DNA of 64,000 nt from a virus, in the IMG/VR virus record IMGVR_UViG_3300035188_001312, positions 1 to 64,000 of that record; one strand, given 5' to 3'. The position numbers and the translations under genes are program-made. Positions 1-64,000 of the stretch are shown piece by piece. The first letter of the stretch is position 1, and every line of letters starts with the position of its first letter. The notes beneath the pieces are model-generated. The model saw only the letters and a program-made list of their open reading frames with translations. It made no database searches and was not told the DNA's origin.

Positions 1-2398
1 ATTTAATTTCTTCATTCTTTTCATCAATATCACCACCATCATACAAATTATATTGTTCAGTTACCAATTTTTTAGATAATAAAAATAAATAGTCATATAT
101 TTCATCAAAATTAGTTTTTTCTGTAATATATAGTACAGTTTTTAGTGCGATATTAACCGCTTTCAATCGGTGTGGCGTCATTGATGTCAACGTAAATCGT
201 TTATGCCATACACCACTTATCAACTCATAATTATAATCATCCGGATTATCTACAACAGACCCTAACAAATCTAAATCTAATTTATCAATAAAACCATCTC
301 TATTAACATCGTAAATTGGTTTTCCATGATTATCAAACATTATTGCCTGTGCTAAATCTGGTGAAACAGTTTGTTGACCAGATAATAATTCTTCCTGAGT
401 TATATTTGATTTACCAACATTAGTGATGTCGATATATAATTTTGATTTATCAACCAAATTGAGTAATCTATTAGATTTTTCTATTATTGCATCATAATCT
501 AACCCATATTTGTTTTTAATAACATCAAGAATATATTTACTATTCAATGAACCAGATTGTAATGATTTATAAGCCAATATACAAACCACATATTCAATCA
601 ATTGAGTAAATCTAACATTTAATAAATCACCATAATTGAATAAATTATAAAATGATCGATCGAGTTCAAAATCAACTTTCACATTATCATAATTAAATCC
701 AATGTTACACGTTTCAGACACAGTAAATATCCTAAAATCAAAATGTTTGATGTCAATATTATTTTTATCAGTAGTAATAACTACCCCACGAATAATAACT
801 TTTTTACCATCAACGAGAATTATCAATCCAAAAGCGGAATTTATAAGAAGGTCCTTACTATCTACAGTGACAATACCTTCATTGTCACTTGATTCATCAG
901 AAACAACCACACCATTGTTATTTTCTACAATAAGTTTCAAAGAAATATTTGCCAATGTATGAATTTTTAAAGTGTTATCATCCCCCCATACCAACAAACA
1001 TTTCAAATCATCTTGACCAACATTATCCGTTTCATACGTTGGTGAAATAATATCTTGTATAATTAATGGCAATTTATCGTATGGTATTTCATTCTCATAA
1101 ACAAATATCGATACTTTTTTTGATAACTTACAACGATCATTTAAAGTTTCCTCATGTAACTTTAAAGCTTCTATACCTGCAAGATAACCACTCAACCGAT
1201 ATAGTGTATCAGTAACATCTATCCTAACCGTGCCAAACAATGATAATTTGTCAGAATTTAACATAGGTATATTAGTACGATTAAACGCATTTGTAACCAA
1301 ATTATTATCTAGTAACTTTAAATATATATAAAGAGTTTCACTCAAATCATTACATAAATCATCTACAATTTTTAAATTACTCTCAATAGAATAAGTGGAT
1401 AATAATTCTGTCAACTTAGAATTTTCATATAGATATTTTAACTCGTTTATCTCATTAACAACATAATTAATTGTATCTGGATAAAACACTTTTTTTTGTC
1501 CCTTGTAATCAACTGTCAATTTACTTGAATCGATAACATTGCCATTGGCATCTAATCGATGATTATCAATTAAAATCTTATACCAATCAAACGCAATTTT
1601 ATACTCTTTGTCTATTATGGTATTACGCACAAATCCTTCCAAGCTACCCAATCTATCCTCAGTAATTATTTTTTTAGGTTTATAATCGTTCAAATCACGT
1701 ATTTTATTACCAACACTATAATCGGTATCATCCAATTTAACACCACCATATCTATTATCTAACATACTCAGTTCAAATTTTAGATTTGTCGACCAAATTT
1801 TTGGTTGTGTTATAATATATCCAGTCAAATAAAATGTCATGGTGACAACAGCTGAACATTTTTGTGATTCAGGGTCAGTATCAATTTCAACAGAATCTAG
1901 AAAAACCTCAGTTGTAGAAATAGGTGAACCTGGCAATGGTTCAATTGTTACTTGTTGTGGTGAGTTAAAATATGGTATTATTTGTTCAGTTATTTCGAAA
2001 GCTTGATAATCGGATGATGCCCAACAAACCAACTCCATCGTAAATTTATATGGTGAGGGATTCATGGTAACATAACCAATGTTATACCCATATTTACGCA
2101 TATCAACAGTGATAGTATCATGCGGTGCACGTCTTTTATCAGTATTTCTCTCAATACCAACCATTCTAAATGATAACATAGGAATACTAATATCCTTCAA
2201 TCTATTAACATTTGAGGTTGCATCATTATCAACATTATTTTCAAGATGGGATATAACATCTGAAGGTGAACCATAATTGATAGGTACAACTTTTATCTTT
2301 CCAGTTGCATCAGAATATGGAATTTCAGAGAATAAACTCGCAAACCCAACCAAATATGTTTTTATTTGTTGACCATTGAAATGTAGATTTTTATTCAT
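1..2398 (-). CDS. 15: gp15-like tail completion/sheath-stabiliser protein with long C-terminal extension (partial, 3' end beyond window)
   Basis: An open frame of 799 codons runs from an ATG at 2398 off the left edge. The first ~200 residues resemble T4 gp15, which caps the tail and helps join it to the head: an early FASLFSEIPY segment, a VVPINYGSPSDV strand, NPSPYKFTMEL, and an EITEQIIPYF segment are arranged as in gp15. T4 gp15 has 272 residues, so at least 500 extra residues follow, mostly of unrecognised helical and beta sequence. Residues 697-708 read DVNRDGFIDKLD, an EF-hand/dockerin-like calcium loop. An AAGG lies about 10 nt before the ATG and a late promoter 35 nt upstream. It is the last gene of a gp13-gp14-gp15 run, the same order as in T4. 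The gp15 assignment is by remembered similarity; the role of the extension is unknown. Confidence 0.75.
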   Translation of the reverse strand, partial: MNKNLHFNGQQIKTYLVGFASLFSEIPYSDATGKIKVVPINYGSPSDVISHLENNVDNDATSNVNRLKDISIPMLSFRMVGIERNTDKRRAPHDTITVDMRKYGYNIGYVTMNPSPYKFTMELVCWASSDYQAFEITEQIIPYFNSPQQVTIEPLPGSPISTTEVFLDSVEIDTDPESQKCSAVVTMTFYLTGYIITQPKIWSTNLKFELSMLDNRYGGVKLDDTDYSVGNKIRDLNDYKPKKIITEDRLGSLEGFVRNTIIDKEYKIAFDWYKILIDNHRLDANGNVIDSSKLTVDYKGQKKVFYPDTINYVVNEINELKYLYENSKLTELLSTYSIESNLKIVDDLCNDLSETLYIYLKLLDNNLVTNAFNRTNIPMLNSDKLSLFGTVRIDVTDTLYRLSGYLAGIEALKLHEETLNDRCKLSKKVSIFVYENEIPYDKLPLIIQDIISPTYETDNVGQDDLKCLLVWGDDNTLKIHTLANISLKLIVENNNGVVVSDESSDNEGIVTVDSKDLLINSAFGLIILVDGKKVIIRGVVITTDKNNIDIKHFDFRIFTVSETCNIGFNYDNVKVDFELDRSFYNLFNYGDLLNVRFTQLIEYVVCILAYKSLQSGSLNSKYILDVIKNKYGLDYDAIIEKSNRLLNLVDKSKLYIDITNVGKSNITQEELLSGQQTVSPDLAQAIMFDNHGKPIYDVNRDGFIDKLDLDLLGSVVDNPDDYNYELISGVWHKRFTLTSMTPHRLKAVNIALKTVLYITEKTNFDEIYDYLFLLSKKLVTEQYNLYDGGDIDEKNEEIK

Positions 2399-2432
2399 AT
2401 TTAGTTAAACCTTATAAGTAGAAACACACCTA

Positions 2433-2440
2433 TATTTATA
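2433..2440 (-). promoter_or_regulatory. T4-type late promoter octamer TATAAATA
   Basis: On the minus strand the octamer reads TATAAATA, 35 nt upstream of the gp15-like start. T4 late promoters use this -10 motif with the gp55 sigma factor and sliding-clamp activation. Confidence 0.7.
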
Positions 2441-2494
2441 ACCCATTTGAAGAAAAAATATCAATTATAAGATTATCAAAAAAAGATAACCAAC

Positions 2495-3256
2495 CTATAA
2501 TCGCATAGTCATGATGTCCAATTCAGTATCAAGTGATCGTTTTTTAGGTTTACTAGGATTGTCGGATTTTACTTTTTGTTGTTTTATTTCTTCATTGGAA
2601 GCAATTTGAGTTTTACCATCCATGATATTTAACACTTCTTCTAACTTAGCGTATGTATCTTTATAGTTTTCACCAACATCATCAAACTTATCTAACTGTG
2701 ATGTATAATTGTCATATGTCGCCTTATTCAATGTTAACATACAAAATATGTTTTCCCATAAATTTGCATTTCCATAAAAAACATCTGTTACTTTGTATCT
2801 AGTTACATCCCTAACAGTTTCAACTATGTCACCGATAAGTGGTTTTCTACCTAACTTTTCAGACAATTCATCAACATGCAAAAATATTTGCTGATCGCTA
2901 CCCATTGGCATCATAACTCCCCATTTAGACATATCCATTTGATATTCCTGTGGTGTCCATGTACCTATCATATCAATAGGTTCTCCCAAAACGATGGAGT
3001 TAGTATCTTTCAAGATATTATCATCAAAAACAGTATTTGGATTTTTAGAATTTGGATCAATGGGGAAATATTTTAATGGGGCACCATTCAATCTAACTTT
3101 TTCTCTTGCGATGCGTTTGATTAACTTAATATCTTTCAATTTTGCATTATTTTTCCCAGCATATACTTTTAAAGAGTCAGGACCAGATTCTTTAATCGAG
3201 TGAGTTATTGAAAAACCGGTTGGTAAAATTTCATTTAAAAATGATTCTCTGTTCAT
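2495..3256 (-). CDS. 14: Neck protein gp14
   Basis: This 253-residue protein matches the T4 neck protein gp14 in length (256) and architecture. A basic N-terminal part is followed by a central domain (residues ~110-165) with KWGVMMPMGSDQQIFLHVDE and a GDIVET...RYKVTDVFY segment, the region that is most conserved in gp14 relatives. gp14 forms, with gp13, the collar on the portal that closes the packaged head and accepts the tail. The C-terminal ~50 residues are polar and lysine-rich. A CATAAATA late promoter lies 31 nt upstream of the ATG. It follows gp13 with a 153-nt gap. The assignment rests on family resemblance plus synteny with gp13 and gp15. Confidence 0.75.
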   Translation of the reverse strand: MNRESFLNEILPTGFSITHSIKESGPDSLKVYAGKNNAKLKDIKLIKRIAREKVRLNGAPLKYFPIDPNSKNPNTVFDDNILKDTNSIVLGEPIDMIGTWTPQEYQMDMSKWGVMMPMGSDQQIFLHVDELSEKLGRKPLIGDIVETVRDVTRYKVTDVFYGNANLWENIFCMLTLNKATYDNYTSQLDKFDDVGENYKDTYAKLEEVLNIMDGKTQIASNEEIKQQKVKSDNPSKPKKRSLDTELDIMTMRL

Positions 3257-3286
3257 GACATTTCCCGAATATTGATAGATACTATA

Positions 3287-3294
3287 TATTTATG
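3287..3294 (-). promoter_or_regulatory. Late promoter variant CATAAATA
   Basis: Minus-strand CATAAATA 31 nt upstream of the gp14 start; one base from the T4 late consensus. The same variant recurs upstream of other virion genes in this window. Confidence 0.55.
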
Positions 3295-3409
3295 CCAAAA
3301 AATTATATTATCAATACGATATTGTTAAGAAATTTTAAATATTATCGTGTGTTGGTTAAATACAAAACCACTATAAGGTAACTATTTTTAGATGCGGACT
3401 ATGCAAAAT

Positions 3410-4084
3410 TTACCCAATGTATATGCCACCACAATCCAATACTGACTTATCCCATAATTCCTGTTCTAATTTGTCGATTTCAGTTTGAGCTTGAGAAATC
3501 AAATCGGAACCATTCATAGATAAATCATTTGGAGCAGAGACGCCAGTGTATTTACTTCTTATCAAACCAAGATTAAATTTTGCTTGTGCGAGTGCATATT
3601 TTTGTACCCATGGATCACCGTAAATTGGTGCCAAATCTTTATATTTCATAACTTTAGCGGCAACATTTTTATCAGTTGTAGGTGCAAAATCTGTTTGAAA
3701 ATAACGAACGCCATCCTTATACAAGATACGAGTGTGTACCGGATTAGTTGTTTTTTGTAAAGCATTATCATTTTGTATCATCCCCAACATAGTAATCTCA
3801 TATGCCTGTCCAAAAGTCTCAGGAATAAGTGTTACACCAGTTCCACCAGTTAACGCATTTATAGAAATAATGAAATCAACGTCATCGGGTACTAAATGAT
3901 AATTTTTACCTGCGGTTAAACGCAATACCGTCCATTCTTCATTCCATGCTTCAGACGAATTGTGTCCATAATAATTGATGGTATGATAGATAATCATATC
4001 CAAATCGGAATCCGATAATTCAACATCAGTTTGAGAGGAACCCAACATAGATAAAATGTAGGTTTTTAAAAAATCTTTAGTCAT
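3410..4084 (-). CDS. 13: Neck protein gp13
   Basis: The 224-residue product resembles T4 gp13 (309 residues), the neck protein that binds the portal after packaging. The C-terminal part (~150-215) carries DPWVQKYALAQAKFNLGLI, then SKYTGV, LSMNGSDLI and a final helix, the most characteristic block of the family. The N-terminal half (residues ~1-60) has the helical MTKDFLKTYIL...DMIIYHTINYYGHNSSEAWNE region. A GAGGA Shine-Dalgarno stands 8 nt before the ATG. It is shorter than T4 gp13 but not obviously truncated. It lies directly upstream of gp14, as in T4. Confidence 0.8.
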   Translation of the reverse strand: MTKDFLKTYILSMLGSSQTDVELSDSDLDMIIYHTINYYGHNSSEAWNEEWTVLRLTAGKNYHLVPDDVDFIISINALTGGTGVTLIPETFGQAYEITMLGMIQNDNALQKTTNPVHTRILYKDGVRYFQTDFAPTTDKNVAAKVMKYKDLAPIYGDPWVQKYALAQAKFNLGLIRSKYTGVSAPNDLSMNGSDLISQAQTEIDKLEQELWDKSVLDCGGIYIG

Positions 4085-4114
4085 TGTGAATTCCTCTAAA
4101 CAAAAAAGTATATT

Positions 4115-4477
4115 TTATCTTTTTTTCAATAATTTATTTTTTACTTCTTGTGTTTCAGTATTATTTTCAGCAACAGTAACCACTGAATCTTCAACTTCGA
4201 CAGCAATAGTATCAGTGGTAACATCAGCTACTTCTTCAACTTTAGTAATTTTATCTTCAACTTTTGCTTGTTGTTTAGCAGTTGATTTAACTTCATCAAT
4301 AACTGGTTCAATTACATCTGGAACCTCACCAACCAATCTTAAAACTCGCAAATAACCACCTGTTAACTTTTGATCAACAGTTACTTTTGAACCTTTAAAA
4401 AGGGTAACAGTTTTACTCTTCCCAGGAATTGTAAAGTTAAAAAGTCCAGTTTGTGTACTTTCATATACATAAGCCAT
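4115..4477 (-). CDS. Small late protein of unknown function with acidic tail
   Basis: A 120-residue protein starting MAYVYES. The start at 4477 is preferred to an ATG 14 codons upstream because AGGAGA lies 7 nt before it and a late promoter at 4503-4510 falls between the two candidates. Residues 1-65 look like a small beta domain (short strands with FNFTIPGKSKTVTLFKGSKV and GGYLRVLRLVGEV). The rest is low-complexity, rich in Val, Glu and Thr, ending in a basic LLKKR. No family is recognised. Its place before gp13, under its own late promoter, suggests a virion or head-assembly component. Confidence 0.6.
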   Translation of the reverse strand: MAYVYESTQTGLFNFTIPGKSKTVTLFKGSKVTVDQKLTGGYLRVLRLVGEVPDVIEPVIDEVKSTAKQQAKVEDKITKVEEVADVTTDTIAVEVEDSVVTVAENNTETQEVKNKLLKKR

Positions 4478-4502
4478 ATTTATTTCTCCTAATTTTATGA
4501 TA

Positions 4503-4510
4503 TATTTATG
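4503..4510 (-). promoter_or_regulatory. Late promoter variant CATAAATA
   Basis: Minus-strand CATAAATA 26 nt upstream of the ATG at 4477. It supports that start over the upstream in-frame ATG at 4519. Confidence 0.55.
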
Positions 4511-4524
4511 ATTCAACAAAAAAA

Positions 4525-4869
4525 TTAATTTTCAATTAAACTAGTTGTTATTGTATGTAAATATCTTCTGAATTTCGCCTTCTCAGATTTTGCCCTTGAA
4601 AGTTCTTTTTCTTGTTGATTCAAATATTTATCATTTTTTTGTTGATGTGATAATTGTGTTGATGATTTAACAGTTTTAATCGTCACATCTATACTTCTAA
4701 TTATGCGATCATAAAAATCTAATAGTTCCCTTATTCGAGATTTTGTTTGTCTAAGTATTTTTTGATTTGATTCTCCAGCAAGAATACTTTTTATTTCTTT
4801 TTCAGTAATAAATTTTTTCGTAGCCTCAGCTTCAATTTCAGACTTAGGACCACCAACATTAACTATCAT
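4525..4869 (-). CDS. Hypothetical basic helical protein
   Basis: A 114-residue protein, strongly helical and basic, with a probable coiled coil over residues ~20-105 (regular Leu/Ile spacing, many Lys, Arg and Gln). AGGTGA stands 6 nt before the ATG. It sits 10 nt downstream of the HU-like gene and 47 nt upstream of the next gene, so it is probably co-transcribed with HU from the late promoter at 5224-5231. No family recognised. Confidence 0.55.
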   Translation of the reverse strand: MIVNVGGPKSEIEAEATKKFITEKEIKSILAGESNQKILRQTKSRIRELLDFYDRIIRSIDVTIKTVKSSTQLSHQQKNDKYLNQQEKELSRAKSEKAKFRRYLHTITTSLIEN

Positions 4870-4879
4870 TTATCACCTA

Positions 4880-5161
4880 TTATTCAAAAATAGTTTTACC
4901 TTCACGCATTACTTTACAACCCAATTCATCTCTTGCAGGTTTTGTAAAAGTTTCACCAGTTTTTGGATTTCTAACTTTTCTATCATTTTTATGTTTTTTA
5001 AATACTTTAAATAATGAACCAAATTTAATTTCACCACCAGCTTTAACTTCCTCTACAATAACCTCCAAAATACCATCCCAAATACGATCACATTCAGATT
5101 TTGAAACTTTTTCTTCACCAATGATTTTTTGTAATTGTACAACTAACTCTGATTTTGTCAT
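4880..5161 (-). CDS. HU/IHF-family DNA-binding protein
   Basis: The 93-residue product has the length and pattern of the bacterial HU/IHF family. An N-terminal helical dimerisation part (residues 1-45) is followed by EIKFGSLFKVFKKH, and then RKVRNPKTGETFTKPARDE, which corresponds to the beta-arm signature (RxxRNPxTGE) that wraps DNA. HU-like proteins bend and compact DNA. GAAGGA precedes the ATG. A TATAAATA late promoter lies 63 nt upstream, so it is probably made late, when DNA is packaged or recombined; that timing is an inference. Confidence 0.88.
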   Translation of the reverse strand: MTKSELVVQLQKIIGEEKVSKSECDRIWDGILEVIVEEVKAGGEIKFGSLFKVFKKHKNDRKVRNPKTGETFTKPARDELGCKVMREGKTIFE

Positions 5162-5223
5162 TTTTTTATTCCTTCTCTTTTGTTTAAATTTTATTAGTTA
5201 AAATAAGTTGTTTCTTTTATTTT

Positions 5224-5231
5224 TATTTATA
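5224..5231 (-). promoter_or_regulatory. Late promoter TATAAATA
   Basis: Minus-strand TATAAATA between the polymerase-fragment gene and the HU-like gene. It separates the replication genes (upstream, no late promoter seen) from the late genes. Confidence 0.6.
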
Positions 5232-5269
5232 TCTTTTTTCCCGCAAATCTTATAAAATAAACATTTTTT

Positions 5270-5923
5270 TCATAATTTAGTAGTTTTTTTTAAAAAATCT
5301 ATCAACAGGATGTATGCATATCCAATCGAATGTGGTTTTTTATATCTATACTTACCATCATTAATACCCAACAGCTTAAATTGCTCATCAAAAACGGGAA
5401 TTCCATAAGTTTCATCTAAAATTTTTCTATCATTTTCAGATTTATTTTTTAAAAGTTTATCGGTGTGAATATAATTTTTCATTTTATCATAATTATGCAA
5501 TGCACCCGGTCTAATAATAGCTATCACAATTGCAATATCTAATACAGATGAAACCTCAAACTCCCGCAAAATAAACGGATATTTGGTTAATTGATACGGA
5601 AATTCATAGTTCCAAAGTTGATGCCAATCAATATTATTTTCATCGATCAATTTAACGAAAATATCCAAATCCTGTGATGTAATACCATCCAAATAGGTAT
5701 TGTTTAAAATATCTATCTTTTGGTATTCGCATTTTTCCATAGTTTTATAATCTAAAACAGCAACACCATTAAATGATGGAACTGTTTTGTAGAAATATAC
5801 CCCTGCAGGATGTGGTTGTCTATCACCGCGATCGTTAATAACACATCCACGAATAAGGTTCTTTTTTATATTGTTAGATTCAAGCGATGGAATATCCAAA
5901 TCTAAATCTGATAATTTAACCAT
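5270..5923 (-). CDS. Truncated DNA polymerase III alpha (DnaE/C-family)-like protein
   Basis: The 217-residue protein aligns by eye with the middle of bacterial DnaE. HPAGVYFYKTVPSF (residues ~38-51) matches the HAGGVV region. CEYQKIDIL matches the strand that carries the third catalytic aspartate (KFDFLG in E. coli, D555). AIIRPGALHN matches the LFRPGPL motif, ETYGIPVFDEQ matches PTYGIILYQEQ, and KPHSIGYAYILLIDFLKK matches NKSHSAAYALVSYQT. The PHP domain, the first palm half with the other two catalytic aspartates, the beta-binding and OB domains are absent, and the fingers between DEQ and PHS are about 70 residues shorter. It lies 23 nt after gp46 in the same operon. It may work with a separately encoded N-terminal half, or may be a structural remnant. 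Confidence 0.72.
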   Translation of the reverse strand: MVKLSDLDLDIPSLESNNIKKNLIRGCVINDRGDRQPHPAGVYFYKTVPSFNGVAVLDYKTMEKCEYQKIDILNNTYLDGITSQDLDIFVKLIDENNIDWHQLWNYEFPYQLTKYPFILREFEVSSVLDIAIVIAIIRPGALHNYDKMKNYIHTDKLLKNKSENDRKILDETYGIPVFDEQFKLLGINDGKYRYKKPHSIGYAYILLIDFLKKTTKL

Positions 5924-5946
5924 ATTTAATTACTCTCACTACAAAT

Positions 5947-7794
5947 TCACATTCTTGGGTTTACTGATATAGTAGATATACCACGCGATTTAGTAACCAT
6001 AATAATCTCTTTAACTTTTTCTTTAATTTCCTCTCTATGAGAAATCAGATACACTTTCATTTTTTCCTGCTTAGAAACATTCTTAATAAAAGTAAATACC
6101 GATTCTAATAAAGTACCATTTATACCACTATCTAACACCTCATCCATAAAAATAGCATCAAATTCAACATTATTTTTCAATTTAAATACTTTCATCAACG
6201 CCATCATTAACATAATGTTGCCGATTCTTTTCTCACCATTTGATAATGATCCCGGATTAACTTCCTTACCCAATTTCATTACTCTGATTGTAAAATCGGG
6301 ATTAAATTGTAGATGAATATTATAATCGGGTATCAATTTTTTAAAATTTCTAAGAATTTCATTTGTTTGTTTGATATATCTTCTAAGAAATTTTCCCCTA
6401 TTTTTAGGTTCCTCAGCTATTTTAATATAATTTTTCAAATCAGTTATAACTTCAACAACTTTATCTATAGTGGATAAATCAATCTCTCGTATAAGTTCTC
6501 TATTAGCATCAATTTCAGTTAAAAAATGATTTTCTTGATTAATAACCTGTTCCAATTCTTTTTTAATGTTTGTTAGCACTATATCAATGTTATCAAGTTC
6601 TTTTTTATCAACAGTTAACTCAATCTGATCAAGTGCATCTTTTATTTCCTGTAACAGTGATTTTTTTTCCGTTAACGATTTTTTAATTTTTGTTTCCGAT
6701 TCTTCGTGCTTGGATACACTTTTATCTATCGATTTCATTTTCGATTCATATGATTTCAACTTTTCATCACTGGCCAATATCGCAGATGCATCCTGCCACG
6801 TTTGTTCACATGTGGGACAAATACTATCTTTTAAAGATTTATTTTTTTTCTTTTCACTTTCATATTTTTCAGATATAATTTCAAATTCTCGATTTTCACG
6901 CTCAATTGCGGAACATATATCTTTTTGTGCAACTTTTAATTCAGAAATACTTGCAGATATATTAATCTTATGTTCATTTAACTCATTGACAAAATCATAT
7001 TTTTCTTTTTCAGTTGCAAAATCAATGCTGGCATAAAAATCAATTTTGTTATTCAATTCTGCAATCTCTTTTTTTCTTCTGGATTCAAAACGGTCATATG
7101 ACGTTTGTAATCTTACAATTTGTTCTTGTATTTGCTCATTGGAATATTTTATTTCTTTTGCACTCGATTCTAAATCTGCAAGTTTTACTTGTTCATCTCG
7201 CAATTTATCTTTAATATCCGCTAGTTGCATATTATAAACATCAAAATTAAAAATATTCTCCAACACCTTTTTCTGGCTAGATGGCAGCATATTTAAAAAC
7301 GGTTTATTATGTTCCGATGCAACTGAAAATAAAGATGTTTGTAAAAAAGTTTCAAAATTCATACGAAACAATTTTTGTATCAACACATCATTATCCTTAT
7401 CATCGGCTTTAGATATATTATGCCATAAATAACCATCATTTGCAGTAATATCAGATACCAATCTATACAGATTTAAAACTTTTGGTTTTCTACCTCTTTC
7501 AATTTTATATTTGACTTTTTCAACAAAAAATTCTAACTCTACTAACGCATCTTTCCCTTTAATATAATTAACGATTTCATTCGCCTTAACATTTGAAACT
7601 GTTTCACCAAAAATAGCATATGTTAATGCTGCCATGAAGGATGATTTACCCGAACCAATTCTCGAACCCTCAGTATCTTTATCAATACCATCAACCAATA
7701 TTACCGTAGATGAGAAAGTATTAAAATCCACCTCCTGCATCGCTCCATAACTATAAAAATTCTGAATTCTCAATTTATCAAACTTAATTCTCAT
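5947..7794 (-). CDS. 46: Recombination endonuclease large subunit gp46 (SbcC/Rad50-like ATPase)
   Basis: This 615-residue SMC-like ATPase has a Walker A at residues ~44-52 (RIGSGKSSF), long coiled-coil arms either side of a zinc hook (ICPTCEQ, residue ~321), a late signature motif SLSNGEKR, Walker B (FDAIFMDEVLD) and a switch histidine (YLISHREE). T4 gp46 (560 residues) works with gp47 to resect double-strand ends for recombination-dependent replication and host DNA breakdown. The partner gp47 gene is immediately upstream, 110 nt away, and the polymerase fragment follows at 23 nt. All hallmark motifs are present. Confidence 0.95.
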   Translation of the reverse strand: MRIKFDKLRIQNFYSYGAMQEVDFNTFSSTVILVDGIDKDTEGSRIGSGKSSFMAALTYAIFGETVSNVKANEIVNYIKGKDALVELEFFVEKVKYKIERGRKPKVLNLYRLVSDITANDGYLWHNISKADDKDNDVLIQKLFRMNFETFLQTSLFSVASEHNKPFLNMLPSSQKKVLENIFNFDVYNMQLADIKDKLRDEQVKLADLESSAKEIKYSNEQIQEQIVRLQTSYDRFESRRKKEIAELNNKIDFYASIDFATEKEKYDFVNELNEHKINISASISELKVAQKDICSAIERENREFEIISEKYESEKKKNKSLKDSICPTCEQTWQDASAILASDEKLKSYESKMKSIDKSVSKHEESETKIKKSLTEKKSLLQEIKDALDQIELTVDKKELDNIDIVLTNIKKELEQVINQENHFLTEIDANRELIREIDLSTIDKVVEVITDLKNYIKIAEEPKNRGKFLRRYIKQTNEILRNFKKLIPDYNIHLQFNPDFTIRVMKLGKEVNPGSLSNGEKRIGNIMLMMALMKVFKLKNNVEFDAIFMDEVLDSGINGTLLESVFTFIKNVSKQEKMKVYLISHREEIKEKVKEIIMVTKSRGISTISVNPRM

Positions 7795-7904
7795 ATTATT
7801 CCATTCTCAATTCTCAAACAAAACACACAACAAACACCACATAATATATTTTTTCAAATTCATACTACCCAAGCAACTATACATCTTTTAATATTGAATC
7901 ACAA

Positions 7905-8972
7905 CTACTCTTGATACGTCTTCGATAATTCTCTAAGAAATTTTATTGATTCTCGATCTACAGCACCAACTAAATCTTTATTATTTTTTATCATCTCATT
8001 TAATACAAAATCCATATATGATTGATCGGAGTTTATTTTAGTAGATGATTCATCGTCAGTATCATCCTCATCGTCACTATCTAGATCATCCCATACAAAA
8101 TACTGATCATCCAAAACCAAATCATTAATACCATGTGTTAGCAACAATTTTGATTTCAATTCCTCCAATTCAGAATATTTCAAATTTGTATCTATAATCA
8201 GTTTAAGATTATCACCAACAGAAAAAATAGTTGTTAAATCATCAATTTCCAATAATTCCGAAACCTTAAACCTATACATTCTTGGGTGATGGTATTCTAT
8301 AAATTCTCTATCACCAGTATTCACATCTAAAATAGTCCACCCACGTTCATCGGAATCCTCACCATAAAAAAATCTACATATATTTCCAATATATGTTAAT
8401 TTTCCCTTAGTTTGTTTTTTATGGAAATGTCCTAAGAACACATGGTTGTACTTTTCAGTAATTGTATTCGCATTAGCACCTTCTTCAGCTTTTATAAACT
8501 GATTTAACATAAAACCCTGTACCTCTATATGACCACACATATAATCTGCGATTGGAAATTGGTGATCTTTAATGTATGCATTTGGAAAATACGGTAACAT
8601 ATAAAAATTTTTATTATATATTTCAACTATTTGTGGTTCATCTACAATCTTAATATTTTTATATCCTGAAAAAATATGTAAGTTATGTCCATTTGAATCG
8701 TATGTTTTTTTAGACATATCATGATTACCTGCTAAAATATAAACATTATCGAAAGTATCACTAAGTAATTTAAACGCTTTTGCTAAATGATTCAATGTGC
8801 TAGTTGATATAGTTTCTTTTATATCTAAAGTATCACCCAAATTAATCATAGTAGTTATGCCGTATTTTTTCGCGTGTTCGCACTGCGTACGAACACCATT
8901 CAAAATTATTGCATCAAACTTACCATTTGATTTCCCAAAATGCCAATCCGTACTCATTGTAATTTTTTCCAT
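7905..8972 (-). CDS. 47: Recombination endonuclease subunit gp47 (SbcD/Mre11-like)
   Basis: A 355-residue metallophosphoesterase. The metal-binding motifs are visible in order: TDWHFGKS (Asp9, His11), INLGDTLD, LAGNHDM, MCGHIEV and FLGHFHKK. T4 gp47 has 339 residues and forms a Mre11/Rad50-type complex with gp46. The start at 8972 is chosen because GAGGAGAT lies 4-5 nt before it; an in-frame ATG 14 codons upstream has no such site. An acidic stretch (DDLDSDDEDDTDDE) sits near residue ~295, before the C-terminal helix that in Mre11 relatives contacts Rad50. No late promoter was found upstream, consistent with early or middle expression. Confidence 0.95.
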   Translation of the reverse strand: MEKITMSTDWHFGKSNGKFDAIILNGVRTQCEHAKKYGITTMINLGDTLDIKETISTSTLNHLAKAFKLLSDTFDNVYILAGNHDMSKKTYDSNGHNLHIFSGYKNIKIVDEPQIVEIYNKNFYMLPYFPNAYIKDHQFPIADYMCGHIEVQGFMLNQFIKAEEGANANTITEKYNHVFLGHFHKKQTKGKLTYIGNICRFFYGEDSDERGWTILDVNTGDREFIEYHHPRMYRFKVSELLEIDDLTTIFSVGDNLKLIIDTNLKYSELEELKSKLLLTHGINDLVLDDQYFVWDDLDSDDEDDTDDESSTKINSDQSYMDFVLNEMIKNNKDLVGAVDRESIKFLRELSKTYQE

Positions 8973-9053
8973 AATCTCCTCGCAAAGCAAACAAAATAAC
9001 GTGTTGTAGATCATTCATACAATACATTATACATTCTTTGTTCAATTATTATA

Positions 9054-9078
9054 CCTTATTATTAAGGCATTTTTTTCC
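9054..9078 (+). other. Hairpin followed by T-run in a divergent intergenic region
   Basis: CCTTA-TTAT-TAAGG is followed by CATTTTTTT. It looks like a weak terminator, yet it lies between divergent genes where no plus transcript is expected to end. Its sequence resembles the CCTTATTAATAAGG palindromes in the origin region at 32789-32803. Two TATAAT-like hexamers on the minus strand (9048-9053, 9026-9031) could serve gp47, but no matching -35 was seen. Confidence 0.3.
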
Positions 9079-9167
9079 CAATTACGACATTTTTTTTCAT
9101 ATCACCGCTACCACAAATCAAGTAAATAACTTACATTTCTAATTTCCAATATGCTTTCTGTGAAATT

Positions 9168-9175
9168 TATAAATA
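9168..9175 (+). promoter_or_regulatory. Late promoter TATAAATA
   Basis: TATAAATA 33 nt upstream of the structural gene at 9209. Confidence 0.65.
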
Positions 9176-9208
9176 GTTTTAATTATAATAATTAGTGGAG
9201 AAAATTCA

Positions 9209-10189
9209 ATGGCACAAAATTTTGATAATACCCAAAAAATTGTTGACATTCATGGAAATACAGTCACGTATATAAATCCATCAAAAATTGTTAGTGATAA
9301 ATTTGGATTGAAGCTTATTGGCAACAACTTTAATGATGATGCCGAAATAAAAGAGGTAATTAATGAAAATTTTATCGTATTAACACAAAACTTTTATGAT
9401 GAAACACCACCCACAAATCCTGTTTTAGGACAAAATTGGTGTAGTTCAACAGATAACTTAACATACAAATGGTTTGGGCAAAATTGGGTGCAATCCGATA
9501 AAGATGTAACTTATGATTCATTTATGTTTATTAAATATGATATGACAAATGTTAAAGATTTTGTTCTAGATGAATTTGTATTTAATTTTACTATGAACAA
9601 CATAAAGTTATACAACCAAAATATGTCAGATGTTAAATTTGTTATCGATCCGTTCGATTCAAGAAAACTTATTATCCGAGATAAAAATGTAACGATGCTT
9701 TACATTTTGGTTTTTCATCCTAAAGACAGGATTTCCAACCCAATTTTAAATAAAAAACTGGAAATATTTACAGCATCAGGACAAACACAATTCGATATAA
9801 GTACATTTTTAGACAACAATGAAATCAATACCTTATCAGTAGCTTTAAATGATACCATGTTAAAAAATAATGAATTTTTTATTGCTAATAATATTTTAAA
9901 CATTGATGGTTTAATTTATAGAGTTAGAAAAGATAATAAATTAACTGTTTGGAAATATGGTGGAAGTTTAACTGGATACTATTCATCTTTTAAAATTCAT
10001 ACAAGTAGAAGTGAATCATTTTTAAGAATACCAAAATTTTTCAAAAACATTGAACAATTGGAATTAATAGATGTGGACAATAAAACCACTATAAACCCAA
10101 TTGAAACTATTGAATATGACAATTTTGTACATTTCGAATTTTTAAATAAAAAAAATGTTGTTGCAAATATCCACGCCAGAATAATTTAA
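9209..10189 (+). CDS. Putative tail fibre/baseplate structural protein
   Basis: A 326-residue protein with little helix. Residues ~70-95 (PPTNPVLGQNWCSSTDNLTY and the following WFGQNW) match a small module common in phage fibre and baseplate proteins, where Pro-rich and Gly-Gln-x-W turns lead into a T/DxLxY...W strand pair. The same kind of module occurs in the next two genes. The remainder looks like beta strands. AGTGGAG precedes the ATG. It is the first gene of a late plus-strand group ending with the tail sheath. Family not certain. Confidence 0.6.
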   Translation: MAQNFDNTQKIVDIHGNTVTYINPSKIVSDKFGLKLIGNNFNDDAEIKEVINENFIVLTQNFYDETPPTNPVLGQNWCSSTDNLTYKWFGQNWVQSDKDVTYDSFMFIKYDMTNVKDFVLDEFVFNFTMNNIKLYNQNMSDVKFVIDPFDSRKLIIRDKNVTMLYILVFHPKDRISNPILNKKLEIFTASGQTQFDISTFLDNNEINTLSVALNDTMLKNNEFFIANNILNIDGLIYRVRKDNKLTVWKYGGSLTGYYSSFKIHTSRSESFLRIPKFFKNIEQLELIDVDNKTTINPIETIEYDNFVHFEFLNKKNVVANIHARII

Positions 10190-10205
10190 AAGGAGTTACA
10201 ACTTT

Positions 10206-10592
10206 ATGATTTTCCCATTAAATGCTAATAAAATTGAACAATTAGAATTAGACCCAGAAAAAGTAATAAACGGATATATCTGGTACAATACAGTTGAAAA
10301 AGTATATAAAACCTGGATCGATGGTGTGTTGAATGTATTCATTACTGATCACACTGTAAATTCAATAATGGTTGACAAATTATTGTTGCCACATCAATTT
10401 ACTATTTCATTTTCAAATGCACATAGTGTCATCATCAAACATAATAAAAAAACAAAAAATTTTAACTACAATGTGTATGATACTATCGATAATTGCAATC
10501 TATACTGTTCTCTCGAAATTATTGATGAAAATGAGGTAAACATTGATTTCGTAGATCCAGTTACAGGTCACATCTTTATGTATTTTGAATAA
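10206..10592 (+). CDS. Small structural protein with fibre-type module
   Basis: A 128-residue protein. Residues ~18-47 (NGYIWYNTVEKVYKTWIDG) repeat the x-G-x-[IW]-W-x-[ND]-T-x(3)-x-Y module seen in the neighbouring genes. AGGAG lies 10 nt before the ATG and the gap to the previous gene is 16 nt, so the two are co-transcribed. It may be an adaptor or chaperone-like part of the same appendage. Function not established. Confidence 0.55.
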   Translation: MIFPLNANKIEQLELDPEKVINGYIWYNTVEKVYKTWIDGVLNVFITDHTVNSIMVDKLLLPHQFTISFSNAHSVIIKHNKKTKNFNYNVYDTIDNCNLYCSLEIIDENEVNIDFVDPVTGHIFMYFE

Positions 10593-10656
10593 GATTATTC
10601 AACGTAGGTAATAAATAAATAAAAACTCCAACTTAATTAATTAAAGGTGAACAATA

Positions 10657-12630
10657 ATGATTAAAAGTAAATTACATAATCCTATAATCGCACAGAATTC
10701 GCATATCGAAAACGCGGTTGTACAAAAAGTAAATAATGATAACGAACTGGTATTTTCAAACCTTGATTCGATTACACCCGTCGTTCCAGAAACTGGAAGA
10801 ATTTGGTTCAACACCGATAAAGGTCAATTTCATTTTGCAAACGTAGGTAATGGTGGTAATGGTAAAAATTATGTTGACGAATTTTTATCAAGAACTGATT
10901 TAAGAGCACAAGAAGTAGTAAGTAAAATTGATTTTCAAGACACTTTAAAAATCAATGATAAAACTGGTGGCAATATCTTGACAGTTGATTCTACTAGCAA
11001 AGACATCCATATTACCGGTAATTCTTTAAGTGCAACTTTATCTTCAAACACAACAACTACAATTGGTGGAACAAACACCCTAAATGTAACTGGTGATGAA
11101 ACAGAAACATTTGGTAGCAAAAAAACTGAATCAGTAACATCAGATTCTACTCTTACCATTGGTGGAAAATACACTACTATTGTCACAGATGATGTTTCAG
11201 AAACATACAGTTCAAACAAAAGTGTTGCAACAACTAAAGATTATACTACTACAGTAGGTGGAAAATACACTTCATTGGTAACAGGTGTAGCTGCAGAAAC
11301 ATTTTCATCATCATTATCAACCACAGTAACAGGAAATTTTGTTGAAACCGTTGGTGGTACAGTTACTATAACAGTTGCAGGTAATGTTACTGAGAATTTT
11401 TCTTCTAACCAACAAACCAATATTACTTCCAATTTAGGTATCAAAGTTGGTGCAGTGGCAACTTTAACAGACGGTTCTGGAAATACTAAAGTCGAAGCAA
11501 ATAATACAAACAATACATTAACTGTAAACTATGCTACTATCAATATTAATGGACAAACAGAAACCCATAAATTGAGTAACAAATTTACAATTAATGATGG
11601 TTTGAGCGATAAATTAATTATTGACAATTCAAATGATAAAATAACTGCTATCTATGATACTATTGAAAATACATCAAATATAATCAAATCTAATGTTGCT
11701 AGTATTTTTGCATTAACAGATAGTTCAAACAATGATAAAATTATTGCAAACCACGTTAATAACTCATTAAACATACATTATGCTGAAACAACCATTACAG
11801 GCAATGCAACTGTTGATGGTAATATGTTAATTACTGGTGATTTAACTATTGGTGGTCAAACTACAAAAGTTGATGTTGCCTCAGAAAATTTAAGAATTGC
11901 TGACAACGTAATCATTTTAAACAGTAATTTAACAGAAGCAACCGATCCAAGATTAGCATCAGCAATCGTGGATGGCGTAGATGTTGATTATAATGCTGGG
12001 GTTGCAATTAATAGAGGCAGTCAAGGTATTCTGGATTTAATCAAATGGGTTGAATCTACCGATACATCATCAAATGTCACCTTACGTGACGCAGTTGCAA
12101 AAACTTCTGTTTGGAATTATGAAGCTGCTACACCCGCATATGAGTTACACCAAATAATCAATGCATATTCATTAGCAAGAAAAGTTAAAGATAAATCAGG
12201 TACACATTGGGTTGGTTATGATGGTCATGAAGGTTTAAATTATTCGGCTGCAAAAGCTGCTGGTGCAACTACAGAAGAAGCGTTAGATTATTCATTTAAA
12301 TTAGATGCAGATTTACTTGATAATTCTGTTGATGCTATCGTTGAAGAACTTGATAATCTTAAATTTGATAGTAAAAATTCAAAAAGAGTTGGACAAACCC
12401 CATCAGTAGGAACTGAATTTACTATCACTCATAACTTAGGAACAGTTTATGTAGATGTTAGAACTCAAAGAGAGGATGACGGTAAATGGTATTTTGATAT
12501 TTTGCCTATTCAAGTAATTGATGCAAACACTATCAAAATTGTTGCTTCAGAAGCTACTAAAATTAGATATATGATTTCTGCCATTGAAGGGTTTGATGTT
12601 AATCAAGCCACAGAATTAGTTATCATTTAA
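10657..12630 (+). CDS. Fibre-like structural protein with beta-helix repeats
   Basis: The 657-residue product has an N-terminal module (GRIWFNTDKGQFHF, residues ~47-61) and then about four ~36-residue repeats (residues ~125-275) of the form TxTIGGxxTxxVTxDxxETFxS. They are rich in Thr, Val and Gly, as in trimeric beta-helices such as the gp5/VgrG spike. A conserved phage module follows (GDLTIGGQTTKVDVASENLR, then IADNVIILNS, ~395-425). The C-terminal ~75 residues (FTITHNLGTVYVDVRTQRED and onward) form a domain frequently found at the ends of phage fibres. A weak AATAAATA lies at 10610-10617. A strong terminator follows the stop. Exact T4 counterpart unclear (gp10/gp12/fibritin-like possible). 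Confidence 0.65.
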   Translation: MIKSKLHNPIIAQNSHIENAVVQKVNNDNELVFSNLDSITPVVPETGRIWFNTDKGQFHFANVGNGGNGKNYVDEFLSRTDLRAQEVVSKIDFQDTLKINDKTGGNILTVDSTSKDIHITGNSLSATLSSNTTTTIGGTNTLNVTGDETETFGSKKTESVTSDSTLTIGGKYTTIVTDDVSETYSSNKSVATTKDYTTTVGGKYTSLVTGVAAETFSSSLSTTVTGNFVETVGGTVTITVAGNVTENFSSNQQTNITSNLGIKVGAVATLTDGSGNTKVEANNTNNTLTVNYATININGQTETHKLSNKFTINDGLSDKLIIDNSNDKITAIYDTIENTSNIIKSNVASIFALTDSSNNDKIIANHVNNSLNIHYAETTITGNATVDGNMLITGDLTIGGQTTKVDVASENLRIADNVIILNSNLTEATDPRLASAIVDGVDVDYNAGVAINRGSQGILDLIKWVESTDTSSNVTLRDAVAKTSVWNYEAATPAYELHQIINAYSLARKVKDKSGTHWVGYDGHEGLNYSAAKAAGATTEEALDYSFKLDADLLDNSVDAIVEELDNLKFDSKNSKRVGQTPSVGTEFTITHNLGTVYVDVRTQREDDGKWYFDILPIQVIDANTIKIVASEATKIRYMISAIEGFDVNQATELVII

Positions 12631-12645
12631 TAAAATCACTTTTTT

Positions 12646-12682
12646 AAAAGTCCACTAAATTGATTTTAGTGGACTTTTTTTT
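12646..12682 (+). terminator. Rho-independent terminator
   Basis: A 14-bp stem (AAAAGTCCACTAAA/TTTAGTGGACTTTT), a 5-nt loop and a run of T. It ends the fibre-gene transcript before the sheath promoter. Confidence 0.85.
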
Positions 12683-12760
12683 GCAAAAAGTTTTATTTAT
12701 AAAATTATTAAAAAAATAAAAATAACGATTTATAAAAAAAAGGTAATTTTATTAGATTAC

Positions 12761-12768
12761 TATAAATA
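12761..12768 (+). promoter_or_regulatory. Late promoter TATAAATA
   Basis: TATAAATA 43 nt upstream of the tail sheath ATG, downstream of the previous terminator. Confidence 0.7.
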
Positions 12769-12811
12769 AAATTTGAAAATAAAACAAAAATAATTATTAA
12801 GGAGAATGAAA

Positions 12812-15379
12812 ATGTTAGTAGGCGTAGAAACACAACTTCTAGACGCATCACCATCGTATCCAGGTGGAGATTCGTCATTTATACCAACTATTGTTACATT
12901 TGCAGAAAAAGGTCCTGTCAACCAACCTGTTTTAGTTGGTTCTGCGATGGAATGTTTAGAAATTTTTGGTGAAGCTATTTTAGCTAAGAAACAATATGGT
13001 ATGTTTGCAGCATATGAATTTTTTAAACAAGGTTCAGGTGCATGGATTGTAAGAGCAGGTGCTGATCAAGCCGGTTATGCTGAAACAACTATCAAAGCTA
13101 GAGATGGTAAACCATTGTTGACTGTTAGATATAAAACATCAGGCGAATTTGGTAATTCATTAAGAGCTGTATTCCAAGACATCAACCCAATTAATTTTGA
13201 TGGTGTTGTTACTATGCAGGTTGTTATTGAAATGATAAACCCATTAACACCAGATGAATGGGCATTGACTGAAAAAACCCCATATCCAGCATATATTCCA
13301 GTTCCTGGAAAAAACAGATTCAATGTTGACTTTGCAACTCAAAGAGTTTATACTGCAATTGATGATGAAGATCAAGTAAACCATTTTGGTGAATATTTGT
13401 ATGATGCAAAAACTGATAAATGTATCAAACAAGTAAATGAAATCGTTGCAAAACAACAAACTGAAGATTTTATGTTTATTTTTGAACGTGATCCATTTAC
13501 ATCAACTATTTTAATTGAAAAATTAAAAGCTACTGTAAATTTTGCAGGCGGTTCAAATGCAATTGAAACAGCTTGGGCACCAATTTTCAACTTAGCTGGT
13601 TTCAAAAAATATGATGCTGCAAGAGCTGAATTCAGAGCAGAATCAGATAAATATACAATGGCTAAAAATGAATATGTACAATTACCAATCAATGTTCAAA
13701 AATATGTCAAAGACAACAACATCTTAGTTATTGGAGATTTAACTCTCAGAGGTATGATGGAAGTTGTTTATGGTGATAAATTAAAAGATTGGGGTGTTTA
13801 CAATGGTTTTGATACAACTGTAGGTTCAGTAGCTTATGCAACAGCTTATCCAGATGTTAAAAATCCAGCGGTAAAAGATACAGACACAGTTAAGTTAACA
13901 GACATCAATGGTGTTGATACCGATGTTCAAGTTGGTGATATTAGAAAACATGTAATGCCTTTGGGTGGCGATGTTACTAAACACAATTATTACTTATCAA
14001 CTGCTGAAGATAAATTCTTAACACAAGAATTATTTGCTAAAGATTGTCCTCAGGTTGCTGGTGGTCCAGAAAGTTTGGCACCAATTGAAGGGACTGACCA
14101 TTATTATAATGTTACTGTTCAATTCTCAAATGCTGCACAAGTATTAGCAGAAATTATTGAAAAAATGAATAACATTAAAAGAGATCCTGCAAACCAAGCA
14201 TATAGAGTTGATGCAATTTCACCAGGTGAATGGGGTAACAATTACCAGGTATCTATCGATTATAATGTATCTGTAGATGAAGTAACATTCCACGTATTCC
14301 AAGAAAGAGGTCCAAACTTAGTTGAAGTTGAAAATGGTGTTTCGCAATCAAATAAAGCTGATAGAATGGCATTTAAAAACATCAAAATTAGTATTGCGAC
14401 ACCTGTTGACCCAACAAACACACAAACTATTCCTGTGAATGATGTTGATCCTGATACAGGTGCAGAATTACCTATGCCTTTGATGGGTGGTGCTGATATG
14501 TTTACAGAAAAAGATTACCAAAATGATGATAAACTAGCTCCTTACATCGCAGGTTCAGTTGCACATCAAACTGGTGTTTGGGCAGTACAAAACTTTGAAG
14601 AATTTGCATATAAAGCATTAGCTTGTCCTTATTTCTCACAATTTGGAATGGTATCTGGTGAAATGGTTTCTTTAGCAGAAAATAGAAGAGATTTCCATTG
14701 TATTATTGATACACCAGACGTTACAGCTGCATCAGTTGTAAACTGGAGATTGGATGGTAATCACAACTCTAAATTTGAATCGATTTACTTCCCTTGGTTG
14801 ATGAAATTAGATCCATACACTAAAAAAGTTGTACCAACACCTCCATCTGGTTCTGTGTTACAATCTATTGCCTTAACACAGAAAAATGGTAAAATTTGTG
14901 ATGCACCTGCTGGTACAAATAGAGGGGTTATCTTTGATGCTCAAGCAATTTCTAAAGACATCAAACTTTCACAAGTTACAAGAGATAGATTGTATGGAAT
15001 GGGTGTTAACCCAATTGTAAAAGGTTTAACAACTGGTATTTGTATTATGGGTCAAAAAACCACCTATGCAAAAACATCACCAATGCAAAAAATTGGTACA
15101 ATGCTTATGATTGAGCAAATTGTAAGAGATTTAACATTATCTGGTAAAAATTGGTTGTTTGATTTATCAATTCCATCACTTTGGTTAAATATCCAAAATT
15201 CATTCCAATCGTATCTAAACACATATGTATCAAGTGGTTGTTTAGCTGAAGCATCTGCTAACGTAAGTGCGGCATATAACCCACCAATCGTATTGGCTCA
15301 GTCAAAATTGAATGCACTGGTGGCAATTAAACCAAGTCCTTACATGGAACATTTGATCATCCCAATTTCGGTCAGCTGA
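12812..15379 (+). CDS. 18: Tail sheath protein gp18
   Basis: An 855-residue tail sheath subunit (T4: 659). The N-terminus (PSYPGGDSSFIPTIVTFAEK, ending GP) resembles the sheath family, as do the C-terminal RDLTLSGKNWLFDLSIPSLW and QSKLNALVAIKPSPYMEHLI segments; the last ~250 residues are the conserved core that contacts the tube. The central part (residues ~250-560) holds the extra length and is probably a surface domain. Two in-frame ATGs are six bases apart; the second, at 12812, is chosen because it lies 7 nt after AAGGAG, while the first is only 1 nt from it. It has its own late promoter and a terminator with a UUCG loop, as suits a high-copy protein. Confidence 0.93.
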   Translation: MLVGVETQLLDASPSYPGGDSSFIPTIVTFAEKGPVNQPVLVGSAMECLEIFGEAILAKKQYGMFAAYEFFKQGSGAWIVRAGADQAGYAETTIKARDGKPLLTVRYKTSGEFGNSLRAVFQDINPINFDGVVTMQVVIEMINPLTPDEWALTEKTPYPAYIPVPGKNRFNVDFATQRVYTAIDDEDQVNHFGEYLYDAKTDKCIKQVNEIVAKQQTEDFMFIFERDPFTSTILIEKLKATVNFAGGSNAIETAWAPIFNLAGFKKYDAARAEFRAESDKYTMAKNEYVQLPINVQKYVKDNNILVIGDLTLRGMMEVVYGDKLKDWGVYNGFDTTVGSVAYATAYPDVKNPAVKDTDTVKLTDINGVDTDVQVGDIRKHVMPLGGDVTKHNYYLSTAEDKFLTQELFAKDCPQVAGGPESLAPIEGTDHYYNVTVQFSNAAQVLAEIIEKMNNIKRDPANQAYRVDAISPGEWGNNYQVSIDYNVSVDEVTFHVFQERGPNLVEVENGVSQSNKADRMAFKNIKISIATPVDPTNTQTIPVNDVDPDTGAELPMPLMGGADMFTEKDYQNDDKLAPYIAGSVAHQTGVWAVQNFEEFAYKALACPYFSQFGMVSGEMVSLAENRRDFHCIIDTPDVTAASVVNWRLDGNHNSKFESIYFPWLMKLDPYTKKVVPTPPSGSVLQSIALTQKNGKICDAPAGTNRGVIFDAQAISKDIKLSQVTRDRLYGMGVNPIVKGLTTGICIMGQKTTYAKTSPMQKIGTMLMIEQIVRDLTLSGKNWLFDLSIPSLWLNIQNSFQSYLNTYVSSGCLAEASANVSAAYNPPIVLAQSKLNALVAIKPSPYMEHLIIPISVS

Positions 15380-15420
15380 GGTAAATCAATAACTTAGGAA
15401 GCCTTTTTTGGTGAAATGAA

Positions 15421-15450
15421 AATACCCAATTTCGATTGGGTATTTTTTTG
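15421..15450 (+). terminator. Rho-independent terminator with UUCG loop
   Basis: A 10-bp perfect stem AATACCCAAT/ATTGGGTATT closed by TTCG, then seven T. It ends the sheath transcript and insulates the following homing endonuclease gene. Confidence 0.92.
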
Positions 15451-15515
15451 TCTTTTTATCCTATTAGTGTTTTAACTATATTATACTATACGAATACGCT
15501 AATAGGATAAAAAGA
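15451..15515 (+). promoter_or_regulatory. 17-bp inverted repeat masking a ribosome binding site, with a promoter-like loop
   Basis: TCTTTTTATCCTATTAG (15451-15467) and its exact reverse complement (15499-15515) are separated by 31 nt. The right arm contains the AGGA site and the first base of the ATG of the following gene. The loop has TATACT at 15482-15487, a -10-like hexamer; a transcript started from it would begin near 15494 and lack the left arm. Long transcripts would therefore be closed for translation and short ones open, as known for T4 I-TevI. Confidence 0.6.
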
Positions 15516-16582
15516 TGAATGAGATTAAAAACCCAACTCAATTACTAGCATCATTTCCACAATTGGGTTTCAATTTGGATAATTATGATATTGTTGCAAA
15601 ATACGCAGGCTTTTTGGAATATGTGTTAGATGAAGAAATATTATTAAATATAGATAATGTACGATTACATGTTAGGGAATTTTTTAAAGAAGAATATGGT
15701 GTAACCTTTCCAAGGGTAAGTAAAAATTCATCAAAATTTTGGATTGCTAGAGGCTTTTCTGAAGAAGAAGCGAAAATAAGAACTAAAGAATTTTATGATA
15801 CTAAGATAAAAAATAACCGTGTATTGCCAACTCAACTGCAATACTATCTGAATAAAGGTATGTCAGAAGAAGATGCTAAACAGGCTCTTAAAGATGAGCA
15901 AACCAAGCGTGTAAAAAAATTAACGGATAAAGAAATAGCTAACCCAATGCTGAGAAAGCAACGTTTGTGGAATAATATCGAATATTGGTTGAATAAAGGT
16001 TTCACTGAGATTCAAGGGATGCAACTTATTGAAGAAAAGTTTAAATCTAGAAATCTTCAAACGATGGTTAAATTAACTAAAAAATTCCAAGATAAAGGCT
16101 TGAATTATGATGATGCACTAGAAAGTGCTCAAAAAGATTATAAAAAGAGAGCAAAGAAAACTATGGATACTAGAATAGAAAATAATTCTTTTGGGTTTCA
16201 AAAAGCGTCAAAACAATCCTTGAAAGTTTTTCAACCGTTGATGGATAAGTTAGATGATGAAAGCATCGAGTATTTTGTGGGTGTTGAAGGCAACACAGAA
16301 TACTTCTTAGCCTCCGGAACAGAATATTTCTACTCCTATGATTTTTGTGTTCCATCTAAAAAATTAATAATAGAATATCATGGTGAACACACCCACCCTA
16401 ATCCTAATATGGATCCAGAAAGTTGGAAAAATTGGAAACATTGCTGGACTAAAAAATCAGCCAATGAGTGTAGAGCGAAGGATTTGAAAAAGATTAGATT
16501 AGCAGAGAACAAAGGATATAAGGTAATTGAAATTTTTGAAAGTGATAATTATGATTTATTGTCTTATCTTTTAGAAAACTAA
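15515..16582 (+). CDS. Free-standing homing endonuclease-like protein (Vsr/EDxHD-type nuclease domain)
   Basis: A 355-residue protein. The C-terminal part (residues ~265-350) has a nuclease-like core: YDFCVPSKKLIIEYHGEHTH with an acidic residue and histidines in a Vsr/PD-(D/E)XK-type arrangement, then KKSANECRAKDLKKIRLAEN and KGYKVIEIFE, a pattern shared with phage EDxHD homing endonucleases. The middle has four related helical repeats of about 30-50 residues, each marked by KG/RG-[FML]-x-x-[ED]-x-[AG] (near residues 77, 111, 163, 195), which may read DNA. It is inserted between the sheath terminator and its own terminator, as a mobile gene would be. A hairpin covers its start. Confidence 0.68.
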   Translation: MNEIKNPTQLLASFPQLGFNLDNYDIVAKYAGFLEYVLDEEILLNIDNVRLHVREFFKEEYGVTFPRVSKNSSKFWIARGFSEEEAKIRTKEFYDTKIKNNRVLPTQLQYYLNKGMSEEDAKQALKDEQTKRVKKLTDKEIANPMLRKQRLWNNIEYWLNKGFTEIQGMQLIEEKFKSRNLQTMVKLTKKFQDKGLNYDDALESAQKDYKKRAKKTMDTRIENNSFGFQKASKQSLKVFQPLMDKLDDESIEYFVGVEGNTEYFLASGTEYFYSYDFCVPSKKLIIEYHGEHTHPNPNMDPESWKNWKHCWTKKSANECRAKDLKKIRLAENKGYKVIEIFESDNYDLLSYLLEN

Positions 16583-16604
16583 CTAATTTAGATACATTTA
16601 GGTT

Positions 16605-16632
16605 AAAAGGGATTTTTTAAAATCCCTTTTTT
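16605..16632. terminator. Bidirectional terminator hairpin
   Basis: AAAAGGGATTTT and AAAATCCCTTTT pair around a short loop, with T-runs on both strands. It lies between convergent genes ending at 16582 (plus) and 16641 (minus), and can serve both. Confidence 0.75.
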
Positions 16633-16640
16633 ATGTGTGA

Positions 16641-16934
16641 TTAAGAATATTTGTCAATATTTAATGTGGTGAATACTCGACTGTTATCATATTCAAGAAA
16701 ACTATCGTCAAGGTTATGTATTGTGGATTCATCGACAATAACAGAATATTTAATTTTCCCATAAGAAAAAACGATATTTCTTACAATTCCAGTTAATATT
16801 TGTGATGGGAATTTAACTAATACAGGTTCACCAATTCTAAATTTACTCTCATTGGAAAAACAGTTGGTTTCATAATCATCTAAAGCATGTTTATATTGCA
16901 TATCTCGATATACATCAACACAAACGTCTATCAT
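16641..16934 (-). CDS. Hypothetical small protein, possible SH3-like barrel
   Basis: A 97-residue protein. Residues ~30-75 (FRIGEPVLVKF...GIVRNIVFSYGKIKYSVIVD) have the strand pattern of a small SH3/KOW-like beta barrel: a G-x-x-V-x-V start, then a turn and two long strands. GAGGAA lies 7 nt before the ATG. It follows the 73-codon frame by 19 nt and is probably transcribed with the gp26-like gene. No function can be assigned. Confidence 0.5.
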   Translation of the reverse strand: MIDVCVDVYRDMQYKHALDDYETNCFSNESKFRIGEPVLVKFPSQILTGIVRNIVFSYGKIKYSVIVDESTIHNLDDSFLEYDNSRVFTTLNIDKYS

Positions 16935-16953
16935 TTTTACATTTCCTCATTCA

Positions 16954-17175
16954 TCATCGTTTATTAGATTTTTTAATTTCTTCATTTTCTTTTTCACGTT
17001 GGATAACTAACTGATCTATCCAAAATTTTCGTTCATCTGGTGTCATCATCATAGTTTCACTGCGTTGTGTATGCATGTGATAATTTAATGCCCACACTTC
17101 AAAAAGTATATTTTCGGATTGTTGTTTTAGAGATTTTAATATTGGTAAAACATCTTTTGCTCTAAAATTCTTCAA
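16954..17175 (-). CDS. Small protein downstream of and overlapping the gp26-like gene (possible -1 frameshift extension or TTG-started gene)
   Basis: The 73-codon frame begins at a TTG (17175) that overlaps the TGA stop of the gp26-like gene by 2 nt. No well-spaced Shine-Dalgarno precedes it (GAGGG abuts the TTG). It is in the -1 frame relative to the upstream gene and is open without a stop back to the slippery A AAT TTT TTC at 17187-17196. A -1 shift there would give ...NFF-LRRGLKNFRAKD.... The protein is helical and charged with TPDERKFWIDQLVIQREKEN near its end, a layout like tail assembly chaperone extensions. In T4 relatives gp51 can follow gp26, so it may fill that slot, but no gp51 similarity was verified. 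Confidence 0.55.
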   Translation of the reverse strand: MKNFRAKDVLPILKSLKQQSENILFEVWALNYHMHTQRSETMMMTPDERKFWIDQLVIQREKENEEIKKSNKR

Positions 17176-17963
17176 CCCTCTTCGGAGAAAAAATTTGTAA
17201 TATCCACCACAACATCGGTTTTTTCTTTATAACCACAATGTGAACATTTCACATCTAAATCCATAACGGTACCAATTTTATTAACCTCTGTAAAATGATT
17301 AACAATAAACTTAAAATCTTTTGGGTTTGTTTGTTCGACCCATTGAGCGATTAACATTTTATCGGTTACTGTGTTCTTACTACCATTGAATTCAACATCA
17401 ACTCGCTGAATACAACTTACAATTTTATCCAATTGTTCAGAAATATCATTATCATTAGCTTTTTGAATTTCAACAGCCTCTTTAAAAATAATAGGAATCA
17501 TAAAAATTTCATAATTCTTAAATTTCAACATCAGCTGATCAAATGATTCTAATCTTCTAACAGGTAATTTAGTATAATCCACTTTTATTTCATTATGACT
17601 ATTACATTCCGAACATACCCAACTAACTTTAGTCATATTACCATAAGTTAACACTCTAGCCTGTAACAACATTGATTCAACGTCAGCCCTAATCAACATT
17701 TCGGGTTTTTTCAATCCTAATATTGTATTTTTCAAAATAATCATTGGAGCTTTTAAATCTTCTACTAATTTCTGATCAGTCCATATTAATTCATCTTTAG
17801 TGGTTAAAGATCTAACCTGCACAATACCATCGGGGGTTATTCCATTCTCTTGAAAAATATCATGCACACTACCATCCTCAAAATATGGAATTCCCTTTGA
17901 AGGTAAAACCATCTCATAGTAAGTTGGTTCCTGGGTTTGTAAAAGTGGGTTAAATTGACTCAT
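17172..17963 (-). CDS. 26: Baseplate/tail assembly protein, gp26-like (zinc-ribbon T4 baseplate family)
   Basis: A 263-residue protein resembling the T4 gp26 baseplate-hub family (T4: 208). Two cysteine pairs, WVCSECNSHNE (residues ~115) and VKCSHCGYKEK (residues ~240), fit a split zinc ribbon seen in this family, and the N-terminus MVLPSKGIPYFEDG followed by VRSLTTKDEL is typical. The C-terminal end VDITNFFSEEG lies on a slippery sequence. gp26 is needed for hub assembly and may act with gp51 as a chaperone for the tape measure; the tape measure gene lies 2.5 kb away. AAGGAGA precedes the ATG. An AATAAATA-type weak late motif lies near 18017-18025. Confidence 0.72.
   Translation of the reverse strand: MSQFNPLLQTQEPTYYEMVLPSKGIPYFEDGSVHDIFQENGITPDGIVQVRSLTTKDELIWTDQKLVEDLKAPMIILKNTILGLKKPEMLIRADVESMLLQARVLTYGNMTKVSWVCSECNSHNEIKVDYTKLPVRRLESFDQLMLKFKNYEIFMIPIIFKEAVEIQKANDNDISEQLDKIVSCIQRVDVEFNGSKNTVTDKMLIAQWVEQTNPKDFKFIVNHFTEVNKIGTVMDLDVKCSHCGYKEKTDVVVDITNFFSEEG
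17187..17196 (-). promoter_or_regulatory. Candidate -1 ribosomal frameshift slippery sequence
   Basis: On the minus strand the gp26-like frame reads A AAT TTT TTC, which contains two overlapping X XXY YYZ heptamers (A AAT TTT and T TTT TTC). It is 13 nt before the stop codon, and the -1 frame is open into the next small gene. No strong downstream stem-loop was seen. Confidence 0.5.
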
Positions 17964-18085
17964 TTAAAAAATCTCCTTTTGAAATTTTATTTTTAGGTTA
18001 TTTTACATTAATACATTTATTTATTAGAAAATTGTTTGGTTTTTTAAATAATTGAATAAATAAATAAAAATTATGATGGCATTGA

Positions 18086-18093
18086 TATAAATA
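18086..18093 (+). promoter_or_regulatory. Late promoter TATAAATA
   Basis: TATAAATA 46 nt upstream of the gene at 18140, in the 176-nt divergent gap with the gp26-like gene. Confidence 0.65.
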
Positions 18094-18139
18094 ATAACAG
18101 ATAGTTAAGAACTGGCTAAAGGCTTAAAGGAGAAATATA

Positions 18140-19168
18140 ATGAAATTTGTTGAAATCGTGGAAATGGTTAGTGATATTGAATCAAAGTGTGAACATCTAA
18201 CCGATGCTAAATTAGAATTACTTGAAGCAATTCTAACAGAAGGGTCGGAAACTTCATTTGATTTAATGCACCATATTGATTATTTAGTAGAATTTGTTTC
18301 AGCTTATTCTGATAAAAATGCTAGAACAATTACAGAATCAGTAAATTGTGGTAAAGTATTAGATGTAGTATTACAAGCAGTCCAAAGAAATACAAGAGAT
18401 ATGAATGCTTTTGTTACTGAAGCGTTAAATGGTGTTGGTGAAATTGATGTAGAATTATCACAAGATGAAACTAAATCGGTTACTCTACTTTCAATCGTAA
18501 CAAACGCATTAACTGAAATGTATGGTATCAGTGAAGTAGAAAATATGCCAGCTGAAATGATTTTTGATATTGTTAATGAAGTCAAAAATTTAAAAATTAA
18601 TGATGAAACCGATGAAATGGATTTATCTGAAATTGTTGAAGAAATTTCAGAAGCTTTAAAATCAGCAATCAGAGATGGTTCAATTGATTTTGACACCGAT
18701 AATTATACAGGTGAAACATTATCAGAATTCTTAGATGATTATACTGATACAGCTGATTTATTAGAAGAAATGGCGAAGGTTAATGAAGAAACTTTATCAG
18801 AATCAAAAGATAAAGATGGTGTTCGTCTTATGAAAAAAGCAAAAGATGCATCAATGTTAATTGAAAGCAAATATAAAAATTGTGCTAAAGGTGATGTTGA
18901 ATGTATGAAGAAAAAAGCGAAAGCTGCTAAAGAATGGTATTCTAAACATGAAATGCCTGGTGGAGTTGACGTAAATAAAGTTAACCTTATTGGACGTTTA
19001 GGTGCACACATCCGTGTTGCTAAAAAAGCATTCAAAAAATTCCACGGAAAAGATCCCACACCAGATTTGATCCAATATGTTTGGGTTCCTGGAATCATTA
19101 AAAGAATGAGAATGAAAAATGCTAAATTGAAAGGTAAAGCAATGATTAAAAAACAAGGAATGAAATAA
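18140..19168 (+). CDS. Unknown late protein with acidic N-terminal and basic C-terminal halves
   Basis: A 342-residue protein. The first ~230 residues are helical and strongly acidic (runs such as DETDEMDLSEIVEEISE); the last ~110 are basic (KKKAKAAKEWYSK, then RVAKKAFKKFHGKDPTPDLI, ending MRMKNAKLKGKAMIKKQGMK). The C-terminal part could bind DNA or an acidic partner. Such charge separation occurs in head-core and scaffold proteins, but no family is recognised. AAGGAGA precedes the ATG, a TATAAATA promoter lies upstream and a terminator directly follows, so it is a single-gene late unit and probably abundant. Confidence 0.6.
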   Translation: MKFVEIVEMVSDIESKCEHLTDAKLELLEAILTEGSETSFDLMHHIDYLVEFVSAYSDKNARTITESVNCGKVLDVVLQAVQRNTRDMNAFVTEALNGVGEIDVELSQDETKSVTLLSIVTNALTEMYGISEVENMPAEMIFDIVNEVKNLKINDETDEMDLSEIVEEISEALKSAIRDGSIDFDTDNYTGETLSEFLDDYTDTADLLEEMAKVNEETLSESKDKDGVRLMKKAKDASMLIESKYKNCAKGDVECMKKKAKAAKEWYSKHEMPGGVDVNKVNLIGRLGAHIRVAKKAFKKFHGKDPTPDLIQYVWVPGIIKRMRMKNAKLKGKAMIKKQGMK

Positions 19169-19187
19169 TTTTTTCATAGTTTGTTTT

Positions 19188-19219
19188 AAAAAAGGGGGAA
19201 TATAATTTCCCTTTTTTTT
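19188..19219 (+). terminator. Rho-independent terminator
   Basis: An A-run, GGGAA-TATAAT-TTCCC stem and a run of eight T immediately after the 342-residue gene. Confidence 0.8.
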
Positions 19220-19253
19220 GCATTTTAAAATTAATTTTTTGAGAATACACATC

Positions 19254-19919
19254 ATGATTGTTACAATAAAACCAAAAATTGATAGTAAATTGAAAATAAT
19301 GTTTGATAAATTATTATCGACTACAGACAAAACATTACCATTACATTTTAAATTTTTAAAAAATTTAACAGTCGAGTTACGTGAACAGTTTATGCAATAC
19401 TTTTCATATACTACCAAATATGATTTAAAAGAATATAATTTACTACACCGGAAATATAAAAATAACGAAAATATGCTCATTGATGCGATTCTTGATATGG
19501 TTACAGATTATAAAGATAGTGCTGTGTGGAAAACAAATCATCTTGAAAAAATGAGAGGCATTTATTTAGGTTCAATGTACCAAATAAAATACAAAAATTA
19601 CCACCATGATCCATTTCCACTCGTAATTTTTCTAAACAGTTATGATGTAAATCATCAAAATTTTCAAGCAATAAATTTACACTATTTTTTTCCACAATAC
19701 CGAGACTATTTAATAACTCAAATTCTAAGAATAAACCAACCTAGAATAAAAAGTGGTAAGGAACCAATATTAACATTGCCTATAGTAAACAAATTAATAC
19801 CAAGTGTAGGTATGGCTTATAGAAACTATAAGGCAGAAGAAATAAAAGTAATTGAAAGAATCAGTTACACCCGGTGGAAAACCTATTTACAAATCGATCA
19901 TAGACAGGTTATACTATGA
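19254..19919 (+). CDS. Conserved-looking phage protein of unknown function
   Basis: A 221-residue protein. The start at 19254 (MIVTIKP) is chosen since GAGA lies 9 nt upstream; a longer frame would begin inside the preceding terminator. Residues ~95-160 carry LGSMYQIKYKN, HHDPFPLVIFLNSYD and FQAINLHYFFPQYRDYLI, a FPLV...NLHYFPP-type pattern that I recall from uncharacterised proteins near baseplate genes in T4-like phages. It is basic and contains many Tyr. Likely a tail or baseplate assembly factor; the role is not established. Confidence 0.5.
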   Translation: MIVTIKPKIDSKLKIMFDKLLSTTDKTLPLHFKFLKNLTVELREQFMQYFSYTTKYDLKEYNLLHRKYKNNENMLIDAILDMVTDYKDSAVWKTNHLEKMRGIYLGSMYQIKYKNYHHDPFPLVIFLNSYDVNHQNFQAINLHYFFPQYRDYLITQILRINQPRIKSGKEPILTLPIVNKLIPSVGMAYRNYKAEEIKVIERISYTRWKTYLQIDHRQVIL

Positions 19920-19981
19920 TTTTTTTATTACTGATTATACTAACAAGGTGAATAAATAGAAATAGTTATAACATTGAGCAG

Positions 19982-20434
19982 ATGGGAAAAAATATGAGAA
20001 TTTATAATACACTTAAAAAAATGATTACTAACACGGATTCTAATGAAATTAGTGATGATTATGGTTTGACCGACAATTTCTCAGCATGTGGTATAAAAGT
20101 AAAGCTATCAAAAAAAGAATATTCTATATGGTCAAAACAATATTTCCAAGGAAGCACATCATATAAAATATTCTTTAACAAGGTATATAATAAAAATTTA
20201 ATGAGAATGCAAACCATTATCGATGATGCGTATGCACTTGCAAAACAGGGATGTGTTATGCAAGAAACTTATGTAAGTTTCTATTTAGATGAATACAATT
20301 TTATAGAAATACCATTTGATATATTCTCAATAAATTATGATATAAGTGATGCTTCAAAACGTATGACTCAATGGGATATATCTAATAGAAAACGAATTCT
20401 AAAAAAATACCCAGAATATGAAACAGATAATTAG
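19982..20434 (+). CDS. Hypothetical protein upstream of the tape measure
   Basis: A 150-residue protein (146 if started at the ATG at 19994, MRIYNTLKK, which has a GGGA 7 nt upstream). Mixed alpha/beta with many Tyr, Asn and Lys; no family recognised. A GAATAAATA weak late motif lies at 19950-19958. Its position just before the tape measure gene would fit a tail assembly or tape-measure-associated factor. Confidence 0.5.
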   Translation: MGKNMRIYNTLKKMITNTDSNEISDDYGLTDNFSACGIKVKLSKKEYSIWSKQYFQGSTSYKIFFNKVYNKNLMRMQTIIDDAYALAKQGCVMQETYVSFYLDEYNFIEIPFDIFSINYDISDASKRMTQWDISNRKRILKKYPEYETDN

Positions 20435-20484
20435 TCACATATGAAAAAATTACTGACCGTTAGAGTTTATAAAGGAATATACTA

Positions 20485-23400
20485 ATGCCAATTAACAACA
20501 GAGCAATACAAGTAGAAACATCTGAATTTACCGACAGAATTAAAGATGCTGGAAATGATTTAGCAGAATTATCATATGTTATGCGGGATTTGGAATCAAC
20601 ATTAAATAATTCTAAAACAAGAAAGGCAGAACTTGCAAGACAAAAACTTACCGGTAGATTAACCGACGAGGAAGAAGCTGCATTGACAGCATTGACAGCT
20701 CAAATTGAAGCATTAGACGCAGTTAGAAAAAGAGGTGCACAAAAAGCAAAAAAATTAGATGCTCTGCAAGAATCTTTGGGTAGAAATATGGTAAACAGAG
20801 ATCGGATGCTAGGTGATTCAATGACTGGCGTTCGTGGTGCATTGTTTCACGGTATGCGAGGTGTTCAAGCATTTACTGGTTCACTTGGTAACGTAGGAGA
20901 AAGTCTTTCCGAATTAAACACCGTAGTAGGTAGTACAGGAACACAATTAAACAAGTCGTCCCAGGATTTATCCATAGTATTTGGTAAATTAGCAGATGCA
21001 GTATTAAGAGCCCGTGGACCATTTGCAATATTAGCAGCCGTAATAGGTGCAGCAGGTATTGCAGTAAAAAGGTATCACGATAGATTGGCAATCGCCCGAG
21101 ACATGGGTGGTGGTGCTGGTTTATCTCGTGATTTACAAAGTATGTCCACCAAACTAAATGTTGATCCTGACCAGTTAAAAGCATTGTCAAATACTATATC
21201 CGAAAGTTTTAACGTATCAATGACTAACAATCAAAAAGAAATCGCTAAGGTCTCTTTAAAAAATCAATTAGATGAAAAAGTTATGGGTAAAGAATATGCA
21301 GAAGATTCTATGGCATCAATGGCGGAATTAAAAGATTCATTCACTGCAAATTCTCCAACAGCATTATTAACAAAAATGTCATCAGCTACGTCCGTTTTAG
21401 CTAAAACTATGGGTATTAGTAATAAGATGGCACTTGCACATATCAAGGCAATAAATCAAAATACAAAGGAACTTGCAGGTGAAGAAAATAGTGATGTTCA
21501 AGAGGCTATAAATGAAGGATTCATGGAAATGTCAGCTGGTTGGGATGCTAGTGGTTATGACCAAGAAACTCAGAAAAAACTAAGGGATACAGCAACTCAA
21601 AATCTTTCAGATGATAAGGTTGGGCACTCTGGAATCAGATTGCAAGAAAGTTTACATGATGGTTCTAAAGGTGGTCAAATACTACAGGCTAAAATGGAAA
21701 AAGCCAATATATCTGCTGACGATGCGTCTAAGTTATATCAGCGAAAATCGATGGGTGCCGTTATGACACCCGACGAAATGAAAAAACTTGCAATGCTTTC
21801 ACAAATGCAGGCTGAAGCCGATGCAATCACAATGGAAGATCTTAGTAAAACTGCCAGAGAAAAAAGAGGAACAGCAGAAGGTACAGATGCAGAAAACAAA
21901 CTAAGAATTCTCAGAGATAACGGGGCAAAACAAAATTCTGGTGTTGCAAATGCCACCAATAAATCCTCAGTCAATGATATTTTATCCAAATCTGCAGCAG
22001 GTGATAAATCCTATGCCGCAAACAAGGATAGTGAAAAAAATACAGCTGCACTTAATAAACTCGTTGCTGGTATGGGGATAAAAAATTCTAAAGATAAAGA
22101 TGATTTTTTAAAAACCTTACAGAATAGCCAACAAGAAGCAGAAAAAATAGGATTTGATAAAGATAAGTATAATAAGGCTTTACGTACACAAAGAGAGGCA
22201 ATATTAAATAAAAACGGTGTGGCACTTTCTGGAAAAGAATCAGATAGTGAAATTGAAGCTAAATTCAACGAAAAAACTTCTACGGATCAACAGGAGTCTG
22301 CGAAAGATTCTGCGTTTTCAGCTGCATTAGACACTAATAAATTAACTTCATTTATAGATAATTCTGCTACTTCAGGTGCTACTCTTGCAGGTAAAACAGT
22401 GCAAGGTCAAGACTTTAGAAACAATACAAGCGAAAAAACTTTAGCTGAAAACGAATTAACAGCTAACATGACTGGTGCTGAACAGGTAGAAAGAAAATTA
22501 GCAACCTTAGCTAGTGGTGCATTAGATACATTTGAAAATAAAATAATGGAAGTGGTAGAAAAAGCTATTGATCCTATAAACAAAGCAATAGATGGTTTAG
22601 TTAAGTCATTTACCTGGTTAAAAACTACATTAGACCCATTATTTACCGCAATAGGTGAATTATACGATAAAAATTTAAAACCCGTAATTGATAGATTTAC
22701 CGCATGGTTTTCAACTGAAGGAATGGATAAACTAAAATCATCGTTTGAAACTTTTGTAAATTGGTTATCATCTGTAACAACAAAGTTAGGTCCTATTTTT
22801 TCAGCAGTGACCGATTGGGGTGAAAAACATATTTTACCCTTATTCAAAAAAATTGGAAATATTGCTGCAGCTTTATTTGGTGCTGCAGTAGATGTAGGAG
22901 AAGGGGTTGCAGGTGGTGTAACATCCGATACTGGAACAGCAGCAATTGTAGGTTCCTTTAAACTATTAGGGGGCATAGTGGATGCAGTCACCAATAATTT
23001 GGAAATATTATTGACTGTATATGCAGGTCTTAAAACTGCAATGTTGGCAGAAACATCAGCAAGATGGTTGATGGCAAAAAAACAGCAAATCTCATCTGCT
23101 ATACCTGAGGTTACAGGTAGAGTAAGAGGTGCAGGATCAAAACTTGGAAAAGCAGCTTTATATGCAGGTGCAGCTTATGGTGCAGCACATCTTATGAGTT
23201 CAGATGCACAGGCAGATGATGGTAGTGAAGGAGAAGATAATAAATCAACTATTGAAAAAGTAATTGATAGTCCTGTTACTGATATAGCTTTGATGGCTGG
23301 TCCAATGCTCAAAAACTTAATTCCTGGCATTGGAACTACACTAATGACCGCGTTAAGTGGTTTAGGTCCATTAGTATTAAGTGCATTGAGTGGTTTGGGT

Positions 23401-26400
23401 TCATTCTTAATGAGTACACTTACTCTAGCTGGACCAGCAATTATGACTGCACTAGGTACAATCGGTACTACTATCGCTACTGCACTTTCACCACTTTTAT
23501 TACCAATTGCCGGAGTAGTTGCTGCAATTGCAGCGGCAGTTTTATTATTCAAAGGATGGAATAATGCTGCTGAAGATTTCAAAGATTCTGAAGAAATGAA
23601 GGAAAAAAGAAAGTTATTAGAAACTAATACTCCAGAAGCGAAGGCTTATGCAGAATCAATTTCTGAAACTGGGAAAGCTTTTTGGGATGGCAAAAAATAC
23701 GTTGATGAATTTGGTAAAACTATAGAGGCACAACCGTCATTATTGCAAAAAACATCAAGTGCTCTATCTGCTCTATCGTTAGGTTTTTTTGATCCTGTAA
23801 AAATAGAAGCTAGTTTAAGCTCTATTGGTACGATGTGGAATTCGATGTTGGAGTTCTTTAAAAACATCGATCTCGCAAAAATATTCAGTGATTTATGGAC
23901 AAGTGTTACTAATTATTTTACCGAAGCAAAAGTTCACTTAGTTGAAATATTCTCAGGTTACTCAGAAATTTTTACAGCACCATTTAAAGCAGTTCAAGCC
24001 TGGTTTAACGGCGAAATGTCATTTAAAGAGGCTCTAGAAGTAGCATGGCAAGGAATACAAGGTGGGTTTGGAAAAATAGCTGAAAATCTTGGTGAATTAT
24101 TAACAATGCCTTTTAGAACTGTTCTTAATTTTTTAGAAACGGGAATAAAAAACTTAACATCTCATTTACCATCATGGTTAGGTGGTAGAGATGATAAAAA
24201 AGAAGAAGAGGCTAAAAAAGAAGAGTCCAAAAAAGAAGAAAATAAAAGTAGTTGGTTTAGTAGACTTTTACCAATTTCATCCGCACATGCAGATGAATTA
24301 CCAAAAGATGGAAAATTACCTCCTGCATTTGTACCACCACAAGCTAGTAATTTAACTACGAGTGATATTGAGCTTGAGAAAAAAGAAAAAGAGAAAGCAA
24401 CAATTGAAAAACAAACTAAAAATTTAGAGTTGGCTAAAACTAATGAAGATGCTGCACAAATAGAAGCAGAAAAAGCTGAGTTAGAAAGAATCAATAAATT
24501 GAAATCATTGGATGATTTAAAACTTCAATTGAATGAAAATGAAAAAATAGCATTAGAAAGAGAAAAAATTGAAAAAGATGCAAAAGATAATAAAGATGCT
24601 GCTATAAAAGCTAATCTTGACAAAGCAAAAATTGAAAAAGAGGCTGCTGAGAAAGCGTTAGAAGATGCAAAGAATGCATCTAATCAACCATCATTCTTTG
24701 CATCATTAGGAACATTTTTCTCATCATTAGCTGGGTCAGCACAATCATCTATTGGTGATATGGTAAGTTCTGCAAAACAATCAGTTAACAATGGTTCTCT
24801 AATCAAGGATATAGGTACAGGAATCAAAGATACTACTAGTAGTGTTGGTGATTACGCAACAAAAAAATATAATCAATTTAAATTTAATGAGGTTGACGCA
24901 GCATTAGCCTTCCAAGGTGGTGCATCGATAAAAGGACTTAGTGACGTCCAAACCAGAGCATTAGCAGCAAATACGGCAAAAACTGAAAGTGGTGGTAGAA
25001 TAGATGCAGACAATAATCAGGGGTATTTTGGTCAATATCAATTTGGTGCTGAAGCTTTAGCTGAAAGTGGATTAGTTGATAAAGAAAAACTAGCAGCTGC
25101 AAAAAAAGCATCTAAGGGTGGCTGGTACAAAAAACGATCTTCAGATGGATCTATGGGTGGTCATGAAGCATTTTTAAGAGACAAATCTAATTGGAAAATT
25201 CAAGGTGGGTTAGATGAGTTTTTAAAAAATAAAGAATTACAGGATAAATCTTTCATTACATACACAAATAAAAACGTTGCAGGTGGATTTAGAAGTGGTG
25301 CACTTTCAGAAAATGATGATGCTGGAAAAATTGCAGGTTATTCTAAGGCTGCACATTTAAAAGGTGTTGGTGGTGCAAACAAGCTATTTAAACAGGGTGT
25401 TGCTTCTTACGATGGTAATGGTAAATCTACTGTTACATATGCTAAACAAGCAACAGATGCAATGGATAGCACTGTACATGCTATAAATGAAAGAATTGGG
25501 AAAGGTGGTAAACCAGAACAACCACCATCTCTATTAGCTAAAGTAGGTCACGCGTTAAATCCAATAAAATCTGCATCTGCCGATGAGTTTAATCCAGGGA
25601 TAGTGAATACTTCGGAAATGTCAAATAATCTTGTTGCTGGTGTTAATTCCGCACTTTATAAAGGTGTTAATGATGATATTGCCCGTGGTGTGAAATATAA
25701 AATGGGTTCGAGAGATTCATCTAGTGGAGCGATAGACTGTTCTGGGTTTGTTTTGGAACAAATGCAATGTGTTAAGGATGCAATCAATGACCCATCACAG
25801 ATTTCAGATGCAATGAAAGCTATGAAAAAGGGTAACACTGCTGCTGGTATTACTCAAGAACTTGCAAAATTATCTGGCAAAGAATTAACAGGTAAGGATG
25901 TTAATGCTGCAAATTTAAAAGAAGGTATGACCATTGGTATTGATAACAATAAGGCTAATAACAATGACCGATACAAAGGTATTGATCATATTGCTCAAGT
26001 TGTAAAAGATCCAAATACTGGTGAATTGATGGTTAGTCATTCAGGTAGTAAAGGTCCAACAATGTTACCTGTTGAAAAATTCCTGAAGCAAAATGCAGGA
26101 AACGATATGACTGCTGTGGATCCTTTATTTAATGTTCGTGGTAAAGAAAATTCACCAATTACTTCAAATGGTAATGCAACACAAGCTATTTCAATACCAA
26201 CTCAACAGGCAACTCAACAAGAAACCCAACAAGCGTACCAACAACTGGCAACGGTTCCAATGAGTGAAGATGATGTCCTTTCTGTATTAAAAGCTATTTT
26301 AACAACACTAAGACAATCAAATGGTATTTCGGGTCCTGCATCAACACCTATTAATTCAACACCTACAGCACCAGTTAATAATGTGGTAACAACACCACTG

Positions 26401-28143
26401 ACCGATTCTTCGACCACACAAAGTGTTGTTCAAACACCACCGACTAATGATGTTGCTGCTCAAACACAAGAAGCTACTACTAATGCGGCACAAACACCTG
26501 CATCCAATGCAAATCCACAAGCTGCAGAAATTGTTCCAGAAATATCAGAAAATGATAAACGTATAGCAGCTTTAAAAGCGGAAATAGCGGCAGCTGAAAA
26601 AAGCGGTAATGGTTTGCGAGCACAGGCTGATCAATTTAGAAAAGATGGTGGGTCTGAAGAAGGTGCAAAAGAAATAGCAGGTGCTGCAGAATTGCATGAT
26701 AAAAAAGCAAAAGAATTGAAAGAGGAATTATCAAGACTACAACCATCACCTATAGAGGCTGTAAAGCAAGGTGCGGAAAAATCTAACCTAGAAATAACAG
26801 ATGCAACCAAACAATCTGATGAAAAAGCAAAAATGCAGGCAACAATTGATGCTGCAATAGAAAAACAAACAAAAGCCAGAGCAGAACAGGTTGAAAAACA
26901 TGGTGAAGATTCAACAGAAGTTAGAATGATTGATGGAGATTTAAAAAGTCTCAATAAACAAAAAACTAATTTGGCAGATAGCACAATCATACCCACGATA
27001 CAAAAAGATGCAGAAAATAAAGTTGGTGAGATAACAAACACCACACCTAAGGAACATCATTTAGATGGAACAATAAAAGGATTAGAAAACGCAGCAAAAA
27101 CTTATAAAGATCGTGGAATGAATGATAAAGCATCTGAAATTGAATCTCAAATAGAGGCAATGAAAAATTTACGTGATGAGAGCATTGAAAGAGATAAAAC
27201 CCCTGTTGAGAGAACAGCACCTAGAAATCCCACATCATATGGTGGTATAGGAGGATTTATTACTAGCCCATTGAACAGTAGTTCAGCAGATATAGGGAAA
27301 ACATTAGCTAGTATGGGAAATAGTATGGCAGATGTCGGAAATTTAATGACATCAACAATTTCGGATGCTTTTGATTTTAGTGGGGATGATATTTTAGACA
27401 CTATTGCAGAATCCACAACTATTGATTCAAATGAATTAGGTTGTGACATTGGTGAAACAATGAGCAATGGCAGTTTTGGAGATACATTCACAAATATGTT
27501 TGAAAATTCAACAAATCAATCAGATTTATCAGACATGGGGTCATCTGACAGATTATACAGTGGTCCACTTGCACCAACAGGTGGTTCAGATATGATGTCT
27601 AGTATGAGTTCCGCAATTACTCCTAACTTTTTAGGTTTTGAAAATGGTGGTTTAACACCATCACAACCAAACTCAATATTAGAAGCATTAACTGGTATGC
27701 AAGGTGCGGCAGGAATAGTTCATACAAATGAATTAGTAGTTCCACAAGGGTTAGTTGGAACTTTACAGAATTTAGTTGCTCCTAATGCAGCATCTACACC
27801 TGGCTATATTCCATCATCATCGGGAAGTACACCTAGTGCAATATCTGGAATAACTCCAGGGTTTAGTGCACCCGTAGCATCATCGGGGTTAGCTGCAAAT
27901 AGTGCTGCTCCTGCAAATCAAAATAAAACTGAAAACACTACTAATTCGTCAAATACTGATAGACTATTAGGATTAATTCTAGCAGAATGTCAAAGACAAT
28001 CTGGTTTCTTAGGCAGTAGTGCGAGAGAGGCAGCTGCACAAACTAAACAATCTGCTCAAACATATAAAACAGGTGTCGATAGATTGGATAACTCAAGACA
28101 AATGGACATTAATTCAAAAAGTGATAGTATTAGAATGACTTAA
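20485..28143 (+). CDS. Tape measure protein with lysozyme-like and NlpC/P60-like domains
   Basis: A 2552-residue protein, by length and architecture the tail tape measure. The N-terminal ~300 residues are helical with an early hydrophobic segment (residue ~180-195). Residues ~936-1022 form a long run of Gly/Ala/Leu hydrophobic sequence with probable membrane-inserting helices. Residues ~1325-1410 are coiled coil. Residues ~1485-1670 form a lysozyme-like domain (TAKTESGG with Glu1501, then NNQGYFGQYQFG). Residues ~1725-1880 form an NlpC/P60-like domain (AIDCSGFVLEQM with Cys1752; a His in GIDHIAQVV). The C-terminal ~700 residues are low-complexity Ala/Thr/Gln-rich with another coiled coil. Such domains locally open peptidoglycan during DNA injection. 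Ala-x-Ala-Asp-Glu-like motifs occur near 902, 1265 and 1695. Confidence 0.85.
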   Translation: MPINNRAIQVETSEFTDRIKDAGNDLAELSYVMRDLESTLNNSKTRKAELARQKLTGRLTDEEEAALTALTAQIEALDAVRKRGAQKAKKLDALQESLGRNMVNRDRMLGDSMTGVRGALFHGMRGVQAFTGSLGNVGESLSELNTVVGSTGTQLNKSSQDLSIVFGKLADAVLRARGPFAILAAVIGAAGIAVKRYHDRLAIARDMGGGAGLSRDLQSMSTKLNVDPDQLKALSNTISESFNVSMTNNQKEIAKVSLKNQLDEKVMGKEYAEDSMASMAELKDSFTANSPTALLTKMSSATSVLAKTMGISNKMALAHIKAINQNTKELAGEENSDVQEAINEGFMEMSAGWDASGYDQETQKKLRDTATQNLSDDKVGHSGIRLQESLHDGSKGGQILQAKMEKANISADDASKLYQRKSMGAVMTPDEMKKLAMLSQMQAEADAITMEDLSKTAREKRGTAEGTDAENKLRILRDNGAKQNSGVANATNKSSVNDILSKSAAGDKSYAANKDSEKNTAALNKLVAGMGIKNSKDKDDFLKTLQNSQQEAEKIGFDKDKYNKALRTQREAILNKNGVALSGKESDSEIEAKFNEKTSTDQQESAKDSAFSAALDTNKLTSFIDNSATSGATLAGKTVQGQDFRNNTSEKTLAENELTANMTGAEQVERKLATLASGALDTFENKIMEVVEKAIDPINKAIDGLVKSFTWLKTTLDPLFTAIGELYDKNLKPVIDRFTAWFSTEGMDKLKSSFETFVNWLSSVTTKLGPIFSAVTDWGEKHILPLFKKIGNIAAALFGAAVDVGEGVAGGVTSDTGTAAIVGSFKLLGGIVDAVTNNLEILLTVYAGLKTAMLAETSARWLMAKKQQISSAIPEVTGRVRGAGSKLGKAALYAGAAYGAAHLMSSDAQADDGSEGEDNKSTIEKVIDSPVTDIALMAGPMLKNLIPGIGTTLMTALSGLGPLVLSALSGLGSFLMSTLTLAGPAIMTALGTIGTTIATALSPLLLPIAGVVAAIAAAVLLFKGWNNAAEDFKDSEEMKEKRKLLETNTPEAKAYAESISETGKAFWDGKKYVDEFGKTIEAQPSLLQKTSSALSALSLGFFDPVKIEASLSSIGTMWNSMLEFFKNIDLAKIFSDLWTSVTNYFTEAKVHLVEIFSGYSEIFTAPFKAVQAWFNGEMSFKEALEVAWQGIQGGFGKIAENLGELLTMPFRTVLNFLETGIKNLTSHLPSWLGGRDDKKEEEAKKEESKKEENKSSWFSRLLPISSAHADELPKDGKLPPAFVPPQASNLTTSDIELEKKEKEKATIEKQTKNLELAKTNEDAAQIEAEKAELERINKLKSLDDLKLQLNENEKIALEREKIEKDAKDNKDAAIKANLDKAKIEKEAAEKALEDAKNASNQPSFFASLGTFFSSLAGSAQSSIGDMVSSAKQSVNNGSLIKDIGTGIKDTTSSVGDYATKKYNQFKFNEVDAALAFQGGASIKGLSDVQTRALAANTAKTESGGRIDADNNQGYFGQYQFGAEALAESGLVDKEKLAAAKKASKGGWYKKRSSDGSMGGHEAFLRDKSNWKIQGGLDEFLKNKELQDKSFITYTNKNVAGGFRSGALSENDDAGKIAGYSKAAHLKGVGGANKLFKQGVASYDGNGKSTVTYAKQATDAMDSTVHAINERIGKGGKPEQPPSLLAKVGHALNPIKSASADEFNPGIVNTSEMSNNLVAGVNSALYKGVNDDIARGVKYKMGSRDSSSGAIDCSGFVLEQMQCVKDAINDPSQISDAMKAMKKGNTAAGITQELAKLSGKELTGKDVNAANLKEGMTIGIDNNKANNNDRYKGIDHIAQVVKDPNTGELMVSHSGSKGPTMLPVEKFLKQNAGNDMTAVDPLFNVRGKENSPITSNGNATQAISIPTQQATQQETQQAYQQLATVPMSEDDVLSVLKAILTTLRQSNGISGPASTPINSTPTAPVNNVVTTPLTDSSTTQSVVQTPPTNDVAAQTQEATTNAAQTPASNANPQAAEIVPEISENDKRIAALKAEIAAAEKSGNGLRAQADQFRKDGGSEEGAKEIAGAAELHDKKAKELKEELSRLQPSPIEAVKQGAEKSNLEITDATKQSDEKAKMQATIDAAIEKQTKARAEQVEKHGEDSTEVRMIDGDLKSLNKQKTNLADSTIIPTIQKDAENKVGEITNTTPKEHHLDGTIKGLENAAKTYKDRGMNDKASEIESQIEAMKNLRDESIERDKTPVERTAPRNPTSYGGIGGFITSPLNSSSADIGKTLASMGNSMADVGNLMTSTISDAFDFSGDDILDTIAESTTIDSNELGCDIGETMSNGSFGDTFTNMFENSTNQSDLSDMGSSDRLYSGPLAPTGGSDMMSSMSSAITPNFLGFENGGLTPSQPNSILEALTGMQGAAGIVHTNELVVPQGLVGTLQNLVAPNAASTPGYIPSSSGSTPSAISGITPGFSAPVASSGLAANSAAPANQNKTENTTNSSNTDRLLGLILAECQRQSGFLGSSAREAAAQTKQSAQTYKTGVDRLDNSRQMDINSKSDSIRMT

Positions 28144-28195
28144 TTTGTATAATTAACACTAAATAATTTATTATTATAATATAAAAAAGGACAAC

Positions 28196-31100
28196 ATGGA
28201 AATTTTGAATGAAAATTTAAACCATTATTTAAATGAAAATAACAATTACACACCTTTAAATGAAGCTGCTACTCCTATGTGGATGTCTTATATGGATGCG
28301 TTTAACGCTTTCATGGAGCAAAGTGGTAAAAGACTAGATAGATATACCACATATGATGAAATGGATCGGTATCCAGAAATACATTTGGCACTTGATATTA
28401 TCTCAACAGAAATTTTTGTATTTGATCAAATAGCGAATTCACCGTTTTTATTTAACACCAACGGAAAAATACCAGAACCAACATTAAATACATTAATTAA
28501 AAAATTTACAGATGTTTTAAAATTAAAAGAAACATTACCCTACGCAGTAAGACAAGCATTAAAATATGGTGACAGTTTTTACTTTTTAGTTAAAAACAGT
28601 AATGGTAATATGGCTGGTTTAAGACGAATAGATAACAAAGATATTGATTTTATCGAATATGATGAAGTAGGTATCGAACCTATGAATTATTACATTTCTA
28701 AAAAGAAAGTAGATGAAGCTCAAATGGGTAGTTATTTAACTTTTCTAAAATATCAAAATTTAGAATCTGCATCACAACAAAAATTAGCTGATGTGGCATC
28801 AAAAGATGGTGACGACTTTTATATTATCCAAAGAAATCAAATGGTTAGATTTATGAATCATGGTCAAAATTCACAATTTTTTCCATTTGGTGAATCATAC
28901 TTAGAATCAATTTTTCCATATTGGAAAAAAGTATCACTTTTAGAAGATTCATTAATTATTTATAGAATCGTTAGAGCCCCTGAACGTCGAGTTTTTTACA
29001 TTGATGTTGGTAAAGCACCTGCAAAAATTGCTGAAAAAGTAGTAATGCAGACAAAAGATGAAATCAAACGCAGAAGAACTGCGGCATCACAGGAAAATCA
29101 AGAAATGGGAATTGCCTCATCTTTTAATCCTTTATCCATGCAGGAGGATTATTTTTTCGCACAGCGTTGCTTATCTTTAGATACAAAAATACCACTTTTG
29201 GATGGAAGAACGTTATCTTTACAAGAACTTATAGGTGAATATACCGATGGTAAGAAAAATTACACTTATTCAGTCGATAGAAACACTGGTAAAATGATTC
29301 CAGGTGAAATTGAATGGGCGGGAATTACTAAAAAAGATGCTGAGTTGGTTAAAGTTACGCTAGATAATAATGAAGAAATAATTTGTACACCTGATCATAA
29401 ATTTATTTTGCGGGATGGTAGTTATTGTGAGGCAAAAGATTTAGACGGTAAAGAATTGATGTCATTGTATGATATTCGGAAATCTTTAGTTGTTGATGAA
29501 CTCTCTTATAGAGAAGATGTTGGTTGTTTGACAATTAAAGATTCAGGAGAAAATCATAATTTTGCTATTGCAGCAGGAGTATATGTAAAAAACTCGGATG
29601 GGCGAGGATCAAGAGTAGAAACATTGCCTGGAGCGTGTTTGGCATTGGATACCAAAATACCATTGTTAGACGGTAGAGAATTGATGCTTTCAGAAATTAT
29701 TGATGAATGGGATAATGATAAAGAAAAAGTTAATTGGGTTTATTCATGCGATCCACTAACTGGAGAATTAGCACCTGGAAAAATAACTTGGGCTGGCATC
29801 ACTAGAAAAAATACTCAGGTAATGAAAATTACTTTAGATAATGGCGAAACAGTAACATGTACCCCAGATCATAAATTCCCTATTAGAGATATTGGTTTTG
29901 TTGAAGCTCAAGACTTATCTGTGGGTCAAAGTTTAATCCCTTTTAGAAAAAGACTTGAGAAAGTTATGCCAAGAACTAAGGAATATGAACAAGTTTTTGA
30001 TGTTTCTAAAAATAAGTGGGTATTCACGCATCGTATAGTGAGTGAATGTCTACCGACAGAATTTGTTCATAATGTGGAAAAAGAGAAAAAATGCACTGTT
30101 CATCATGTAGATTTTAATAGATTTAATAACAATCCTACTAACTTAGCTCGAATGAGCAATGATGATCATAGAATTTTACACCAAGATTTGACAGGGTTCG
30201 GTAATGAATTTTGGAATAGTATGTCTAAAGACGACTATGATAGAATTTGTATGAAAATGTCAGAAGGTATTGCTGAAAAAAGAAAGGATACAAAATATAA
30301 TGAGACTTTTTTAGAAAAGCAATTAAATGCAGCTAAAAAAGGTTCTAAAGCGAGAATTACAAAACAGAATTCTGATGGTGAGTTTAAAAAAGCAGTTTAT
30401 AAAAAATCTGGTGATAGTTTAGCAAAAAGAATTCGTGATGATAAGGGTTATCAAGAACAGTTGTTAAATCATCTAGCAGATGTGCATCAACCTTGGAAAA
30501 ATGCTGAAACAGTTTTTGATAGAACCTTGTTGGAAATGACAATTTCAAGTATTAAAGAAAATAAAACCAACCATAAAAAAACGATTTTGTATAAATTGAG
30601 TACAAATACTGATTTTATGAATCATTTTCAAAAAATAAATATTTTTGATGGTGGTGTTGATAAAAGAAAATTAGATACTTTCGGTAATCAACATATGGAT
30701 AAATTGTTAAAAGAATTTAATTATCAAGGGTGGAGAGATTTTACAACTACAATTGAAAATTATAACCACAAAATTGTTAAAATCGAAGTATTGGACTATG
30801 GTATTGATGTGGGAACGATCACAGTTGATGGTAATGAAGAAATCCATAATTATCATACATTTGCATTGAGTTCGGGTGTTTTTACAAAAAATTCTAATCT
30901 TGGTGAAATTTCTGACGTCAATTACTTCTATAAAAAATTAGTTGCAGGTTTAAGAATACCTCCAACCTATTTCAATCCGGAAGCACCACCAACATGGAAT
31001 GATGGTAAAGTGGGTGCAGCTTTAGCAGAGGAAGCCAGATTTGGAAAATGGTTGACCGAAATAAGAGAACAATTCTTATGGGATTTTAAAATTTTATTTT

Positions 31101-31363
31101 TGGATTTCTTAAAAGAAAGAGGGGTCAATTTATTAGCAGATGATTTAGATATGCGTTGGAAAGAATCAATCAACGTTGCAGAAAATCAAGAACTGGATAA
31201 AATGGCACAGAGACAAACTATTTTCACTGGATTCCCAATGGAACAATTCTCACCACAATTCCTACAAAAGAAAATTTTAGGTTGGTCGGAAGAAGACATT
31301 CAAGAAAATATGACAGCGTTAATAAAATGGCAAAAATTTAAGGATAGTAATAATTTAACATAA
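28196..31363 (+). CDS. 20: Portal protein gp20 interrupted by two inteins
   Basis: The 1055-codon frame encodes a portal subunit in three exteins. Extein 1 is residues 1-324 (ends QEDYFFAQR), extein 2 is residues 467-480 (SDGRGSRVETLPGA) and extein 3 is residues 900-1055 (starts SNLGEISDVNYFYKKL). Joined they give a ~494-residue protein (T4 gp20: 524), and the joint matches the continuous gp20 block EDYW..R.GGRGT.V.TLPGG.NLGEI. The portal is the dodecameric vertex through which DNA is packaged and to which the neck binds. AAAAGGA precedes the ATG. Both inserts begin with Cys and end in Asn followed by Ser, as protein splicing needs, and keep the frame open. Confidence 0.93.
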   Translation: MEILNENLNHYLNENNNYTPLNEAATPMWMSYMDAFNAFMEQSGKRLDRYTTYDEMDRYPEIHLALDIISTEIFVFDQIANSPFLFNTNGKIPEPTLNTLIKKFTDVLKLKETLPYAVRQALKYGDSFYFLVKNSNGNMAGLRRIDNKDIDFIEYDEVGIEPMNYYISKKKVDEAQMGSYLTFLKYQNLESASQQKLADVASKDGDDFYIIQRNQMVRFMNHGQNSQFFPFGESYLESIFPYWKKVSLLEDSLIIYRIVRAPERRVFYIDVGKAPAKIAEKVVMQTKDEIKRRRTAASQENQEMGIASSFNPLSMQEDYFFAQRCLSLDTKIPLLDGRTLSLQELIGEYTDGKKNYTYSVDRNTGKMIPGEIEWAGITKKDAELVKVTLDNNEEIICTPDHKFILRDGSYCEAKDLDGKELMSLYDIRKSLVVDELSYREDVGCLTIKDSGENHNFAIAAGVYVKNSDGRGSRVETLPGACLALDTKIPLLDGRELMLSEIIDEWDNDKEKVNWVYSCDPLTGELAPGKITWAGITRKNTQVMKITLDNGETVTCTPDHKFPIRDIGFVEAQDLSVGQSLIPFRKRLEKVMPRTKEYEQVFDVSKNKWVFTHRIVSECLPTEFVHNVEKEKKCTVHHVDFNRFNNNPTNLARMSNDDHRILHQDLTGFGNEFWNSMSKDDYDRICMKMSEGIAEKRKDTKYNETFLEKQLNAAKKGSKARITKQNSDGEFKKAVYKKSGDSLAKRIRDDKGYQEQLLNHLADVHQPWKNAETVFDRTLLEMTISSIKENKTNHKKTILYKLSTNTDFMNHFQKINIFDGGVDKRKLDTFGNQHMDKLLKEFNYQGWRDFTTTIENYNHKIVKIEVLDYGIDVGTITVDGNEEIHNYHTFALSSGVFTKNSNLGEISDVNYFYKKLVAGLRIPPTYFNPEAPPTWNDGKVGAALAEEARFGKWLTEIREQFLWDFKILFLDFLKERGVNLLADDLDMRWKESINVAENQELDKMAQRQTIFTGFPMEQFSPQFLQKKILGWSEEDIQENMTALIKWQKFKDSNNLT
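29168..29593 (+). mobile_element. Mini-intein in the portal gene (no endonuclease)
   Basis: 142 residues (325-466). It starts CLSLDTKIPLLDGR (block A, Cys1), has CTPDHKF (block B, TxxH), and ends NHNFAIAAGVYVKN before Ser467 (blocks F/G). The penultimate residue is Lys rather than the usual His. No endonuclease domain fits in its length, so it can splice but not home by itself. Confidence 0.88.
29636..30892 (+). mobile_element. Large intein with HNH homing endonuclease in the portal gene
   Basis: 419 residues (481-899). It starts CLALDTKIPLLDGR, has CTPDHKF as block B and ends HNYHTFALSSGVFTKN before Ser900. Its N-terminal ~110 residues are closely related to the first intein. The inserted ~270 residues include an HNH-type segment (CTVHHVDFNRFNNNP, then NLARMSNDDHRILHQ, near 30090-30185) and a basic helical region. 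The penultimate residue is again Lys. Confidence 0.9.
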
Positions 31364-31377
31364 TTATCACCCAAATA

Positions 31378-31422
31378 TTACTAAGTTCAGTCGTCAGATT
31401 CATAGTCAATTGAACTTAGTAA
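31378..31422. repeat. 12-bp inverted repeat at the convergent gp20/Rep junction
   Basis: TTACTAAGTTCA (31378-31389) and its exact reverse complement (31411-31422) with a 21-nt loop. It spans the stop codon of the Rep gene and follows the portal stop. There is no T-run, so it could be a weak bidirectional terminator or a 3'-end stabiliser. Confidence 0.45.
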
Positions 31423-32580
31423 ATTATTCATTAATTCAATGGTTTCCATTGGATTCTTAGTGTAAGCGTCATTTGAAAAAACACCTCTAATCAAATATCC
31501 ATCAATATAAATGAATTGTTCATCACAATCATCCATCGTTTTTGCTAATAATTCATAAATTTCATTTCTCACATCTTTGTGAGTATTTTTCAACCACTCA
31601 TCAATTCTCATTTCAGCATCATATCTTTCTTCATTTTTATTAATATCAGTTTCAATCCACATTTCCTCATCAATAACTTTATATCCATTTTTCACTAATT
31701 TATCCAATTTATTTTTAGATTTACTGTAAAATTTATTTGAAGTTATTGTCTGTTGTAGTAAACCAAGTTCTATTAATCTTGATTCCGGTTGTTTGGTTAT
31801 ATTGAATTTAACTTTAGTTACATTCGCCCTACCACCATCCAATCGTTCTTTTATAGGTTCATATGTTACCCGAATATCGGATTTATCATTTATTTCATTT
31901 ATCGCCTTTTTTAAAATGTCATTGTTGAAGTACGCAAATTTTTTATTTCTTTCAGAATTGGAATTTAATAAACCTAATACTAAATCATAATCGATGGTTT
32001 TAGTTTTTATATTTTCATAATCTTTGAGTAATTCATACAGCAATTTAGTTTGCTTCAATTGTAACGAATATTGAATTGATAAGTGCATTTTTGAAAAATA
32101 ATTTTTAACATTCAAAACCATACCAATAATTTCACCATCTATGAGCAGACTAACCCTTTGACGTTTTTCATATTTGTTACTGATAACCGATACCTTATGA
32201 ACAAACGATGTGTATGATTTTACCAAATCTTTATTTTTTTGTAAAACATTTATCTTTACCTCCTTCATTCGTAAATCTCTAAGATGTCTGATAATAGATT
32301 CAAAATTACCGGAATCGTATTTTCCAAACGTTTTTGCAATATCCTTCAAATCCAAAGTAAGTTTAAATGAGGTTTCTTGATCATAAGGTAAATTATTAGA
32401 AATAATACTTTTACGTGACTCATACAAAATATAATTTATTAGATCAATTTCCATCGATGTTACCGTTGCAGTAATACCCTTACTATTTTCATCATAAAAC
32501 AAAATTTGACAAAGTTCCGATGGTTTATTGATAGTAAGTCTTTCAGAAGTTACTAATCTTTTATGTTTTTTTTCTGGCAT
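31387..32580 (-). CDS. Rep_3-family replication initiator protein
   Basis: A 397-residue protein with the two winged-helix layout of plasmid Rep_3 (RepA/RepE/pi-type) initiators. WH1 is at ~35-165 (SMEIDLINYILYESRK, then LKDIAKTFGKYDSGN and SIIRHLRDLRMKEVKI). WH2 is at ~165-275 (SIQYSLQLKQTKLLYELLKD, then ILKKAINEINDKSDIRVTYE and a VTKVKFNI strand). The last ~120 residues are acidic and unassigned. Such proteins bind iterons and open a plasmid origin; an iteron array lies ~95 bp upstream of its start. A minus-strand TATAAATA at 32614-32621 could drive it. A plasmid-type initiator within a T4-type virion cluster is unusual. A role other than origin firing cannot be excluded. Confidence 0.8.
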   Translation of the reverse strand: MPEKKHKRLVTSERLTINKPSELCQILFYDENSKGITATVTSMEIDLINYILYESRKSIISNNLPYDQETSFKLTLDLKDIAKTFGKYDSGNFESIIRHLRDLRMKEVKINVLQKNKDLVKSYTSFVHKVSVISNKYEKRQRVSLLIDGEIIGMVLNVKNYFSKMHLSIQYSLQLKQTKLLYELLKDYENIKTKTIDYDLVLGLLNSNSERNKKFAYFNNDILKKAINEINDKSDIRVTYEPIKERLDGGRANVTKVKFNITKQPESRLIELGLLQQTITSNKFYSKSKNKLDKLVKNGYKVIDEEMWIETDINKNEERYDAEMRIDEWLKNTHKDVRNEIYELLAKTMDDCDEQFIYIDGYLIRGVFSNDAYTKNPMETIELMNNLLSSIDYESDD

Positions 32581-32613
32581 ATTATTACTCTTTTTTTGGA
32601 TTTTATGTAATTT

Positions 32614-32621
32614 TATTTATA
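32614..32621 (-). promoter_or_regulatory. Late-type promoter TATAAATA upstream of rep
   Basis: Minus-strand TATAAATA 34 nt upstream of the Rep ATG, next to the iterons, so iteron-bound Rep could affect it. Confidence 0.55.
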
Positions 32622-32675
32622 CATATTTTACCAAAAAATAGTAATTTTTGAGGTTTTTTTCGGTCGAAATTTTTA

Positions 32676-32766
32676 TCGGAAAACATAAATGTTCAGTAAT
32701 TTTCGGGTCGGAAAACATAAAAGTATAGTAATTTTCGGGTCGGAAAACATAAAAGTATAGTAATTA
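32676..32766 (+). repeat. Iteron array, three direct repeats with 32-bp period
   Basis: Units start at 32676, 32708 and 32740, each TCGGAAAACATAAA followed by a variable centre and AGTAATTTTCGGG; unit 3 ends at AGTAATTA. Units 1 and 2 differ at four or fewer positions, and a degenerate half-unit (ATAGTAATTTTTGAGG) precedes them. The exact 32-bp spacing is near three helical turns, so the sites lie on one face of DNA. Confidence 0.85.
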
Positions 32767-32777
32767 TTGAAGACCGA

Positions 32778-32803
32778 CACGAAAAAAGCCCTTATTAATA
32801 AGG
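32778..32803. repeat. 25-bp repeat with CTTATTAATAAG palindrome, copy 1
   Basis: CACGAAAAAAGCCCTTATT followed by AATAAGG. It differs by one base from copy 2 at 33172-33196. On the minus strand the palindrome is followed by TTTTTT, so a terminator role is also possible. Confidence 0.65.
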
Positions 32804-32903
32804 CGAAAAAACGGATTTTTTTTGTTCTAAAGAATGATTTTAAAGAATATAAAGAAGAGCCTCTTGAGGAAAATTGCTTTCAGCAATGAAGAGCAAAAAA
32901 TTA

Positions 32904-32952
32904 TTGATTTCCTCTGAAAATGAAATCCAAAAATCAGAGCTTAATTCCATCA
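32904..32952 (+). repeat. 49-bp direct repeat, copy 1
   Basis: Identical to 33024-33072, 120 bp away. Each copy contains the inverted repeats GATTTC...GAAATC and CTCTGA...TCAGAG, so each can fold by itself. Confidence 0.85.
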
Positions 32953-33023
32953 AGTCCAGAATCAAATTTTGAAAATTATTTTTTTCCAAAAATCAAGAGA
33001 TGAAAATTAAGATCATATCTTAT

Positions 33024-33072
33024 TTGATTTCCTCTGAAAATGAAATCCAAAAATCAGAGCTTAATTCCATCA
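33024..33072 (+). repeat. 49-bp direct repeat, copy 2
   Basis: Perfect copy of 32904-32952. The intervening DNA includes a degenerate relative (CCAAAAATCAAGAGATG) of the repeat's middle. Confidence 0.85.
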
Positions 33073-33171
33073 TTTAGAATTAAGATTACAAAAGATAGAT
33101 ATTAATATTTTTTTGAAAATATGAACCGAAAAATTAGCCAAAAAGTCGAATATTCACAAATGACTATTTGG

Positions 33172-33196
33172 CACGAAAAAACCCCTTATTAATAAG
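33172..33196. repeat. 25-bp repeat with CTTATTAATAAG palindrome, copy 2
   Basis: CACGAAAAAACCCCTTATT followed by AATAAG; one mismatch to copy 1. The two copies bracket the 49-bp repeats. Confidence 0.65.
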
Positions 33197-33284
33197 CCAT
33201 TCTAAAAAGGTCAAAATAAAATTTATTTGGGGGTCAAATTAAATGACCAGAAAAAACACCAAATTAATAAAAAAAAAGCTGGGT

Positions 33285-33292
33285 TATAAATA
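33285..33292 (+). promoter_or_regulatory. Late promoter TATAAATA
   Basis: TATAAATA 50 nt upstream of the tail tube gene. Confidence 0.7.
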
Positions 33293-33342
33293 ATTAGTAC
33301 AAAAATATTTAAATATAAATTACCCTTGTAAGGAGATATAAA

Positions 33343-34035
33343 ATGGCTACATGGTATAATGGCGACGACACCTATTTGGTAACTGGAAATATTACCGCTG
33401 CTGAAGCATACAAAGATTCACTTGCAGTAAATAAAAGTTTTGGTTCACCTGCATTAAATTTAGTTGGTGATGATGATGTTCATAACGCTGAGGATTTTGA
33501 AACCAAATTGGTTCACAGATTCAGAGTTAGATTTGGTGTTTTCAAACAAATCGGACAACATTTAAAAACTATCACTAAACCAAATGTAACATTTGCAGAA
33601 GTGGAAGTTCCAAAATTAAATACAAAAGTATATTTTGCTGGTAGAAAAACTCAGGATGCTATGAGTATTGAGATTGATGATTCGTTGGATAACGCAGTTG
33701 CAAAAGCGACTCAAACTCAATTGCAAAAACAAGCAAACTTTGATACATCATTACATGCTAAATCATCTGCTGGATATTTTTTCAATGTAACAGCTGAAGA
33801 ATTATCAGGTGATGGTACTGCTTTGTTGGCGTGGTATTATGATAAATGTGTAGTTATGTCTTGTGATTACGGTACATTGGATTATTCTGATGATGGTGCA
33901 ACTGCTAACGTAACATTAAGTGTTAGATATGCAAACTTTACCACTTGGATTCATGACTTTCAATATGCTTCTGCTAATCCAACTGAAAAAGATCCAACTA
34001 ATGCACAACCATCTGATCCAGGTTCATGGAAATAG
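33343..34035 (+). CDS. 19: Tail tube protein gp19
   Basis: A 230-residue tail tube subunit (T4: 163). The core, residues ~55-205, has FRVRFGVFKQIGQHLKTITK, VTFAEVEVPKLNTKVYFAG and a long amphipathic helix (DDSLDNAVAKATQTQLQKQA), then the LAWYYDKCVVMSCDYGTLDY strand pair and NVTLSVRYANF, as in the gp19/T6SS Hcp-like tube fold. Tube rings stack inside the sheath around the tape measure. The N-terminal ~50 residues and a Pro-rich C-terminal tail are extra. AAGGAGA lies before the ATG; a late promoter precedes and a strong terminator follows the gene, as for other abundant virion proteins. Confidence 0.9.
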   Translation: MATWYNGDDTYLVTGNITAAEAYKDSLAVNKSFGSPALNLVGDDDVHNAEDFETKLVHRFRVRFGVFKQIGQHLKTITKPNVTFAEVEVPKLNTKVYFAGRKTQDAMSIEIDDSLDNAVAKATQTQLQKQANFDTSLHAKSSAGYFFNVTAEELSGDGTALLAWYYDKCVVMSCDYGTLDYSDDGATANVTLSVRYANFTTWIHDFQYASANPTEKDPTNAQPSDPGSWK

Positions 34036-34059
34036 TTTAACGTTAGTTTTAAAACTTTT

Positions 34060-34093
34060 AAAAGGTGTAGATGTTTTTCTACACCTTTTTTTT
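34060..34093 (+). terminator. Rho-independent terminator after gp19
   Basis: 12-bp stem AAAAGGTGTAGA/TCTACACCTTTT, loop TGTTTT and a T-run. Confidence 0.88.
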
Positions 34094-34132
34094 GCCTTTT
34101 TGATTGAAAATGAATAATTAAACTGATATGCT

Positions 34133-34140
34133 CATAAATA
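34133..34140 (+). promoter_or_regulatory. Late promoter variant CATAAATA
   Basis: CATAAATA 72 nt upstream of the small core protein gene, after the gp19 terminator; it can start the core-protease-scaffold transcript. Confidence 0.5.
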
Positions 34141-34212
34141 AGAATTAAGGGCACTTATTTGTTTTGAAATCAAATAGGCATAATACTAAAAAAATTTTAA
34201 AAAGGAGTTCTT

Positions 34213-34467
34213 ATGACAGTAATAAGAAATATGATTGATGCATTGGCAGATGATGATTTTTCTGGTGCAAGAGAGGCATTGAAAACTACATTAGCACAAT
34301 ACATTAGTGGTACTAATTATGTTTCTAATGCGGATATATTTGGTAATCGTTACCACAATCCAAATGATGAATCTGATTTATTAGATTACGATCGTGAATA
34401 TCAAGTTAATACCGATGCTGGTAATGATGAGGATGATGAATATAACAATTATGATGATGAGGATTAA
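34213..34467 (+). CDS. Small acidic prohead core protein (gp67/gp68-like position)
   Basis: An 84-residue protein with an N-terminal helix (MIDALADDDFSGAREALKTT) and a C-terminus made almost only of Asp, Glu, Asn and Tyr. T4 has the small core proteins gp67 and gp68 just before gp21, and gp67 is similarly short and acidic; it becomes internal peptides after gp21 cleavage. The gene precedes gp21 by 2 nt, has AAGGAG at a good distance, and is in the right place. The assignment is mainly positional and compositional. Confidence 0.6.
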   Translation: MTVIRNMIDALADDDFSGAREALKTTLAQYISGTNYVSNADIFGNRYHNPNDESDLLDYDREYQVNTDAGNDEDDEYNNYDDED

Positions 34468-34469
34468 AA

Positions 34470-35108
34470 ATGGATATTTTATTGTTTGAAACGTTAAATC
34501 CATCTGAAGCTAAATTGGTTGAGTCTACTAAAGATAATAAACATTGGTATCTCGAAGGTATTTTTATGCAAGCTGAGAAAAAAAATGGTAATGGAAGAGT
34601 ATATCCAAAATCTGTTTTAACCGAAGCAGTTGATAAAATGTCAGAAAAAATGTCAAAAGGTTATAATGTTTTAGGTGAATTGGAACATCCTGAGGCATTA
34701 ACAATTAACTTAAACAATGTTTCACATGTTATTGAATCATTGAGATGGGACGGTAATGATGTTATTGGTAAAGCTAAAATTTTAGATACTCCAAAAGGTG
34801 AAATTGTTAAAGCACTGATGAAAGAAGGTATTAAATTGGGAGTTTCATCAAGAGGTAATGGTTCAACATCATATAAAGATGATATTACTCTAGTTGAATC
34901 TTTCAATTTAATCACTGTTGATATAGTTGCCACTCCAAGTGCACCTGAAGCATTTCCAACGAGTTTGAGAGAATCGATTGATGCAATTTACAACAATCCA
35001 AAAATAATTTCTTTAAGTGAGGCAGTTGTTGATGACAAAGCAGCACAGAAGTATTTCGAGAAAGAAATTAAGAGTTTTTTAAATTCTATAATAAATAAAA
35101 CAAAATAA
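34470..35108 (+). CDS. 21: Prohead core protease gp21
   Basis: A 212-residue protein, the same length as T4 gp21. It carries the family's serine protease signatures: GRVYPKSVL (residues ~42-50), LGELEHPE with the putative catalytic His73, and KLGVSSRGNG with the nucleophile at Ser126/Ser127. The C-terminal part FNLITVDIVATPSAPEAF is also typical. The enzyme sits in the prohead core, cleaves core and shell proteins after (I/L)-x-E and then itself. It begins 2 nt after the preceding stop, so is translationally coupled; the scaffold gene follows. Confidence 0.93.
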   Translation: MDILLFETLNPSEAKLVESTKDNKHWYLEGIFMQAEKKNGNGRVYPKSVLTEAVDKMSEKMSKGYNVLGELEHPEALTINLNNVSHVIESLRWDGNDVIGKAKILDTPKGEIVKALMKEGIKLGVSSRGNGSTSYKDDITLVESFNLITVDIVATPSAPEAFPTSLRESIDAIYNNPKIISLSEAVVDDKAAQKYFEKEIKSFLNSIINKTK

Positions 35109-35138
35109 TACAAAAAGAGTTTGTTAAGGAGAATAATA

Positions 35139-36338
35139 ATGATGCACGAAATCTTAAAACCATTGTTAGAAAATGATGTTTTAACTGATGAAGTTAAAGA
35201 TTCTATCGAAATTGCGTTAACTGAAGCAATTAGAGCTAGAGAAGATGCAGTGAGAACTGAGGTTGAAACTTTGGCTAAGAAAAACTTTGAGGCTGCAAAA
35301 AATAAATTTGAGGAAACTTTTAATACGTTACAACAAACTTATAAAGTTAAGTTAGATGAAGCAAAAGTTGAAATTGAAAAATTGGAATCAAAAGTTGAGG
35401 ATTTGGAAACGAAACCATTTGTTAATGTTACTGAATCTGATTTAGAAGCAGCTGAAAATAAATTAGTTGAAGAATTAGAAGAAAAATTTTCTTTTAAAGA
35501 AGAAAAATATAACGAAGTTTTTGAATTAATTCAAGAAGAAAATTCTCATATGCTTACAGAAATGACAGAAGTTATTTCTGAATATGAAGATATTATTGAA
35601 GGCTTAAACGAAGAAATTTCTGATTTAAAATCTGAATTACACAACACTGTTAAAAAAGTAACAGGTATCGATATTAAAATTTCTGAAGCAGTAGCAGCTA
35701 CTGAAGTGAAAATGAGAGCTGAAACAGATCAACGCATTGAAACCCTTAAAGAAAATTTAGTTACTTCAACAGAAATTTTCTTAGAACAAGAGTTATCAGA
35801 AGTTAAAGCTGATAAAGAAGAAATGATGAAAGAAACTCAAGGTAGAGAATTGTTAGAATCTATTAAAGGGTTAGTAAAACAATATTGGGATATTGATTCT
35901 GAGGTGGCTGCAGAATTGTTGGAAATGAAAAAATCATCTGAGGCTAAAGTTGAACAATACAAAGATATGTTGAAAAAAGAACACCTAAGATTAGAAGAAT
36001 CACAACAAACAGTTGAAAAATTGAAAAAACGAGTTATCGTTGAATCAAAAGGTTCTGTTTTAACAGGTGACAAAAAAAATGCTTTAGAAAAATTGGCTGA
36101 AAATATTGAATCTGATAAACTTGAAGACCATATCGATAGTCTCATGGAATCTGTAATCAATACTTTCAATGATGGATTCACTAAAGAAGAAGTTGTATCA
36201 AAAGTTAAAAGTAAATCGTTAACTGAATCTGCAACACCTAGTAAAAAAACTACAATAAGTTCAGGTGATACTTATAAGAAAGATGTAGTTTCTGATGAAT
36301 TGGCAGAACTTTTATCATTTGCTGGTGTAACTAGATAA
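35139..36338 (+). CDS. 22: Prohead scaffold/core protein gp22
   Basis: A 399-residue (T4: 269) almost entirely helical, acidic protein with long coiled coil (residues ~20-300; for example EKLESKVEDLETK, EYEDIIEGLNEEISDLKSEL). It ends with DELAELLSFAGVTR, a C-terminal motif that resembles scaffold proteins of this family. It forms the inner core on which gp23 assembles and is degraded by gp21. The ATG at 35139 is 7 nt after AAGGAG; the in-frame TTG upstream would lie before this site. Located between protease and capsid, as in T4. Confidence 0.88.
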   Translation: MMHEILKPLLENDVLTDEVKDSIEIALTEAIRAREDAVRTEVETLAKKNFEAAKNKFEETFNTLQQTYKVKLDEAKVEIEKLESKVEDLETKPFVNVTESDLEAAENKLVEELEEKFSFKEEKYNEVFELIQEENSHMLTEMTEVISEYEDIIEGLNEEISDLKSELHNTVKKVTGIDIKISEAVAATEVKMRAETDQRIETLKENLVTSTEIFLEQELSEVKADKEEMMKETQGRELLESIKGLVKQYWDIDSEVAAELLEMKKSSEAKVEQYKDMLKKEHLRLEESQQTVEKLKKRVIVESKGSVLTGDKKNALEKLAENIESDKLEDHIDSLMESVINTFNDGFTKEEVVSKVKSKSLTESATPSKKTTISSGDTYKKDVVSDELAELLSFAGVTR

Positions 36339-36394
36339 ATGTTTTTAAAAAATTCCTTATTTTTTTAAAAATAAGCATATTTTTTATAAATGTG

Positions 36395-36402
36395 TATAAA
36401 TA
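36395..36402 (+). promoter_or_regulatory. Late promoter TATAAATA
   Basis: TATAAATA 49 nt upstream of the major capsid gene. Confidence 0.7.
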
Positions 36403-36451
36403 AAAATGAAATAACAAATAAATATTAAAAAATCTTTAAGGAGATAATAAA

Positions 36452-37684
36452 ATGGCAAGTGTACAACCAAAAATGTTAGTAGAATCATTGTTAGAAGGTG
36501 TTGCTGAAAATAAAAAAGATTCTATGAGAGTTATGTTAGAAAACGAAGCTCGTTACGCTGAAACTTTAAATGAAGCTACTTTCTCAGGTGCAATTAAATC
36601 TGTACCTAAATTAATCTTACCATTAGCAAGAAGAATCATGACTAATGTTGTAGCTGATCAATTAGTTGGTGTTCAACCTTTAAAAGAAAGAACCGGTATC
36701 TGTATGGCTCTGAAATATGTATATGCTTCAGATTCATCAATTGATTTGGGTGATATTAATATCGCTACTGCGGAATTAAATAGATATAACGCTTTAGTAA
36801 CTAACGATCCAGATGCACCAAAAGCAACTTTAGATGGAACAACTGTAACTTACCCAGCTGGTTCTGAAGTTTCTTTTGTATCAGGCGTAAACCAATATGC
36901 TCAATTGTTGGCAACTGGTAGCGATGCTGCTAACGGTAAAAATGCTGAAAAAATGTCATTCACAGCTGCAGGTGCTGAACAATTCAGAGAAACAACTTTG
37001 AAATTCACTCAAACAACTATTACTGCGAAAACAAGAAAATTAGCAGCTCAATGGTCATTAGAAGCGGCACAAGACGCACAAGCTTCATTGGGTATCAATA
37101 TTGAAAAAGAAATGATTACTGCATTGGCACAAACTATTGCAAACGACATCGATAGAGAATTGGTTAATACTATTGAAACTAAAGTTGGTTATACTAATAC
37201 TTATGATTATCATAATGTATCTGGTACCAACTCAATGGCTGAAAAATATCAAGCATTGTATCAAAAAATCCTTGAAGTTGCTAACCAAATTGCTGTTAGA
37301 ACAAGACGTGGTTCTGCAAACTGGATGATTGTTAATCCAAATGTTTTAACAATTTTACAAACATTGAAATCATTCAATTTTGCTCCATCTTCATCTAGCT
37401 ATGTTGATCCAACAAACATTGGTTTAGCTGGTACTATTGAAGGTAGATTCAAAGTATTTACCGACATCATCAGAACATCTGATGACGTATTGTTAGGTTT
37501 CAAAGGAGCTTCTGAAACTGATACAGGTATCATCTATATGCCATATGTTCCATTGGAAGTTAGCCCAACTATCTTAGATGGTAACTCATTTATGCCACGT
37601 GTTATGTTATCAACTCGCTATGCTATTGCTGATAATTTGATGGGTGCTGATGCTTATTACGGTAAAGTTCATGTTCAACTATAA
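36452..37684 (+). CDS. 23: Major capsid protein gp23
   Basis: A 410-residue capsid protein (T4: 521) with the HK97-type fold expected of the family. Recognisable parts are RRIMTNVVADQLVGVQPL (residues ~66-83), KTRKLAAQWSLEAAQDAQAS, RRGSANWMIVNPNV and the C-terminal MPRVMLSTRYAIADNLMGAD. An (L)-x-E site, TLNE/ATFSG, lies after Glu41 and is a likely gp21 cleavage point removing an N-terminal delta-like segment; that is inferred from T4, where cleavage follows Glu65. AAGGAGA before the ATG, its own late promoter and a strong terminator fit the most abundant virion protein. Confidence 0.95.
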   Translation: MASVQPKMLVESLLEGVAENKKDSMRVMLENEARYAETLNEATFSGAIKSVPKLILPLARRIMTNVVADQLVGVQPLKERTGICMALKYVYASDSSIDLGDINIATAELNRYNALVTNDPDAPKATLDGTTVTYPAGSEVSFVSGVNQYAQLLATGSDAANGKNAEKMSFTAAGAEQFRETTLKFTQTTITAKTRKLAAQWSLEAAQDAQASLGINIEKEMITALAQTIANDIDRELVNTIETKVGYTNTYDYHNVSGTNSMAEKYQALYQKILEVANQIAVRTRRGSANWMIVNPNVLTILQTLKSFNFAPSSSSYVDPTNIGLAGTIEGRFKVFTDIIRTSDDVLLGFKGASETDTGIIYMPYVPLEVSPTILDGNSFMPRVMLSTRYAIADNLMGADAYYGKVHVQL

Positions 37685-37713
37685 TTTGTAAAAAAATTAT
37701 AACAACATAAATC

Positions 37714-37746
37714 AAAAAAGGTTGATAGCAATATCAACCTTTTTTT
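37714..37746 (+). terminator. Rho-independent terminator with GCAA loop
   Basis: A 14-bp stem (AAAAAAGGTTGATA/TATCAACCTTTTTT) closed by a GNRA-type GCAA loop directly after the capsid gene. Confidence 0.9.
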
Positions 37747-37773
37747 GTGACCAATTTTTCTGTGAAATTGTTG

Positions 37774-37779
37774 TATAAT
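37774..37779 (+). promoter_or_regulatory. Possible sigma70-type -10 (TATAAT) for the second homing endonuclease
   Basis: Perfect TATAAT 35 nt before the endonuclease ATG, after the capsid terminator; no convincing -35 was seen. Confidence 0.35.
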
Positions 37780-37813
37780 TGTTTTATTTATTTTAAAAGG
37801 GTATAACAATAAC

Positions 37814-39592
37814 ATGGATGAATCAAAAATAATACTTTACTTGAATCATAAATCAACATTAACTAATCCATCACCTAATAGATTCAAACCGGAAGTGAAA
37901 GATTTTTTAGAAAGGTGGAGAACCACCAATGATATTAGTGAACAGAATGTGAAAATTACTTTCTTTATGTATATTCATAATATTAAAAAAGTCCCATTGT
38001 GTGAATATCCAAATTGTACCTCTAATGTAAGATATAACACTTATTCAACTGGGTTTTCTGTTGGGTGTTGTCGTGATCATGCACAAAGAGCATCAAATCT
38101 TAAAAAGTTTGGTGTTGAGAAACCATTTCAATTATCCGAAATACGAAAAAAAGTATCAGCTACTTATTTAGAAAAATATGGTAATGTGAATCCATGTATG
38201 ACTGCAAATTTCACTAAAGTTATGTTGGCTCGGTATGGGTCAAAAACTGCAATGCAGTCACCAATTTTAAAGGAACGACTTAGAAAAAATTTAATTGAAA
38301 AATATGGTGGGATAGGTAATGCAAGTAAAACAATTTTTGAAAAACAAAAACAGACGATGATTTCAAAGTTTGGAGTTGAAACTTTTTTCACACATTCGGA
38401 TTTTAATCATATTGTGATGGATACTTGTTTGGAAAAATATGGGGTTGAACACCATTCACAATCTAGTAATGTTAAAGAAAAGAAACGGTTAGTTATGCAA
38501 TCTCGGTATGGGGTTGATAATTGTGCCCAAATACCCCATATAGTAGAACGATGGCAACGAGAACGCAAAGAAAAATTATTTGATAATTATTATAATCATT
38601 GGATTAAATTTGTTGAGCTTAAATTTGATAAAGATAATTTTGTTGATGCAGATAATGATTTGATTTGTATTTGCAAAACGTGTTGTGAGGAATTTGAATT
38701 TTCATTAAATAGTGAAAATAATATATATTGTCCTTTTTGTTCAAAAAATAAATCACTCCTTGAAAGGGAGATCTTTAATTTCATTGCTGATGATGGGAAA
38801 GTTTCAAATGACAGAACTATTTTGAATGGTAAGGAATTGGATATTTACCTACCCAGTAAAAATGTTGCGATTGAGGTTGATGGGATTTACTGGCATTCGG
38901 AATTGAATGGCAAAGGAAAAAATTATCATTTGAGTAAAACTGCAACATGTTTGGAAAAAGACATTCAATTGATTCATATATTTGAAAATGATTGGATGCA
39001 AAAACCTTTAATTGTTAAATCCTTAATTAATACAATATTAGGAAAGTTTGAAAAAACCATATTAACTGAAAAATGTCAGGTTCGAGAAATAACAGTGGAA
39101 GAAAAAAATAGTTTTTTGGAAGAGAATCACCTCCGAGGGATAGATGAATCAACAATACGATTTGGATTATTATGTGAAACTGTGTTACTTTCCGTTATGA
39201 CATTTATTATTTCAGAAAAATATCAATTTGAATTGATTCGGTATTGTACTAAAGTTAATTATGATGTTGTTGATAGTTTTTCAAAATTATGGAATTTCTT
39301 TGTGAACACGTATAATCCAAAACAGGTAATTACTTTTGTTGATAGACGATATAGTAATGGTGATGTTTTTAAACATCACAATTTCACACAAATAGATATT
39401 ACTTCACCAAAGTACCACTATTTTAAAAATGATTGTGTTTTAGTAGATGTTGATGAATTCAAAAAAAATAAATTTGAGTGTTTACCAACATTTGATACAT
39501 CATTAACTGAATGGGAAAATATGCAACTTAATGGATATGATCGAATTTGGGATTGTGGTGAATTAGTTTTTGTGTGGCAATCAATCTCCTAA
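37814..39592 (+). CDS. Homing endonuclease-like protein (DUF7487-type repeats, Vsr-like nuclease, C-terminal extra domain)
   Basis: A 592-residue protein. Residues ~95-250 hold about five tandem 'KKFGVEKPFQ...', 'EKYGVEHHSQS...'-type repeats, which occur in phage homing proteins and probably bind DNA. A Cys-rich finger follows (~285-318; CKTCCEEF, YCPFCSKNK). The nuclease core is at ~338-400: ELDIYLPSKNVAIEVDGIYW and HSE, then HLSKTATCLEKDIQLIHIFE, matching the EDxHD family. The C-terminal ~170 residues (HLRGIDE, SVMTFIISEKYQFELIRYC, ITFVDRRYSNGDVF) form a separate module commonly fused to such nucleases. It sits directly after the capsid terminator, in the same orientation. Its 3' end overlaps the convergent gp4 gene by 12 nt. 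Confidence 0.78.
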   Translation: MDESKIILYLNHKSTLTNPSPNRFKPEVKDFLERWRTTNDISEQNVKITFFMYIHNIKKVPLCEYPNCTSNVRYNTYSTGFSVGCCRDHAQRASNLKKFGVEKPFQLSEIRKKVSATYLEKYGNVNPCMTANFTKVMLARYGSKTAMQSPILKERLRKNLIEKYGGIGNASKTIFEKQKQTMISKFGVETFFTHSDFNHIVMDTCLEKYGVEHHSQSSNVKEKKRLVMQSRYGVDNCAQIPHIVERWQRERKEKLFDNYYNHWIKFVELKFDKDNFVDADNDLICICKTCCEEFEFSLNSENNIYCPFCSKNKSLLEREIFNFIADDGKVSNDRTILNGKELDIYLPSKNVAIEVDGIYWHSELNGKGKNYHLSKTATCLEKDIQLIHIFENDWMQKPLIVKSLINTILGKFEKTILTEKCQVREITVEEKNSFLEENHLRGIDESTIRFGLLCETVLLSVMTFIISEKYQFELIRYCTKVNYDVVDSFSKLWNFFVNTYNPKQVITFVDRRYSNGDVFKHHNFTQIDITSPKYHYFKNDCVLVDVDEFKKNKFECLPTFDTSLTEWENMQLNGYDRIWDCGELVFVWQSIS

Positions 39593-40042
39593 ACCTAATG
39601 TTTTTTCAGTCCATATATCGAAAATATATCCATTTTTTTCAGCCCACACTTTTGCATAAGTCCATTTATCATAATTTTTTTGAAATGTTAATAGGTTTTG
39701 ATTGTACCGCTGCACTGCCTTTGGTGTTTTCTTGCTAGGCATTTTTGGGGGTATTGTTTGGTTGTATGGTTTAATTTCCACCAAATATCTTTTTTGAATT
39801 CCACTATTTTCATTTACTATAAAATTAACATCGACATAATATCGGTGTATTTTATTATCAATTTGGCATTTGTACGGAATAATTATACTTTCACTCGCCC
39901 ATTGTATGATTGCAGGGTTTGTATCTAAAAAATGAAATACTCTATGTTCCCAACTGCTTCTATAAAAAATCGGGAGTGTCCCTACATATTTTGATTGATT
40001 TTTAAGTTCGTATTTTCCCTGTTTCCATGTACCACCAGCCAT
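39581..40042 (-). CDS. 4: Head completion nuclease-like protein gp4
   Basis: A 153-residue protein, close to T4 gp4 (150). It has WKQGKYELKNQSKYVGTLPI, FYRSSWEHRVFHFLDTNP and SESIIIPYKC at residues ~5-60, then HRYYVDVNFIV and YLVEIKPYNQTIPP (residues ~70-110), as in the gp4/TnsA-like nuclease family, where E, D and ExK residues form the site. gp4 is needed to finish DNA-filled heads before tail joining. Starting at ATG 40042 gives MAGGTWKQGKY; a GGGG or GAGG lies upstream, while an in-frame GTG is four codons earlier. It is the only minus gene between the head and baseplate clusters. A GATAAATA late-like motif lies about 40 nt upstream. Confidence 0.88.
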   Translation of the reverse strand: MAGGTWKQGKYELKNQSKYVGTLPIFYRSSWEHRVFHFLDTNPAIIQWASESIIIPYKCQIDNKIHRYYVDVNFIVNENSGIQKRYLVEIKPYNQTIPPKMPSKKTPKAVQRYNQNLLTFQKNYDKWTYAKVWAEKNGYIFDIWTEKTLGLGD

Positions 40043-40151
40043 AATAAACCCCACCTCAGTATTATTAGTTATTTAATAATTGTTATTTATCTGAAAACAA
40101 TGTAAAATATAGTAAATTAGTAGTAGAAATTTGAGTTGAAATGTAAATTAG

Positions 40152-40159
40152 TATAAATA
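40152..40159 (+). promoter_or_regulatory. Late promoter TATAAATA
   Basis: TATAAATA 38 nt upstream of gp6. Confidence 0.7.
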
Positions 40160-40197
40160 GAATAAATAAAGGAAATAAACTAATTGAAAGGTGTGTT

Positions 40198-42915
40198 ATG
40201 GCAGTTAAAACATTTGAAAGAGAAGTTAAGAAATTATCATCGGAATTTACGAATATCATTGAAAATTATAATTTTGAACAATATGATTTTCATTCGATAA
40301 GACAAACTCTCCAGGATTATATTGAACAAACGTATCCAAATTTTAACGACTACTTTCGTTCAGATTATGTTATGATGCTGATTGAATTATTTGCATTTTA
40401 TGGTGAAATGATGGCATATCGAATTGATATGAACATGAATGAAGCCTATCTATCTACTGCCAAGGATAGACGAAATGTTATAAAAATTGCGGATATGCTT
40501 GGATACAAATATAATCGCATTGAACCATCGGTATCTATTAGTAAAATTGATATTACTGATGCCACTGGTGGATCAAGATTGATTTCAAAGAAAAAAAGTC
40601 AAAGTTCGGTAAATGATATTTTGTCAAAAACCGCAGAAATTGTGTTTGAACCTATTGCTCACGATAGCAGTACATATTACCCATATAAATTGGATTATTT
40701 ATTTAAATCTGTAACTGCTGAAGAATTTATTAATACGCTTAATAATATTTTTCATAAGTTGGAAAATTTTTCTAATACTAATGGTATTAAAGTTAAACGA
40801 ATTTTAGAAAATAATAATGAATATTTTGAACGTAGTATTTTTGTAGATCGTTTTCAAATGCGTTTTCCACCTAATGAAAACGTATTTATTGATTATGTTG
40901 GATCCAGAAAGATGTTTGAAATTCAAAGTTTAAAATTTGATGATATTGTTTATTTCAATACTGAAAATACTATTGAGGCTTTAACATATGATGCATATGG
41001 TTTGTATGATGATGTAGTTTCGTTGGGTTTTGAATTCGTTTTGAAGTATGACAAAGGTAATAATATTTTAGATAAAGACGTATATTTATATATGCCCATC
41101 ATACAGGGTGGGACATTTTCAAGAGAAATCACAATAAAAAAGGCAATCAAAGGATTTAAGGATACAGCATATGAAAAAAACATTTTCAATAATAGAACTG
41201 TAGTTAAACAATATGATGAAAATAATACGCTGATTAGAAAATATAATGAGGTTGATGATTTAGCAAATAATCTCAATAGATATGCTTATGAAATTCATAA
41301 CACCCCAGAGGGGTTTGTTGAATTGATTTTCGGTGATGGTAAAAATTCTGAGGTTCTTTTACCTGCCGCTAAAACAATTATGTATTATCGAAAAAATGTG
41401 GATAATACCGATGAGGTGGTTAATGTTAAAAATGCATCTGTTACCAGTTTAGTTTTACCAATACAATATTTTGATGCTAATGTTGGGCAAACCCAATCAA
41501 CTTCAATTTCATTGTTACTGTTGGGAAATAATTTTAATTCTTCTGGTGGATTACCTGCAGAAACAAACGAACAAATTAAACATATGGCGAGAAAAATTCG
41601 CAGTGTTCAAGATAGATTTGTTACAGCAAGAGATTATGAAACTGCAGGGATGTTACATCCACGAGTGAGATATTCAACAGTTATTCTTCGAACCTATATT
41701 GGTAAAAATAGTGCTCGCATGAGTAATGATTATATCGATGTATTTTTTGATGGTTTAAAAAATCAGATAACTCCATTTATATTAAAAGACCCATATACTG
41801 GACTTGAATCTGAGTTTTATCTCATCGTACCAGCAGCATATTTCACAGAATCATCTGTTAGTGATAAATTTGACAGTATTAAATTTATTTCTACTGAAGA
41901 TGAATATTACTTTACCATTTTTGATGCAGAAGCTATGTCTGCGAATGAATGGTTTAAATATCCAACCGAAATGATTGATAGAAAAGGTAAAGGAACTGTT
42001 ATAAGATTGATGAATAAAGTAGTTAGTGAGAAATTTTCATCTTTGTTGATTGATAAGATAATAATAAATAACATATTACCATTTGATTTTGCGATAGAAA
42101 CGTTGACATATTCTGGTGGTACTAATTCAACGTTAACATTTGATATAACCACTAATAAAGCGTTGGATATTAAAAAAGTTGAAGGGGATATTAATAAAAA
42201 ATCTGCAGAAATATTGCAATCTTATAATTCTATTATACCTGATTTAAGTTTTGATGCAATTTCGGTTGTTAAAACATTTAGGGGGTTTACTGTTTTTTTA
42301 AAATATTCTACTAGAACAATTAAAATGCCTGAAAAAGATTTTTCATTTATATGGACACATTATAAATCTGATGATATGTATATTAATCCTAGTAAATCGA
42401 ATATTATTGAAATATATGTTACCGGTATAAAGAAAGATTTAAAAAGAGATATTGAGGTTTATTCACCATTAACAAGTTCTGAGATTAATAAGCTTGTTAT
42501 TGAAATTGACAAGCGAAAAATGATTTCGGATATTGTGCAAGTTTATAATTCAAGTGTTTATGAAATAGAAACTGCTATTAAAGTTTACAAGAGTCATTCA
42601 TATAGTATTACTGATGAGTTATTGAAATCTAAAATTGATGCTGCACTTGATAAGTTTTTTAATATTGTTAATATCCCTTTGGGTAATCATTTTTATATGT
42701 CTCGAATGATTGAATGGTTACACAATAATGTTAAAGAAATACAACATATAGAATTGATAAAATCTGATGATGGGGTAGGACATTGCCAAACTATAACTCC
42801 AGCATCAACTATTGAGGCATTGGGTGAAAGAGTTGTTTTTACTCAAATAATTGAAAAAATGCAAGTTTTGAATGGTATATCAGTCCCTCAAAGACGAATA
42901 GAAATTATAGCATAA
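40198..42915 (+). CDS. 6: Baseplate wedge protein gp6
   Basis: A 905-residue protein (T4 gp6: 660). The N-terminal ~110 residues (LQDYIEQTYPNFNDYFRSDY, IELFAFYGEMMAYRIDMNMN, EAYLSTAKDRRNVIKIADML) match the gp6/gpJ baseplate core family. Later FGDGKNSEVLLPA, the DRFVTARDYETAGM region and a C-terminal domain after residue ~800 also fit. gp6 forms the inner ring that joins wedges around the hub. The added ~250 residues are mainly in the middle. The following giant gene starts 42 nt downstream, where T4 has gp7. Confidence 0.88.
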   Translation: MAVKTFEREVKKLSSEFTNIIENYNFEQYDFHSIRQTLQDYIEQTYPNFNDYFRSDYVMMLIELFAFYGEMMAYRIDMNMNEAYLSTAKDRRNVIKIADMLGYKYNRIEPSVSISKIDITDATGGSRLISKKKSQSSVNDILSKTAEIVFEPIAHDSSTYYPYKLDYLFKSVTAEEFINTLNNIFHKLENFSNTNGIKVKRILENNNEYFERSIFVDRFQMRFPPNENVFIDYVGSRKMFEIQSLKFDDIVYFNTENTIEALTYDAYGLYDDVVSLGFEFVLKYDKGNNILDKDVYLYMPIIQGGTFSREITIKKAIKGFKDTAYEKNIFNNRTVVKQYDENNTLIRKYNEVDDLANNLNRYAYEIHNTPEGFVELIFGDGKNSEVLLPAAKTIMYYRKNVDNTDEVVNVKNASVTSLVLPIQYFDANVGQTQSTSISLLLLGNNFNSSGGLPAETNEQIKHMARKIRSVQDRFVTARDYETAGMLHPRVRYSTVILRTYIGKNSARMSNDYIDVFFDGLKNQITPFILKDPYTGLESEFYLIVPAAYFTESSVSDKFDSIKFISTEDEYYFTIFDAEAMSANEWFKYPTEMIDRKGKGTVIRLMNKVVSEKFSSLLIDKIIINNILPFDFAIETLTYSGGTNSTLTFDITTNKALDIKKVEGDINKKSAEILQSYNSIIPDLSFDAISVVKTFRGFTVFLKYSTRTIKMPEKDFSFIWTHYKSDDMYINPSKSNIIEIYVTGIKKDLKRDIEVYSPLTSSEINKLVIEIDKRKMISDIVQVYNSSVYEIETAIKVYKSHSYSITDELLKSKIDAALDKFFNIVNIPLGNHFYMSRMIEWLHNNVKEIQHIELIKSDDGVGHCQTITPASTIEALGERVVFTQIIEKMQVLNGISVPQRRIEIIA

Positions 42916-42918
42916 ATA
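42911..42918 (+). promoter_or_regulatory. Late promoter variant CATAAATA
   Basis: CATAAATA overlaps the gp6 stop codon, 39 nt upstream of the giant gene. Confidence 0.5.
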
Positions 42919-42957
42919 AGACTTAACTAATAATTAAAATAATCCAGAGGATTTTAA

Positions 42958-45900
42958 ATGCCAAATCTATTAAAATCATTGCCACGTGAAATTCTTGAAA
43001 AAGAAGATTCAAAGTTTATTTACAATGTATTAAATCCTTTATTATTTGATAAGATAAAGGAAAGTGATGATGATACTACTGTTACTCATAGTGTATCATC
43101 ATTATTAAATAAAGATTTACATTATTCAAAACAGTTTTTGTCAGAATTTAGATTGCCTTACAATATAAATTCGAGAGAATTTCATGTTTATATAACTGAC
43201 GGGCAAGAAAAAGTTAAAATTGAACATTTTGGTGATACTAATCTGGTTAAAGAATTAGAAAATTTAAAAGAATATATTTTTTTCTACCTTAGTGTCGATG
43301 GATATGAATTTTTATTTGAGTTGATGCGTCAATATAATAACATAAAAAATTTATATGATGATAATAAAGATCATTATGAGAAAAATTATAAAAAATATAT
43401 TGCTGAACCCGATTTAGGAAAGAAAAAAATATATAAGTCCTCCTATGAATTTTTTAAGAAGGCATACGAACAATACGCAAATTTAAAAACTGAATTTGAT
43501 TTGATACTTGCAGAATCATTTCAGTATGCGTCATATAGTGCTAAGCAATTGGTGGATAATTATGCAACGGTAATTGGTGATAATTTAAAAATTAAAACTT
43601 TTGATAATGATATAATATTTTCGAAGAGTGTTTTGTTTAATTATTTACAAAGAACTATTGTTTTTAAACCTATTGTTAATAAGCATGTTTTTTCTGGAAA
43701 GAATATTGTATCTACAACATCGTATAATGTGCATAATGTATTTGAATTAATTGCATTATTTGCTATGGAAATTTCAACCATTAATGCTAAATATACTGAA
43801 TATTTGGAAATTTTAAATGATCATGGTCAAGGATTTTCATTATTTCGCAGTGATAATAAAGTTGTAAAAAATGAAATTTATGAAAATGTTAGTATAAACC
43901 TAGATAGTGATAATTTAACATATAACTTAGATGAAAATAAAAATAAATTGGACATTTACGTATATTTTTTAAAAAATTTTAAAATAGATACAACTACTTT
44001 CAAACTTACCATTAATAATATTGAAATCCCTGTTTCCGTACACTCATTGAAAGGTACGTTAACTTATGGTTATACCATGTTTGAGTATTTTGATTCTGAA
44101 ACCAAATATTATAAAATTACGGTCCATGATTATTTAGTATATGATCTTAATGGAGTATGTTTGAATCAAATTATTGATACCTTAGATTTAAAATGTTCTA
44201 TGGTAAAAGAAACTCATACGTTACTAACATCATCGGCAGGATTGCATTTGGAAACAACTGGGTTCATTGACAATTTTTCATTATATAGAAAAAATAAACA
44301 GTCTGGATTCTTTGAATTATTTGAGGTACCATATAAACTTAAAGTTTCAATTGATGAAAAAGAGGAAAGGTATGTAAGATCTTATGAATTTATTGGGATT
44401 AACAATGCAGCACAAAAAGCATTAATCGATGATTATGACATAATTCTTAGTTGTTGTGATTATGATTACGTTTATGAACCAACACTTTATGTTGATTTTT
44501 TCAAATATATGAGTTATTCTGTTAATTTTAGATTTAATACTATATTGCCATATGTGTTGATTGATGATGTAATGGATGAAGATTTTGAAATACCCTATTA
44601 TTCAGAGATTAGTTTAATTGAATATAGCACTAATATTCATAAAAATATTATTATGTATGATGGGGTAACATATCGCAAGTTGTTTGATGATATAAATCAT
44701 ATGCGTTTATTAAATCCATATAATGAATCTAATTATGAATATGTATCACGCATAAGTTATTCAACATATTTAACTAGACAACATACTAACCCAGTTTTGG
44801 TTGACTCTGCAATTGCGAAAATACCTTTTAGAAATAATTTGCGTATGTTGGAAAAATTACAATACGACGCTGAAAGAAATATGATAGTTTTCATGCATAT
44901 GGGTGTTCAGAAAGTTGTTCCTGTAAATGAGGAAGGATTACAACGTGGGTTAAATTATGAAAAACTTAGTTATAATTTACCAACTAATTCTATGCAGTAT
45001 TGTGGACATGATTTATATCAGGATGGGTTTTTATATTTATTAGATGGGATATACTTAAAAAACCCATTGACTGGTGAATTGGATATAATTGAGGCTACTC
45101 CTACGGAACAAATTAATTTAAGTATTCGTGAAAATGAAATATTTTTTGATGTTCATGAAATGGCACATTGTATTTTATTGAATAATAGAAAATATAAAGT
45201 ATCGGGAATATATGTAGATACTTATATAAATGCGTTAAAAAATAAAGGTTCGGTTATTTTTATCGAATCAAAATATGGTATCCCCCGATATAAATCGTTA
45301 GCTGGTCATATTTTTGATATTGATTTTTCTAAAAAAATTTCAACATTAGAAACTTATTCACATGATACATTTTGGTATGATTCTGTTAATGGTGTTTTAG
45401 CATTCAGACATAATGCAACTGAAACATATTCATTACCTCTTGTATTGGTTGAAATTAAAACACAGAAGCATCGTCAGTTGGGATTGAGTGCATTTTCTAT
45501 ATTTTATTCGGGTAACGTCTTACCAGAAAATTCAAACAAAACGTTTTTTGGTCGAGAAAACATTTATGGTTCAATGACTATACCTGATAGTATCTATAGT
45601 ATTGGTCGAGTTGGTGATAACTATAATGATACTCAACATCATGCTTTATTATCTGAGGAATTTGATTTAAGTTTTAAAGATTCTGAAAAATTTAATATGG
45701 AACACGAACCTTATTTGATGTATAAGTCTAAATCTGCATCGATGAAAGGTTTAGAATCGTATTTACTTTCAAGTTTAAAAGCTATTTCAAAAAAAGTTAA
45801 AGTTTCCCCAGTTTATTTGATTCAACGTAACAGATATATTTCTGAATGGGCTAGAGTATCAAGTGTTGAGCCGGATTCATTTTATGGTGGTGATTCATTG

Positions 45901-48900
45901 AAAGATTTGGTTGCCGATTTGATGGAAACTAAATTGATTAATAGTAATTATGATGATTTGATGGATATTTTTAAAAATAATGAGTATGAACATTTTTCAA
46001 TTGATACCAATGATATTCATGGTATTTTAGTCCAGTATATTTTACGGTTTTTGAAAAGTGAAGCATTGTTAGAAGATTACACTTATTATCTTATCCATAA
46101 TGTATGGATAAATAACAATCGCAAAAAAATCATCGATTTTATTAGAAATAATGGTAGTAAGAATGATATTCGTACTGTATCGGAACTAACCTTTACTACT
46201 AATTATGATAAAGAAAAACTATTTTATATTTTTGTTAATACCTTGTTTAAAGTACAAAATGTTATAATAGAATCTTATATTCCTTTATCGAATTATTCTG
46301 ATTGGGAATTATATATTGAAAATAATGATGTTCATTTTAATAAACCATACAAGTATGAAGTAATTGATATTTCTGATTTTATTACTATGGCAGTTTATTG
46401 GGATAAACCCTTATATATGATTAGACCTTTGACAGAAGATGAGGTTTTTGTAAAACGCGATTTTAGATTTTTGGATATGTCCATAGCAACAAATTCACAA
46501 ATAACCTATTTTGATTCGTATAATGAATATGTAGATGAAATAAAAAATCGGATAGACAAAACTGTAAGTTTTTTGAGTGAAACTATGAATGTATTGAACG
46601 ATTCATCGGTTGTTCATGGTTATGACGTAATGGGTATTAATTTAGTTATAGTCAGATGGTTAGTTGAAAGATTTTTACCAACTTATATGACTCATAATGT
46701 AGTTGAAACTGTTGAAGAATTTAGAGAAATTATAAAAACTGAGTTGAATAGTGTTGAACATCCAAATTTGTTAGTTTCATATAATCGAATTAAGGAAACT
46801 GTTTTTCTTGGTGATTTAGGATCTTCGGTTTCTGAAATTATCGATACCATTATTACTGGAAACTTAGTGATGAACTCAACCACTAAGTTAAATATATCAT
46901 CGAGTACTGAACTTGCATATTTGGATAAAATTAAAAAACCTGTGGAACATTATTTTGATTATTTATTTTATGCAAAGCGTCATGATTTGGTTACTAAAAT
47001 TTTGGCATTGTTTACTGAGGACGTTATTGCCACATCAATGTTAGATTTGTCACTTGCCATAAATCTTAAAAATGCGAAAGGTGACAAAACATTCGATATT
47101 TACGAACAAATGATATATGATATTTTTGATGAATTCTTACCATTTCATTCGGTTTTAGATAAAATTATTTTTACTTTTAATATTTTAGAAGGGCAATCTG
47201 CAGGTGCAGGAGGTAATGCTGATGGTAGTACCGATGGTGAATCATCGGATGCAATGGGAAAAGAGGTGGCAACAAATTTACTCGATACTCATTTTATTGA
47301 TATTGTTACTGATTTTATTGAAAAAATTAAAATTCAAACATCTGATACTTCTATGTTCTCAACTTCTATGTATATTAGATCCGAAGGAATGAGTGGTTAT
47401 ATTTTACATGATGATATGCCCTATGATTATGATAGAACAGTGTTAGTTGGTGGACACGATATACCTATGCACATGGATGATTATGAAACATTTGGTGTTG
47501 ATGATGAATGGTATGTTATAAACAAAGATAGGTATCGTAATAGGGTGAACGATCTTTATACACCACCATATTTTGCGGAATTCACATATGATGATAGTCC
47601 AGTAGAAAAGAGTGTGTCAACCACAATAACTGAATATTACAACATTAAAACCGATATATTTAATAAAGATGATAGAATTTTATCATATTTTATTGATACT
47701 ATACCCGTTATTGATATTATGCAAGGGGTGAATGAATCACATTCAATTGATGTTATAGAGGATTATTTGATTCATATTGAATCAGTATATAAAATAAATT
47801 TCTTTGATATGGATTCTATATTACATGATGAATTTGGTGTTGATGATTTCTCTGGTCCAGATAGTCAAATCTCATTGATTGGTATGTATGATCGTATGAA
47901 GCAAAATATTCTTCATGATTTTTACGATAAGATAAACATTTCAGTAATTGATAGTATTTGGACTGATGTAGTTGTTGTTTATAACTTGGATGGTATTCCT
48001 GGACACGACACTTTTGGTATCGATGAATATTATCATCAATTGTCACCAAATTTACTTGAACAAGAAATTTCTACAATGGTTTATGACAAGTTGATGACGA
48101 CAACAATGGATTTAAATTTTGTTGATATGAGTGACGTATCTTTGATTGATACTAATATTGCTACCCAGGTGTTTATTGACTATAGAGGATTTTTATTAAA
48201 CACTGTAGTTGCCGACGTATACCATATTAATATTGATATTTGTACCACTAGAATATTTGATAGTGAAGGTCATTTTTTAAGAATGGGTCATGATGAATTT
48301 GTTTATGATGAAAATTATCATAATTCATCTTATTTAGATAGAATGGAACATTCGGTTGATATTCTTGTAGAAGATTTTGTGGGGTTAGTGAAGATTGATT
48401 TTGGTTTCATGCGTATGTTGCCATTCGACCCTTATGAACAGTTGATTCAACAAAAATTTTATAGAGCAAATTTACCAGGTTCAGAAATTCAAGCATCTAT
48501 TATTAGGGATAAGTTCACAGCAGATATTCATTCGTTTAGTAAGGATATTATTAGAATTGGTTTAATTGATTTTTATACTTTGGATTTTATTGCTGAGGAT
48601 TTGAGAAGGAAAATTTATGATGATATTGAGAAAGAATCGTTTGGTGACAGTTATGTTGAATCATCAATAATAGATTCTATTTTCCATAGACATGTACATT
48701 TTGATTTTAGAGAGTATATCATTGCAATTGACAAATATACCTATATTCCAAATGATACTGATATTTTGGAAATTTATGGTGTTCGTGCTGCAGATATTGA
48801 ACGAGATAAATTGTTTAAGATTGAATTTTCTGAAAAATACTATACTAATATAAAGTTGAAGCAGGATGTTGAACGTTCTATGACAAAAATCGATAAAGAT

Positions 48901-51900
48901 TATTTAAAATCGATTAAGGTTGAAGAAGAAAATTTTGTTCAATTTAAATATGTTGAAAATGAGATAGGTGTTAAATTCCATGAGATGTTGGGAAATCATT
49001 TTTATTTTTCAAATCGTTTGAATGTTAAGTTGACTGACATTGATAAAATATTAGTTAAACAAATTAGCAAAGATACATCCATTAAATCTGAAATTTTAGA
49101 TAAGGTACATTATGGACACATGTATGATTTTGAAATTGATGGTATGCTTATTGCTGGTTCCGATAATTTGATTGAAATGTGGACAAATAAAATTTATAAT
49201 GATTCAATGGTTGTAACTATGACTGATAGTTATAAAACTGAAATCACTGTCAATAATATTTTTGGAAAAGAACGAGTTGAACAGTTACATGATTTATATG
49301 GTCATATGGGATATACTGATGAATCTATTGATAGGTTAGTTGATTTAAAACTTTCAGATTCATTGATTCAATTATCAAGAGAGTCTAGGTTATATAAATT
49401 AGATGCAACAACATATGATGGTTTAATGCATGATGTACACCAACATTATGGTGATTTCATTGATGTTATTATTGGTGATTCATTGCATACTTATGTTCAC
49501 ATTGTTAAAAAACCATGGATTTTCCCAGAATTTGATATGTTTGGGCATAATGAGTACCCACATATGTATAATGGTGATTCTGATGAATTTAATGTTACTA
49601 CACAATTGCGTGATAGTATAAAACAAGATACTTATGTGTCATTGTATGATGCAAATACATTGGTCCGATTATTTGAAAAAATCAATATTGGTTATATGAA
49701 TTATGTTTCTGAGATTGATAGTATCAGTGTATCGATGACTGATGATTTAAAAGTGGTGGATGTTGTTACTACTACAGCTGATACGATTTCATTAACATTT
49801 GGTGATTTGATAAAAGATGATAGATTGTTTAAAGAGCATATAACCGTTACCATAAGTGATAAAGTGTGGTATGGATATAAAATGCGTGACAATTGGGTTG
49901 ATATTTCAACTTATGATACTGTTAGGTATGATTATTCTGAGAATGATTTGATGAAAGACAAATTACCTACATCGGTAAGAGATTGGTTACTCGTCGAATA
50001 TATGTTTATTGATGATAAACCTAATATTAGATTATCTGATTCTGTATCCTATTCTGAATTTGGTATAACAAGTAGAGATTATGGTTTAGTTGCTTTACAC
50101 GATACGTTGGAATATCAGGAATTAGATGTTTTTAAATTGTTTGAAACGTCAAAAGTTTATATAACTGATAAACTACTTATTGGTGATAAAAAATATGATG
50201 AAGAAATATCGGTTGATTTCTTTTGGAAAGATAATATTTCTGCATCTATACACGCTAAAAAGTTTGGTTATGGTCCAGGTAAAAAATTGTCAGATACTAT
50301 AGCATCTGTTTTCCTTGACAATAGATTGTATATGGATGATAAACCTACAACCGCAGTATTGCCAGTAGTTGACACGACCTTCTCTGAAGATTTTGGTGTG
50401 AATATTATTCATAAAATATTTAGGGATAATGTAGGTATTGATACCTATGAACGAATGAAATTTGGACCTATTTTTTTGGATAAAACCAACGTCTTAACAA
50501 ATGAAATGTTTGATTTCAGACAATTATGGTTGTATGGTAGAATGGGTGTGGATACGATATATCATGATGTTGGTGAATTAGAATTTCCAGCAGATTCATC
50601 AAACCAATCATTTGACATACATTCAAAAGATGATATTAAACTTATAGATATTCATAGATTATATGGTGAAAGTCTAATTATTTTGTCATCTGATGAATTA
50701 TCGATTGATGATAAAAAACTTAAAAATACAAATATCATGACTGAAACTGATAAATTTGATGGGATTGTTTTAAGAAGCACGGATACTTTGATTTATGGTG
50801 AAGGGGTATATAAGTATATTTGGGATGCAAAACAATGGGATAGACATGGATATTATGCTACCTATGAAGAATGGGTTGGACATATTCCACATGATGATTT
50901 TCCATATGATTCGATGGCACATTCCGATCAAGGTGATGATTTATCACTTGTTTATACTGGTATTTCTGAAAGTTTATTATATCGTCTTGATTTTACATTT
51001 AAAGATGTGTTAAGTATATCTACTGCTGAAAATAAATGGTTTGGTGAGTTTGAAGCAGATTTAATTTTTAAAGATTACATTACTGTACTGGTTAATGATA
51101 AATTGAAGATTAGTTGGGATTATAATCAGTTTACTGATGATTCTATGGAATCTACAACTAGTGGATATGCAGAATATGAATTTGGTGTTGATGAAAAATC
51201 GTATGATCGATTAGTGTGGTTGAATGATAGATATGGGGTAGATTCAATTCCACATAATGATGATGCAATGGAATATTATAATGGTTCGATGGATAGATCT
51301 ATTACTACGTCCATGAATGATATTATGATAGTAGATATTCATAGAACTTTTGGAGAAAGTTTAATTGTACTAACATCCAATCAATTGGAAATGATTGAAA
51401 ATGAAACATCAAATGTTGATGGTGTAGTAATTAGTAGTCATGATAAATTGATGTATGGTATTGGTACATATATGCATATTTGGGATGCAAAAGAATGGAA
51501 TAATCACGGTTATTTAGTACCTTATGAAAAATGGGTAGGACATATTCCTCATGATGATATACCATATGGTGATATGGAGCATTCAGACCAAGGTGATTTA
51601 TCTCAAATTATTACCGGTATTACTGAAAATTTATTTTATGATTTGAATTTTATATTTAAAGATGTTTTGACCGTTGTAACTAACGACAATAAAGGATTTA
51701 ATTTTTGGGGTTATCAATCTGTTTTTAGAGATAATGTTGGTGTTTATACTGATAGTAGAATGCAAGTTCGTTTAGAGAATCGTACCGATCCAAATGCAAG
51801 TAAAATTTTAAGAACTGATTCAATGACTATTAGCTATGATTTTGATGATCCGACTAAATCACATATTAAATCAAAAATTGATAGTCAATCATTTGGAAAT

Positions 51901-54900
51901 GTTTTAGAAGGAAACGACCAACATTATTATCGTGGTGATGAATTTAATGCTGTGTTGGCAGATGATATTAAAATAATCGATTTTACTCATACTTTTAAAG
52001 ACAGTTTAACAATTTTGACCTCTAATCAGTTAGATACTTATGAAATGGTTAAACAGTATCCTGATGGAATTGCTATTACAAACAATGATAGTATAAAATA
52101 TTGTTCAGTCGGTATGTATGATTATGTATGGGATGCAAAGGAATGGGAGAAACATGGCTACGAGATTCCTTATGAAAATTGGGTTGGACAAATACCACAC
52201 GATGAAATTCCTTATGATGCAATGGGTCATGGTGAACAAGGTAACGATTTGTCGCAGGTTATAACTGATATTATAGAAAACGTTACCTATAATTTTAATT
52301 TTAATTTTAAAGATACTTTAACCACACATACTGTAGATGGAAAATGGTTTACACAGACGATTCATCGTGATATTTTTGAAGATTACTCGGTTGTTTATGC
52401 TAATGAAAAAATAAGAATAGGTTGGAATAACTTAAATTATGATAGGTTTGAATTGAATACGATGTCGGTCGGTGAAATTAGTTATGATTGTGGAAATCCC
52501 GATATAGCCCATGAAAGAGTTATGTGGTTGAGAGGACGTTATGGTGTCGATTCTATTCCCCATGATGATGGTGAATTAGAATATTATAACAATTCAGCAA
52601 ATAGATCTTTTGAAGCACTTATGTTTGATGATATTAAACTGATTGATATTCATAGAAAATTCACTGAAAGTTTAACCGTATTTACTGATAATCAATTGGA
52701 AACTGTTGGTGGTGGATTTGCTCTAACAAATGATTATATCGGTTTATCTAGCAATGATAATTTAGTTTATGGTGAAGGAAAAGAGTTTTTACTTTGGGAT
52801 GCTAAAGAATGGGAGGCTCATGGTTATTCAGTACCTTACGAACATTGGAGAGGACATATTCCACATGACGATTCCCCATTAGATGCAACTGAACATTCTG
52901 ATCAAGGTGATGATTTATCACAAGTCGTCACTGGAGTTGTAGAAAATATTAATTACAAATTTGATTTTAAATTTAAAGATGCTATCATTGTGTTACCAAC
53001 GGATGAAAAATGGTATCAAATAGTGGAATGCAGATCTGTTTTTAAAGATTATGCTGTGATTCATTATGCTGATAGATTCAAAATTAGTTGGGGAGTAGAA
53101 ACAACTACGATGTCGAAGATGATTATCGATTATAATTATGGAGATTTTATCAATTCTATTGAACACTTTATGTGGTTAAATGATAGATATGGAGTTGATG
53201 AAAATTTAAGTGGTTCAGATGAACTTGAATATTATAATGATTCTGCTAGTAGATCTTTAGATACTATTATGAATGATTCGGTTAGTTTGATAGATGTTCA
53301 CCAAAATTTTGGTGAAAGTTTGATTATTAAATCCAGTGATCAAGTTAAATATGGATTTGAAGTAGATTCAAAATCTGATGGTATCTATTTAGTAAGTAAT
53401 GATAGTCTTATTTATGGTGAAGGAAAATACGATTATATTTGGGATGCCAAAGAATGGGAACGTCATGGTTATCATGCATTATATGAACAATGGCATGGCC
53501 ATATTCCACATGATGAGTTTCCTTATGATGAAATGGCACATTCCGATCAAGGGGATGATTTATCCCAGGTTTCGACTGGTTTATATGAATCTGTATTATA
53601 TGGTTTTGATTTTATATTTAAGGAAACATTATCTGTTGATACAGATGATAATAGTTTCTTCGATTATTATCAGTATCAATCTATTTTTAAAGAGAAAATT
53701 TTAATTTATGCAAATGATGAGGTTATTATCGGTTTATCAAATACTGAACCCCCTATGGATTTGAATATTACTGATGATATTAAACTCATTGATATGCATT
53801 TTAAATTTACCGACTATTTAGTTATTCTCCCTGTTGATAAATTATATGCAAATGATAACATCAATGGTACTAATTTTGAAACTACTATGTTGTTAGATAC
53901 TATTTCTATTGGATCGACTGATAAGTTACAATATGGTATTGGTGTTTATGATCATGTGTGGGATGCAAAAGAATGGAATAGACATGGGTATTTAGTTCCT
54001 TATGAAAATTGGGTTGGCAACATCCCACACGATGAAATTCCTTATGATGAAATGGAACATAATACTCAAGGTAGTATTTCACAAATAAGTACGGGTATAT
54101 CTGAAAGTTTATTATCTCATTTAGATTTTAAATTTAAAGATACTATAAACATTCAACTTATCGATGATGATTTAAAAGGTATGATAGAATGTCACTCTAT
54201 TTTCAAACATTATGTAGCAGTTTATGTAGGTAATAAACTTAGAATTGAATGGAATACTGAATATGGGTTGGTCGATGTTATTAATCCCGAACATGATTTA
54301 TGGGATTATAATGATACATTTACAGCCGTAACATGGAAAACATCAAGATATGGTATCGATTCAGTTGAACATAATGAGTTTGGTATGGAGTATTTCGATG
54401 ATTCTATTGATGCATCAATAAGTTCGTCAATTGTTGATGATATGAAAATTATTGACATACATCAAACTTTTAATGAAAGTTTAATTATTTTATCATCTGA
54501 CCAGTTTAAAACTGAAAGTAGTTCAGTAGATAAAGAACACAATGATGGTATTGTTCTTAGAGCAACAGACACACTAACGTATGGTGTTGGGCTATATCAT
54601 TATGTATGGGACATGAAAATATGGGATAGTCATGGATATACCGCCTCATATGAACGTTGGGTTGGTCATGTTCCACATGATGAATTCCCTTATGATGAAA
54701 TGGAACATTCTGACCAAGGTGATTTAGCACAGATTAATCTAGGTATATCTGATAATCTGTTGTACGGTTTCAATTTTTCATTTAAGGATTCATTGGTAGT
54801 TTCCACTAATGATAATAAACTTAGAATTAACGATAATAATGATGGAACTAAAGTTTTCAGTGTTGATAGATTAAAACAATATGGAACCAGTGTTTATGAT

Positions 54901-57063
54901 TATGTGTGGGATGCTAAATCGTGGAAAGAATCTGGTTATAACGCAACTAACGATAGTTGGATAGGACATATTCCACATGATGATTTTCCATATGATAGTA
55001 TGCAACATGCTGTGCAAGGTGATGATGTGTCACAGGTTTCAACTGGAGTTATAGATACAGTATCTTATATTTTGAATTTTGTGTTTAAAGATACACTTAA
55101 AATACAAACAACCGATGGAAAATGGTTTACTACTAATGATTTTGATACTATATTTAAAGATTATGTTACTACACTAGTAAATGATAGAATAAGAATAACA
55201 TGGTATGATGATTATGATACCAATCTATCTGAAATATCAGTTGCTTATGATTCGAGAGATTCAACTAAAGCACATTATAAAATGTTGTGGTTGAATGATA
55301 GATATGCGAATGATTCCATTCCCCATAATGATTTAGAGATGGGATATTATCATGGTTCATATGATAGATCGTTATCATCCATGCTTGATGATGGTATTAG
55401 AGTTTTAGATATTCATCTTACTTTTGGTGAAAGTTTAACTATTTTGCCATCTGATAAAATGGTATCAAATTTAAAACCGTTCAATGATAAAGACGGTATT
55501 GTTATTGGTAGTTTTGATACTTTGTTGTATGGTGAAGGAAAATATGATTATATTTGGGACGCAAAAGAATGGGATGTGCATGGTTATACTGCTGGATATG
55601 AATCCTGGATTGGAAAAATACCACATGATGAATTCCCATACGATGACATGGCACATGACCAACAAGGTGATTTATCTCAAATAACCACTGGAATGTCTGA
55701 ACATTTTATGTATCGTATTGATACTGTGATTAATGATATTAAGTTGATTTATAATCCACATGATGAATTCCCACATGATGAACTTAGACATTCTGATCAA
55801 GATAACGATCCATCCAGTATAGTTGCCGGTGTTGTTGATAATCTCACATACGGATATAGAAAAGTTTTTAAAGATTCATTGAATATTTCGATGGTTGATA
55901 GTAATTCTTTCGATATGTTTAGACGAAGAGCATTTTTTAAAGATAAAACTTACATTACTACTGTTGAACATTTGAAAATTGGTTGGGATGGTTTATCTGA
56001 AACTTATGTGACGATAAATCAGTCGAATGCTGAAAACTTAATGTGGTTGGTTGAAAGGAATGAATCGTTGATTCATAACGATGGACCATTAGGATATTAT
56101 AATGATTCATATATGTTATCTTTGGATACTTATATCTATGATGATGTTAAAATGATCGATATTAATTATAAGTTTACTGAAAGTTTAACGGTGATAACAA
56201 CTGACAAGATTGTTAGTGGGACACATAATATGGTGAGTGATATTGTTAGTAATGCGTCTAAAAATGAACATATTTTGGTATCTAATAAGGATAATTTATT
56301 ATACGGTATTGGTATTTACGATTATATCTGGGATGCAAAAACATGGGATAAGCATGGATATTTAACATCTTATGAACAATGGAAAGGTCATATTCCACAT
56401 GGTGATTTCCCATATGATGAAATGGAGCATTCTGATCAAGGTGACGATTTATCACAGATTTTCACAGGTATTAACGATCGAATGGAATATGAAATTGGGT
56501 ATTCATTCAAAGATTTAATTAAAGTATCGATACATGATGATAAATTACTTAACAAATTTAGATGTCGTCAATTTTTAAGAGGAAAAACATTAGTTTATGC
56601 AACTAATGTTGTTAAAGTTGAAACTGATGAAATTTTAAAACATAAAATTAAACCCGATTTTATAAATGAATTTTTAAATATTACCAGTAATTATGATACA
56701 ACTACTAAATCATATAGAATGTCGATTGTTAATGATTTAGTTACTAAGGAAGAAATAAATATTAGACATTCTACGACTAAACAATTAATTGATACAATCC
56801 TTCGCTATAGAACTTATGAATCTATAGATGAATCCATTAATTCAAATTTATTTAACAGTGTATTGTTTAAGTTTGATGAAGAGTTTAGTTTGATTAATAA
56901 AAATAAAACTAAAATTGATTTATATAGATCGGATGATTCTGGTAGAGTTACCAGATCCATGACATTGATTAAAGACCAAACATCCGCTCATATCGAAATG
57001 TTATTTTCGGATGTTATGCGTTCAACGTTGAAAGATAAAGTGTATGTTGTTGAAATGTCGTGA
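42958..57063 (+). CDS. Giant repeat-containing baseplate/fibre protein in the gp7 position
   Basis: A single frame of 4701 residues. Residues ~1-1400 are non-repetitive; the helical N-terminus (YLSVDGYEFLFELMRQYN) and its place after gp6 suggest a gp7-type wedge part (T4 gp7: 1032), but this is weak. A Gly/Ser/Asp linker is at ~1410-1430. From ~1470 the chain is Asp/His/Tyr-rich with recurring HD-x-[FI]-x-x-D motifs. From ~2500 to ~4560 there are ten full and one partial copy of a ~217-residue unit marked by WDAKEWERHGY...GHIPHDEFPYDEMAHSDQGD and by FKDxLxVxTxDxK strands. Copies start near 50815, 51475, 52125, 52790, 53437, 53954, 54604, 54904, 55549, 55752 (partial) and 56323. A long metal-binding fibre is possible; function not known. 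Confidence 0.7.
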   Translation: MPNLLKSLPREILEKEDSKFIYNVLNPLLFDKIKESDDDTTVTHSVSSLLNKDLHYSKQFLSEFRLPYNINSREFHVYITDGQEKVKIEHFGDTNLVKELENLKEYIFFYLSVDGYEFLFELMRQYNNIKNLYDDNKDHYEKNYKKYIAEPDLGKKKIYKSSYEFFKKAYEQYANLKTEFDLILAESFQYASYSAKQLVDNYATVIGDNLKIKTFDNDIIFSKSVLFNYLQRTIVFKPIVNKHVFSGKNIVSTTSYNVHNVFELIALFAMEISTINAKYTEYLEILNDHGQGFSLFRSDNKVVKNEIYENVSINLDSDNLTYNLDENKNKLDIYVYFLKNFKIDTTTFKLTINNIEIPVSVHSLKGTLTYGYTMFEYFDSETKYYKITVHDYLVYDLNGVCLNQIIDTLDLKCSMVKETHTLLTSSAGLHLETTGFIDNFSLYRKNKQSGFFELFEVPYKLKVSIDEKEERYVRSYEFIGINNAAQKALIDDYDIILSCCDYDYVYEPTLYVDFFKYMSYSVNFRFNTILPYVLIDDVMDEDFEIPYYSEISLIEYSTNIHKNIIMYDGVTYRKLFDDINHMRLLNPYNESNYEYVSRISYSTYLTRQHTNPVLVDSAIAKIPFRNNLRMLEKLQYDAERNMIVFMHMGVQKVVPVNEEGLQRGLNYEKLSYNLPTNSMQYCGHDLYQDGFLYLLDGIYLKNPLTGELDIIEATPTEQINLSIRENEIFFDVHEMAHCILLNNRKYKVSGIYVDTYINALKNKGSVIFIESKYGIPRYKSLAGHIFDIDFSKKISTLETYSHDTFWYDSVNGVLAFRHNATETYSLPLVLVEIKTQKHRQLGLSAFSIFYSGNVLPENSNKTFFGRENIYGSMTIPDSIYSIGRVGDNYNDTQHHALLSEEFDLSFKDSEKFNMEHEPYLMYKSKSASMKGLESYLLSSLKAISKKVKVSPVYLIQRNRYISEWARVSSVEPDSFYGGDSLKDLVADLMETKLINSNYDDLMDIFKNNEYEHFSIDTNDIHGILVQYILRFLKSEALLEDYTYYLIHNVWINNNRKKIIDFIRNNGSKNDIRTVSELTFTTNYDKEKLFYIFVNTLFKVQNVIIESYIPLSNYSDWELYIENNDVHFNKPYKYEVIDISDFITMAVYWDKPLYMIRPLTEDEVFVKRDFRFLDMSIATNSQITYFDSYNEYVDEIKNRIDKTVSFLSETMNVLNDSSVVHGYDVMGINLVIVRWLVERFLPTYMTHNVVETVEEFREIIKTELNSVEHPNLLVSYNRIKETVFLGDLGSSVSEIIDTIITGNLVMNSTTKLNISSSTELAYLDKIKKPVEHYFDYLFYAKRHDLVTKILALFTEDVIATSMLDLSLAINLKNAKGDKTFDIYEQMIYDIFDEFLPFHSVLDKIIFTFNILEGQSAGAGGNADGSTDGESSDAMGKEVATNLLDTHFIDIVTDFIEKIKIQTSDTSMFSTSMYIRSEGMSGYILHDDMPYDYDRTVLVGGHDIPMHMDDYETFGVDDEWYVINKDRYRNRVNDLYTPPYFAEFTYDDSPVEKSVSTTITEYYNIKTDIFNKDDRILSYFIDTIPVIDIMQGVNESHSIDVIEDYLIHIESVYKINFFDMDSILHDEFGVDDFSGPDSQISLIGMYDRMKQNILHDFYDKINISVIDSIWTDVVVVYNLDGIPGHDTFGIDEYYHQLSPNLLEQEISTMVYDKLMTTTMDLNFVDMSDVSLIDTNIATQVFIDYRGFLLNTVVADVYHINIDICTTRIFDSEGHFLRMGHDEFVYDENYHNSSYLDRMEHSVDILVEDFVGLVKIDFGFMRMLPFDPYEQLIQQKFYRANLPGSEIQASIIRDKFTADIHSFSKDIIRIGLIDFYTLDFIAEDLRRKIYDDIEKESFGDSYVESSIIDSIFHRHVHFDFREYIIAIDKYTYIPNDTDILEIYGVRAADIERDKLFKIEFSEKYYTNIKLKQDVERSMTKIDKDYLKSIKVEEENFVQFKYVENEIGVKFHEMLGNHFYFSNRLNVKLTDIDKILVKQISKDTSIKSEILDKVHYGHMYDFEIDGMLIAGSDNLIEMWTNKIYNDSMVVTMTDSYKTEITVNNIFGKERVEQLHDLYGHMGYTDESIDRLVDLKLSDSLIQLSRESRLYKLDATTYDGLMHDVHQHYGDFIDVIIGDSLHTYVHIVKKPWIFPEFDMFGHNEYPHMYNGDSDEFNVTTQLRDSIKQDTYVSLYDANTLVRLFEKINIGYMNYVSEIDSISVSMTDDLKVVDVVTTTADTISLTFGDLIKDDRLFKEHITVTISDKVWYGYKMRDNWVDISTYDTVRYDYSENDLMKDKLPTSVRDWLLVEYMFIDDKPNIRLSDSVSYSEFGITSRDYGLVALHDTLEYQELDVFKLFETSKVYITDKLLIGDKKYDEEISVDFFWKDNISASIHAKKFGYGPGKKLSDTIASVFLDNRLYMDDKPTTAVLPVVDTTFSEDFGVNIIHKIFRDNVGIDTYERMKFGPIFLDKTNVLTNEMFDFRQLWLYGRMGVDTIYHDVGELEFPADSSNQSFDIHSKDDIKLIDIHRLYGESLIILSSDELSIDDKKLKNTNIMTETDKFDGIVLRSTDTLIYGEGVYKYIWDAKQWDRHGYYATYEEWVGHIPHDDFPYDSMAHSDQGDDLSLVYTGISESLLYRLDFTFKDVLSISTAENKWFGEFEADLIFKDYITVLVNDKLKISWDYNQFTDDSMESTTSGYAEYEFGVDEKSYDRLVWLNDRYGVDSIPHNDDAMEYYNGSMDRSITTSMNDIMIVDIHRTFGESLIVLTSNQLEMIENETSNVDGVVISSHDKLMYGIGTYMHIWDAKEWNNHGYLVPYEKWVGHIPHDDIPYGDMEHSDQGDLSQIITGITENLFYDLNFIFKDVLTVVTNDNKGFNFWGYQSVFRDNVGVYTDSRMQVRLENRTDPNASKILRTDSMTISYDFDDPTKSHIKSKIDSQSFGNVLEGNDQHYYRGDEFNAVLADDIKIIDFTHTFKDSLTILTSNQLDTYEMVKQYPDGIAITNNDSIKYCSVGMYDYVWDAKEWEKHGYEIPYENWVGQIPHDEIPYDAMGHGEQGNDLSQVITDIIENVTYNFNFNFKDTLTTHTVDGKWFTQTIHRDIFEDYSVVYANEKIRIGWNNLNYDRFELNTMSVGEISYDCGNPDIAHERVMWLRGRYGVDSIPHDDGELEYYNNSANRSFEALMFDDIKLIDIHRKFTESLTVFTDNQLETVGGGFALTNDYIGLSSNDNLVYGEGKEFLLWDAKEWEAHGYSVPYEHWRGHIPHDDSPLDATEHSDQGDDLSQVVTGVVENINYKFDFKFKDAIIVLPTDEKWYQIVECRSVFKDYAVIHYADRFKISWGVETTTMSKMIIDYNYGDFINSIEHFMWLNDRYGVDENLSGSDELEYYNDSASRSLDTIMNDSVSLIDVHQNFGESLIIKSSDQVKYGFEVDSKSDGIYLVSNDSLIYGEGKYDYIWDAKEWERHGYHALYEQWHGHIPHDEFPYDEMAHSDQGDDLSQVSTGLYESVLYGFDFIFKETLSVDTDDNSFFDYYQYQSIFKEKILIYANDEVIIGLSNTEPPMDLNITDDIKLIDMHFKFTDYLVILPVDKLYANDNINGTNFETTMLLDTISIGSTDKLQYGIGVYDHVWDAKEWNRHGYLVPYENWVGNIPHDEIPYDEMEHNTQGSISQISTGISESLLSHLDFKFKDTINIQLIDDDLKGMIECHSIFKHYVAVYVGNKLRIEWNTEYGLVDVINPEHDLWDYNDTFTAVTWKTSRYGIDSVEHNEFGMEYFDDSIDASISSSIVDDMKIIDIHQTFNESLIILSSDQFKTESSSVDKEHNDGIVLRATDTLTYGVGLYHYVWDMKIWDSHGYTASYERWVGHVPHDEFPYDEMEHSDQGDLAQINLGISDNLLYGFNFSFKDSLVVSTNDNKLRINDNNDGTKVFSVDRLKQYGTSVYDYVWDAKSWKESGYNATNDSWIGHIPHDDFPYDSMQHAVQGDDVSQVSTGVIDTVSYILNFVFKDTLKIQTTDGKWFTTNDFDTIFKDYVTTLVNDRIRITWYDDYDTNLSEISVAYDSRDSTKAHYKMLWLNDRYANDSIPHNDLEMGYYHGSYDRSLSSMLDDGIRVLDIHLTFGESLTILPSDKMVSNLKPFNDKDGIVIGSFDTLLYGEGKYDYIWDAKEWDVHGYTAGYESWIGKIPHDEFPYDDMAHDQQGDLSQITTGMSEHFMYRIDTVINDIKLIYNPHDEFPHDELRHSDQDNDPSSIVAGVVDNLTYGYRKVFKDSLNISMVDSNSFDMFRRRAFFKDKTYITTVEHLKIGWDGLSETYVTINQSNAENLMWLVERNESLIHNDGPLGYYNDSYMLSLDTYIYDDVKMIDINYKFTESLTVITTDKIVSGTHNMVSDIVSNASKNEHILVSNKDNLLYGIGIYDYIWDAKTWDKHGYLTSYEQWKGHIPHGDFPYDEMEHSDQGDDLSQIFTGINDRMEYEIGYSFKDLIKVSIHDDKLLNKFRCRQFLRGKTLVYATNVVKVETDEILKHKIKPDFINEFLNITSNYDTTTKSYRMSIVNDLVTKEEINIRHSTTKQLIDTILRYRTYESIDESINSNLFNSVLFKFDEEFSLINKNKTKIDLYRSDDSGRVTRSMTLIKDQTSAHIEMLFSDVMRSTLKDKVYVVEMS

Positions 57064-57165
57064 TTAAACTGTATATTTTCGTAGTGTATGTGTTTTCTAA
57101 TTTTTAAAAAATGAAATTTAGAATAAATAAAAGTAAAATAAGAATTGTTCAATGGAGAATTAATT

Positions 57166-57693
57166 ATGAGTATGAAAGAATTAACACAACCAAGCGTTAT
57201 CGGAACTTTAAAAGTTTTTGATGATTTGGATTTAGTGGTTGAAAAGAAAAATAAAATTAAACTGGACAACTTTGTTAGAACTTTAGCATTTGGTGCTGTT
57301 CACGCAAATGTTGCAAATGCTGAATCATTCAGAATTTCTACAATTAGATTTGGTTCAGGTGGTGAAGATATTGATGGCAATGAAAAAACACCTGATGTTT
57401 CAACAGATTCTTTATTTGAACCGATGCATTCAGAAGATGTTGTTGGTTCAGGAAATGGTATTAAAGTATTAGATATTATTGATGATGCAAATAATATCAT
57501 CGAACCAAATTCAAAAATTATTGAGGTTAACGCCACAATCAGTTCAACTGAAGCAAATGGTGTTAAATTTAACGAATTGGGATTGTTTGACGCTTCAAAT
57601 AAAAAATTAACACATATTACATTTGATGGCATCACAAAAACCGAAAACAGAACACTGAGTTTTACATACCAAGTTGAGATTACTGTTTCTTAA
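57166..57693 (+). CDS. Baseplate/fibre-associated structural protein
   Basis: A 175-residue protein. The ATG at 57166 follows TGGAGA by 7 nt; an in-frame TTG upstream would precede this site. Residues ~50-75 (ISTIRFGSGGEDIDGNEKTP) and ~125-175 (GVKFNELGLFDASNKKLTHI, then TENRTLSFTYQVEITV) match a beta domain often seen in phage tail-fibre and baseplate adaptor proteins (the 'F.E.GLF...' pattern). A GAATAAATA weak late motif lies 37 nt upstream, and a terminator follows the gene. Exact counterpart not assigned. Confidence 0.6.
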   Translation: MSMKELTQPSVIGTLKVFDDLDLVVEKKNKIKLDNFVRTLAFGAVHANVANAESFRISTIRFGSGGEDIDGNEKTPDVSTDSLFEPMHSEDVVGSGNGIKVLDIIDDANNIIEPNSKIIEVNATISSTEANGVKFNELGLFDASNKKLTHITFDGITKTENRTLSFTYQVEITVS

Positions 57694-57715
57694 TAGACTC
57701 GATAAAAAACATAAA

Positions 57716-57751
57716 ATCACCAAAAATTTTTTAGTTTTGGTGATTTTTTTT
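57716..57751 (+). terminator. Rho-independent terminator
   Basis: Stem ATCACCAAAA/TTTTGGTGAT, 9-nt loop and a run of eight T, after the 175-residue structural gene. Confidence 0.85.
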
Positions 57752-57919
57752 GCTAATTTATTTTAGCTCATCAATCATTACATAATTATCATAATCTAAA
57801 ATTTTTGACATTCCACTGTTTTTGAAAATTTTTCTTTGAGTGTTCCATATTTAAAAGCTTTTTTTCATTTTGAAGTTTCATCATAATGGTGGTTTGGATA
57901 AATAGTTTTAATTAAATAA

Positions 57920-57927
57920 TATAAATA
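57920..57927 (+). promoter_or_regulatory. Late promoter TATAAATA
   Basis: TATAAATA 38 nt upstream of the gene at 57966. The rest of the 272-nt gap from 57694 holds the preceding terminator and no other clear feature. Confidence 0.65.
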
Positions 57928-57965
57928 AGGGTAATTATTGCAACTTACTTAAAGGGTGTTCTTTT

Positions 57966-58973
57966 ATGGTTATATACACTGTAGATATGTTTGATATTTA
58001 CAAAATTGAAGATCTTCATAAAGATTTGTTTATGCGTAAAGAAACATTAGAATTTCAGTTAAGAATATACCAAACTAAGTTTGACGAATTTATGAAACTT
58101 AACTGTAAGGAACTATTGATATTTGAACGTAAAAAAGAACAAACCTTGTTACAATTGATGGGTGCACCACGACCAAAATACCCAAACAACTTTGTACCTT
58201 TTAATAGTAGATGTGGAAATAATGTGTCGAAGGTTAATACGAATACTGGGGATTTATTGCCCGATAACACGGTTATGTTACAAATGAAAGCAATCGCACT
58301 TGATCCGGCTGTAAAAGAATTTAAAAAAATAATTGCTGAACTTAAAAATGAGTTGGTTATTATAAATTCCAAAATAAATGGCATTTATAATAGGTTAAAT
58401 AAAATGTTTTCATTTACAGAAATAAATTTGCGTAGATATTTGAATTCACTGGTACAGTATTATTCTGGTAGATTAGCATTTGATGATGTAATGAAGGATA
58501 TTTTTAATATTGAATTCAATAACACTGGTATGTATTTTGATGTTAAAGAAGCTAAAAACTATGATATGTTTAAGTTGCTAATTAAAAAAATTCCAAAAAG
58601 TTGGCATTCGATAGGTTTTATTATATATTTAGAATTATTATATGTTATCCTCATAGAAGATTTAGAAAAAATTGATAGTGCTATAGCGTTATCATTTATT
58701 GAATCAGAAAAACAGAATAGAAAAAAGCGTATGGATATAATTTTGGATAAAGTAAAAACTCTTGATAGTCAAAAATTGGCTGCGGAAAAAACAAAGTTGG
58801 CATTAGATACATCATTATATGATAATTCATCAAAGATAGCTTCTGAATTTTTATTGTCGAGAAAAGATAGACATGATGAAATAGTTAAAGCTGCTAACGA
58901 CAGTGCTGAAAATAATCGTAATTTTGGTTACACACCATCTGTTGCAAGTAGAATGATAAATCCAAATAAATAA
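57966..58973 (+). CDS. Unknown helical late protein
   Basis: A 335-residue protein, mostly helical. Residues ~15-60 and ~105-140 have coiled-coil-like spacing, residues ~235-320 are a charged helix (FIESEKQNRKKRMDIILDKV, QKLAAEKTKLALD). No transmembrane segment stands out, apart from a hydrophobic helix (FIIYLELLYVILIED, ~220-234). It is the first of three genes under the late promoter at 57920, followed by a tube-like protein, which suggests a role in hub or tail-tube initiation. No family recognised. Confidence 0.55.
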   Translation: MVIYTVDMFDIYKIEDLHKDLFMRKETLEFQLRIYQTKFDEFMKLNCKELLIFERKKEQTLLQLMGAPRPKYPNNFVPFNSRCGNNVSKVNTNTGDLLPDNTVMLQMKAIALDPAVKEFKKIIAELKNELVIINSKINGIYNRLNKMFSFTEINLRRYLNSLVQYYSGRLAFDDVMKDIFNIEFNNTGMYFDVKEAKNYDMFKLLIKKIPKSWHSIGFIIYLELLYVILIEDLEKIDSAIALSFIESEKQNRKKRMDIILDKVKTLDSQKLAAEKTKLALDTSLYDNSSKIASEFLLSRKDRHDEIVKAANDSAENNRNFGYTPSVASRMINPNK

Positions 58974-58998
58974 AAATATTATATAAGGGAATAAAATT

Positions 58999-59616
58999 AT
59001 GGCATGGCAGGGTGATAATGAGGCTGGTGATATAAAATTAGGTGGTGGCGGTGGACCGCCTCATTTTATATGGGATACAACCGCTTTTGCTGTACCTGGA
59101 AAATTCGAAGATGAAGTAGCAAAATTTCAATCAGTACAACCTAAGCTGAAACATTGGTATCAGGGAGATTTCCCATCACATTTATCTAAAATGAATTGGA
59201 TGATAAAAACAATGGATAAACCCAAGGTTGATATTGAATCCGTAACACAAATGCGTTTAAATACTCTTAGAAATTATCCAATAAAATATAATTTTGGTGA
59301 TTTGAGTTTAACATTTTGGGATGATGTTGATCATCATGCAATTCTAGCAATAGATAAATATTTTCAGGGTGATGTATGGTCACATGCAAAACCAAAAAAA
59401 GGTCCGGGTATGTTTCATTTGCGAGACAGTATTGTTATCCCACAGTTTCATATTACTGAATATACCGTTGAGGGTAAAAGACCTTTAAAATTTACGTACT
59501 ATAATTCGGTGTTAAGTAGTTATGATTTTGATGCTGTTGATGATGAAGGCGATGAAGCAATTTATACTTTGAACATGACCTTTAAAGTAGAAGGTTATAG
59601 TGTTAAAATAATTTAA
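58999..59616 (+). CDS. Tail-tube-like protein, possible baseplate tube initiator/cap (gp54/gp48-like)
   Basis: A 205-residue protein. Residues ~68-125 (MIKTMDKPKVDIESVTQMRL, NTLRNYPIKYNFGDLSLTFW and DDVDHHAILAIDKYF) follow the same order of elements as the gp19 tube protein in this window (KTITKPNVTFAEVEVPKLNT, then MSIEIDDSLDNAV). A Gly-rich N-terminus and a strand pair at ~150-200 complete a tube-type fold. T4 has gp48 and gp54, tube-like proteins that start the tail tube on the baseplate; this may be one of them. AGGGA precedes the ATG and the next gene follows at 17 nt. Confidence 0.6.
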   Translation: MAWQGDNEAGDIKLGGGGGPPHFIWDTTAFAVPGKFEDEVAKFQSVQPKLKHWYQGDFPSHLSKMNWMIKTMDKPKVDIESVTQMRLNTLRNYPIKYNFGDLSLTFWDDVDHHAILAIDKYFQGDVWSHAKPKKGPGMFHLRDSIVIPQFHITEYTVEGKRPLKFTYYNSVLSSYDFDAVDDEGDEAIYTLNMTFKVEGYSVKII

Positions 59617-59633
59617 AAAAAGGTTTTAAAATT

Positions 59634-60170
59634 ATGTCTATTTTAAATGATTTATTAAATGTATCGAATGATGTGGTTTTTACAACTACAGATTTTAAGT
59701 ATAGTCGAGATAATATTTTATTTCTAGGTGGGAATGCAAAAAACAATGAAATAAGTGAATATGTTATTGATGAAAATACAAATAAATCAATTTCTGCACC
59801 AAATGATATTGTTGATAGTGATCCAAATGGTTTATTAAATAATGATATTACATCAAGAAATATAAAAAATGCTGCTATTGGTGTTAATACGTCATTGAAA
59901 CAAATTGGTAGTATTATAGAATCTACTATTCATGATGGTTATGGTAGTGCAATCAACGTCTTTGGATTGACAGCAATTGTAAATTCGAATGGTGATTATA
60001 AAAACTATTCAAATAATATTAACTCCTACATGGGAGTTAACACTAAATTGTCTAATGTATTACCTACTGATGATAAAATTAAGAAAACGGTACCGGTAAA
60101 AACTATTAATCCTATATCTGATGCGAGTAGTTATCTCGCATCAGCAAAAAGTATAATTGGATCAATCTGA
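59634..60170 (+). CDS. Hypothetical structural protein, Asn/Ser-rich
   Basis: A 178-residue protein rich in Asn, Ser, Ile and Asp with no clear domain; SAINVFGLTAIV and SYLASAKSIIGSI are hydrophobic patches. AAGG lies before the ATG. It ends the 57966-60170 operon and converges on the 60175 gene with 4 nt between stops. Two hairpins lie in its 3' part (TTAACTCC/GGAGTTAA near 60020 and GATGCGAG/CTCGCATC near 60120). It probably belongs to the baseplate or tube-initiation set, but this rests only on position. Confidence 0.5.
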   Translation: MSILNDLLNVSNDVVFTTTDFKYSRDNILFLGGNAKNNEISEYVIDENTNKSISAPNDIVDSDPNGLLNNDITSRNIKNAAIGVNTSLKQIGSIIESTIHDGYGSAINVFGLTAIVNSNGDYKNYSNNINSYMGVNTKLSNVLPTDDKIKKTVPVKTINPISDASSYLASAKSIIGSI

Positions 60171-60174
60171 TACA

Positions 60175-60879
60175 TTATTCGTATCTTATTTTATATTCCG
60201 CTTCATATTGAAAAATTTTAGACTTGTATCTTCTTGGTACGATGATTTGTGTCACTGCATCATTAACAAGTTGTAATGGTGATCTTACTATAACTAATTC
60301 ATCATCTGAACCTAATGAATGAATATACGATTCAAATGAAATATAATTTGGATCATAGATGTAATTTTCAATTTCATATGGATCAAATTCAGATAATAGT
60401 TTTTTTAAATCTAATGAAAAACCGTCTAAGTATTCATCAAAGAATCTTTTTGAAAAATTATCTGTGTTTGCCCAGTTAACTCTATGGTAATTTGTTGAAA
60501 AATAATCTTTAGAGTTTGAATATTCACCTTTTGTAACAAATTTTGTAATGCTTGGTCTTTCATCTAGCCATTTTGTGGAAAATTTCACAATGTAAACTTC
60601 ATTGGTTTCTTTTAACAATTCTTTGTCAAATGTCACTTCACATGGTCCATATTCTGTTAAATATTGGTTGATATTAGAACTTCTTTTAGTTGTTAATGCT
60701 ATCCAATTTTTACCATCATCTTTGTCTTCAATTTTTTGATCTCGCATAGAAACGTCATACGAAAATACTTTTCCATCTTTTAATAAGTCAAGAATCCATT
60801 CAAATGTGCAGTACTTGTATAATTTATTTTCATTCTGATCTCTGGCTTCATATAAACTTTTTAGTTGTGAAAAATTCAT
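60175..60879 (-). CDS. Unknown protein, possible ADP-ribosyltransferase-like or other enzyme fold
   Basis: A 234-residue soluble protein. LYKYCTFEWILDLLKDGKVF (residues ~20-40), then NWIALTTKRSSNI (~60), YGPCEVTFDKELL (~78) and a late EYIVPRRYKSK-like segment resemble the order Y-x-[YF]-[CT]..., a S/T-x-T-[RK] strand and a substrate-shaped beta region found in uncharacterised phage proteins with an ART-like layout. This resemblance is weak. It is under a TATAAATA promoter on the minus strand, opposite the neighbouring baseplate genes. Confidence 0.5.
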   Translation of the reverse strand: MNFSQLKSLYEARDQNENKLYKYCTFEWILDLLKDGKVFSYDVSMRDQKIEDKDDGKNWIALTTKRSSNINQYLTEYGPCEVTFDKELLKETNEVYIVKFSTKWLDERPSITKFVTKGEYSNSKDYFSTNYHRVNWANTDNFSKRFFDEYLDGFSLDLKKLLSEFDPYEIENYIYDPNYISFESYIHSLGSDDELVIVRSPLQLVNDAVTQIIVPRRYKSKIFQYEAEYKIRYE

Positions 60880-60912
60880 ATTGCTATTACTCCATATTTT
60901 TATTATTGAATG

Positions 60913-60920
60913 TATTTATA
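60913..60920 (-). promoter_or_regulatory. Late promoter TATAAATA
   Basis: Minus-strand TATAAATA 34 nt upstream of the 234-residue gene. Confidence 0.65.
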
Positions 60921-60924
60921 TTTT

Positions 60925-61410
60925 TTATTTATTTTCAACTGAATTACATGCAAGGAAATATGCATCTGTAACGTCAGTTAAACCAGATGATTTTTTCCAT
61001 TTTTTTTCTTTGGTAAAATGTTCATATACTTCTGGTGGTAAAGCGTTTATCATATCTATTTTTGATGCCCTTCCACTACCTGTAGCAAATTTCTTTAGTG
61101 TTGGTGGTGCAATTATTTCAATATCCATTTGCAAAATGAATTTTATTTTTGTTATAATACTAAATTGTAAACCCGCTAAATCTCTAGTTGCGTTTCCGGT
61201 CATTGAAAATGCGAGTCCTTCGATTGATAATTTACACTCTGGGTATTTTTTAATTTCGGTTAATATATTCTCACTCATTTCCCAAGCACGTTTAAAAATA
61301 TCATCATTTTTAGATGAGGATAATATTTTACTTTCGATGATGTTTTTATTATCATCGACAACAACGAACCCAGTAGATGTATAACTTTGGTCGATACCAA
61401 TATAATTCAT
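60925..61410 (-). CDS. RuvC-like Holliday junction resolvase
   Basis: A 161-residue RNase H-fold nuclease. It has the first Asp in YIGIDQSYTSTGF (Asp7), the second acidic residue in LSIEGLAF (Glu64) and the C-terminal TDVTDAYFLA (Asp146/Asp149), the four-acid site of RuvC-type resolvases. T4 resolves branches with gp49 (endonuclease VII), an unrelated fold; here a RuvC-like enzyme could debranch DNA before packaging. It carries its own overlapping late promoter at 61434-61441, which fits use at packaging time. The length matches phage RuvC-like enzymes. Confidence 0.88.
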   Translation of the reverse strand: MNYIGIDQSYTSTGFVVVDDNKNIIESKILSSSKNDDIFKRAWEMSENILTEIKKYPECKLSIEGLAFSMTGNATRDLAGLQFSIITKIKFILQMDIEIIAPPTLKKFATGSGRASKIDMINALPPEVYEHFTKEKKWKKSSGLTDVTDAYFLACNSVENK

Positions 61411-61433
61411 AAATTTCCCTTTTCTATTTTTAA

Positions 61434-61445
61434 TATTTATAAATA
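61434..61445. promoter_or_regulatory. Overlapping divergent late promoters (TATTTATAAATA)
   Basis: One 12-bp palindrome-like block contains TATAAATA on the minus strand (61434-61441, for the RuvC-like gene) and on the plus strand (61438-61445, for the gene at 61484). Confidence 0.6.
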
Positions 61446-61483
61446 AAATGAATAAATAATGAAAAGTTTTATGGATAAGGATT

Positions 61484-62200
61484 ATGCAATATAAAGATTT
61501 GATTTATAAGATAACTACAAACAACACTGATACTCCTGTACCTCCTGTTGAGATGAAAAATGATACCAATACGGTTGATTTAAATGTTGCTAAAAAATCC
61601 GTACAGATTAAAGATGTATTGATTGGCGTAATGGTTGGAAAAATAGTATTAAATGCTGGGATAACTACAGCATTAAAAAATGAGGTTGAAAGAACATTAA
61701 CTGTACTGTTTGATAGCCCTATATCGGATTCTTTTGCTTTTTTACCTTACGACAAGACCACATTGCTATCTATGTTAGATTTATTTCCAGATAGAACTCA
61801 TTATTTTATTACAACTAAAGAAGATGCTCCTACATTAAAGCCTGTTAAGGTGTCAAAATTAAATTTAAAAACTGTATATATCAATGATGATGTGAATGAA
61901 GATTTTGTTAGCAAAATTGATTATTTGGTAACTGTAAATATTGATTCTCTTGAACCAACTTTAAAAGCTAAATTGGATCAGAAAAAAGTGTTAATTTTAC
62001 CAATGGTTTTTAGAGGTACTGAACAGTTATCACAAAAAGAAAAATTAGTTGTTCCGGATCCAACTGGGTGGGTTTATAATTCTGCTAGTGGTATATGGTC
62101 TAAAAATTGGGGTCGTGATGGTTCGCAGGAATTACCAAGCTGGAAAGCACCTGCCGATTGGAATCTAAACCCCGATCCAAACGCACAAACTGGTGCTTAA
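61484..62200 (+). CDS. Unknown late protein
   Basis: A 238-residue protein. Residues ~40-180 alternate strands and helices (VLIGVMVGKIVLNAGITTAL, VERTLTVLFDSPI, KTVYINDDVNEDF, KKVLILPMVF), and the C-terminus is Trp/Pro/Asp-rich (PDPTGWVYNSASGIWSKNWG). No family recognised. AAGGA precedes the ATG and a late promoter lies 39 nt upstream. It overlaps the convergent minus gene by 4 nt. Probably virion-associated from its promoter only. Confidence 0.5.
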   Translation: MQYKDLIYKITTNNTDTPVPPVEMKNDTNTVDLNVAKKSVQIKDVLIGVMVGKIVLNAGITTALKNEVERTLTVLFDSPISDSFAFLPYDKTTLLSMLDLFPDRTHYFITTKEDAPTLKPVKVSKLNLKTVYINDDVNEDFVSKIDYLVTVNIDSLEPTLKAKLDQKKVLILPMVFRGTEQLSQKEKLVVPDPTGWVYNSASGIWSKNWGRDGSQELPSWKAPADWNLNPDPNAQTGA

Positions 62201-63012
62201 AATGTAATTCCTCGCATTTTTCCAGGTGTTGGTGGTGCAACATCTAAGGAAGGTTTATTTTGAGCACTTGCAATAGAACTATAAGCTGCCTGATATGCCT
62301 CATCATCCATATTTGGAAAAATTTTCTCTAAATTTATACTTTTATCTAAATACCCATTTGTAGGTAAAATGCTCGGTGATTTACCACTGGTAATGTCTCT
62401 TAAATGGTGTTTTATTTCCGCTACAGTCATCATAGGTTGGTCATCTTCACTGGTAACTTCTGTTGGTCTATTCGAAAATGGTGTATGATGATTTACTGGA
62501 ATTCCTAAATCACTGTTAGTAGACATAGTCTCAGTGATTGTTGTATCAATACTATTTGTTTTGATAATTGGTTGACTGTTATTTTGTACATTTGTGGTTA
62601 TTTGTGGTGAATTGTTCTGAATTAATTCTTCTAAACTTGCCACTCTATTGTTGAGTTGAGTAACAACATAGATTAACTGATTTAATTTTTCAAAAATTTC
62701 GGCAGGTGCAAATTTATCAAAAACATTTTTTATTTCTTGTTTTGTATCATTTGAAAATTTTTTGATACTTTCAGTTACTTCTGCTGATTGTTCATACACT
62801 AATTGAATATAATCTTCATCATCTATAGCATCTTTTGGAGATCTGAATTCTTTGGTTGGTGTTAATAACTTTCTTGTGTTTTCGTCTATTTGTGAACTAT
62901 TGGTTAAATTATCGGCAGACGGTACTACATTTTGTTCTGTTCTTAAACTACTTTGTATGGATTCTGCGTGAGATAAAGAAACGTCTACATCATTAGTAAA
63001 GTATTTGCTCAT
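62197..63012 (-). CDS. Unknown structural-type protein with coiled coil
   Basis: A 271-residue, Asn/Ser/Thr/Gln-rich protein. Residues ~75-140 (ESIKKFSNDTKQEIKNVFDK, EKLNQLIYVVTQLNNRVASL EELIQ) form a clear coiled coil, flanked by disordered-looking segments. The C-terminus ends PGKMRGITF. A CATAAATA late promoter lies 20 nt upstream of the ATG. It is downstream of the fibre-like gene (63132) and separated from it by a terminator. A trimeric fibre/fibritin-type part is possible but not shown. Confidence 0.5.
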   Translation of the reverse strand: MSKYFTNDVDVSLSHAESIQSSLRTEQNVVPSADNLTNSSQIDENTRKLLTPTKEFRSPKDAIDDEDYIQLVYEQSAEVTESIKKFSNDTKQEIKNVFDKFAPAEIFEKLNQLIYVVTQLNNRVASLEELIQNNSPQITTNVQNNSQPIIKTNSIDTTITETMSTNSDLGIPVNHHTPFSNRPTEVTSEDDQPMMTVAEIKHHLRDITSGKSPSILPTNGYLDKSINLEKIFPNMDDEAYQAAYSSIASAQNKPSLDVAPPTPGKMRGITF

Positions 63013-63031
63013 ATTTTATCCTTTTTATGAT

Positions 63032-63039
63032 TATTTATG
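63032..63039 (-). promoter_or_regulatory. Late promoter variant CATAAATA
   Basis: Minus-strand CATAAATA 20 nt upstream of the gene starting at 63012, after the terminator of the upstream gene. Confidence 0.55.
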
Positions 63040-63071
63040 CTTATCTTTTTAGAACGCACTAATATTTTCGC

Positions 63072-63112
63072 AAAAAAAACCCCATCCAACATACATTCAG
63101 AATGGGGTTTTT
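63072..63112 (-). terminator. Rho-independent terminator
   Basis: Stem AAAAACCCCAT/ATGGGGTTTTT with a T-run on the minus strand (A72-A79 in plus reading). It ends the transcript of the fibre-like gene at 63132. Confidence 0.85.
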
Positions 63113-63131
63113 GATCTGTTAAATAATAAAA

Positions 63132-64000
63132 TTATTTTCTAACTATAATTTTAACTACTTGACCTTTAGTAAGTTGTTTTGTGAATAGAATTCTATTATT
63201 TGCAACTTCGATATAGTCTTCACCTGACCATTGAACAACTTTATTTACATATACGTCTAATGCTCCTGCATTAACTGTATAAGTTTCGTTGCTAGGTAAG
63301 AATATGTCAAATGTACCATCGGCAACAACAGTAACCGATAAAGTAACAGTTGAAATATTTTTATCAGATGCAGTAAATTGTTGAACTCTTAATTTTCCAC
63401 CAACTTTCCAATCGTTAATAATAACGGATGCAGAATTATTATCAACAGCATATTGGTCTAATAATCTTAATGTGCCTGTAGAGGTTCTATAAGTATCATT
63501 TCCAGTTGAATCTAATTTTCTATCGATAATCAATCCATCTTGGAAAATCATTGTTAGATTTGACAATTGTTTGAATTTAGTAGTGTAAATTCTTTGAATG
63601 TTGTTAATAGGTAAAATCTCATTATGTGTTGAAGATGTCAAACTGTTAATATTTGCAACTTTTTTGTTAAATTCATAAATTGAGATTTGTTCACCAGCAA
63701 CAACATTATCCAAACTGAATGCAAGAATATCGGTATAGTTGTCAGGATCAACGTTGATTACTGGTTGTCCTCTATTATCGATAATTGGTCTACCAGTTGG
63801 ATCTAAAGCTGGTTTAGTGTTATTGTAAACACGTTCCGCATATACTTGGAAAGTATTGATTTGTGATTGAACAACTGATGTATCTTCAGGTTGTCTTCTT
63901 GTAACCAATTGACCATTTTTAAACACCAACATGAATTCATCTTTGATGAATTGAGTGTTTTGTAATTGGTAGAATTCTGCACCTGTTTTAGTTGCAGTGA
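63132..64000 (-). CDS. Fibre-like structural protein (partial, 5' end beyond window)
   Basis: The frame is open through the right edge, giving at least 289 residues; an internal ATG at 63932 is not a convincing start because coding sequence continues upstream (GAEFYQLQNTQFIKDEFMLV). The protein is beta-rich with repeated 'xVFxNGxLxxxxxDY' units: MLVFKNGQLVTRRQPED, NLTMIFQDGLIIDRKLDSTG and DVYVNKVVQWSGEDYIEVAN followed by RILFTKQLTKGQVVKIIVRK. This FVNG-type unit is common in phage tail fibres and large structural proteins. A terminator follows its stop. Confidence 0.6.
   Translation of the reverse strand, partial: TATKTGAEFYQLQNTQFIKDEFMLVFKNGQLVTRRQPEDTSVVQSQINTFQVYAERVYNNTKPALDPTGRPIIDNRGQPVINVDPDNYTDILAFSLDNVVAGEQISIYEFNKKVANINSLTSSTHNEILPINNIQRIYTTKFKQLSNLTMIFQDGLIIDRKLDSTGNDTYRTSTGTLRLLDQYAVDNNSASVIINDWKVGGKLRVQQFTASDKNISTVTLSVTVVADGTFDIFLPSNETYTVNAGALDVYVNKVVQWSGEDYIEVANNRILFTKQLTKGQVVKIIVRK

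Follow-up and report, generated by a model that had tools for sequence, protein, structure and literature searches.

A Plasmid-Type Initiator Gene among T4-Type Virion Genes

How does a phage with T4-type virion genes come to carry a plasmid-type replication initiator in the middle of its virion gene cluster, and what might that initiator do there? The question is raised by a 64,000-nucleotide stretch of viral DNA, the whole of which is referred to here as the window. Its parent is a virus record of 140,755 bp (G000), both ends of which match inside IMGVR_UViG_3300035665_000001 (G001, 306,333 bp). The offset between the two records is 35,264 where G000 starts and 35,228 where it ends, which means a slight difference in length between these points; the 2.1-kb rep region was identical in both, and they were counted as one phage. 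Left of rep lies an intein-containing portal protein gene (gp20; 28196..31363, plus strand; Pfam Portal_T4, 7.7e-63, and Intein_splicing, 2.8e-20), and right of it a tail tube gene (33343..34035, plus strand; PHROGs phrog_4542, 8.5e-27). Pfam matches near rep also included Peptidase_S77 (3.3e-34) and Gp23 (6.7e-80), the gene order being portal with inteins, the rep cassette, tail tube, gp21-type protease, and gp23. The window thus has the gp20, gp21, and gp23 homologs by which the T4 superfamily is recognized, and both Pfam and PHROGs bear out the T4-like virion cluster described in an earlier note made from the sequence alone. Inteins and homing-endonuclease genes are present in the window region.

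The minus-strand gene at 31387..32580 encodes a Rep_3-family replication initiator of 397 aa. Both Pfam domains of the family were matched above their cutoffs, Rep3_N (PF01051) over the first winged helix (WH1, residues 40-186; 1.4e-7, 32.5 bits versus a cutoff of 22.4) and Rep3_C (PF21205) over the second (WH2, residues 212-261; 3.1e-10, 40.6 bits versus 21.1), followed by an extra, mostly helical C-terminal region (residues ~270-397). PHROGs placed the protein in phrog_4402, a family labeled "replication initiation protein" (9.8e-14). As a single sequence it had no match in the PDB; a profile built from nine phage Reps matched eight PDB sequences (E <= 10), all of them Rep initiators, with R6K pi at 9.3e-8 and the other seven between 0.003 and 0.8, F RepE entries matching more weakly than pi, from 0.003 upward. 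The predicted structure was of middling quality (mean pLDDT 68, pTM 0.40). Foldseek matched it to RepE54 (7sgc, 9.5e-9), and VIA gave Z 11.5 to RepE54 (1rep; 201 residues, rmsd 7.1), Z 9.6 to pi, and Z 9.3 to the WH1 domain of pPS10 RepA, with RctB (Z 7.5) and other winged-helix chains scoring lower. The fold match to RepE and pi spans residues ~13-266, and the rmsd above 7 may reflect a badly placed domain pair in the model. In a viral structure library, the best match was an uncultured phage protein named for plasmid replication initiation (1e-8). The Rep_3 assignment of the earlier note, its two winged-helix layout, and the profile search and structure prediction that it had proposed all point the same way.

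Within a plasmid collection, 45 records matched this Rep, including Runella, Hymenobacter, Haemophilus, and Paraburkholderia; identity was below 60% in every case, and no match covered more than 80% of the query. Among 50,697 phage records, tblastn returned a single weak match to the window Rep (MT836154.1, 7e-4) and no match to the Rep of locus L056. Genome contigs yielded no relative when searched with a single Rep sequence, and three weak matches on MAG contigs (2e-7 to 5e-7, 27-30% identity) when searched with the Rep profile.

Iterons and Putative Origin Elements Upstream of rep

In the Rep_3 replicons F (RepE/ori2), R6K (pi), and pPS10 (RepA), iterons lie upstream of rep, an AT-rich stretch lies beyond them, and an inverted iteron-like sequence is found near the rep start. 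At the window locus, repeat scans and TRF identified three 32-bp iterons (32676..32771; rep-sense core ATTACTATACTTTTATGTTTTCCGA) whose first positions, 32676, 32708, and 32740, are in exact register and which are separated from rep by a 95-bp gap. Copies 2 and 3 are 91% and 78% identical to copy 1, the third decaying at its end, and TRF reported one array (32676-32765) with a period of 32. No other three-copy site was found in the 64 kb (at least 17 of 20 positions, periods 18-60), and the core pattern was confined to its own locus among 97 loci that included the whole 306-kb record. When the intergenic region was shuffled 500 times with dinucleotides preserved, the best score was 12, which rules out a chance repeat; the three direct repeats reported earlier thus hold up in the repeat scans, TRF, and shuffles alike.

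Further elements surround this array. Nearest to rep is a degenerate iteron half (32633..32651; direct repeat D5, 84%) that counts as a fourth copy in the array test, and inside the 5' end of rep is an inverted iteron copy (32547..32569; inverted repeat I2, 23 nt, 87% complementary) that is a possible autoregulation operator. On the far side of the array, a conserved AT-rich element of ~90 bp (32780..32869, minus strand) consists of TTCTTTA repeats followed by TTATTAATAAGG-GTTTTTTC; it is common to all five loci assigned below to type A and is a possible unwinding element. A second copy of the CACGAAAAAA-CCCTTATTAATAAG motif marks the outer side of the presumed origin (33172..33196; direct repeat D3, 96%). 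Outside the conserved core, a 68-bp repeat is present in two copies, 120 bp start to start (32885..33072; direct repeat D1, 88%), each bearing CTCTGA...TCAGAG arms.

Two other kinds of origin signal gave no support. The DnaA-box-like sequence pointed out in the earlier note, ATATTCACA, does exist, yet carries no weight: the intergenic region holds four sites within one mismatch of TTWTNCACA versus 3.0 +/- 1.7 expected, for a consensus that may not be that of the host. GC skew, which had been suggested as a check, showed no lasting switch at the locus, being +0.23 before, -0.05 over the minus-strand gene, and +0.15 after it.

A Second Copy and Related Loci in Other Viral Records

G001 encodes a second Rep (185781-186956), 50% identical to that of the window and ~118 kb from it. 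The ORF beside it had no PHROGs or Pfam match and is, by reading, a putative gp17. Eighteen records, G001 among them, were found through the window's gp23, and four of these had Rep matches, the other three at 36% (G003) and 40% (G018 and G004, each) identity to the window Rep. G018 and G004 are mutually close and are thus not independent. These four were also the only ones of the 18 to exceed 80 kb; none of the 14 records lacking a match was longer than 42,487 bp. A profile scan of viral contigs recovered nine Rep loci in eight records, and a fuller profile the same nine; both Rep3_N and Rep3_C were matched by all nine Reps (E <= 0.01), and a T4-type capsid gene was seen in only four of the eight records. 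Hence a phage group, comprising at least four records with T4-type capsid genes of which two are close, carries plasmid-type initiators and iteron arrays.

The loci fall into two layouts. Type A comprises the window, the second G001 copy, L049, L051, and L056, where the order toward rep is the ~90-bp AT-rich element, three to four iterons with partial copies, and rep, the iterons being spaced at 22-32 bp, mostly 28-32. Type B comprises G003, G004, G018, and L054, in which repeats flank an AT-rich stretch on both sides; the type A element was not found in type B records, the best E values being 0.005-0.03 (G003, G004, G018, G021). Rep of L054 has divergent neighbors that resemble SbcD/gp47 (4.9e-59) and SbcC/gp46 (6.9e-85), and gp46/gp47-like recombination nuclease genes appear, by reading, beside rep of G018 too.

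All five type A arrays outscored each of 200 dinucleotide shuffles of their own region, with a thin margin at L051 (48 versus 45). TRF reported no iteron array at L051 and L056, though their spaced repeats outscored the shuffles. Across the whole 306-kb record, a model of the AT-rich element found two strong sites, each adjoining a rep, and a third at E 0.006. When the model was built from L049, L051, and L056 alone, the G001 copies were still recovered at 1.9e-17 and, for the window, 7.5e-11, the next site being at 0.45. The exact element pattern occurred in three stretches of the viral collection, all of them rep loci that had supplied the pattern.

Of the five type A loci, four have, near the rep start, their own iteron in inverted orientation. 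Own-iteron scores were 21 for the window, 21 for the second copy, 13 for L051, and 18 for L056, values reached by 0, 0, 4, and 1 of 200 simulated sequences, respectively (at most 14 for the best of the 200 at the window), while the arrays of other loci scored at most 11, 10, 10, and 13 on the same stretches. That of the second copy is a perfect 16-mer inside the ORF. L049 had no such sequence: its own score of 9 was reached by 166 of 200 simulated sequences, and another array scored 13.

Compared with each other, the two G001 arrays scored 9 in direct and 11 in inverted orientation, both in the range of inverted between-array comparisons (7-12). Partial likeness was found between other arrays (L049-L056, 18; L051-L056, 17; second copy-L049, 15), and the second G001 core pattern, like that of the window, was confined to its own locus among the 97. 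On these scores, the two arrays of G001 are unrelated iterons, and each origin should consequently answer to its own initiator. Divergence of this kind is also what would be predicted if the iterons and Rep served as a weapon or shield, titrating or blocking the initiators of Rep_3 plasmids already in the cell or of competing phages that have the same iterons. The arrays do differ among the five type A loci, apart from the partial likeness of L056 to L049 and L051, while the flanking element is conserved, and two records from a single metagenome (3300035665) between them contain three iteron sets. However, two noninterfering origins in one genome predict the divergence equally, and we consider a role in such competition very improbable.

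Apparent Insertion of the Window Copy between Portal and Tail Tube Genes

Besides the window's own phage, 17 relatives were fetched, and ORFs were listed for seven. All seven lack a rep at this junction: 78-142 bp separate the gene at the portal position from the one that follows. The junctions were read in six relatives, and the next gene starts tube-like in five, L020 being the one in which it does not. The motif TATAAATA, which we take to be the T4 late promoter consensus, precedes the downstream gene in five of the six; L009 has CATAAATA. In the window, TATAAATA is kept at 33285..33292 (plus strand), before the tail tube gene and on the far side of the cassette. Since the junctions of relatives are free of rep and the window retains this motif, it appears that a compact ~1.9-kb cassette entered downstream of the portal stop and ahead of the tube promoter.

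Such an insertion could have been made by a mainly mobile rep-ori cassette, or be the remnant of a captured plasmid, with little replication role, the other copy being the working origin of G001. The rep-free junctions of all seven relatives and the persistence of the late-promoter motif before the tube gene fit that account, as do the differing neighbors of type A loci and the inteins and homing-endonuclease genes of the region. Nevertheless, the full-length ORF, the iteron array, the conserved element, and the inverted iteron of matching sequence have all been kept, and besides rep the cassette contains no recombinase-sized ORF. We therefore regard a mobile or remnant unit as unlikely, and the best reading of the window copy is a second origin inserted between the portal and tube genes.

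Replication, Partition, and Integration Genes

A helicase search with DnaB_C, which matched the control genomes of T4 (5.5e-19) and PA5oct (1.9e-24), found nothing at E <= 1 in G001, G018, G004, or G019. Likewise, the helicase of G022 used as a query matched T4 and PA5oct and none of G001, G018, G004, G019, and G003. A DnaB-type helicase was found in one of six records, G022, which also has a Rep, so that Rep is no simple replacement for the helicase. The helicase argument is weakened because T4 primase and UvsX queries, which matched PA5oct, equally found nothing in the six records. The record may lack the helicase, or the helicase may be diverged or split by inteins; given this ambiguity, recruitment of host DnaB is put forward as a proposal. 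G001 does contain a gp32-like protein and pieces of a family B polymerase.

The earlier note had also raised persistence as an episome, the unit keeping a phage-plasmid in the cell between lytic cycles. P1 does this with a RepA-type initiator; it is temperate, carries parABS, and uses the unit for prophage maintenance. Type A and type B phages share with P1 a plasmid-type initiator in a phage genome. They share it also with some mycobacteriophages, in which, according to the available portions of one study, RepA-type initiators act in the same way, repA is opposite to the virion genes as at the window locus, and the phages are again temperate, with parABS and a unit that serves prophage maintenance (PMC7157519). 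The phages studied here differ. ParA-type AAA_31 was found in none of six records, which are possibly incomplete, and tyrosine (phage) integrase families in none of the six, with 14 of 14 control genomes positive. Moreover, G001 has two copies in one genome, and the type B gene of L054 adjoins gp46/gp47-like recombination genes. These observations count against an episome as the best reading, and we judge it quite unlikely. The mycobacteriophage Miko nonetheless calls for caution: its repA serves the prophage, and its lytic properties appear, in the portions of the study available, unaltered without repA (PMC7157519), so an initiator carried by a phage may have no part in lytic replication.

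Proposed Mechanism and Relation to Known Replicons

The second copy, the conserved element, the matching inverted iterons, and the recurrence in relatives make a role in replication the best reading. We conclude that the locus is probably a Rep_3/iteron replication origin of plasmid type in a T4-superfamily jumbo phage lineage, the window copy being one of two in its genome. In this respect the comparative evidence backs the suggestion that the onset of replication in a T4-superfamily phage may differ from that in T4.

The layout fits iterons for binding, the AT-rich element for melting, and the inverted iteron for autorepression, and from it we infer the scheme below, from the promoter and Rep binding through melting and helicase loading to autorepression, as well as its use by the phage for replication. 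Transcription of rep would run counter to that of the late genes, from a promoter belonging to rep itself. Once on the iterons, Rep monomers would assist in melting the conserved AT-rich element next to them, after which the Rep-iteron complex would recruit a replicative helicase, probably host DnaB. By occupying the inverted iteron near the start of rep, Rep would repress its own gene. In G001, each initiator would fire and control one origin with no cross-inhibition, like compatible plasmids. A bolder and more tentative extension, to which we give rather less than an even chance, is that a lineage of lytic T4-superfamily jumbo phages has dropped T4-style helicase-driven origins for Rep_3 initiators that load host DnaB, that the two replicons of G001 behave as compatible plasmids on one molecule, and that iteron divergence among co-occurring phages averts mutual origin shutdown.

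If the origin role holds, giant T4-like phages can exchange their initiation mechanism for a plasmid one, the locus is a candidate for a replication start without a recognized helicase, and G001 is a natural example of one molecule with two orthogonal iteron origins. Phage-borne plasmid initiators have been described for prophage maintenance; here they sit in phages with T4-type virion genes, with no integrase or ParA detected, twice in the genome of G001, and with the features in their sequence that typify iteron origins under self-regulation. In the literature searched (titles and abstract openings of the matches listed, among open-license texts), no T4-like or jumbo phage was described as having a Rep_3/iteron origin. 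The parts are known, and it is the setting and the doubling that were not met in that literature.

T4 itself replicates from origin transcripts and by recombination. The phages studied here share with it the T4-type virion genes, the gp32-like protein, the family B polymerase pieces and, in a relative, the gp46/gp47-like nuclease genes; they differ in that the gp41 helicase is encoded and detected in T4, whereas it was not detected in G001. With the theta-plasmid replicons F, R6K, and pPS10, the shared features are a two winged-helix initiator, upstream iterons, an AT-rich stretch, and an inverted iteron. Unlike those replicons, the units described here are carried by T4-superfamily jumbo phages, with two different units in one genome, an extra C-terminal region of ~120 residues, and an iteron spacing of mostly 28-32 bp, while DnaA boxes are unsupported and ParA was not found. 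A further comparison is RctB of Vibrio chromosome 2, which the available portions of one report describe as an autoregulated, iteron-binding initiator with Rep-like central domains (PMC6090056). The fold of the Rep model matched that of RctB with a Z of 7.5. RctB itself, in the same portions of that report, serves a bacterial secondary chromosome and acts with 39-mer control sites under SeqA and ParB2 control (PMC6090056).

A further repeat near the presumed origin and the C-terminal region of Rep

Near the presumed origin, the window carries a 68-bp repeat (32885-33072) with CTCTGA/TCAGAG arms, the copies of which are 88% identical and lie 120 bp apart, start to start, with the conserved element on one side and the outer TTATTAATAAG motif on the other. 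No such repeat was found among the repeats listed for the other type A loci, i.e., those sharing the conserved element, iterons, and rep. In Rep itself, residues ~270-397 form a C-terminal region outside the Rep_3 fold match. One kind of this region was common to the window and loci L049, L050, and L051, and another to the type B loci, where repeats flank the AT-rich stretch; that of the L056 Rep was unlike both.

Divided genes, inteins, and other genes of the phage genome

Beside the second Rep of G001, the 306-kb record containing the window, there is an ORF of 113 aa (L038 7957-8298). It matched neither PHROGs nor Pfam; by reading, it resembles the N-terminal portion of T4's large terminase and terminates in an intein start, ASRQMSKCVKGNS, possibly that of a split intein. 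The family B DNA polymerase of G001 appears to be in separate pieces, with ~22 kb between a piece with a motif-A-like segment (L042 123-830, G001 ~257 kb; phrog_262, 1.4e-10) and a later segment (L043 2267-3169, G001 ~279 kb; Pfam, 0.0007, below cutoff).

Inteins were numerous (window 28196-31363, L003 7732-11204, and L003 18195-19433). The portal gene (window 28196-31363) contained two splicing stretches and an HNH endonuclease match (Pfam, PHROGs), and the ribonucleotide reductase large chain was encoded by three separate ORFs, two with intein matches. A Toprim ORF opens with a stretch that, by reading, resembles the C-end of an intein.

Repeated 'NLEKYGVE'-like units were found in several genes resembling those of homing endonucleases, one in the window (37814-39592; phrog_3339, 1.2e-106, PHROGs) and others, identified by reading, in L042 and L003/L004. 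Reading of the G001 locus L043 (8997-11916) revealed a neighbouring gene pair resembling tRNA-guanine transglycosylase relatives and adjoining a QueE-like gene, which suggests possible 7-deazaguanine DNA modification. Likewise by reading, L004 (16450-19648) encoded a tandem family of ankyrin-like proteins with a C-terminal motif in common, similar to a gene adjoining the second Rep.
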